Source of the DNA: Alienimonas chondri
Lineage (GTDB): Bacteria > Planctomycetota > Planctomycetia > Planctomycetales > Planctomycetaceae
Direction: 5' to 3'
NCBI RefSeq assembly: GCF_013036045.1
Contig: NZ_WTPX01000006.1
Location: 1 to 35,000, forward strand
Length of the DNA stretch: 35,000 nt
Each line of letters starts with the position of its first letter. The first letter of the stretch is position 1. The notes below the pieces were generated by a model. It was not told the origin of the DNA. It saw only the letters and a program-made list of their open reading frames with translations, and searched no databases. Positions 1-35,000 of the stretch are shown here, piece after piece. Position numbers and translations under genes: made by a program.

Positions 1-226
1 GGCCGCGAACGCGCGGACGGTCGGCGGGGGGTGTCGTTCAGAACAGCCGCTTGGGTCCACCCCGAACCCGGCGCACCGCTGACCGGCGGACGCGTCGCGT
101 CCTGAACGCCTCAGAGTAGACTGCGCGCCGACCCGCGTAAACCGGCCGCGTACACCGGCTGCGTGAACCAGCCGAGCGCCGCCGGGCCGCCCGCCGCCGT
201 ACCTCACTCACCTGCCGATCGCCTCC
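1..226. other. Gene-free left edge with a 13-nt tandem repeat
   Basis: No reading frame here looks like a protein. All three forward frames close by about position 120, so at most the tail of a gene could lie at the extreme left. The only structure I see is a run of three 13-nt repeats at 134-172, listed separately. The stretch probably serves as the upstream region of the VOC gene at 227 or of a leftward gene outside the window. Confidence 0.4.
134..172. repeat. Three tandem 13-nt repeats upstream of the VOC gene
   Basis: Units are CGCGTAAACCGGC (134-146), CGCGTACACCGGC (147-159) and TGCGTGAACCAGC (160-172). Units 1 and 2 differ at one base; unit 3 differs from unit 1 at three. They abut exactly and end 54 bases before the GTG start at 227. 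They could be an iteron-like protein-binding site or simply a slipped-strand duplication. Confidence 0.6.
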
Positions 227-574
227 GTGCCCGTCACCAACACCATCAACTACCTCGAACTGCCGATGACCGACCCGGCGGCGACGCGGACGTTCTACGG
301 AACGGCGTTCGGCTGGACGTTCACGGAGTGGGGCCCGGACTACCTCAGCTTCGACGGCGCCGGGTTGGACGGCGGCTTCGATCGGACCCGCCCCGTCGGC
401 CCGCGGGACGCCGGCCCGTTGCCGGTGCTGTACGCCGCGGACCTCGCCGCAGCCCAGGCCGCGATCGAAGCCGCCGGCGGGGCGATCGTGAAGCCGATCT
501 TCACGTTCCCCGGCGGCCGCCGCTTCCACTTCACCGACCCCACCGGCAACGAACTGGCGATCTGGAGCGAGTGA
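227..574 (+). CDS. VOC family protein (glyoxalase/bleomycin-resistance fold)
   Basis: A 115-residue protein that spans one complete VOC unit. It opens with the usual strand TNTINYLELPMTDPAAT, followed by the helix containing FYGTAFGW. It ends with the characteristic FTDPTGNELAIWSE strand, whose Glu is a common metal ligand of the family. Such proteins usually pair two beta-alpha-beta-beta-beta modules to bind a divalent metal and small substrates. The substrate cannot be told from sequence; glyoxalase I itself is unlikely because its other signature residues are not evident. The start is a GTG at 227, chosen because it lies right before the conserved first strand; no Shine-Dalgarno is visible. 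The gene converges on the FAD oxidoreductase, with a long hairpin between them. Cytoplasmic, with no signal peptide. Confidence 0.85.
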   Translation: MPVTNTINYLELPMTDPAATRTFYGTAFGWTFTEWGPDYLSFDGAGLDGGFDRTRPVGPRDAGPLPVLYAADLAAAQAAIEAAGGAIVKPIFTFPGGRRFHFTDPTGNELAIWSE

Positions 575-589
575 AAGAAACGACCGATC

Positions 590-643
590 CGCTTGCGGTT
601 TCGCGGGACCGGAGAACTCTCGGGCCCCGCGAAACCGCAAGCG
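590..643. terminator. Perfect 18-bp hairpin between convergent genes
   Basis: The arms 590-607 (begins CGCTTGCGGTTTCGC) and 626-643 (ends GAAACCGCAAGCG) are exact reverse complements, 18 of 18, around an 18-base loop. The hairpin starts 15 bases after the VOC stop and lies 32 bases from the stop of the opposing gene, so it could end transcription from both sides. No U-tract follows it directly on either strand. Confidence 0.65.
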
Positions 644-675
644 AACGACGGAGGGGCGAAGTCCGCTTCAAGCGC

Positions 676-1995
676 TCAGGCGCCCGCCGCCAACGCCGCC
701 TCGGCGGCGCGGCGGCCGGCGGCCATGGCGCCGTTGAGGCTCGGGTCGCTCCGCCAGTCGCCGCAGACGTAGATGCCGTCGACGGTCGTCACCGGCACGG
801 TGTCCGGCGGGGTGGTCGGCGGTTCGAATGACGGCAGCGCCCGGGGCACCGCGACCGTTTTGAGATGCTCCCACCGCTCCGCCTCTCGGCCGAACCACTC
901 CACCGCCTGCGTGCGGATCGCCTGGACCAGCTTGGGGTTCTCCGCCGCTTCGTTCAGGACCGTCACGGAGATCAATTCCTTCCCCCCGCTGGCGTAGGTC
1001 GGGCAGACGCGGGAGAGAAACGACAGATTATTAATCGGCCCGCCGCCCGGTCGGGCGGGGTCGGGGCCGTCGCCGTTGAGGATCAACGTCGGCTCGTTCA
1101 CCGCCGCCCGGTCGGAGGTGAAGTACACGGTCGTCACGCTGCGCCAGGTCTTCGGGGCGGCGTCGTCGACGCTCACGCCCAGCGATTTCGCCGCGGCGTC
1201 GCCGGCGGCGAGGACCACCGCGTCGAACGTTTGCGGCTCGGCGCCCGCGACCGTCACGGACGTCTTCGTCACGGCGGAGATCGTCCGGTTCAATCGCACG
1301 CTGCCGTACGGCAAACGGTCGGCGAGCTGCTTCGGCACGGCCCCGATCCCCCCGCCGGGCAGCGTCGCCTGACCCTCGGCGAACATGCGGAACACGAAGT
1401 AGAAGAACCGATTGCTGGTCGCTAAGTCCCGCTCTAAAAACACCCCGCCGAGGAACGGGCGGAAGAACGAATCGATAATCTCGTCGGACAGCCCCGCGTT
1501 GTCCCGCAGCGCCGCCAAGGTGGTGCGTTCCGGCAGGCGGAACAATTGCTCGATCGTCCCCGACAGCGCCGATGCCCGTAGTCCGCCGACCTTCAACTTG
1601 TCCATCGGCGTGCCCACGCCCAGCGCCGCGGTCTTGAGCAGGTCCAGCGGCTTCTTCCACGCCCGCCACGGATCGTCCATCCGCCGCAGCTTGCCCCTGT
1701 GATGGATCAACGCTCCCGGCCGGAACGGGTGCAGATCGAGGGCGTCGTGGTCGAGATGCCGCTTCGCCTCCGGGTAGGCCGTCAGGTGCACCTGAAAGCC
1801 GCGGTCCAGCTTGAAGCCCTGATAGCCGTCGGTGCGAACCCGTCCGCCCACGCCGTCGGCCTGCTCGAAGACGGTGACCTTCGCCCCGGCGTCGTTCAGC
1901 ACCTTGGCGCAGGTCAGCCCGGCCATCCCGGCGCCCACGACGGCGACGGACGGTTTGCCGGGGGATGCCGGCGGGGCGGTGGAGGACTCGGCCAT
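676..1995 (-). CDS. FAD-dependent amine-oxidase/phytoene-desaturase-like oxidoreductase
   Basis: A 439-residue flavoprotein. Near the N-terminus (about residues 16-45) is the Rossmann dinucleotide motif VAVVGAGMAGL, ending in the acidic residue of VTVFEQ, followed by the GG motif GVGGRVRTD. The C-terminus has the second FAD contact, GIYVCGDWRSDPSLNGAM, typical of amine oxidases, protoporphyrinogen oxidases and carotenoid desaturases. The length suits that superfamily. Without homology searching I cannot separate amine oxidase, protoporphyrinogen oxidase-like and carotenoid-type activities; no carotenoid genes lie nearby. The ATG at 1995 is chosen because it precedes the short linker before the Rossmann fold; the frame stays open upstream but reads as low-complexity antisense. 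The gene diverges from the helicase at 2131. Confidence 0.85.
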   Translation of the reverse strand: MAESSTAPPASPGKPSVAVVGAGMAGLTCAKVLNDAGAKVTVFEQADGVGGRVRTDGYQGFKLDRGFQVHLTAYPEAKRHLDHDALDLHPFRPGALIHHRGKLRRMDDPWRAWKKPLDLLKTAALGVGTPMDKLKVGGLRASALSGTIEQLFRLPERTTLAALRDNAGLSDEIIDSFFRPFLGGVFLERDLATSNRFFYFVFRMFAEGQATLPGGGIGAVPKQLADRLPYGSVRLNRTISAVTKTSVTVAGAEPQTFDAVVLAAGDAAAKSLGVSVDDAAPKTWRSVTTVYFTSDRAAVNEPTLILNGDGPDPARPGGGPINNLSFLSRVCPTYASGGKELISVTVLNEAAENPKLVQAIRTQAVEWFGREAERWEHLKTVAVPRALPSFEPPTTPPDTVPVTTVDGIYVCGDWRSDPSLNGAMAAGRRAAEAALAAGA

Positions 1996-2130
1996 GGACG
2001 AACGACGAACGGGACGGGGCGAACGGGAGCGGCGCGCCGCGATTGTGCGGCCGATCGGCCGGTTTCGGTAGGGAACCGGCCCCGCGAGGCGGTACGCTGC
2101 GTCCCGATTCCCCCGCACGGACGCGCCGCG

Positions 2131-3348
2131 ATGCCCGCTCTTCCCCCCGCCCCCGCACTCGAGCCGTACGACGCCCTCGCGGCGCTGCTGCCGGCCACCG
2201 CGGTGCAGCCGCGGGTCTATCAGGCCCGGATCGTCCGCGACGCCGTCGCCCATCTGACCGGTCGCCACACGGACCCCGCCGGGCACGTCTCGCCGGCCGC
2301 CCGCAGCGTGCTGATCGAATCGCCCACCGGCAGCGGCAAGACGGTGATGGGCCTGTTGATCGCCAAGCTGTTGCAGGAGGAGTTCGGCGTGAAGGTCGGC
2401 TGGGCGGCGATGCGGCGGAACCTCCTCGCCCAGACCGCCGCGGAGAACGAGGCCAAGCGCATCGGCGTCGACCCGCTGGTCACGGTCAGCATGTTCGACA
2501 AAAACCCGCCCCCGGGGATCGAATTATTAGTCGTCGACGAGGCTCAGCACGACGCCGCGGCCAGCATGGCCCACCTCCACAACACGCTGCGGCCGCGGTG
2601 GATTCTCGGCCTGACCGCGACGCCGTTTCGCACCGACAAGATGAAGCTCTGCTTCGACCGCGTGCTGCGCGACGCCGGCATCCATCAACTGATCGCCGAC
2701 GGGTACCTCTCGAAATACGATCACTTTTCCATCCCCGCCCACACCCCCGCCGGCGTCGCCGAGACGTATCTGCGGAACCCCGATCGCTGGGGCAAAAGCA
2801 TCGCCTTTTTTCGCACCCGGGCGGAGTGCGTCGAGCTTGAAGAACGCCTGACCGTCGGCGGCGTGACCTGCGAAACGGTCACCGGCGACAGCGACCGCGA
2901 GGCTCAACTCGCCCGCTTTCAATCCGGCGCGACCCGCGTGCTGGTCAATTGCATGGTGCTGACCGAAGGCTTCGACAGCCCGGACCTGCAAACGGTGTTT
3001 TGCCGAGACAGCTCCAAGGGACCGACCGTCCAGATGTGCGGCCGCGTGTTCCGCACGCACCCGGATTGGCCGATTAAACAGCTCGTGCAAAGCCGCGAGA
3101 CGAAATGGCCGTTCACCCGCATCGCCGGCGCCCGCCGGCAATATCTCTGGGAACCCGGCGCCGCGACCGACGATTTGATCCCGGAGGAGGCCGCTGATCC
3201 CCGTACTTGGGAAGACCGCGGCTGGCGGAGCCTGACGGCGAACCCGCGCATTAATAAAGTCAGCGCCCGCACCCGCCTCGCGATCGCCAAGACGGACGTG
3301 CGACTGCCGGAATTATTGCGTCCGGCGCCGCGGCCGTTCGGCCGGTGA
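2131..3348 (+). CDS. DEAD/DEAH-type SF2 helicase, short form
   Basis: A 405-residue superfamily 2 ATPase. Visible motifs: Walker A SPTGSGKT at about residues 63-70, a Walker B variant VVDEAQHD at about 134, motif III LTATPFRTD at about 160, a second RecA lobe with CMVLTEGFDSPDLQTV, and motif VI QMCGRVFRTHPDW at about 300. The Q-like segment before Walker A reads QPRVYQARIV. The protein resembles the ResIII-type helicases of restriction or repair systems, but no nuclease, methylase or specificity gene is adjacent, so its role is open. It has little beyond the two RecA lobes plus a basic tail of about 90 residues. The ATG at 2131 lacks a clear ribosome-binding site but begins just before the conserved core. 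Upstream in-frame codons read as antisense of the flavoprotein. Confidence 0.85.
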   Translation: MPALPPAPALEPYDALAALLPATAVQPRVYQARIVRDAVAHLTGRHTDPAGHVSPAARSVLIESPTGSGKTVMGLLIAKLLQEEFGVKVGWAAMRRNLLAQTAAENEAKRIGVDPLVTVSMFDKNPPPGIELLVVDEAQHDAAASMAHLHNTLRPRWILGLTATPFRTDKMKLCFDRVLRDAGIHQLIADGYLSKYDHFSIPAHTPAGVAETYLRNPDRWGKSIAFFRTRAECVELEERLTVGGVTCETVTGDSDREAQLARFQSGATRVLVNCMVLTEGFDSPDLQTVFCRDSSKGPTVQMCGRVFRTHPDWPIKQLVQSRETKWPFTRIAGARRQYLWEPGAATDDLIPEEAADPRTWEDRGWRSLTANPRINKVSARTRLAIAKTDVRLPELLRPAPRPFGR

Positions 3349-3438
3349 CGCCGTTCGGGCGGTGATGAGGGCGGCGTGGATTGCACTGCGTGCGACGGGC
3401 GGTCCCGCCGGCGTCCGAAGCGTCCGTGCAGTATTCGC

Positions 3439-3468
3439 TTGACAGCCCCGTCCGCTTCGCAGTGTAAT
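3439..3468 (+). promoter_or_regulatory. Sigma-70-type promoter for the lipoprotein at 3506
   Basis: A perfect -35 box TTGACA at 3439-3444 is followed after 18 bases by TGTAAT at 3463-3468. Transcription would start near 3475, about 30 bases upstream of the start codon. This is the best housekeeping-type promoter I see in the window. Confidence 0.6.
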
Positions 3469-3505
3469 TTTTCGCCTTGTTCCTCGCCCGTATTTGGGAG
3501 AACCG

Positions 3506-4219
3506 ATGACCGTCCTTCGCGTCGCCGTCGGGATCGCCGCCGTCGGAGCCGTCGCGGTCTCGTGCGGATTTCAACAGGTCGAGGTCGAGGGCGATGAATT
3601 TGACGATGCGTACGACGCGCATGTCGAAGCGATGGATAAGCACGCGGAGCGGCTCCTCGCCGCCTTCGACGCGGAAGAGAAGCTCGTCCGGGCGGGGAAA
3701 CTCAACGGGGGCATCAAGCTCTCCGTCGAGGAGACGGCGAGCCTGCTCCGCACGATGCAGGAGGAGCGAAAAGCGTTCGAGGAGGACGGGCTGATCCCGC
3801 TGTCGTTGCCGATGCGCGATCACGCCGGGGAGTTCCTCGTCCGGGGCGCCGAGTCCGGGAAGCGTCTGAGAAAAGCCGCTGAACGAAGCTTGCGGCGGGC
3901 GATCCGGGACGATCCCGAGGCGGCCCGGGAGATTCAAACCCGGATCACGCTCTATATGACCCCCCGCGTCGTGGCCGTCCTGAACGTGAGCGTCGGCTCC
4001 CGCAGCGACGAGGACGTCGAACTTTGGTCGGACGGGACGGCCGGCGAAGAGCGCGACCTGCGATGGACGTGCCGGCGGGGCGTGCTGTCGCTGTCGGGGC
4101 AGGAGCCCGGCACGTCGACGGGGTATCGGCTCGACCGCATGCGGCTCTCCGTCGACGGCCGATCGATGAACGGGCTGGACGAGAAGGGCAAGATCAAGAC
4201 CGCCACCCGCGTGAAGTAA
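3506..4219 (+). CDS. Hypothetical secreted lipoprotein
   Basis: A 237-residue protein of unrecognised family. The N-terminus MTVLRVAVGIAAVGAVAVSC is a lipoprotein-like signal peptide, with a probable lipidated Cys20 after VAVS. The mature part is charged and mainly helical in character to about residue 150 (many Glu, Arg and Lys, e.g. EETASLLRTMQEERKAFEEDG), then more beta-like. No catalytic motif is evident. The ATG at 3506 is supported by GGGAG at 3496-3500 and by a sigma-70-like promoter at 3439-3468. An in-frame TTG at 3494 is possible, but it overlaps that Shine-Dalgarno. The gene stands alone; the next gene on the strand begins 363 bases downstream, past a palindromic repeat. Predicted location is the periplasmic face of a membrane. 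Confidence 0.7.
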   Translation: MTVLRVAVGIAAVGAVAVSCGFQQVEVEGDEFDDAYDAHVEAMDKHAERLLAAFDAEEKLVRAGKLNGGIKLSVEETASLLRTMQEERKAFEEDGLIPLSLPMRDHAGEFLVRGAESGKRLRKAAERSLRRAIRDDPEAAREIQTRITLYMTPRVVAVLNVSVGSRSDEDVELWSDGTAGEERDLRWTCRRGVLSLSGQEPGTSTGYRLDRMRLSVDGRSMNGLDEKGKIKTATRVK

Positions 4220-4582
4220 GGCGCCGCATCGGCCGCGGCCGACCAGAGATGCTGCGTCGGCCGTCGAGGCCGTTTGGGCGATGAACGCCCTGGCAGCCCG
4301 AGGCGCAAGCCGAGGTTGTGCGATGGGAACAACGACATTCGACCTCGGCTCGCGTCTCGGGCTGCCGGCCCGGTGGCTGGGACAGAAGCGAAGCGGATGC
4401 CCCAGAACGAGTTGCGACCCAACGCCGGCGAGGGCGTTCGGCCGTCACCGGCTCTAGGACATCCGGTCTGTCGGCTGCCGCCGCTCTTCCTGCTGCCCCC
4501 CACCCGCCGCACAGTCGCCGCTTGACAGGGCGGTCGGCGAGCGGTGACCTAGATCAGGTTTCGCGCTCGGGAAGGACGGCTC
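4220..4582. other. Intergenic region with palindromic repeat
   Basis: This 363-base gap between two co-oriented secreted-protein genes contains no convincing coding frame. It holds the palindromic repeat at 4292-4366. It also has a TTGACA at 4522-4527 without a well-spaced -10 box, and GGAAGGA at 4570-4576, which is the Shine-Dalgarno of the next gene. Confidence 0.5.
4292..4366. repeat. Palindromic dispersed repeat, two 25-nt arms
   Basis: The left arm 4292-4316 (begins GGCAGCCCGAGGCGCAAG) and right arm 4342-4366 (ends CTCGGGCTGCC) are reverse complements at 23 of 25 positions, around a 25-base spacer. A near-identical copy of the right arm recurs at 5856-5877 (21 of 22 bases). The recurrence suggests a REP-like dispersed element rather than a simple terminator; no U-tract follows. 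Confidence 0.7.
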
Positions 4583-5815
4583 ATGTCGATGGAACAATCA
4601 CTCCGATTTCCAAGCGGCGGGCGGTCGGGCGGCCGGGTCCGTTTGATCTTGCCGGCGGGACGGTCGGCGGTCCGAATCTCGATCGCCGCCGCCGTGTTGC
4701 TGTCGGCAGGCGTCGCTTGCGGCGCAGCTCCGCCCGTGTCGCCTGCCGAGGCGTTTCTACATGAAGGCCGGCTCTCGGAGGGCGAAACAGCGCTGCTGCT
4801 GACGCTCGACGCCGACCCGACGAACGACGAGGCGCGGTTCGGGCTGGGCGTGCTCCAGTTCGTCCAAGCGGTCGAGCGACTCGGTCAGGCGCTGCACGAA
4901 TACGGGGTGAACGGGCAGCGGTCGGGGGGGATCTTCCTTCGGCTTCCGGTTCCGCCCAATGAGGACGCCGAGGAGCCGAGTTACAAGGAGGCCTGCCGGG
5001 TGATCGACCTGTTCCTCGCCGACCTCGATCGCGCCGAACGCACGCTCGCCGGGATCGAAGACGACGACGTCAAACTGCGACTGCGGCTTTCCAAGATAAC
5101 GCTGAATCTCACGGGCGACGAGACCGGCCGCGTGGCTCTCATCGACGTGCTGACCTCGCTCAACGGGGGACGATTTGAATTTCAGGAGATCAATCCGGAC
5201 TTCCGGGTTCACTTCGACCGCGGCGACGTGGCTTGGCTACGGGCGTATTGTCACCTGCTATCGGCGATGGGGGAGGCGGTGCGGGCCGTGGATTGGGAAG
5301 CCGCTTATAATGAGAGAACGATCCTCGACAGCGTTCGCCTGGGCGATCCGCAGCGACTCCGACGAGCGCGGCTGCATGTCGTCGCGGTGTGCGAATTGAA
5401 TCGGGAAACCTGGGAGCACATCCGCGACGAAACCGACGACGACTATGAATGGCTGCCGCACCCGCGGCAAAACGACCAACTCGGCCTGCCGATCTCCGAC
5501 GCCCAGATCGACGGCTGGCTGAGGATGATGGATCAGATCAAAGGGCTGTTCACGGGGGAGCGGCTCTTCCCGAGCGGATTGATTCAACTCGGGCTGCAGA
5601 ATCACCCGGCGGGGCAGGGCCTGAACGTCAAGACCTTATTGGACGACCCGCCGACCGACCTGATGAACGAAGGTCGCTTGCGAAAGGAGGGCATCGACCC
5701 CCGCTACCTCGAAGCCGAAGGGCCCGACAACCGATTCGAACCTCTGGCGATTCTCGGAGTCGTTCAACTCTTCAGCGGCCCCTTCGGCATCGCCCGATCC
5801 GTCCGCATGAACTGA
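4583..5815 (+). CDS. Hypothetical secreted protein, TPR-like N-terminal half
   Basis: A 410-residue protein. A basic N-terminal stretch of about 30 residues precedes a hydrophobic segment, RISIAAAVLLSAGVACGAA, which looks like a signal peptide; Cys46 could be lipidated, but the lipobox is atypical (Gly at -3). After it comes a helical-repeat-like part, EAFLHEGRLSEGETALLLTL followed by ADPTNDEARFGLGVL, with the spacing of tetratricopeptide helices. The rest is Asp/Glu-rich with no recognised catalytic motif. The ATG at 4583 is backed by GGAAGGA six bases upstream; Met3 is an alternative. It follows another unknown secreted protein on the same strand, but the large gap makes an operon doubtful. 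I do not recognise a function; protein scaffolding outside the cytoplasm is a guess. Confidence 0.7.
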   Translation: MSMEQSLRFPSGGRSGGRVRLILPAGRSAVRISIAAAVLLSAGVACGAAPPVSPAEAFLHEGRLSEGETALLLTLDADPTNDEARFGLGVLQFVQAVERLGQALHEYGVNGQRSGGIFLRLPVPPNEDAEEPSYKEACRVIDLFLADLDRAERTLAGIEDDDVKLRLRLSKITLNLTGDETGRVALIDVLTSLNGGRFEFQEINPDFRVHFDRGDVAWLRAYCHLLSAMGEAVRAVDWEAAYNERTILDSVRLGDPQRLRRARLHVVAVCELNRETWEHIRDETDDDYEWLPHPRQNDQLGLPISDAQIDGWLRMMDQIKGLFTGERLFPSGLIQLGLQNHPAGQGLNVKTLLDDPPTDLMNEGRLRKEGIDPRYLEAEGPDNRFEPLAILGVVQLFSGPFGIARSVRMN

Positions 5816-5855
5816 GGCCGGCTGCACTGCCGGGTGAACCTGCCGAGTTTGCACG

Positions 5856-5877
5856 CCTCGGCTCGCGCCTCGGGCTG
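5856..5877. repeat. Second half-copy of the palindromic repeat
   Basis: CCTCGGCTCGCGCCTCGGGC at 5856-5875, continuing to 5877, matches the right arm of the repeat at 4343-4364 with one substitution. No matching left arm is visible upstream, so this is a half element. It sits between the convergent stops at 5815 and 5898. Confidence 0.65.
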
Positions 5878-5897
5878 TCGATCCCAGATGCACTCTT

Positions 5898-6218
5898 TTA
5901 TCGCGGCCTGGGCTGCCGGTCGGCGGGCGTCTGAGCGTCTCGTTGCTGATAGTGAAAGACCACCGCGAGCACGATCAATAGTAGGCCGAGGGGGGCGAAC
6001 ACGGCCGACGCGGCCAGCCCGATCAGGGTCGTCAGGAGCGGCTCCGAAACGCCGCTGGCGAGATCCTCGGGGTTCGGCGCCGTGGGCGAGTCGGCGATCT
6101 GGCCGAACGTCGCGGACATCCCCGCCATGGTCGCCAGCAGACCGACCAACGGCGCCGCCAGTCCCGTCAGCAGGGACGCGACGCCGACGATCAGCAATTT
6201 CTTGTGCTTGGGGTTCAT
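5898..6218 (-). CDS. Minimal MotA/TolQ/ExbB-like membrane protein
   Basis: A 106-residue protein. After MNPKHKK comes a first hydrophobic helix (residues 8-30). A loop with GMSATFGQIADS follows, then a stretch PEDLASGVSEPLLTTLIGLAA, then a second long helix to about residue 89, and a short polar tail. The pattern GLLATMAGMSATFGQI, a short loop and then LASGVSEPLLTTLIGL matches the core of proton-channel proteins ExbB, TolQ and MotA (GTVxGM, then GIxxALxTTxxGL). Family members are usually about 200 residues or more with three helices, so this is a stripped-down version. No ExbD/TolR partner is adjacent. The ATG at 6218 is chosen because it sits directly before the first helix; the longer open frame has no plausible protein character. 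It could instead be an unrelated two-helix protein. Confidence 0.6.
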   Translation of the reverse strand: MNPKHKKLLIVGVASLLTGLAAPLVGLLATMAGMSATFGQIADSPTAPNPEDLASGVSEPLLTTLIGLAASAVFAPLGLLLIVLAVVFHYQQRDAQTPADRQPRPR

Positions 6219-6375
6219 CACGTTCCGGTGCGTCGGTCGTGTCGGGAGAGCGAGGTGCGAACGGTCGGCGTACGGTCGAGGATCACGACAGTTCGTACGC
6301 CGAAGTCTCCGCACGGCAAACGGTTCGGACAAAATGCGTCCCGATCCCGCTATAGGTGAGGGACCGACGTTCCCC

Positions 6376-6393
6376 GCCCGCATCGATGCGGGC
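6376..6393. promoter_or_regulatory. Exact 18-bp palindrome, possible operator
   Basis: GCCCGCATCGATGCGGGC is its own reverse complement over all 18 bases with no spacer. A spacerless palindrome makes a poor RNA hairpin but a good site for a dimeric DNA-binding protein. It lies about 160 bases upstream of the ExbB-like gene in a region without genes. Confidence 0.35.
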
Positions 6394-6778
6394 AGCCGTC
6401 GGCTCTCCTCGCGGGACGAGCGACGCGGCCGACGTGGGTGACGGACGCCGTAAGACCTCGCCCCCGCGTCGGATCGCTTGCGCAGCGAATCGACGCGATC
6501 CGCCCCCCGCCCGTCGGCACGGACGCCGACCCCGTCACGCGGTGGTCCGGGAGAGCCAGCGAACCGGTTCCGATCAAGGACCGGCTCGCCCGGCCCCGGG
6601 CGCCGCGGGCGGCACGACCCCGTGGCCCGGCGAGCGCTGGACGCCCGTATTCCACCTTTCTCCTCCCAACCCCGGCGTACACCGGCCGGGTCCCGGCCCC
6701 TTTCGAGGGAACAAGGCCGGGCGGGGCGGCGAACGACATGCGTGATGCAGAACCTGAGTCGACAACCTGACCGAGCGG

Positions 6779-6816
6779 CCCGACCGCGGAGAACTTCGAG
6801 TCTCCCCGCGGTCGGG
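6779..6816 (-). terminator. Hairpin terminator behind oxyR
   Basis: CCCGACCGCGG (6779-6789) and CCGCGGTCGGG (6806-6816) form a perfect 11-bp stem. The loop can pair further (GGAGA with TCTCC). It starts 19 bases past the oxyR stop. There is no U-tract, so termination is inferred from position and stem strength. Confidence 0.6.
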
Positions 6817-6834
6817 TTCGCCGCTGCGCCGGCC

Positions 6835-7731
6835 TCAGCGGAGCGTCGGCGGCGGGGCGTTGCGGCCGCGCAGCACGTCCAGGAAGGCGGCGGTCAGGCG
6901 GCTGACGTAACGGTCGGCGTCCCAGGTCGCGGCGACGGTGCGGGTCGGGCGGTCGCCGGCGAGGCGGCGGTAGGCGATCCGCGGGTCGTCGTCCGTCGCT
7001 TCGGCGGGCACCAGCGACACGCCGTGCCCCGCGGCGACCAGCTCCTTCACCGTCGCCAACTGGCTCGTCCGCTCCAACACGACCGGCTGCACCGCGGAGC
7101 GCCGGCAGAACGACAACACCTCGTCCGACAAACAATGCGCCTCCCCCAGCAGCACGAACGGCTCCGATTGCAAATCGTTCACCGTCAGCGACGGCGCGTT
7201 CGCGGCGTCCGCCAAGCGATGATCGGCGGGCAGGGCGGCGACCAGCTCCTCCTCGTACAGGCGTTCGACGCGCAGCGACGGGTCCGGGACCGGCAGGGTC
7301 ATCAGGGCGAGATCGCTCTCCCCGGCTCGCACGCGGCGGACGCACTCGGCGGTCACGTCTTCGCAGACCCGTACCTCCGCCTCCGGGCGGATTGCGACGA
7401 ACGCCCGCAGCAGCGGCGGCAACAACTGCGGCGCCAGCGTGGGGATCACCGCGACCCGGACGGCGCCGGTGCGGCCGTCGTCGATCAGCGCGGCTCGCGC
7501 GTCGTCCGCCAAGCCGACGATCTTCGCCGCCTGGGAACGAAACGTCCGCCCGGCGTCGGTCAGTCGCACGCAGCGGCCGTCGCGCTCGAACAGCGGACGC
7601 CCCAGTTCTCGCTCCAACCCCGCGACCGCCCGGCTCAGCGCCGGCTGGGAGACGCTCAACTCCTTCGCCGCCTGGGTGAAGTTCTCCCGGTCGGCGGCTC
7701 GGAGGAAGTAGCGGAGCGGCGTCAGTTCCAA
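6835..7731 (-). CDS. oxyR: OxyR-type LysR-family peroxide sensor
   Basis: A 298-residue LysR-type regulator. The N-terminal winged helix-turn-helix reads [20 protein letters not shown]. The effector domain contains [12 protein letters not shown], which aligns with the redox-active cysteine pair of E. coli OxyR (Cys199 and Cys208): the spacing is the same, and from the start used here they are Cys200 and Cys209. In OxyR, peroxide forms a disulfide between them and the protein activates catalase and peroxidase genes. The gene is divergent from katG, the classic OxyR arrangement. I chose the TTG at 7731 because the family begins at this point (LELTPLRYF) and the cysteine numbering then fits. The ATG at 7782 would add 17 residues rich in proline. 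Neither start has a Shine-Dalgarno. Confidence 0.85.
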
Positions 7732-7764
7732 GGCGGCGAAACCGTTCGGCGGCGGGGGGAAAGA

Positions 7765-7785
7765 CCGATGCGTCAAACGCATCGG
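7765..7785. promoter_or_regulatory. Inverted repeat upstream of oxyR
   Basis: CCGATGCG (7765-7772) and CGCATCGG (7778-7785) are perfect 8-bp arms around TCAAA. The site overlaps the alternative ATG start of oxyR and lies just upstream of the preferred TTG start. It could be an autoregulatory operator or a leader hairpin. Confidence 0.4.
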
Positions 7786-7824
7786 GGCGGTTCGTCAGTC
7801 AAGCGACGCCGTCGTTCATTTCAA

Positions 7825-7845
7825 CCCATACGCGCGACGCATGGG
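7825..7845. promoter_or_regulatory. LysR-type operator (T-N11-A) between oxyR and katG
   Basis: CCCAT (7825-7829) and ATGGG (7841-7845) are perfect arms around 11 bases, giving the T-N11-A core of LysR-type binding sites. It sits about 42 bases upstream of a likely katG -10 box, where an activating OxyR dimer could be placed. Assignment to OxyR is inferred from position. Confidence 0.45.
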
Positions 7846-7886
7846 CGGTATGCAGCCTTTGCGGTCAATCTTTCCCGAGACTCCGT

Positions 7887-7892
7887 CATAAT
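7887..7892 (+). promoter_or_regulatory. Probable -10 box of katG
   Basis: CATAAT at 7887-7892 is the best -10-like hexamer in the divergent region. No good -35 box lies 16-18 bases upstream, which is common for activator-dependent promoters. The katG start lies 55 bases downstream, with AGGAAA just before it as the ribosome-binding site. Confidence 0.4.
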
Positions 7893-7946
7893 GCCCCCCG
7901 AGCGACTCGAGTCTGCGCTCCCCGTTCCGCTCTTTCAGGAAACATC

Positions 7947-10388
<2,442 letters not shown>

Positions 10389-10417
10389 CCGCTCGCCCCC
10401 GGGCGAGATCGACCCGA

Positions 10418-10450
10418 CGACCGCCGCGGCAACCCGCGGCGGTCGTTTTT
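10418..10450 (+). terminator. Rho-independent terminator of katG
   Basis: CGACCGCCGCGG (10418-10429) and CCGCGGCGGTCG (10434-10445) form a perfect 12-bp stem with a four-base loop, followed directly by TTTTT (10446-10450). It lies 30 bases after the katG stop and separates it from the convergent regulator. Confidence 0.93.
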
Positions 10451-10497
10451 CATGGGATGACGAGATGAATCGCGTTCAAACGGAACGAATCGAAGCG

Positions 10498-11664
10498 TCA
10501 ATCAGCCGGTTCGCCGTCTTTGCGGAACGCCCGTGGGGAGACGCCGACGCTCTTGCGGAACGCCGCGGAGAGATACGCCGCGGAGCCGAACCCGGTTCGA
10601 TACGCGATCTCCGCGATCGGCAGGTCCGTGCCCAACAGCAACCGTTTGACGCGGGCCAGCCGCACGCGGGCGATCTCCTCGTGCGGCGTTCGGCCCAACA
10701 GCGACTGGAAGCGGTCCTCCAGCACGCGGCGGGACAGCGGGACGGTCCGCAAGACGTCTTTGACGTTGATGCCCGTCGCGGCCCGTTCTCGGATGAACCG
10801 CACGGCGGCGGCGACGTCCGGGTCTTCGATCGCCAGCGTGTCCGTCGACTGCCGCGTCTCCACGCCCACCGGGCCGACGAACACCGCGTCCGGCGGAACC
10901 GCTTCCCCGGCCATCTTCCGAGCCAACATCGCCGCCGCCTCATACCCGATCCGGCGGGCGTCGCAGATCACGCTGGACAGCGGGGGGGAGGTGAGGTCGC
11001 ACAGCAATCGGTCGTTGTCGGCTCCCAGCACGGCGATCTCCTCCGGCACCGCGATGTCCAGCCCGCGACAGACGTCCAACACCTGTTGCGCACGAATATC
11101 GTAGCAGGCGAACACGCCGGCCGGTCGCGGCAGATCCCGGACCCAGTCGCGCAGGCGGCGGCGTTCTTCAGTCCAGGATCGGTCCGCCTCGCCGAGGACG
11201 GAGGTATCGAACGCTCTGCAGGGGAAGCCCGCCTCCGCCGCGAGTTCGACGAACCGATCGCGGCGCTCGTTCGACCAGCGAAACCGGGGGTCGCCGCAAT
11301 ATCCGAAGGACTGAAAGCCCCGCTCCGCGAGGTGCTCGAAGGCGGCCTCGGCGATGGCGGGGTTGTCGGTCTCCACGCAGGGGGCGCCGGGCAGCAGCCG
11401 GCCGGCGCTGACGTCGACCACCGGCACGCCGGCTCCGGCGAGAACCTGCGCGATCGCATCGGTTTCCACCCGGGCGATCACGCCGTCGCCGTCCCATTCG
11501 GCGAACCAACCCGGCGGCGGGGCGCCGCGCTCCTGTTCCGGCAGATAGACGGACCACGCCTCGTGCTCCCGCTGCCACTGCGTGATCCCGTCCAGCACCC
11601 CCCGAGCGTAAGCGTTCGACGTCTCGATCAACAATGCGACCGACGGGCGGCGGGTCGACGACAT
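10498..11664 (-). CDS. XylR-type AraC-family transcriptional regulator
   Basis: A 388-residue regulator with two parts. Residues 1 to about 275 form a LacI/periplasmic-binding-protein-like ligand domain: PSVALLIETSNAYARGVLDG near the start, then PVVDVSAG, FGYCGDPRF and the hinge-side segment VLGADNDRLLCDLTSPPLSS. Residues about 285-388 form an AraC-type double helix-turn-helix, with LSRRVLEDRFQSLLGRTPHE and then IAEIAYRTGFGSAAYLSAAF. This is the architecture of E. coli XylR, which binds a pentose and activates sugar catabolic operons. The ligand here is probably a sugar, but which one is unknown. The ATG at 11664 begins shortly before the first strand; a longer frame upstream has no domain content. 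It is divergent from the 11913-20043 gene run, so control of that run is plausible. Confidence 0.9.
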   Translation of the reverse strand: MSSTRRPSVALLIETSNAYARGVLDGITQWQREHEAWSVYLPEQERGAPPPGWFAEWDGDGVIARVETDAIAQVLAGAGVPVVDVSAGRLLPGAPCVETDNPAIAEAAFEHLAERGFQSFGYCGDPRFRWSNERRDRFVELAAEAGFPCRAFDTSVLGEADRSWTEERRRLRDWVRDLPRPAGVFACYDIRAQQVLDVCRGLDIAVPEEIAVLGADNDRLLCDLTSPPLSSVICDARRIGYEAAAMLARKMAGEAVPPDAVFVGPVGVETRQSTDTLAIEDPDVAAAVRFIRERAATGINVKDVLRTVPLSRRVLEDRFQSLLGRTPHEEIARVRLARVKRLLLGTDLPIAEIAYRTGFGSAAYLSAAFRKSVGVSPRAFRKDGEPAD

Positions 11665-11912
11665 GAGACGATTCCGGCGGGGCGCTCCCGATGCTCCCCC
11701 GGGGCGGGGGAGTCCGTTCAACCTCTCGTTCAAGGGGTCATATGGAAGGAGATCTTACTCGAGATCGATACTGAACGGGCGGGGTTGATGCGTGTCGGTG
11801 AAATGTCGAAAGAGATTGACGCAATGTCGTATTCTCGTCCGTTCATGCGGAGATACCGTTGGGTTCGTCCTTCGGGCGATCGCCCAACCCTGCAACCTAT
11901 TCGGAATTGCTC
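11665..11912. promoter_or_regulatory. Divergent control region, regulator and pseudopilin genes
   Basis: This 248-base region between divergent starts should hold both promoters. I see AATGTCG twice, about 20 bases apart (near 11803 and 11823), possibly a binding site in direct-repeat form. I also see a hairpin at 11858-11888: GTTGGG and CCCAAC arms, with CGTCC-TTC-GGGCG pairing inside. It would lie in the leader of the pseudopilin transcript. No clean -35/-10 pair stands out. Confidence 0.35.
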
Positions 11913-12872
11913 ATGTCGACGCGTCGTGCTTCTCGTCGTCGGTCCGGTTTCACGCTGATCGAACTGCTGGTGGTCATCGCCATCATCGCGATCCTGGTGA
12001 GCCTGCTCCTGCCGGCGGTGCAACAGGCCCGCGAAGCGGCCCGCCGGAGCCAATGCCAAAACAACCTGAAGCAGATCGGGCTGGCGATGCACAACTACGA
12101 AAGCACCTATCAGGTTCTGCCTTTCGGGGTGACGACGTACATGAAGGAACTGAACGGCGCCGATCGTGGTTGGGGCAACGCCCGAGACGGTTGGAGCTGG
12201 TTCGCGCGGATCTTGCCGCAGATGGATCAGGAGCCGACTTATAAGAACATCGACCTCCGGTACGTCATCAACGGTCATCAGGAGTCGCTGGAGATTCGCA
12301 ACGGATTTAATCCCTCTCATCTCTGCCCCACGGATTCGAGGAAATTCGAGGAGCAGGGGGCGCTGGATTGGCAGTCGCCGCTGCACAATTACGTCGCGTG
12401 CTTCGGCAACACGAGCTACGAAGCCGCCGATTACAACGGCGTCTCCGGCCGGAAAGGATTATTTGAGATCGACGAGGTCGTCTCGTTCGCCGATTGCTAC
12501 GACGGCCTGAGCACGACGGTCATGGTCAGCGAGATTATTACCCCGGAGGCCGTCCCCGTTTGGCAGGCGATGGGCCGCACGACGGTGGCCATGGGGGCGG
12601 GGTTCAATACGCATCACGGGCCCAACTCGTTGATCAACGACCGGGTCAACCGCTGCTACGACAACCTCGGCGGATCGTTGGGCAAACTCTGCGATAATAT
12701 GGGCGAGGACAACTGGCGTTGGAACGTCGTCGCCGCACGAAGCTGGCACGCCGGCGGCGTGCAGACGGTTCTGGGGGACGGAGCCGTCCGCTTCGTCAGC
12801 GAGAACGTCGACGTGGACACCTGGCGGGGCATGGGCACCCGTTCCAACGGCGAAGTCTACGAGGCTCCGTAA
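11913..12872 (+). CDS. DUF1559 H-X9-DG pseudopilin-like protein
   Basis: A 319-residue protein of the planctomycete DUF1559 family. It starts with a basic tip and a type IV pilin-like prepilin motif, [20 protein letters not shown], where cleavage would fall after the Gly and leave Phe-Thr-Leu-Ile-Glu with the conserved Glu5. The helix runs into [20 protein letters not shown]. The C-terminus has the family signature His, nine residues, then Asp-Gly: [12 protein letters not shown]. Planctomycete genomes carry many paralogues, thought to be surface or type II secretion-like pseudopilins; no single function is established. The ATG at 11913 puts a short basic leader ahead of the cleavage site, as expected; an upstream in-frame start would add 18 residues. 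It is followed at 104 bases by a lipoprotein gene, a very common pairing. Confidence 0.93.
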
Positions 12873-12976
12873 TCACGGCTCCTTGGAGCCCACTTCCGCC
12901 CGCCGCGGCCCCGACACGGCGTTCTCCCGCCGGTCGTCGCTCGGGGCGCCCCGCAATTCACGCCCTTCATCAATTC

Positions 12977-13429
12977 ATGCTCGCCAACGTTCGATTCTCC
13001 CTCGCGGTCGCGTTGCCCCTGTTGGCGATCGGCTGCGGCGGGTCTGACCAACGAGACACCGCGCCGGTGCGGGGCACCGTCACCTTTGACGGAGAGCCGG
13101 TCAGCGGGGGGCAACTGTCCTTCGCCCCGACTCGAGCCGGCGGCGACGCCGAACCGGGGAAGGCGGGGGCGGCGACGATCGACGCGGACGGCGGTTTCTT
13201 CGTTAGCACCTACGCCCCCGAGGACGGCGCCGTCGTCGGTACGCACGCCGTGTCCTACATCGCCCCCCCGGCGGAGGCGCCTCGCAGCGAGACGACCAGT
13301 TCGGGAGAGCCCGGCGTCGCCGCGCCGCCGCCGACTCGCTCGCCGTACGAAGGATTGGTTCCTAAAACGAAGCAGGTGACGGTCGAACCCGGGGGGAACG
13401 AGTTCCGCATCGAACTCATTCGCCCCTGA
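12977..13429 (+). CDS. Small lipoprotein, transthyretin/carboxypeptidase-regulatory-like
   Basis: A 150-residue protein. MLANVRFSLAVALPLLAIGC is a lipoprotein signal peptide with lipobox LAIGC, so Cys20 is the likely lipidated residue. The mature part begins with APVRGTVTFDGEPVSGGQLS, the typical opening of beta-sandwich domains that follow DUF1559 genes in planctomycetes. A second strand pair includes ATIDADGGFFVSTYAPEDGAVVGTHAVSY. The end, KQVTVEPGGNEFRIELI, completes the sandwich. No enzymatic residues are evident; a structural role at the cell surface together with the upstream pseudopilin is the usual inference. The ATG at 12977 is chosen because it starts the signal peptide. A hairpin follows the stop. 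Confidence 0.85.
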   Translation: MLANVRFSLAVALPLLAIGCGGSDQRDTAPVRGTVTFDGEPVSGGQLSFAPTRAGGDAEPGKAGAATIDADGGFFVSTYAPEDGAVVGTHAVSYIAPPAEAPRSETTSSGEPGVAAPPPTRSPYEGLVPKTKQVTVEPGGNEFRIELIRP

Positions 13430-13451
13430 CGATTCGGCGGTCCCTTCCTCC

Positions 13452-13468
13452 AGCGGGCGACGCCCGCT
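13452..13468 (+). terminator. Small hairpin after the lipoprotein gene
   Basis: AGCGGGC (13452-13458) and GCCCGCT (13462-13468) form a perfect 7-bp stem with a three-base loop, followed by TCTCGTTTC. It may partly end transcription between the pseudopilin-lipoprotein pair and the sugar-metabolism genes. Confidence 0.5.
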
Positions 13469-13505
13469 TCTCGTTTCACGTTGCACCTCTCAAGAACCGC
13501 GTTCC

Positions 13506-14624
13506 ATGACCGACACAGTCAACGTCGCGATGGTCGGCCTCGGCTTCGGGGCGGAATTCATTCCGATCTATCAGGCCCACCCGCAGGCGAACGTCTCCGC
13601 GATCTGTCGTCGGGACGAGGCGAAGCTGAACGCCTGCGGCGATCAGTTCGGCATCGAAACTCGGTATACCGAATACGAAGACGTCTTGAAGGACGACGGC
13701 GTCGACTTCGTTCATATCAACAGCCCGATCCCGGACCACGCCCGGATGACGTTGCAGGCGCTGGACGCCGGCAAGCACGTCATGTGCACCGTCCCGATGG
13801 CCACCACCGTCGAGGACTGCCGCCAGATCGTGGAGAAGGTCCGCGAGACCGGCTTGAAATACATGATGGCGGAGACCGTGGTCTACAGCCGCGAGTATCT
13901 CTACATCAAAGACCTCTACGAGAAGGGCGAACTGGGGGAGGTGCAGTACCTCGCCGCCTCGCATCCGCAGGATATGAACGGCTGGCCGGAGTATTGGGAG
14001 CGGATGATCCCGATGCACTACGCCACGCACGTGGTCAGCCCCTGCCTGGGCCTGATGGACTCCCCGGCGGAAGCCGTCAGTTGCTTCGGCAGCGGCCGCG
14101 TGCGGGACGATATTCGCGAGAAGTCCGGCAACCCGTTCGCCGTGGAGACCTGCCATATTAAGGTGAAGGACCGCGACCTGACGGCCCATATCTGGCGGTT
14201 CCTCTATGACGTCGCCCGGCAGTACCGGGAGAGCTTCGACGTCTACGGCACGAACAAAAGCTTTGAATGGACGCTGACGGAAGGCGAACATCACGTCCTG
14301 CACACCGCCGGCAAGCCCGAGCCGGAGATCCCGACGAAGGTTGAGATCCCCGACTTCGCCCATCTGCTGCCCCAAGAGATCCAGCGGTTCACGCTGCCCG
14401 CGGAGATCCACGACGCGGACCACCTCTCCTTCCTGCAGGGCGGCGGACACGGCGGCTCGCACCCGCATATGGTCCACGAAATGGTCTCCGCATTAATCGA
14501 CGACCGCGATCCGCAACCGAACGCCGTGACCAGCGCCAACTGGACCTGCGTCGGGTTGTGCGCCCACGAGTCCGCGTTGAAGGGCGGCGAACTCGTCCGC
14601 CTGCCCGAGTTCACCCTCGGCTAA
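13506..14624 (+). CDS. Gfo/Idh/MocA-family oxidoreductase lacking the EKP lysine
   Basis: A 372-residue cytoplasmic protein. The N-terminal Rossmann fold reads VNVAMVGLGFGAEFIP, followed by VSAICRRDEAKL. The middle has DGVDFVHINSPIPDHARM and AGKHVMCTVPMATTVEDC. In most relatives the second motif contains Glu-Lys-Pro, with the lysine acting in hydride transfer; here it is Thr95-Val96-Pro97. The C-terminal half has HYATHVVSPCLGL where others carry the GG-D-G-H-xx-D motif. The protein may therefore use different catalytic residues or have lost ordinary dehydrogenase activity. No signal peptide is seen, unlike many planctomycete homologues. It lies 73 bases before the ThuA fusion and two genes ahead of a sugar epimerase, so a role in keto-sugar chemistry is likely. 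Confidence 0.88.
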   Translation: MTDTVNVAMVGLGFGAEFIPIYQAHPQANVSAICRRDEAKLNACGDQFGIETRYTEYEDVLKDDGVDFVHINSPIPDHARMTLQALDAGKHVMCTVPMATTVEDCRQIVEKVRETGLKYMMAETVVYSREYLYIKDLYEKGELGEVQYLAASHPQDMNGWPEYWERMIPMHYATHVVSPCLGLMDSPAEAVSCFGSGRVRDDIREKSGNPFAVETCHIKVKDRDLTAHIWRFLYDVARQYRESFDVYGTNKSFEWTLTEGEHHVLHTAGKPEPEIPTKVEIPDFAHLLPQEIQRFTLPAEIHDADHLSFLQGGGHGGSHPHMVHEMVSALIDDRDPQPNAVTSANWTCVGLCAHESALKGGELVRLPEFTLG

Positions 14625-14697
14625 CGGTTCGCCCGTCGCGCCTCGTCGCTCCTTTCTGCCGGCTGACGATCTGTCGTTCCCCTCGCACTTTGATTCC

Positions 14698-17600
14698 ATG
14701 CTGCACGCTGCAAGAAATCTGATCTTGACGTCCCTCGCGGCGCTGCTGGCGGTCGCCTGCGTCGCCCCGACGGCCGCCTCCGGGGGAGAGGCGGAGGGCG
14801 TGTCGTTGCTGTTTCTGGGCGACGACGGCCCGCATCAACCGCGGGTGCGGTTCGCAGAACTGGCGCCCGCATTGAAAAACCGCGGCATCGAACTGACCTA
14901 TACGGACCGCATCGCCGACCTGAAGGCGGAGACGCTCGGTCGGTACGACGGGTTGATGCTCTACGCCAACATCGATTCGATCGAGAAGCCGCACGCGGAC
15001 GCGGTCTTAAAGTACGTCGAGGGCGGCGGCGGCTTCGTTCCGCTGCACTGCGCGACGTTCTGCTGGCGGAACGATCCGCGGATGACGGCACTGATGGGCG
15101 CCCGGTTCCTTCGCCACGGAACCGGCACGTTCTCCACGCAGATCGCCGTCCCCGATCACCCCGTCACGGAGGGCTTCGACGGCTTCACGAGTTGGGACGA
15201 AACCTACGTCCATCACCTGCACAACGAAGACGACCGCACCGTCCTCACCTATCGCGCCGGCGAGCCGCAGGCCGAGGGGAACGATCGCGAGCCGTGGACC
15301 TGGGTGCGCACGCAGGGCGAGGGGCGGGTCTTTTATACCGCCTGGGGACATGACGGCCGGACGTTCAAGAACCCCGGGTTCGTCAACCTCGTCGCCCGCG
15401 GGACGTTATGGGCCTGCGGCGCCGACCCGTCCGCGATCCCGGCCTATCGGGAGCGGGAGCCGTTCACCACGCCGGCGATGACGGCGCTGGCCCCGGATCG
15501 GGCGGAATTTCAATACGTCGACGTCGGCCCGAAGATCCCGAACTACACCCCCGGCGAAAAGTGGGGCGAGCAGGGCGACCCGCGGACGCTGATGCAACTG
15601 CCGCTGACGCCGGAGGCGTCGATCAAGCACGCCGTCGTGCCGGAGGGGTTGGAGATCAAGCTCTATGCCGACGAGCGGAACTTCCAGGCCAAGCCGATCG
15701 CGATGACGTGGGACGCCCGCGGCCGCCTGTGGATCTGTGAAACGGTCGATTATCCGAACGAACTGGGCGGCGGACGCGACCGCATTCGCATTTGCGAGGA
15801 CACCGACGGCGACGCCGTCGCGGACAAGTTCACCGTCTTCGCCGACGGACTGAGCATCCCCACGGCGATCGTGATCGCCCGCGGCGGAGCGATCGTGCAG
15901 GACGGCCCGAACACCGTCTTCTTAAAAGACACCGACGGCGACGACGTATCCGACGTCCGCAAAACGCTCATCACCGGCTGGGCGCTGGGCGACACGCACG
16001 GCGGCGTCAGCAACTTCCGCTACGGGCTGGATAACTGGATCTGGTCGATGCAGGGCTATAACAACAGTTCGCCCCGCTTAGTCGACGCCGAAGGGAACGC
16101 CGGGGATCCGGTGCAGTCCTTCCGGCAGGGGTTCTGGCGGTTCAAATTGTCCGAACCCGCGACGGACGCGAGCGGCGAACAGGCGATCCCGACGGTCACG
16201 GATCTCGAATTCGTGCGCTCCACGAACAACAACACCTGGGGGCTGGGCATCAGCGAGGAGGGCCTGATCTTCGGCTCGACCGCCAACGGCAACCCCAGCG
16301 AGTTCATGCCGATCCCGAACCGCTATTACGAACAGGTCCGCGGGTGGTCGCCCCAACGGTTGGACGGCATCGCCGACAGCTATAAATACGACCCGATCAC
16401 GGAGAACGTGCGCCAGGTCGATTGGTTCGGCGGCTACACCGCCGGCGCCGGGCACGCGCTGTATACCGCACGGGCGTTCCCGCAGCAGTGGTGGAACCGG
16501 ACGGCCTTCACCGCCGGCCCCACGGGGCACCTCGTCGGCACGTTCGTCCTGACCCCGGAGGGGGCGAACTTTACGTCGACCAGTCCTGCGAACCTCTTCG
16601 CCAGCGACGACGAATGGACCGCCCCCATCATGGCGGAGGTCGGCCCGGACGGCGCCGTCTGGGTCCTGGACTGGTACAACTATATCGTGCAGCACAACCC
16701 CACGCCGCGGGGCTTTGAAACGGGGAAGGGCGCCGCGTACGAGAGCGATCTGCGGGATAAAAAGCACGGCCGCATCCTCCGCATCGTCCCGGACGAGAAC
16801 GCCGCTGAAAAACTGCATGACTTCTCGGGCCTCACCGCCGCGACCGATGCCGAACTGGTCGCCGCCCTCGCCCATCCGTCGATGCGGTGGCGCTTGCAGG
16901 CCCAGCGGTTATTGATCGAACGCGACGCCGTCGGCGTGACGGAGGAACTCGCGGCGCTGGTCGCCGACGAATCCGTGGACGAGATCGGCCTGAACGTCGC
17001 CGCGATCCACGCCCTGCACACGCTGCACGGCTTGGAGCGCCTGTCCGCGCCAGTCCTCGCCGCCGCGTTGGAGCATCCCTCCGCCGGCGTGCGGCGGAAC
17101 GCGATTCAACTCGCGCCGGAGCGTCTCGACGTCTTGCCGCATAACGCACAGGGCGCCGCCATCCTGACGGCGCACAAGTCGCTGCTGCGGGACGAAGACG
17201 CTCAGGTGCAACTCGCCGCGCTCCTGGCGCTGGCCGACCTGCCGTCGAACGACGAGGTGGGCGCGCTGATCGCGGAGCGGGCGGCGAACGAGACCGACCC
17301 GGTCTTGCGAGACGCCCTCACCGCGGCGGCGGCGGCTCATGCGGGCGGATATTTGTCGGCCGCGCTGGCGGCCTCCGACGAGGCGCCGCCGACGAGCACG
17401 ACGTTGCAAATCGCCGCTCGGGTCGCGGAGCACCTGGCCCGCAGCGGACCGGACCGCGAGGCGCTCACCGCGGTGATCGCTCGGATGGACCGCGGCGACG
17501 AGGCGCTGGTCGAAGCCGTGCTGGACGGCCTCACCGCCGGGCTGCCGGCTCGGGCGGCGTTCCAACCGACGGCCGCGTTCGACGCGGCGTTGGTCAAAGC

Positions 17601-19158
17601 GTTCGAGGGGACGCCCGCCGCGGCTCGGGGCAAGCTGATTCGCCTCGCCGCCCGCAGCGGGACCGACGCCCTCGACGCATTCGAGGAGGAGATCGTCGAC
17701 GAATTGATCGCCACGCTCTCCGACGTCGATGCCGCGGAGGAGCGCCGGCTGTCCGCCGCCCGCGACCTGATCGGGTTCCGCCCGGACGACCCGGCCGTCG
17801 TCGATGAAGCGCTCGCCCAGATCACCGCCCAAACCCCGCCGCAGTTGGCTCGGGGGTTGCTCGCGGCGGTCCGCGACAGTCGCAGCCCGGAAACGGGCGA
17901 GTCGCTGGTGTATGCGATGGGGGCGTTCACCCCCCAGATCGCCTCCGCCGCGATCGACGTGTTGCTGAGCCGGCCGGAGTGGGTCACGGCGCTGCTGTCC
18001 GCGGCGGAAGCCGGCGAACTGGCCCTCACCGACCTTTCCATCGAGCAGAAGACCGCCCTGCGGGACTTCCCGAACCGCGGAATCCGCGAGCGAGGCCGCA
18101 AACTGCTGGCGATGGACGGCGGCCTGCCGAACGCCGACCGCGAGGCCGTGCTGCAAACGCTGTTGCCGCTGACCGAACGCGAAGGCGACGTCGACGCCGG
18201 TCGCGAGGCATATAAGAAGCATTGCTCCGTCTGCCATAAAATCGGCGATCTGGGCGCCGACATCGGCCCGAATCTGTCCGGCATGGTCGTGCATCCGCGG
18301 GAGGAGATCCTCACGCACATCATCGACCCCTCCCGCAGCGTGGAGAGCAACTTCCGTCTCTATACGGCCCTGACGACCGAGGGGCAGGTGCTGCAGGGCA
18401 TGCTGACCTCCGAGACCCGCACCAGCATCACGCTGGTCGATACGAAGGGGAAAGAAACGAGTTTGTCCCGCGAGGATTTGCTGGAACTGCAAGGCTCGCG
18501 GAAGTCCCTGATGCCGGAGGGGTTTGAAAAGCAGATGACCGAGACCGAACTGGTCGATCTGCTGACGTTCCTCACCGCGAAGGGCCGATTCGTCCCGCTG
18601 CCGCTCGATAAGGTGGCGACCGCGGTCAGTACGAAGGGCCTGTTCCACGACGGCGACGAAGGTCCGGACCGGCTGATCTTCCCGGATTGGAAGCCGAAGA
18701 CGGTCGGCGAGACGCCGTTCGTGCTCGTCGATCCGGCCGGCCAATCGAAGCCGAACGTCGTGCTCTTGAACGGCCCGAACGGCTCGCTGCCGCCGTCGAT
18801 GCCGAAGTCCGTCACGCTGCCCTACGGGGCGACGGCGAAGGCGATTCACCTGCTCAGCGGCGTGGGCGGGTGGAGCTTCCCCTACGACCGGAACGAAAGC
18901 GTCTCCATGATCGTTCGCCTGCATTACGCCGACGGCACGACGGAGGATCATCCGCTGAAAAACGGCGTGCACTTCGCGGATTATATTCGCCGCGTCGACG
19001 TCCCCGGCAGCGAATTCGCCTTCGCTTTGGGCGATCAGCAGATCCGCTCCCTCTCCGTGACGCCGGAACGTCCCGACGCGGTGATCGAGACGATCGACCT
19101 CGTCAAAGGACCGGATAACACGGCGCCCATCGTGATGGCCGTAACCGTCGAACGCTGA
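14698..19158 (+). CDS. ThuA / PVC-type beta-propeller / HEAT / cytochrome c fusion protein
   Basis: A 1486-residue exported protein. A signal peptide covers about residues 1-28 (SLAALLAVACVAPTAASGG). Residues about 35-240 form a ThuA (trehalose-utilisation, GATase1-like) domain: LLFLGDDGPHQPRVRF, GGGFVPLHCATFCWRND, HPVTEGFDGF, WDETYVHHL. Residues about 305-700 form a PVC-type dehydrogenase beta-propeller, with WDARGRLWICETVDYPNE and then GAVWVLDWYNYIVQHNP. Residues about 715-1130 are HEAT-like helical repeats. A c-type cytochrome follows with one CSVCH site (Cys1176, Cys1179, His1180). The last 190 residues look like a beta-sandwich or carbohydrate-binding-like module. Families of this kind occur in planctomycetes; the substrate is unknown but probably a sugar or sugar derivative, with electrons passed to the heme. 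The ATG at 14698 is chosen because it begins the signal peptide. Confidence 0.9.
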   Translation: MLHAARNLILTSLAALLAVACVAPTAASGGEAEGVSLLFLGDDGPHQPRVRFAELAPALKNRGIELTYTDRIADLKAETLGRYDGLMLYANIDSIEKPHADAVLKYVEGGGGFVPLHCATFCWRNDPRMTALMGARFLRHGTGTFSTQIAVPDHPVTEGFDGFTSWDETYVHHLHNEDDRTVLTYRAGEPQAEGNDREPWTWVRTQGEGRVFYTAWGHDGRTFKNPGFVNLVARGTLWACGADPSAIPAYREREPFTTPAMTALAPDRAEFQYVDVGPKIPNYTPGEKWGEQGDPRTLMQLPLTPEASIKHAVVPEGLEIKLYADERNFQAKPIAMTWDARGRLWICETVDYPNELGGGRDRIRICEDTDGDAVADKFTVFADGLSIPTAIVIARGGAIVQDGPNTVFLKDTDGDDVSDVRKTLITGWALGDTHGGVSNFRYGLDNWIWSMQGYNNSSPRLVDAEGNAGDPVQSFRQGFWRFKLSEPATDASGEQAIPTVTDLEFVRSTNNNTWGLGISEEGLIFGSTANGNPSEFMPIPNRYYEQVRGWSPQRLDGIADSYKYDPITENVRQVDWFGGYTAGAGHALYTARAFPQQWWNRTAFTAGPTGHLVGTFVLTPEGANFTSTSPANLFASDDEWTAPIMAEVGPDGAVWVLDWYNYIVQHNPTPRGFETGKGAAYESDLRDKKHGRILRIVPDENAAEKLHDFSGLTAATDAELVAALAHPSMRWRLQAQRLLIERDAVGVTEELAALVADESVDEIGLNVAAIHALHTLHGLERLSAPVLAAALEHPSAGVRRNAIQLAPERLDVLPHNAQGAAILTAHKSLLRDEDAQVQLAALLALADLPSNDEVGALIAERAANETDPVLRDALTAAAAAHAGGYLSAALAASDEAPPTSTTLQIAARVAEHLARSGPDREALTAVIARMDRGDEALVEAVLDGLTAGLPARAAFQPTAAFDAALVKAFEGTPAAARGKLIRLAARSGTDALDAFEEEIVDELIATLSDVDAAEERRLSAARDLIGFRPDDPAVVDEALAQITAQTPPQLARGLLAAVRDSRSPETGESLVYAMGAFTPQIASAAIDVLLSRPEWVTALLSAAEAGELALTDLSIEQKTALRDFPNRGIRERGRKLLAMDGGLPNADREAVLQTLLPLTEREGDVDAGREAYKKHCSVCHKIGDLGADIGPNLSGMVVHPREEILTHIIDPSRSVESNFRLYTALTTEGQVLQGMLTSETRTSITLVDTKGKETSLSREDLLELQGSRKSLMPEGFEKQMTETELVDLLTFLTAKGRFVPLPLDKVATAVSTKGLFHDGDEGPDRLIFPDWKPKTVGETPFVLVDPAGQSKPNVVLLNGPNGSLPPSMPKSVTLPYGATAKAIHLLSGVGGWSFPYDRNESVSMIVRLHYADGTTEDHPLKNGVHFADYIRRVDVPGSEFAFALGDQQIRSLSVTPERPDAVIETIDLVKGPDNTAPIVMAVTVER

Positions 19159-19203
19159 ACGTCGGACGTATCCGAACCCTTCGCCCCGTCCCCGGAGAGC
19201 CTG

Positions 19204-20043
19204 ATGAAATACGGTTTGAATTTACTGCTGTGGACCACCGAGGTCACGGAGGCGCACGCCCCGCTGTTGGCCGATATTAAACGCTGGGGTTACGACGGCG
19301 CGGAGCTGCCGTTGTTCACCGGCGACGAGGCCGTCGGGAAGAAATTAGGGGCGATGTGCGACGACGTCGGTCTGCGACGGACGGGGGTGACGGTCTGCAC
19401 GCCGGAGGTGAATCCGATCAGCGACGACCCCGCTGCCCGGCAGGCGGCGATCGATCATCTGCGGGGCATCCTCGACTGTTGTGCTGCGGCGGGGATCGAG
19501 ACGCTCGTCGGCCCGGTGCATTCGCCGCTGGGCGTGTTCACCGGCGCCCCGCGAACTCAGACGGAGTGGGATCGCGCCGTCGAGGCGGTCGCCGCCGCGG
19601 GCGAGCATGCCGCGGACGTGGGCGTGACGATCGCGGTCGAGGCGATCAACCGGTTCGAGTGCTACTTCCTCAATTCGCAAATGGAAGCCGCGGATTTCGC
19701 CGCGGCGGTCGACCGTCCCGCGGTCGGCTGCATGTACGACACGTTCCACGCGAACATCGAGGAGAAGGACGTCGCCGCCGCGATCCGCCACGCCGCCCCG
19801 CACCTGCGGCACGTCCATATCTCCGAGAACGACCGCAGCACGCCGGGCGAAGGGCAGGTGCATTGGGACGCGACGTTCGACGCCCTCAAAGAGATCGGCT
19901 ACGACGGCTGGCTGGTGATCGAAGCGTTCGGCATGGCCCTGCCCGAACTGGCCGCCGCGACGCGGATCTGGCGACGGATGTTCCCCGATGAAGAGGCCCT
20001 CGCGACGAACGGATTAGCATTTATGAAGCGGCGAACCGCCTGA
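19204..20043 (+). CDS. D-tagatose/D-psicose 3-epimerase-like TIM-barrel protein
   Basis: A 279-residue TIM barrel of the sugar isomerase/epimerase superfamily. The four metal-binding residues of D-tagatose 3-epimerase are present: Glu146 (VEAINRFE), Asp179 (YDTFHANIEE), His205 (HVHISENDRSTPGEG) and Glu240 (VIEAFG). Each is offset by six from the Pseudomonas enzyme's Glu152, Asp185, His211 and Glu246. The enzyme would epimerise a ketose at C3 or act on a related keto sugar. It is 45 bases downstream of the ThuA fusion, with GGAGAG before the ATG, and probably belongs to the same transcript. It is cytoplasmic, so the periplasmic product of the previous gene would have to be imported. A role on 3-keto sugars rather than free ketoses is equally possible. 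Confidence 0.9.
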   Translation: MKYGLNLLLWTTEVTEAHAPLLADIKRWGYDGAELPLFTGDEAVGKKLGAMCDDVGLRRTGVTVCTPEVNPISDDPAARQAAIDHLRGILDCCAAAGIETLVGPVHSPLGVFTGAPRTQTEWDRAVEAVAAAGEHAADVGVTIAVEAINRFECYFLNSQMEAADFAAAVDRPAVGCMYDTFHANIEEKDVAAAIRHAAPHLRHVHISENDRSTPGEGQVHWDATFDALKEIGYDGWLVIEAFGMALPELAAATRIWRRMFPDEEALATNGLAFMKRRTA

Positions 20044-20071
20044 GGCGGCCCCGTACAGCGCTGGGCGCCGC

Positions 20072-20092
20072 GGCCCCGCGTCGCGCGGGGCC
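20072..20092. terminator. Bidirectional hairpin between convergent genes
   Basis: GGCCCCGCG (20072-20080) and CGCGGGGCC (20084-20092) form a perfect 9-bp GC stem with loop TCG. It lies between the epimerase stop at 20043 and the DUF1080 stop at 20115. No U-tract is present on either side. Confidence 0.6.
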
Positions 20093-20114
20093 GGGCGCCT
20101 CGTGCTGATGAAAA

Positions 20115-20831
20115 CTACGGCGTTTCGCTCAGGGTTTTGATGGGCGTCAGCTGGAGTTTCTTGAACTCCACCTCGGCGCCCTCCGCCTGCACGGCGATCT
20201 GGCCGGAGGTCGCCGTGCAGTCGTGACCGTGATTGACGAGGTCGCCGTTGACCCACACTTTGACTTCGTCGTCGACGCATTCGATCGTCATTTTATTCCA
20301 CTCGCCCAGCGGCTTTTCCGAATCGTCGGTCAGGTTCAAGATCCGCCGGGCCTTGCCCTCGGTGATGCCCCATTTCTCTTTCGGGCCGCGGCACTCGACC
20401 ATGTTCGGGACGGCGATGTCTTCCACGATGCACCAGAAGTCGCCGGCGTGCTTGTGGTTCATCTGCACCTCGATCGACTTGGGGAACATCTTATAAAGCG
20501 CCCGCGGCGTGGAGGCGTGCACCAACACGCCGCAGTTCCCCGGCTTGCCGGCGAAGCGATATTCGACGTCGAGGCGATAGTTCGCGTGCTTGGCGTCCGT
20601 GATGAGATGCCCGTTTGGCGACCCGAGGCTCACCAGCATCCCGTCGCGGACGATGAACGACGGCTTCACGTCCGGGTCGTCGTCCGCGGCCGGCACGTCG
20701 CTGTGCCAGCCGTCGAGGTTCTCTCCGTTAAACAGGCTGACCGGGCCGGCTTCGGGCGGACCGTCGTCCCCCGCTGCGACGGTGCAGCACGAGACGACGG
20801 CGGTCAGGGCGAGGGCGTGTCGGAACAGCAT
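20115..20831 (-). CDS. DUF1080 (3-keto-disaccharide hydrolase family) secreted protein
   Basis: A 238-residue secreted protein. A signal peptide, MLFRHALALTAVVSCCTVAAG, leads it; a Cys in VVSC could be lipidated, or cleavage may follow VAAG. The mature domain begins with the family hallmark VSLFNGENLDGWHS and continues with a concanavalin-like beta-sandwich: NYRLDVEYRFAGKPGNCGVL, SIEVQMNHKHAGDFW, GEWNKMTIECVDDEVKVWVN and a C-terminal TSGQIAVQAEGAEVEFKKL. Pfam names this family 3-keto-disaccharide hydrolase; characterised members act on 3-keto-glycosides or are laminarinase-like binding folds. Next to a ThuA fusion and an epimerase, the keto-glycoside role fits well. AGAAAGG lies upstream of the ATG. 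It converges on the epimerase across a GC hairpin. Confidence 0.9.
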   Translation of the reverse strand: MLFRHALALTAVVSCCTVAAGDDGPPEAGPVSLFNGENLDGWHSDVPAADDDPDVKPSFIVRDGMLVSLGSPNGHLITDAKHANYRLDVEYRFAGKPGNCGVLVHASTPRALYKMFPKSIEVQMNHKHAGDFWCIVEDIAVPNMVECRGPKEKWGITEGKARRILNLTDDSEKPLGEWNKMTIECVDDEVKVWVNGDLVNHGHDCTATSGQIAVQAEGAEVEFKKLQLTPIKTLSETP

Positions 20832-20946
20832 CGGTCATCAGCCTTTCTGAGGGACTACGGCGCGGTCGGTTTGCGGACCGCGGGGGGACGAGCGACGAAA
20901 TCGTCCCGGATTTGGCTTGCCGGTTCCACGTGGCCGCGTCGACGCT

Positions 20947-20978
20947 CCGCGGAACCCTGTGGCCGCGGAACCCTGTGG
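20947..20978. repeat. Perfect 16-bp tandem duplication
   Basis: CCGCGGAACCCTGTGG occurs twice back to back at 20947-20962 and 20963-20978 with no mismatch. It lies in the 175-base gap between the DUF1080 start and the stop of the phosphodiesterase gene. The identity suggests a recent slippage event. Confidence 0.9.
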
Positions 20979-21006
20979 ATCGGTCGGCCGGGATGAGGGG
21001 CCGCTC

Positions 21007-22002
21007 TTAATTCGGACCGGCCGACGCCTTGTCTTTGTCTTTGCGCGGCGCTTGCAGGAATCGGTGCTGTCGTTCCGTCGGGTCCGCGTTCGCCGAGACG
21101 ATCGGCCCAACCTCCAGCGGGCGATCCGTCTCGAGGAGGTCGACTCCGCCGTCTAATAGATCGAGATACCGTCGTCGCAGTTCCGGCATGTCCGCCGGTT
21201 CGGCGTCGACGAGTTCGCGGTCCAGATGTCGGGAGGTGCCCGCCATACAGAGCGCCCCTCGTTCATGGATCATCCGAAGCAGCCCGGGGTCCTCCGGCGG
21301 CTGATGACCGACGAACGCCACGATGCTCGACCACGGCACCCCCGAGGCGTCGAACGCCTCGAGCTTCCGGCGATCGCCGACGAAACATTCCATCATCAGG
21401 CCGGGGGCGAGGCGATGACAGGTCTGCGCCTGCTCCACGCTGCCCGTGATAATCATCGCGAATCCCTCCGCATCGTGCTTCTGAATCTCCGCGATGCATC
21501 GCTCCAGGGGAACGACCTTTTTATCAAGGACGAGGATCGCCTTGCCGCGCGCCCAGTCGAAGGCCTCGTCGAGGGTCGGAATCTGAAACGCCGTCGCCCG
21601 GCCGCTGCGATCGACCAGACGCAGCTGCTTTAATTCTGCGAGCGTATAATCCTGAAGCCGACCCGTGCCCGTCGTCGTGCGGTCCAGCGTCTCGTCGTGA
21701 TGGAGAACGATCTGTCCGTCTTTGGTGAAGCGGGTATCGATCTCCAGCAGGGAGAACGTATGCGAGATCGTATTCGCATAGGTCTCGAGGGCGTTCTCGG
21801 GGAAGCCCTCGTAGGAGCCGCCGCGATGGGCGCTGACGATCGGCAGTCGGTCTCCGGTATATCGCAGCAGGCTCCGCAGCTCCTCGGACGAGGCCGTCTG
21901 AATGCGATGCAGTCGGGAGAAGTCGCCGGGCGGCTCGTCGGGCGGAGCCTCGCCCGGCGGACCGGCGATCAGGAGCAGCGTCAGACAGGCGAGGTTCATC
22001 AT
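21007..22002 (-). CDS. Secreted glycerophosphodiester phosphodiesterase
   Basis: A 331-residue enzyme that would hydrolyse glycerophosphodiesters to glycerol 3-phosphate and an alcohol, feeding phosphate or glycerol metabolism. An N-terminal signal peptide (MMNLACLTLLLIAG) targets it outside the cytoplasm. The catalytic set of the GDPD TIM barrel is visible: His59-Arg60 in SAHRGG, Glu69-Asn70 in FPENALETYANTI, Glu87 and Asp89 in LLEIDTRFTKDG, and His102 in LHHDETLDRTT. Barrel strands continue with IPTLDEAFDW and AILVLDKKV. Two adjacent ATG codons (22002, 21999) could start it. It is divergent from the DUF1592 gene and has no phosphate-starvation box that I can recognise. Confidence 0.9.
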   Translation of the reverse strand: MMNLACLTLLLIAGPPGEAPPDEPPGDFSRLHRIQTASSEELRSLLRYTGDRLPIVSAHRGGSYEGFPENALETYANTISHTFSLLEIDTRFTKDGQIVLHHDETLDRTTTGTGRLQDYTLAELKQLRLVDRSGRATAFQIPTLDEAFDWARGKAILVLDKKVVPLERCIAEIQKHDAEGFAMIITGSVEQAQTCHRLAPGLMMECFVGDRRKLEAFDASGVPWSSIVAFVGHQPPEDPGLLRMIHERGALCMAGTSRHLDRELVDAEPADMPELRRRYLDLLDGGVDLLETDRPLEVGPIVSANADPTERQHRFLQAPRKDKDKASAGPN

Positions 22003-22211
22003 TCCGTCTTACAGAGACGGCGCAGTCCCCGCAAAGCGGCCGGGATGCGTGCCGGTTCGTTACGCGAGGGGACGCATTCACCCGGAATCGCTTCCCCATT
22101 CATCGCGTCATATTGATGCGTCTTCTGCGCACCCTTATCCTGACTCGATCGCCCCCGTGCGATGAGGCATGCGTCGTCTCCGGTCCGATTTTCTGCCAAG
22201 AGGTCTTCGTG

Positions 22212-25200
22212 ATGCCGATCGAGTCCGCGATTAGCGGTCCCCGGCGCCGGCTGGCGCCCCAGGCCGTCGCGGCATTCTATTTGGCGGTCTGCCCGTTCGC
22301 CCCGGCGGAAGAGCCGGCGCCGGCGGAGGCCCGTGCGGCGGACTATGAACGGCTGGTGAAGCCCTTCCTGAAGGAACATTGCTGGGACTGCCACGGCGAC
22401 GGGGAGGGGATGGCGGGCTTCCGCGTCGATCGGCTCTCCTCGCAACTGGCCTCGGGCGAATCGTCCGACGGATGGTTGGAGGTGATGGACCAGATCAACC
22501 TCGGCGCCATGCCGCCGGAGGAGATGCCGCGGCCGGACGCCGACCGGGCCTTCGCCGTGACCCGCTGGATCGCCGACGGCCTACGGGAATCCGAACGGGC
22601 CGCCCGATCGACCGGCGGTCAGCACCCGATGCGACGCCTGAACCGCCGCGAATACGCCAACACCGTTCGCGATCTGCTGCAACTCGATCCGAAGCTGCTG
22701 GCGCCGATCGTCGAAGACCTGCCGGCGGACGGGAAGGCGGAGGGCTTCGACCGCCTGAGCGCCGGGCTGTTCTTCGACCGGACGCAAATCGAACAGAGCC
22801 TCGCGGTCGCGGAACGGATCGCCGATCTGGCGATCGTCAACGCCGCCCCGCCGCCGCGTCAGTCGTTGACCTGGCAGCCGGAAGAGGCCATCCGACCGCC
22901 CGATCGCCAGATGCGTTATACGGAGTTCTCCGGCGTCGACGGTCACCGGGTGGAGGTCGGCCCGGCGCCGCTGTCGGTCGAGGGGGACGGCGTCCGCTTC
23001 GTGGACGCGGTGGGGAACCGGAACGACGGCCCCTTCCAACGGATGTGTCGGCAGACGCCGGATCTGGCGGAGATCGTCACGCAGGACGGCTGGTATCGCG
23101 TGCGGTTGCGGGCGGGGGCGGACGCCGGGCGTCGTCGCGAACCGGTGCGGGTGCGAATGGAATACTCCGCGAAGACGCCGCTCGCCGCCTCGTTCGAGTT
23201 GGCCGTCGAGGCTCCGCTGGACGACCCGCAGGTGATCGAACACACGGTCTTCCTCCGCAGCGCCGCGGCCGGCGAACGTCAGAAACTCAATCTTTCCTGG
23301 ACCACGGGCGAAGAGGTGATTCGCCCCACGGCGGAGCATCAACGGCACGCCAGAGCCGTGAAGCAGGCCCGCGGCGCCCTGCGGCAGGCTGTGGCCGGCG
23401 GCAACGAGCCGGAGATCGCCCGACGGCGGCAGGGACTGGCTCAAGCGCAGCAGGAGGCGGCCGGCTTCCGCGGGCCGGCGTATGAACTGGCCCAATCGCT
23501 GGATCGCGTGCCGCGATTGTTTATTGATTGGCTGACGATCGACGGCCCCTATCCCTCGGGGGAGGCGGTCTATGAACCGGAAGTCAACGTCGCCCGCTTC
23601 GAGGCGGAGGCGGGACTCCGTGACGAGGGCTTCATGGGCATCCGCCCGCCCCGCCCCACGGAGGACAACCGCTTCGTCGTCGACGAGAAGGTGGAAATAC
23701 CGTCCGGCCCGCCGACGTTCGAGGTCCGCGAGGAGGACGTGCTGTTTCGCCAGGGCGGGCCGACTTATCGAAAGGATGATCCGTGGGGGCGGCTGGCCAC
23801 CGTGGGCGTTCAGAACCGAGTGCCCGAAGACGGCTATTACCGCGTCCGCGTCCGCTGCGGGGCCGATCCGGGCACGCGGGGCGAGCCGGTCCAGCTGGCG
23901 GTGGCGTATAACTTCAAAACGCCGCAGGAGAAAATTGTCACCGTCGACGCCCTGCCGACGCTGGACGACCCGGACATCGTCGAGGCGACGTTGTTCCTCC
24001 GCCGCGGAGCCGACGACCAAAAGCGGACCATCACGCTGCTTTACAGCGACCTGCGGGACTACATCGTCTCCACGCCGACCTTCAATCAACTCTTTCAGGA
24101 CACCAACGGAACGGTGTCCAAGATGGAGCGGGCGCGAGCCGCCGGGGACGATGCGGAGGTCCAACGGCTGACCGCGTTTCTCGCCGAGGCTCGGAAGCGG
24201 GCGAGGGCTTGGGAAGGCCCGGTCCGGCATGTCAATCCGGAGCACGCCGACGTCCAACCGCCGCGGTTACTGCTGGACTGGATGGAGTTCGAGGGGCCGC
24301 TCCAGGAGCAATGGCCCCCGGCCAGTCACCGCGCGGTCCTGTTCGACGGCGATGAGCGGCAGGACTTGGCCTACGCCCGCGAAATCGTCGCCAAGCTGCT
24401 CCCGCGGGCCTTTCGACGGCCGGTTGAACCGCGTGAGATCGACGGGGTGATGGGGCTGATTCAATCGAGCTACGAAGAGACCGGCGACTTCCACGCCTCC
24501 CTGCGGATGGGGCTCACGCGGATTCTGGTCTCCCCCGGTTTCTTATTCCTCAACCGCCCGGCCCCGGGGGAGGGGAACTTCGATCAATTCGCGCTCGCCA
24601 GCCGGCTGTCGTATTTTCTGTGGAACACGATGCCGGATGAGGAACTCACGGCGCTCGCCGCGGAGGGCCGGCTGGACGACGACGCGGTCCTGCGGGGACA
24701 GGTCGAACGCATGCTCGCCGACCCCCGCAGCCGGGCGCTGACGGAAGGATTCGGCGCCCAATGGTTGGGGGTGAACGAGTTCGGCACCGTCATGCCGGCC
24801 GATCAATACCGAGACTATGATTCGGAGCTGGAGGAGGCCTCGAAGCAGGAGGCGCTCGCCTTCTTCGCCGAGGTGCTGAACGAGAACCTACCGATCACCA
24901 CGTTCCTCGATTCCGACTTCGTGATGATCAACGAACGGCTGGCCCGGCACTACGACATTGAGGGCGTGGAGGGAGCGGAGATTCGTCGCGTCGCGATCGG
25001 CCCGGAAGCGCATCGCGGCGGCGTTCTCGGGATGGCTGGCTTGATGACGCTGCTGGCCGACGGCACGCGGACGTTGCCGGTTCGGCGGGCGAACTGGGCG
25101 CTCGCCACGCTGTTCAACGACCCGTCGCCGCCCCCGCCGCCGAACGCCGGCGAGGTGCAGCCGAACGCCGCCGGCGAGAACCTCACCGTCCGCGAGCGGT

Positions 25201-25604
25201 TGGAACTTCACCGCGACGAAGCGACCTGCGCGTCCTGCCATCGTTCGCTCGATCCGTACGGGCTGGCGCTGGAGAACTACGACGCGATCGGGAAATGGCG
25301 GACCCAGGCCAACGGCGAAGACTTCCGCGGTCGCAACCGGCCGGAATTAGACGTCTCCGGCACGCTGCCCGGCGGCCACGCCTTCACCTCCCTGGAGGAG
25401 TTCAAAGCCGGATTAATGGCCCAGCGCGGCCGCTTCGCCCGGGCCTTCGCCGAGCGCCTGCTGACCTACGCGCTCGCCCGCCCCCTCGGGTACGGCGATC
25501 GCGAGACGGTGGACGCTCTGGTCGCCGAATTAGAATCCGACGGCGACCGCATCCGCTCCTTAATTCACGGCATCGTGCAAAGCGACGCCTTCCGCGTGGA
25601 ATAA
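22212..25604 (+). CDS. DUF1592-type multidomain protein with planctomycete cytochrome C domain
   Basis: A 1130-residue secreted protein. A signal-like N-terminus (about residues 1-33) precedes a cytochrome-like domain with CWDCH at 57-61. Then comes DUF1587 (MRRLNRREYANTVRDLLQL), a central pair of repeated beta-rich domains (about 234-447 and 460-700), DUF1595 (AREIVAKLLPRAFRRPVEP), and DUF1592 (ALASRLSYFLWNTMPDEELT). DUF1588 contains a second CASCH site at 1006-1010, and DUF1585 lies at the C-terminus. This layout is typical of planctomycetes and always travels with DUF1552. The function is unknown; both CxxCH sites suggest c-type heme binding and an exported redox role. The ATG at 22212 is chosen over in-frame TTG/ATG codons at 22113-22116 because it gives a short signal peptide and has AAGAGG upstream. 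Confidence 0.9.
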   Translation: MPIESAISGPRRRLAPQAVAAFYLAVCPFAPAEEPAPAEARAADYERLVKPFLKEHCWDCHGDGEGMAGFRVDRLSSQLASGESSDGWLEVMDQINLGAMPPEEMPRPDADRAFAVTRWIADGLRESERAARSTGGQHPMRRLNRREYANTVRDLLQLDPKLLAPIVEDLPADGKAEGFDRLSAGLFFDRTQIEQSLAVAERIADLAIVNAAPPPRQSLTWQPEEAIRPPDRQMRYTEFSGVDGHRVEVGPAPLSVEGDGVRFVDAVGNRNDGPFQRMCRQTPDLAEIVTQDGWYRVRLRAGADAGRRREPVRVRMEYSAKTPLAASFELAVEAPLDDPQVIEHTVFLRSAAAGERQKLNLSWTTGEEVIRPTAEHQRHARAVKQARGALRQAVAGGNEPEIARRRQGLAQAQQEAAGFRGPAYELAQSLDRVPRLFIDWLTIDGPYPSGEAVYEPEVNVARFEAEAGLRDEGFMGIRPPRPTEDNRFVVDEKVEIPSGPPTFEVREEDVLFRQGGPTYRKDDPWGRLATVGVQNRVPEDGYYRVRVRCGADPGTRGEPVQLAVAYNFKTPQEKIVTVDALPTLDDPDIVEATLFLRRGADDQKRTITLLYSDLRDYIVSTPTFNQLFQDTNGTVSKMERARAAGDDAEVQRLTAFLAEARKRARAWEGPVRHVNPEHADVQPPRLLLDWMEFEGPLQEQWPPASHRAVLFDGDERQDLAYAREIVAKLLPRAFRRPVEPREIDGVMGLIQSSYEETGDFHASLRMGLTRILVSPGFLFLNRPAPGEGNFDQFALASRLSYFLWNTMPDEELTALAAEGRLDDDAVLRGQVERMLADPRSRALTEGFGAQWLGVNEFGTVMPADQYRDYDSELEEASKQEALAFFAEVLNENLPITTFLDSDFVMINERLARHYDIEGVEGAEIRRVAIGPEAHRGGVLGMAGLMTLLADGTRTLPVRRANWALATLFNDPSPPPPPNAGEVQPNAAGENLTVRERLELHRDEATCASCHRSLDPYGLALENYDAIGKWRTQANGEDFRGRNRPELDVSGTLPGGHAFTSLEEFKAGLMAQRGRFARAFAERLLTYALARPLGYGDRETVDALVAELESDGDRIRSLIHGIVQSDAFRVE

Positions 25605-25655
25605 TCGCTCCGTTTCGTCGCCGTCCGTCCCGTCCCTCTCCTGCCGACCGCCCCC

Positions 25656-27038
25656 ATGTCCCGCCCGTCTCGCCAACGTCTCTCCCGCGAGTCGCTCACC
25701 CGGCGAACGCTGTTGCGCGGGGCGGCGGGGGTTTCGGTCGCCCTGCCGTTGCTGGAAGCGATGGGCGTGCGAGCGTTCGCGCAGGAGGACGCCGACCGCC
25801 CCGATCCCGGCAAGAGCCATGACGGCGTGCCCAAACGGGCCGTGTTTTGCATGTGGGGACTGGGCATCAACGGCCGGGACTTCACCCCGGAGACCGAGGG
25901 ACCGGACTTCAAGACGACGCCGATCCTCGAACCGCTGGAGCCGCACCGGGGCGAGTTCACCGTCGTCTCCGGGTTGAAGCTGACGCACTCCGGCGGACAC
26001 GGCGGCGACCGCACCTTTCTGACCGGCACCGCCACGCACGACGCCGGCGGCCAACTGCGGATCTCCTGCGATCAAGAACTGGCCGCCGCGATCGGGCAGG
26101 AGACGCGGTATCGCTCGCTGGTGCTGGGCGTGAAGCGGGGCACCGGCTTCGGCAACCCGCAGGACCACACGCTGAGCTGGACGAAGTCCGGCACGCCGCT
26201 GCCCGCGGAGAACCGGCCGCACGTGCTGTTCGACCAATTGTTCCGGCCGGATTCCAAGGAGAGCGTCGCCGCCCGCGAAGCCGCGTTCGCCCGTCGCTCC
26301 AGCGTGCTCGATTCGGTGATGCACGACGCCCGCGACCTGCACCACGCGCTGGGGCAGGGGGACCGCTCCAAGCTGGACGAATACCTCACCGGCGTCCGCG
26401 ATCTCGAGGTCGCAATGCAGGAGCAGAAATCGTGGCTCCACCGCGAAAAACCGGAGGTGGCCCCGATCGATTTCGGCTCCGATCAGGGACTCGACCCCTC
26501 CAAAAGCGGTCTGGACTATCGTCGTTATCAACGGCTGATGTTCGACGTCATCACGCTGGCGCTACAAAGCGATTCCACCCGGGTCGTCTCCTATATGCCG
26601 CGGATGGACAACAGCGACGGCACCGGCGCCTGGAAGTCCGAGGGGAACCCGTACGGGTATCACACGATGACCCACCACGGCGAGGACCCGGACAAACTGA
26701 AATGGTTCACCAAGTCCGATATTCTTTATATGCAGGAGTGGGCCTACTTCCTGGATCGATTGAAGTCGGTGAAGGAGGGCGACGGCACGCTGCTGGACCA
26801 TTGCATGGTCACCTGGGGCTCCAGCGGCGGCACGATCAACGCCCATAATAATCACCACCTGCCGGCCGTCTTCTGCGGCGGCGCCGCGGCCGGCATCCGG
26901 CATCAGGGGCATTTGGTGAAAGAGGACCGTCGCCTCGGCGATCTGTGGCAGACGATCTTCCAGGCGATGGGCGTGCCGACCCCGGAGAACTTCCAGGGCG
27001 GCGAAGCGGACGGCCCGATCACGGAACTGCTCGCTTGA
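25656..27038 (+). CDS. DUF1552 secreted protein with Tat signal
   Basis: A 460-residue protein of the DUF1552 family. The N-terminus SRESLTRRTLLRG, followed by a hydrophobic stretch to AFAQ, is a twin-arginine signal (Arg16-Arg17), so it is probably exported folded. The mature protein shows the family pattern: PKRAVFCMWGLGINGRDFTP, LKLTHSGGHGGDRTFLTG, STRVVSYMPRMDNSDG and a C-terminal WGSSGGTINAHNNHHLPAVF. The last segments resemble the alkaline-phosphatase-like DUF1501 fold. It starts 51 bases after the DUF1592 gene and is surely its partner, as in other planctomycetes, where the pair is thought to handle an unknown exported substrate. No catalytic role is established. Confidence 0.92.
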   Translation: MSRPSRQRLSRESLTRRTLLRGAAGVSVALPLLEAMGVRAFAQEDADRPDPGKSHDGVPKRAVFCMWGLGINGRDFTPETEGPDFKTTPILEPLEPHRGEFTVVSGLKLTHSGGHGGDRTFLTGTATHDAGGQLRISCDQELAAAIGQETRYRSLVLGVKRGTGFGNPQDHTLSWTKSGTPLPAENRPHVLFDQLFRPDSKESVAAREAAFARRSSVLDSVMHDARDLHHALGQGDRSKLDEYLTGVRDLEVAMQEQKSWLHREKPEVAPIDFGSDQGLDPSKSGLDYRRYQRLMFDVITLALQSDSTRVVSYMPRMDNSDGTGAWKSEGNPYGYHTMTHHGEDPDKLKWFTKSDILYMQEWAYFLDRLKSVKEGDGTLLDHCMVTWGSSGGTINAHNNHHLPAVFCGGAAAGIRHQGHLVKEDRRLGDLWQTIFQAMGVPTPENFQGGEADGPITELLA

Positions 27039-27085
27039 GCCGTCCGCGGCACTATGAGCGAGTTGACCGGACCCGTGGACGCGGA

Positions 27086-27556
27086 TCACCCGCTGCGTCG
27101 CGTCCACCGCCAGAGGTTCAAGCCGCTCCACAGCGGCAGCGGGCCAATCAGCCACCACACACTGACCTTGTAGACCCACCATGATCCCAATCCGCTGTCT
27201 CCCCACATCCAACTGAGGCCCAGCGGTACTCCGAGCAACTCTGCATGCCCGCTGGCCCGGGAAAAATTGGGCGAACGCTGATCAATTTCATAAAGACGTA
27301 GCATGTAGCCCCGCTCGTTCCATCCTAGAACCAAGCCGCCCGGATGGCCGGCCGGAAATTGGGATCGTGTTAGTTCTGCCGTGATTCGCGGACTGTGTTC
27401 GCGAAAAGGACCGTCGACATAGGCAGAGTCCGGGGTCAGCCCGACCAACGCCCCCAGCAGCCCGCCGCAGAAGATCCATGGCAGGCCCAACGTCCGCAGC
27501 AGGCGCCACGTGCGGTGTCCGATTGTCGTCGGCTGTTCAGAAGTCGGCTCGCTCAT
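27086..27556 (-). CDS. Small membrane protein of unknown function
   Basis: A 156-residue protein. After a polar N-terminus (MSEPTSEQPTTIGHRTWR) there is one hydrophobic helix (about residues 22-43, GLPWIFCGGLLGALVGL). A polar section of about 80 residues is followed by a second hydrophobic, Trp-rich stretch near the C-terminus (WWVYKVSVWWLIGPLPLW). It ends in a basic tail, WRWTRRSG. I do not recognise the family. The topology would put both ends inside and the middle outside. The ATG at 27556 is chosen because it lies 43 bases from the end of the neighbouring gene, and the longer open frame overlaps that gene. It lies 43 bases downstream of the sialidase fusion on the same strand, so co-transcription is possible. 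Confidence 0.65.
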   Translation of the reverse strand: MSEPTSEQPTTIGHRTWRLLRTLGLPWIFCGGLLGALVGLTPDSAYVDGPFREHSPRITAELTRSQFPAGHPGGLVLGWNERGYMLRLYEIDQRSPNFSRASGHAELLGVPLGLSWMWGDSGLGSWWVYKVSVWWLIGPLPLWSGLNLWRWTRRSG

Positions 27557-27599
27557 ATTCCGGCACTTCTGAAACCCACCGCCCAAGATTGGATCCAGA

Positions 27600-29804
27600 T
27601 CACAGCTCGCCGTCCGGGAACTCGCTGACGACCCGCCGCAACTCGACCGCATCGCTGACCGCTTCGCCGGCGGCGACGTCTTCCTCCCGGAAGGTCGCCA
27701 TGAGGATCTGCCGGGCGCCGGTGCGACTGTAGTCGTAGATGAGATGAATGCGGCCGTCGTCGGTCTGCTGACCGTCGGGGTAGGAGACGCCGTTGCGTTC
27801 ATCAAGCAGCAGCCCGCCGGTCCAAGTGGCGCCGTCGTCGTCGGAGAGGAACGCCGTCAGGTGCGAGCGGCCCGTGCGTTCGGCGATCGGTCCGTGCTTG
27901 ACCAGCAGCAGCTTGCCCGAGGCGAGCCGCCGGATGAAGAACCGGGCGCTGGGGTGGGCGATCTGCGAGGGCGTGAGGTCCGGCCAAGTGGCGCCGCGGT
28001 CGGTCGAGACGCTCTCGCCGATGCCGTAATTCGTTCGCACCAGCATCCACAGGGAGCCGTCGGCTCGCTCCACGAACATGTGCTCGTCGAAGGAACGCAC
28101 CTCCTTCGGGACGTTGCAGGCGCCGCGGAGAGACCACGTTTCGCCCTGATCCGTGGAGACGATCATGCGGGCGCTGGCGTCCGTCGCCCGCCACGTCGAC
28201 GCCGGCAGGACCCACTCGCCGCTGCTGAGCACGACTGGTTTGCACATCATGATGCCGTCGGCGACCCGTCGGGGGGCGCTCCAGGTCGGTCGGGCGGCGT
28301 CCGGTTCGTCGGTCTGCACGCACCACACGCCGGCGACGGTGCCGTTATGGCCTTCGGCCTGTGCCCAGAAGATATAAAGACGGCCGTTCGGAGCGAGCCA
28401 TAATTCGGGATCGTACGCCCGCACGGGACCGGGACCGTCGGGGTCGATCACCAGCGCTTCGCGCCAAGACGCTCCGTCGTCGTCGCTGGTCGAGACGACC
28501 ACATAATTGTTCTGATCCTCGCCCGGCGTGGGGCCGGCGTACCAGTTCGCCCACAGTCGCCCGCCCGGCGCGACCGCCAGGCTGGGAATCCCCTGAAATT
28601 TGCGGCTCTTTAAGGCGTGCGCCGCCTGCGGCGGACCGACGTGCGCCGGCGGGGCGAGAAACGCTTCCTGCGGCGGAGCAGGGGACTGAAGGCCGGCGAG
28701 CGTCGCCTTTAATCGGTCGGCCTCCGCGGGATTCGCCGGCAACGACTCGTCGTGCATCGCCGGCAGGAGATGCTTCCAGACCAAATCGAGCTGCGTTTGC
28801 AACGTCCGGGTCTTGGCGGTCATGACCACCACCGCGTCCTGCTCCGGCAGCACGACGCAGAATTGGCCGTCCTTGCCGTCGCCGCGGTAGGCGTCGTGAC
28901 GGCACTGCCAGAATTGAAAGCCGTAGCCCTCGCGCCAGTCCGGGTTGCCGGCGCTGGGGGCCTTGCTGTTGTCGACCTGGTTCGCGGTCGCGGCGGCGAT
29001 CCACTCGGCCGGGACGAGCTGCCGCCCGTTCCACCGCCCCTTCTGTAAATAGAGCTGACCGAATTTCGCGATGTCCTCCGTCTTGAGGAACAGCCCGTAT
29101 CCCCCGATCGACACGCCCTGCGGACTAGCGTCCCACCGCGGTTTCTCAATGCCGAGCGGCTCGAACAACCGCGGCTGAAGATAATCCAACACCGTTTGCC
29201 CGGTCGCCTTTTGGACGATCGCCGACAGCATGTACGTCGCCGGCGTGTTATAGCGGAACCTGGAGCCGGGTTCGTGCGGCACGGGGTGGGCGAGGAACTG
29301 CCGCGTCCACACGCCGTCCGCCGTCAGCTTGGGTTCCGCAGCATGCCCGGCGGACATCGTCAGCAGGTCGCGGACGCGCATCGCCTGCAGGTTTTCCGAG
29401 GGCTCCGCCGGGGCGTCGTCCGGGAAGAAACTCAACACTTTATCATCGAGTTTGAACTTCCCCTCCGCGATCGCCAGACCCACGGCGGTCGAGGTGAAGC
29501 TCTTGCTGAGCGACCACAGGATATGCGGTTTCTCGGGCGCCTCGTCGCCCCACCAGCCCTCGGCGACGACCTTTCCGTGCCGAAGCAGCATGAAGCTGTG
29601 CATGTCTTGCACGCCTTCGTCCGCGGCCTCCACGAACGCTCGCACGCCCGCCGAAGAGACGCCCTGCGCCTCCGGCGTACTCCGCGGCAGCGACTTTCTT
29701 TCAGCAGCCGGAGGCTCTGCGGCCAGCAGCGACGGGGAGAGCAGTAAAAGAGCGACGAATCGAAGCACGGCGGGACCGTTTGAAGAGGGGCGGGGCGACG
29801 GCAA
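27600..29804 (-). CDS. Serine hydrolase (beta-lactamase class C-like) fused to sialidase-like propeller
   Basis: A 734-residue secreted two-domain protein. A signal peptide (about residues 12-29, AVLRFVALLLLSPSLLAA) leads into a beta-lactamase/penicillin-binding-protein-like serine hydrolase. Its nucleophile is Ser98 in SLSK (SxxK, Lys101), with Tyr185 in FRYNTPATYML as a second catalytic residue and SIGGYGLFLKTEDIAKFGQL as the family's later motif. From about residue 395 to the end is a six-bladed sialidase-like propeller with four Asp-box copies (SDDDGASW, STDQGETW, STDRGATW, SDDDGATW). Such propellers can cleave or bind sugars; an arginine triad is not obvious, so sialidase activity is uncertain. 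The start is a TTG at 29804; a GTG at 29768 lies directly at the signal peptide and is a fair alternative. Confidence 0.85.
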   Translation of the reverse strand: MPSPRPSSNGPAVLRFVALLLLSPSLLAAEPPAAERKSLPRSTPEAQGVSSAGVRAFVEAADEGVQDMHSFMLLRHGKVVAEGWWGDEAPEKPHILWSLSKSFTSTAVGLAIAEGKFKLDDKVLSFFPDDAPAEPSENLQAMRVRDLLTMSAGHAAEPKLTADGVWTRQFLAHPVPHEPGSRFRYNTPATYMLSAIVQKATGQTVLDYLQPRLFEPLGIEKPRWDASPQGVSIGGYGLFLKTEDIAKFGQLYLQKGRWNGRQLVPAEWIAAATANQVDNSKAPSAGNPDWREGYGFQFWQCRHDAYRGDGKDGQFCVVLPEQDAVVVMTAKTRTLQTQLDLVWKHLLPAMHDESLPANPAEADRLKATLAGLQSPAPPQEAFLAPPAHVGPPQAAHALKSRKFQGIPSLAVAPGGRLWANWYAGPTPGEDQNNYVVVSTSDDDGASWREALVIDPDGPGPVRAYDPELWLAPNGRLYIFWAQAEGHNGTVAGVWCVQTDEPDAARPTWSAPRRVADGIMMCKPVVLSSGEWVLPASTWRATDASARMIVSTDQGETWSLRGACNVPKEVRSFDEHMFVERADGSLWMLVRTNYGIGESVSTDRGATWPDLTPSQIAHPSARFFIRRLASGKLLLVKHGPIAERTGRSHLTAFLSDDDGATWTGGLLLDERNGVSYPDGQQTDDGRIHLIYDYSRTGARQILMATFREEDVAAGEAVSDAVELRRVVSEFPDGEL

Positions 29805-29920
29805 GGCGACGGGCTATTTCAAGGACGCCGACGAACAGCGTGCCTCCGCAGCGCCCGCCCCCGTCACCCGCGGGGCTGGTGAGTTTCCACACTCCGGCCC
29901 CGTTTCGCCAATGGACGCGT

Positions 29921-30532
29921 TTATGTGTCGGACGCCGCGGCGGGAGCGTCCGGGACCATCAGACGAGCAAGATAATCCGCGTGCCGCGTCACCGACGCCC
30001 GCGAGGTCGGGTCGATCCCCGTGATGCGTTCGCATTCCGGTCCCGCATTGAACATCGCGCCGGCGGCTGCGGCCAGCGTATAAAACGCGTGCGGCAGGTC
30101 GGCCGCGGGCGTGTCCTCCAGCGCCTCCGCCACTTGAGCGTAGGTGCGGGCGAGGTGCGTGTCGGCCAGCCAGCGGGACCGAACGTCGTCGGTCTTCCCG
30201 TAAAGCGCCATGAATCGGGTGAACTCCGGGTGTTTGGCGTGAAAGAGCACCAGGCGACGGATGTACTCCCGCTGCCTGGTGCGGGAGTCCGCCTTGTCCG
30301 GGGAGATGATCGCCCGCTCCATCCAGTCGTCATGCAGGGCGAACAGATGATCCGCGGCGGCCCGCCACAACTCCTCTTTGTTCTTGAAGTGGTAGGTGAG
30401 CAAACCCTGACTGACGCTGGCCAGCTCGGCGATCGTTCGGGTGCTGGCCCCGTCGAACCCCAGTTCCGACAGGGCCGTGAGCGCCGCGGCGACGATCTGT
30501 TCGCGGGTCTGTTCGCGCTGTTTGGCCCTCAC
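29921..30532 (-). CDS. TetR-family transcriptional regulator
   Basis: A 203-residue regulator. The N-terminal helix-turn-helix spans about residues 8-56, with EQIVAAALTALSELGFDGAS and then TRTIAELASVSQGLLTYHFK, ending in the TetR-typical NKEELW. The remaining helices form the ligand-binding and dimerisation part (EFTRFMALYGKTDDVRSR and TYAQVAEALEDTP), whose inducer cannot be guessed. The start is a GTG at 30532, with GAGGGA about ten bases upstream. It is divergent from the haloperoxidase gene, and three related palindromes lie between them, so it most likely represses itself and that gene. Confidence 0.93.
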   Translation of the reverse strand: MRAKQREQTREQIVAAALTALSELGFDGASTRTIAELASVSQGLLTYHFKNKEELWRAAADHLFALHDDWMERAIISPDKADSRTRQREYIRRLVLFHAKHPEFTRFMALYGKTDDVRSRWLADTHLARTYAQVAEALEDTPAADLPHAFYTLAAAAGAMFNAGPECERITGIDPTSRASVTRHADYLARLMVPDAPAAASDT

Positions 30533-30594
30533 GGGGTCGTTTCCCTCGGTCGGTGAGCGGAGATCGGAACGCTCGGACGCGAAAAACTTTCGGA

Positions 30595-30676
30595 CTTGTC
30601 ACTTGACAAGCCAACGGGACGTCCGAGAGTGGAGTCGCTTGTCGTCCGACAAGCGAGCCGCTGGTCGCCTGACAAG
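30595..30676. promoter_or_regulatory. Three TetR operator palindromes
   Basis: Three 16-bp sites share the pattern CTTGTCR-N2-YGACAAG. Site 1 (30595-30610) has CTTGTCA and TGACAAG around CT. Site 2 (30638-30653) has CTTGTCG and CGACAAG around TC, and its arms extend to 9 bp at 30636-30655. Site 3 (30661-30676) has CTGGTCG and TGACAAG around CC, with one arm degenerate. Centre spacings are 43 and 23 bases. They fill the divergent promoter region, as expected for a TetR regulator controlling both sides. Confidence 0.8.
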
Positions 30677-30714
30677 CGGCGTCGCCCATTCTGGGTTTCG
30701 GTCCTTCAATCCAC

Positions 30715-30720
30715 AAGGAG
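30715..30720 (+). promoter_or_regulatory. Strong ribosome-binding site
   Basis: AAGGAG, six bases before the ATG at 30727, is the clearest Shine-Dalgarno in the window and fixes the start of the haloperoxidase gene. Confidence 0.8.
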
Positions 30721-30726
30721 CTTCCG

Positions 30727-32520
30727 ATGAGACGCTCGACGTACGCGGCCGGAGCGCTGGCCGTGATGATGTTGGCGACGGCTTCGCCGGCGCCGGGGCA
30801 ACAACGCGGGGACCAACGAGGCGAGAAGTTCACCCGATCCCAGAAGATCGGGTATCTGGGTCAGACGAGCCGCTCGGCGATGGCCCGCAACGTTCTGAGC
30901 CGGCTGAAGAACCGAACGCGAGCGAGGCAGGTGGAGAATTCCGTCGATCGTGTGCTGCTGTGGCATGAGATCCTGTTGGACACCGGGGCCATCGACCACA
31001 CGCCGGACCCGGACTCCGACGCGGTCGGCTTCGAGAACGGCGGACCGACTCGAACCAGCCGGTGTCTGGCGATGGTTCAGATCGCGGTTTTCGATGCCGC
31101 GAACGCGATCGACGGGCGGTACGCCGGATACAACGAGATCGACCCGCCCGGCGGCGGGGCGTCGCTGGACGCCGCCGTCGCCTACGCCTCCCACGACGTA
31201 CAGGCCGCGCTGTACCCGGCCCAGGCGGAACGACTCGCGGCTCTGCTGGAGTCCGACCTTGCTCAGATCGACGCCGATCCGGAGGCCCTCGCCGCCGGCC
31301 GGGCGATCGGGGAGGCCGCCGCGGAGGCGATCCTTGCCCGGCGGGCGGACGACGGCTCCGCGCATTCCGAACCCGATTGGGGGCAGGGCGGCCAGGTCGC
31401 CGACGGCGGGGCGGCGTTCGACGGCACGCCGATCAACGCCGGCTCGACGGATGTCTTCCAGTGGGAACCGGATCCCCTGACCCCGCCGACCAGCGGCGAC
31501 TTCGACCTTGCCCTCGGCGCCTACTGGGGCGGCGTCACGCCGTTCGCCCTCGGGTCCGGTGATCAATTTCGCATCGGCCCCCCGCCGGAGCCGGGATCCA
31601 TGGCCTACGTCACGGGGTGGTGGGAGGCGCACATGTACGGAGCGTCCGCCGATACGTCGCTGAGCCTGTCGACGCCGGAATCGCGGTTTATCGGCAACTT
31701 TTGGGGATATGACGCGACCCCGCTGCTCGGCACGCCGCCGCGGATGTACAACCAGATCGCGGCGACCGTCGCCGTCAGCGAGGGGATCGACGATCCGGTC
31801 GATATGGCCCGATACCTGGCGCTGGTGAACGTCGGCTTGGCGGACGCGGGCATTGCCGCCTGGGACAGCAAATACTATTACAATTATTGGCGCCCGGTGA
31901 CCGGCATGCGGCGGTCCGACGGCGTCGACCCCGAGGAGGAGCCGTCCTCGACCCTCGGCGACAACCCGGTCTCCGTTCTGCTGCAATCGGCCCGGCGATC
32001 GGCGAGGCGGGTGCAGCAAACGGACGGGCGTGCCGTCACTCTTGAGAACGAGGAGTGGAAGCCGGTCGGCATTTCGGTCATCAATACCCGGGAGCCGATC
32101 ACGCCGACCCCGCCGTTTCCCGCTTACCCCTCGGGACACTCCACGTTCGGGGCTGCGACGTTCGAGGTGATGCGGAGTTTCTTCAGCGACGACACCCGAT
32201 TCACCTTCGTCTCGGAGGAATACAACGGCGAGGGCGTCGATCCGCTGGGCGTGCCCCGACCGCTGGTCCCCGTCCGGTTCCGCTCGCTGACCGAAGCCCA
32301 GACGCAGAACGGCAAGAGCCGGATCTATAACGGCAGCCATTGGCCGTGGGACGACGAGGGCGGGCAGGAATTGGGCGTGAACGTCGCCCAGCACCTGTTG
32401 AACGCCGCGGCTTTCCGACCCGTCAATAATCGGGGGCCGCAGGGAGGCCGTGACGGTCGAGACGACAGCGGCCGCGAGTCCGGCGATCGCCGGGGCGGCG
32501 CCGACGGCCGACGCCGGTAG
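30727..32520 (+). CDS. Vanadium-dependent haloperoxidase / PAP2-like phosphatase, secreted
   Basis: A 597-residue exported protein. A signal peptide covers about residues 1-24 (AAGALAVMMLATASPAPG). The vanadate/phosphate-binding residues of the PAP2 superfamily are present: Lys382 with Arg389-Pro390 in KYYYNYWRP, the loop Pro468-Ser-Gly-His471-Ser in YPSGHSTFG, and Arg532 with His538 in SRIYNGSHWPWDDEGGQELG. In haloperoxidases His538's equivalent binds vanadium and His471's equivalent is the acid-base residue. Activity could be halide oxidation by hydrogen peroxide or phosphatase action; sequence alone cannot decide. The C-terminus is a low-complexity Gly/Arg/Asp tail. Expression is probably derepressed by the TetR ligand through the three operators upstream. 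Confidence 0.9.
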   Translation: MRRSTYAAGALAVMMLATASPAPGQQRGDQRGEKFTRSQKIGYLGQTSRSAMARNVLSRLKNRTRARQVENSVDRVLLWHEILLDTGAIDHTPDPDSDAVGFENGGPTRTSRCLAMVQIAVFDAANAIDGRYAGYNEIDPPGGGASLDAAVAYASHDVQAALYPAQAERLAALLESDLAQIDADPEALAAGRAIGEAAAEAILARRADDGSAHSEPDWGQGGQVADGGAAFDGTPINAGSTDVFQWEPDPLTPPTSGDFDLALGAYWGGVTPFALGSGDQFRIGPPPEPGSMAYVTGWWEAHMYGASADTSLSLSTPESRFIGNFWGYDATPLLGTPPRMYNQIAATVAVSEGIDDPVDMARYLALVNVGLADAGIAAWDSKYYYNYWRPVTGMRRSDGVDPEEEPSSTLGDNPVSVLLQSARRSARRVQQTDGRAVTLENEEWKPVGISVINTREPITPTPPFPAYPSGHSTFGAATFEVMRSFFSDDTRFTFVSEEYNGEGVDPLGVPRPLVPVRFRSLTEAQTQNGKSRIYNGSHWPWDDEGGQELGVNVAQHLLNAAAFRPVNNRGPQGGRDGRDDSGRESGDRRGGADGRRR

Positions 32521-32562
32521 TTCTTTCACTTCGACTTCGTTCCCCCGACCGAGCACCCTCAA

Positions 32563-33135
32563 ATGAACAAGCGCAAACGCCGTCGCCCCGTCTTCATACG
32601 ACGGCGGTCGTCGCTGTCCGCCCTGCTCGTTCTCTCGTCGGCGCTGTTCGGCTGCGATCGCGCCGACGGGACGCACGAGAGCGTTCCAGCAGCCGTCATG
32701 ACGACCCCCGTCGAGAACGTCATCGAGGAAACGCCGCATGGAGCGAAGGACGCCGAACCGGCCGAGGCGACGGCCTCGCCGTTTATCGAACAGGAACTGG
32801 ACCAGCTCGGCTCCCCGTTCACCAGGGAGACCGTGCTGGAATTGAACGAGATCGTCGCCCGTTCCCTCACCGTGATTGAACGATTCGACGAGGTGCGGAT
32901 GCAGAGCGATGCGGCGACCGCCCCGGTCAGTCCCGGTGAGGTTTACGGAGAACTCTCAGAGCGAGCCGATCGAGCGCGGGCGGACTTAAACGCGACGGCG
33001 ACGCGTCTTCGCGACAGTGACGAGAGACACAACGCGGCGATCCTCGCAGCGATGGTGCGGTTCGTCGACGGGGTCGACCGGGAAATCCGGGAGGAGATCG
33101 CACTCACGCGACATCTCCCGGGACGGCCGGAGTGA
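32563..33135 (+). CDS. Hypothetical lipoprotein with helical mature part
   Basis: A 190-residue protein of unrecognised family. A very basic N-terminus (MNKRKRRRPVFIRRRSSLS) is followed by LLVLSSALFGC, a lipobox with Cys31 as the likely lipid anchor. An Ala/Glu/Pro-rich linker of about 40 residues leads to a mainly helical, charged region, such as ELSERADRARADLNATATRL and VRFVDGVDREIREEIA, with coiled-coil character. No catalytic motif is seen. It starts 42 bases after the haloperoxidase gene and probably shares its transcript and its TetR control. Confidence 0.7.
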   Translation: MNKRKRRRPVFIRRRSSLSALLVLSSALFGCDRADGTHESVPAAVMTTPVENVIEETPHGAKDAEPAEATASPFIEQELDQLGSPFTRETVLELNEIVARSLTVIERFDEVRMQSDAATAPVSPGEVYGELSERADRARADLNATATRLRDSDERHNAAILAAMVRFVDGVDREIREEIALTRHLPGRPE

Positions 33136-33139
33136 GAGT

Positions 33140-33185
33140 CGAACGTCGGGAGAGCATCGCGGAGTCTCGAACGTCCCGACGTTCG
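33140..33185. terminator. Inverted repeat between convergent genes
   Basis: CGAACGTCGGG (33140-33150) and CCCGACGTTCG (33175-33185) are perfect 11-bp arms around a 24-base loop, starting four bases after the lipoprotein stop. It could terminate the haloperoxidase operon. No U-tract follows. Confidence 0.5.
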
Positions 33186-33200
33186 GGGCGTCGCGATCTC

Positions 33201-33226
33201 GTCGTCGCGAGAAGTCGTCGCGAGAA
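33201..33226. repeat. Perfect 13-bp tandem duplication
   Basis: GTCGTCGCGAGAA occurs twice back to back at 33201-33213 and 33214-33226 without mismatch, in the gap between two convergent stops. It is probably a recent slippage event. Confidence 0.85.
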
Positions 33227-33237
33227 ACGGACGGCGC

Positions 33238-34143
33238 TTAGTAGCTGAACTCGACCTTCTGCCACCAGCGGGCCTTATAGAACCTCGCCCCGTCGATCGT
33301 GTGACGGCCTGTCGACCCTTTCGGCAGGACGGGGATCACGGAGTCGCTCTGCCAGCTGGGGGCGTTCTCGATCATTCTGGGTTCGCTCACCCAGATGGAG
33401 CCATCGGAATGTTGGCTCGCGCTTTTGATCGCTGGAAGTTCGGAAACGGTCTCGAACGCCTCCGTTTCGATGTCGAAAAGAAACAACGCGTCGTTGTTGC
33501 TGACCAGCAGCTTGGAGTCTTTTCTCAACGGAAACAGGTCGTGCCCGGTCGGCGTCAGCGGCAACTCGAACTGGCCGTCCGGGAGGAGATTCCCCTCCAC
33601 GTAGCGATATCGATAGAGACGATCCCCGAGAGCCCAGAGACGTTCCCGCTCTTTGTCCCAGGTTACCCCGTGGGCATACGGCAGCTTCAAATCGACGAAC
33701 GTCTCCGCCGATCGATGCAGCCGCAATACGCCATGATTGCTGTTGGCGCTGACGATCGCCCCGTCCGGCAAGAGCTCCGCGGAATGACAGCTGCTGTAAG
33801 AATGACAGCTGCTGTAAGACGGATAATCCTTGACGAGTTCAAGGTCTTTGAAGCGGATCAGCCGCACGCGCGAGTGATAGGCGGCGAGGATGTACGTTTC
33901 TCCACCGAACTCCACGCGCTTGGCGTCGGTGGGCTTATATTCGATCGGCCTCTCTTCCGCCGCGGGATAAAGCCACAACGCGGCGTCCTCCCCGTTCCGG
34001 GCGAGCGGGTTCACGAGGCGGATGCGATTGTCCGCCTGATCGGCGCACAGAAACGCCGGGGTCTGCAGCAGCGCCGCATCGGGTTCGGCTGCCGGAGCAA
34101 TCACGGCCAGCGAAGCCAGCAAACCGGCGGCGAAGAGGGGCAT
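33238..34143 (-). CDS. Secreted DUF6528-like beta-propeller protein
   Basis: A 301-residue exported protein. A signal peptide (MPLFAAGLLASLAVIAPAA) precedes a domain with short repeated beta-strand patterns, such as FLCADQADNRIRLVNP, LLPDGAIVSANSNHGVL, YAHGVTWDKERERLWALGDR and KLLVSNNDALFLFDIE, as in small beta-propellers. It resembles the DUF6528 family, which is common in Bacteroidetes and planctomycetes. Its role is unknown; such proteins often accompany sugar or sulfatase loci. A six-residue SYSSCH duplication sits in the middle and corresponds exactly to an 18-bp tandem repeat. It lies upstream, in transcription, of no other gene here and converges on the haloperoxidase operon. The ATG at 34143 begins the signal peptide. 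Confidence 0.75.
   Translation of the reverse strand: MPLFAAGLLASLAVIAPAAEPDAALLQTPAFLCADQADNRIRLVNPLARNGEDAALWLYPAAEERPIEYKPTDAKRVEFGGETYILAAYHSRVRLIRFKDLELVKDYPSYSSCHSYSSCHSAELLPDGAIVSANSNHGVLRLHRSAETFVDLKLPYAHGVTWDKERERLWALGDRLYRYRYVEGNLLPDGQFELPLTPTGHDLFPLRKDSKLLVSNNDALFLFDIETEAFETVSELPAIKSASQHSDGSIWVSEPRMIENAPSWQSDSVIPVLPKGSTGRHTIDGARFYKARWWQKVEFSY
33782..33817. repeat. 18-bp in-frame tandem duplication
   Basis: GAATGACAGCTGCTGTAA occurs twice back to back (33782-33799 and 33800-33817) with no mismatch. It lies inside the DUF6528-like gene and duplicates Ser-Tyr-Ser-Ser-Cys-His, leaving the frame intact. Confidence 0.95.
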
Positions 34144-34214
34144 CAGCGGCGGGCGGCTGGTGGGAATCGGGGAAGCAGAGCCGTCGAGCGTCGTTGTCTA
34201 CGGCGCATGCCGAA

Positions 34215-34251
34215 CCTCGCCGCCGGGATCACGTCGATCTCGGCGGCGAGG
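34215..34251 (-). terminator. Long hairpin behind the Gfo/Idh/MocA gene
   Basis: CCTCGCCGCCG (34215-34225) pairs perfectly with CGGCGGCGAGG (34241-34251). Inside, GATC (34227-34230) pairs with GATC (34236-34239), giving a stem of 16 positions with one wobble around a five-base loop. It lies 15 bases beyond the stop at 34267. No U-tract is present. Confidence 0.65.
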
Positions 34252-34266
34252 TCCGCAGCGACCGGA

Positions 34267-35000
34267 TCACATCTGGATTTCGTAGCCTTTGCGCGGTTCA
34301 CGCGACAGGAACGAATTGGCCTCGGCGTCGCCGACGATCTCGCGCTTGGCCGGATCCCACTTCAATTCCCGCCCCAGCCGGATCGCGATATTCGCGAGGT
34401 GGCAGGTTTCGAGCATGCGGTTGTGAGACCAGACGTCGGAGATCGGCTGCTCGCGCGACTTCATCGCGTCGATGAAGTTCGCGGTGTGGTTTTCGCTCAC
34501 CGGGCCGCCGTAAACCGCTTCGACGGCGCCTTCGGGCAGCGGGTTGCTTTCGAGGTCTTCGACCGGCTTGCCCGCCAGCTTGCCGCGGTTGACGAAGAAG
34601 CGACCCTTCGTCCCCTCGAACAGGATGCCGTTGTCGCCCTCGCTGGTGATGATCAGCGGCACGCCGCCGGGCATCTCGGCGTGAATTTCGAACTTCGTGG
34701 GCGAGTTATAGCGGTCGGCGACCGTCGGATAGCCGTTCTTGTAATCGACCGGCAGCGAGTAGCTCACCGGGGTGATCTTGCTCGGGCCGCTGTCGTCGGC
34801 GCCCAATGCCCAGGTGGCGATGTCGACATGGTGGGCGCCCCAGTCGTTCATTTGGCCGCCGGAGTATTCGTACCAGTTCCGCCAGGCGTAGTGGCAGTTC
34901 GTATAGAGCGGCACGCCGCCGCCGTACCCGGTCCGCATCTCCGGCAGGGCGCGGTAGTCCGCCTCGGGCGCCGGGCCAAGCCACATGTCCCAATCGAGGC
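34267..35000 (-). CDS. Gfo/Idh/MocA-family oxidoreductase, C-terminal part (5' end outside window)
   Basis: The last 244 codons of a larger gene; the reading frame runs past the right edge without a start. The first visible residues, LDWDMWLGPAP, are a signature of planctomycete exported Gfo/Idh/MocA proteins. This is followed by the catalytic-domain motif GGQMNDWGAHHVDIATWALG, which includes the conserved Asp, His and second Asp, so unlike the protein at 13506 it looks catalytically normal in this half. The end, CHLANIAIRLGRELKWDPA, is also typical. The missing part should hold the Rossmann fold and probably a Tat signal. The substrate is unknown, likely a sugar or inositol derivative, with tightly bound NAD(H). 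Confidence 0.93.
   Translation of the reverse strand, partial: LDWDMWLGPAPEADYRALPEMRTGYGGGVPLYTNCHYAWRNWYEYSGGQMNDWGAHHVDIATWALGADDSGPSKITPVSYSLPVDYKNGYPTVADRYNSPTKFEIHAEMPGGVPLIITSEGDNGILFEGTKGRFFVNRGKLAGKPVEDLESNPLPEGAVEAVYGGPVSENHTANFIDAMKSREQPISDVWSHNRMLETCHLANIAIRLGRELKWDPAKREIVGDAEANSFLSREPRKGYEIQM

Follow-up and report, generated by a model that had tools for sequence, protein, structure and literature searches.

Two divergent genes of Alienimonas chondri, one for a TetR-family regulator and the other for a vanadium-haloperoxidase-like enzyme, are separated by a gap containing three almost identical palindromes, which raises the question of whether these are operators of the regulator and what they would control. 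The window analyzed is a stretch of 35,000 nucleotides (positions 1 to 35,000 of contig NZ_WTPX01000006.1). The gap comprises 194 bp (30533-30726), and a pattern search for CTTGTCR-N2-YGACAAG returned two perfect matches and one with a single mismatch, all within 82 bp, with the enzyme start codon 50-131 nt downstream (Table 1). The search reproduces both the positions and the start-to-start spacing (43 and 23) given in the sequence-only reading, and sites 1 and 2 have the perfect 7-9-bp arms that it described. Its term "degenerate" for the remaining site is correct as regards the one mismatch, but the CTGGTC half of site 3 is also used among the sites of the regulator's relatives (loci L036 and L132; CTTGTCAATCGACCAA at 4929-4944 of L036 has the same half-site variant), and the site need not be decayed or weak. 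A search of the 194-bp gap for sigma-70-like promoters gave no match, thus overlap between sites and promoter is not demonstrable.

Table 1. Coordinates of the regulator, the putative operators and the enzyme unit in the window.
Feature	Position	Strand	Length or sequence	Remarks
TetR-family regulator	29921..30532	-	203 aa	GTG start; PF00440 E 6e-12
Putative operator 1	30595-30610		CTTGTCACTTGACAAG	TetR-proximal; TetR strand reads CTTGTCAAGTGACAAG; 0 mismatches, perfect arms 7 bp
Putative operator 2	30638-30653		CTTGTCGTCCGACAAG	0 mismatches; perfect 9-bp arms, CGCTTGTCG-TC-CGACAAGCG
Putative operator 3	30661-30676		CTGGTCGCCTGACAAG	1 mismatch, one half CTGGTC; 50 nt 5' of enzyme start codon
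Vanadium-haloperoxidase-like exported enzyme	30727..32520	+	597 aa	AAGGAG before ATG; signal-peptide-like N-terminus
Small lipoprotein-like protein	32563..33135	+	190 aa	Lipobox-like ALFGC; 43 nt after enzyme

The genome-wide distribution of the motif differs from the random frequency that the sequence-only reading had named as evidence against its proposal. Matches with zero or one mismatch in the 5,295,625-base genome are confined to the three gap sites, whereas the reversed control pattern occurs at 22 places at this stringency. At two mismatches there are 22 further places for the motif and 184 for the control. We considered a wider regulon and rejected it, given the lack of a second place in the genome with zero or one mismatch and the smaller number of two-mismatch places relative to the control. 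From composition alone, 0.04 perfect sites would be expected per genome, and the presence of three copies in 82 bp makes it extremely improbable that the palindromes are products of chance. The same low probability applies to RNA hairpins formed in the enzyme's mRNA leader: perfect inverted repeats can in principle fold in this way, but relatives of the regulator keep the sequence and not the pairing alone, and no terminator-like site was found in the gap.

The regulator has the TetR_N helix-turn-helix (PF00440, 45.6 bits compared with a cut-off of 24) but reached no equivalog model, and its predicted start fits those of its relatives (MNKREQQREQTRE / MKTRAQQRKETR). As is typical of the TetR family, a predicted palindromic operator lies near the regulator's own gene. 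The closest relatives (44-55% identity) are from a planctomycete and alphaproteobacteria, and plasmid-borne relatives are at most 36% identical. Identity is 55% over residues 2-127 for the planctomycete protein (G296), 45% for the alphaproteobacterial protein of L036 (to which the TetRs of L132 and L133 are 67% and 63% identical) and 44% for the protein of L162.

The closest relatives have paired sites with the same half-site ahead of their own divergent gene or operon. A position weight matrix was built from the three window sites alone, and its best match upstream of each TetR gene was scored by a shuffle p; for all four of the closest divergent relatives (L036, L130/G296, L132 and L133) this value is 0 to 0.008. 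Each of the four has two sites 37-41 nt apart, a distal one (e.g., TTGGTCGATTGACAAG) and a proximal one, CTTGTCAAGTGAATAA, which is identical in all four loci and begins 26 nt upstream of the start codon of the TetR gene. This proximal site agrees in its first 12 nt with window site 1 as it reads on the TetR strand (CTTGTCAAGTGACAAG). Within the 1.1 Mb of loci fetched, the 12-mer CTTGTCAAGTGA from site 1 is confined to these four loci and is present at each of them. At L162 and L163 the TetR gene is inside an operon (in L162, glutathione S-transferase (GST), TetR, flavin monooxygenase) and paired sites are upstream of that operon; those of L162 are TTATTCGATTGACAAG and CTGTTCAAGTGACCAG, the second ending about 39 nt before the ATG of GST, the first gene. 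The spacing over all relatives with paired sites is 28-41 nt. Sites in the relatives are less symmetric, with two to three mismatches or more relative to the window pattern, and the pattern is not enriched at two mismatches in the relatives' whole genomes; thus, the case for operators in the relatives rests on position.

More distant TetRs (L141, L138, L143 and L144) gave matrix p values of 0.006-0.04, and three of these four have related but different motifs. Related palindromes such as TATGTCACTTGACATA and TTTGTTATTCAACAAG are found upstream of distant alphaproteobacterial TetRs (L142 at 1421-1436, L138 and L141), which suggests that the operator sequence may drift with the recognition helix. 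The matrix did not find the motif upstream of gammaproteobacterial relatives (33-35% identity), in which the recognition helix has HHPL instead of QGL. Those of L121-L127 share TTGGACCA-like upstream sequences, possibly an operator of their own.

Could the palindromes be bound by another regulator, with the TetR gene only a neighbor? This is very unlikely, as the half-sites accompany this TetR subfamily in different phyla and beside different genes, and are missing from loci that have the enzyme but not the TetR. The closest relative of the enzyme, which is 64% identical, is encoded at such a locus (G088), where neither a TetR gene nor palindromes were found. Site and regulator therefore co-occur, whatever the target gene. 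Since this sequence is also present at the promoters of the regulator's closest relatives, the palindromes are almost certainly binding sites of the adjacent TetR, as predicted from sequence comparison. The assignment made in the sequence-only reading is thus strongly supported by the footprint in relatives and by uniqueness within the genome.

We predict that the regulation is local and that this is an ordinary repressor switch. A TetR dimer would occupy each 16-bp site; when bound, it would repress the haloperoxidase gene together with the downstream lipoprotein gene and, probably, the gene for the regulator itself, until released by a small molecule that may be aromatic or of the quinone type. 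We consider it highly probable that the three palindromes serve as operators for such a divergent, autoregulating and ligand-released repressor of the haloperoxidase-lipoprotein unit. Whether repression is also stepwise, as the sequence-only reading proposed, is more doubtful. Sites 2 and 1 would fill first and site 3 last, giving several levels of expression, and the unequal symmetry of the sites and their spacing of 23 and 43 nt, which puts the three roughly on one face of the helix, are consistent with this. However, relatives manage with two sites, and the occurrence of the CTGGTC half in these means that lower affinity of site 3 is not readable from its sequence. Graded repression is thus a possible but rather unlikely refinement of the autoregulatory switch.

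The enzyme has a complete vanadate-binding signature (K-x6-RP as KYYYNYWRP, PSGH as YPSGH and SR-x5-H as SRIYNGSH). It matches a chloroperoxidase of Curvularia (E 8e-27), with alignment of the signature residues and of the flanking W and F, which we take to have a role in chloride oxidation. The identity as a vanadium haloperoxidase, suggested earlier from the sequence, is supported by this match and signature. An alternative is a PAP2-type phosphatase, as the tripartite signature is common to both classes; both the PAP2 model (E 2e-5) and the VCPO_2nd model score slightly under gathering (24.7 bits, with thresholds of 27.2 and 27), and there is no NCBIfam match. This assignment is unlikely, given that the best matches among solved structures all carry the name vanadium haloperoxidase, with one exception at E 0.004 (NapH3), and that residues near the site are chloroperoxidase-like (PPFPAYPSGH, and a W preceding the K motif). 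A haloperoxidase thus remains the preferred assignment, and a role in halogenation is likely, judging from the active-site residues only. Signal quenching, also raised in the sequence-only reading, is speculation; haloperoxidase-mediated inactivation of AHL signals has been reported for a diatom (PMC3917277). The enzyme shares with the vanadium chloroperoxidase of Curvularia inaequalis (PDB 1IDQ, 3BB0) the vanadate-binding K, R, S-G-H, R and H along with the flanking W and F. Unlike that enzyme, it is bacterial, is predicted to be exported and has a lipoprotein neighbor. Ahead of the PSGH motif it also has an insertion of about 35 residues (about residues 401-435), which the G088 relative lacks, and it ends in a charged Arg/Asp-rich tail.

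The lipoprotein-like gene is probably the second gene of the enzyme unit. A lipoprotein relative (51% identical) is encoded directly 3' of the enzyme relative in G088, thus enzyme and lipoprotein genes probably form the older pairing. We also looked for an insertion junction and rejected this possibility: in the only genome from the same genus both divergent genes are missing, but with synteny lost on either side there is no clean empty site. Elsewhere in the window, 27600-29804 (- strand) encodes a 734-aa fusion of serine beta-lactamase-like and BNR sialidase-like domains, of which the same-genus genome has an 84% identical copy with different neighbors on both sides. A DUF6528 protein encoded at 33238-34143 (- strand) has a short in-frame tandem repeat (SYSSCHSYSSCH).

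The TetR-operator unit is of a known kind, and only its association with a haloperoxidase is unusual. It resembles the divergent autoregulators of the TetR/AcrR type (TetR/tetO, TtgR, AcrR) in its PF00440 helix-turn-helix, divergent target and palindromic operators in the gap, but differs from them in its CTTGTCA-type operator, present in three copies. We found no description of an operator of this sequence in papers nor, in the open-access literature searched, any account of a bacterial vanadium haloperoxidase controlled by a repressor and its operator. The uncharacterized TetRs of L036, L130, L132 and L162 share the QGL-TYHF recognition helix and the same operators, but their loci (GST, FAD-monooxygenase or VOC-dioxygenase) have targets of the aromatic-catabolism type, in contrast to the haloperoxidase here. 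On the other side of the gap, L036 (by Pfam) and G296 (where the translation resembles that of L036) have a divergent VOC dioxygenase-like gene. Overall, the relatives' loci hold GST, flavin monooxygenase, nitroreductase/CMD and VOC dioxygenase genes, and this gene context suggests that the inducer may be an aromatic or quinone-type compound.

For synthetic biology, the sequence offers a candidate for a new operator. A TetR subfamily of aromatic or quinone catabolism may have been recruited with its operators to a haloperoxidase, which would give a substrate-inducible bacterial halogenation unit; we propose this tentatively, as a plausible reading with slightly less than even chances. A defined operator and recognition-helix footprint would provide a route to the inducer, and hence to the natural substrate of the enzyme.
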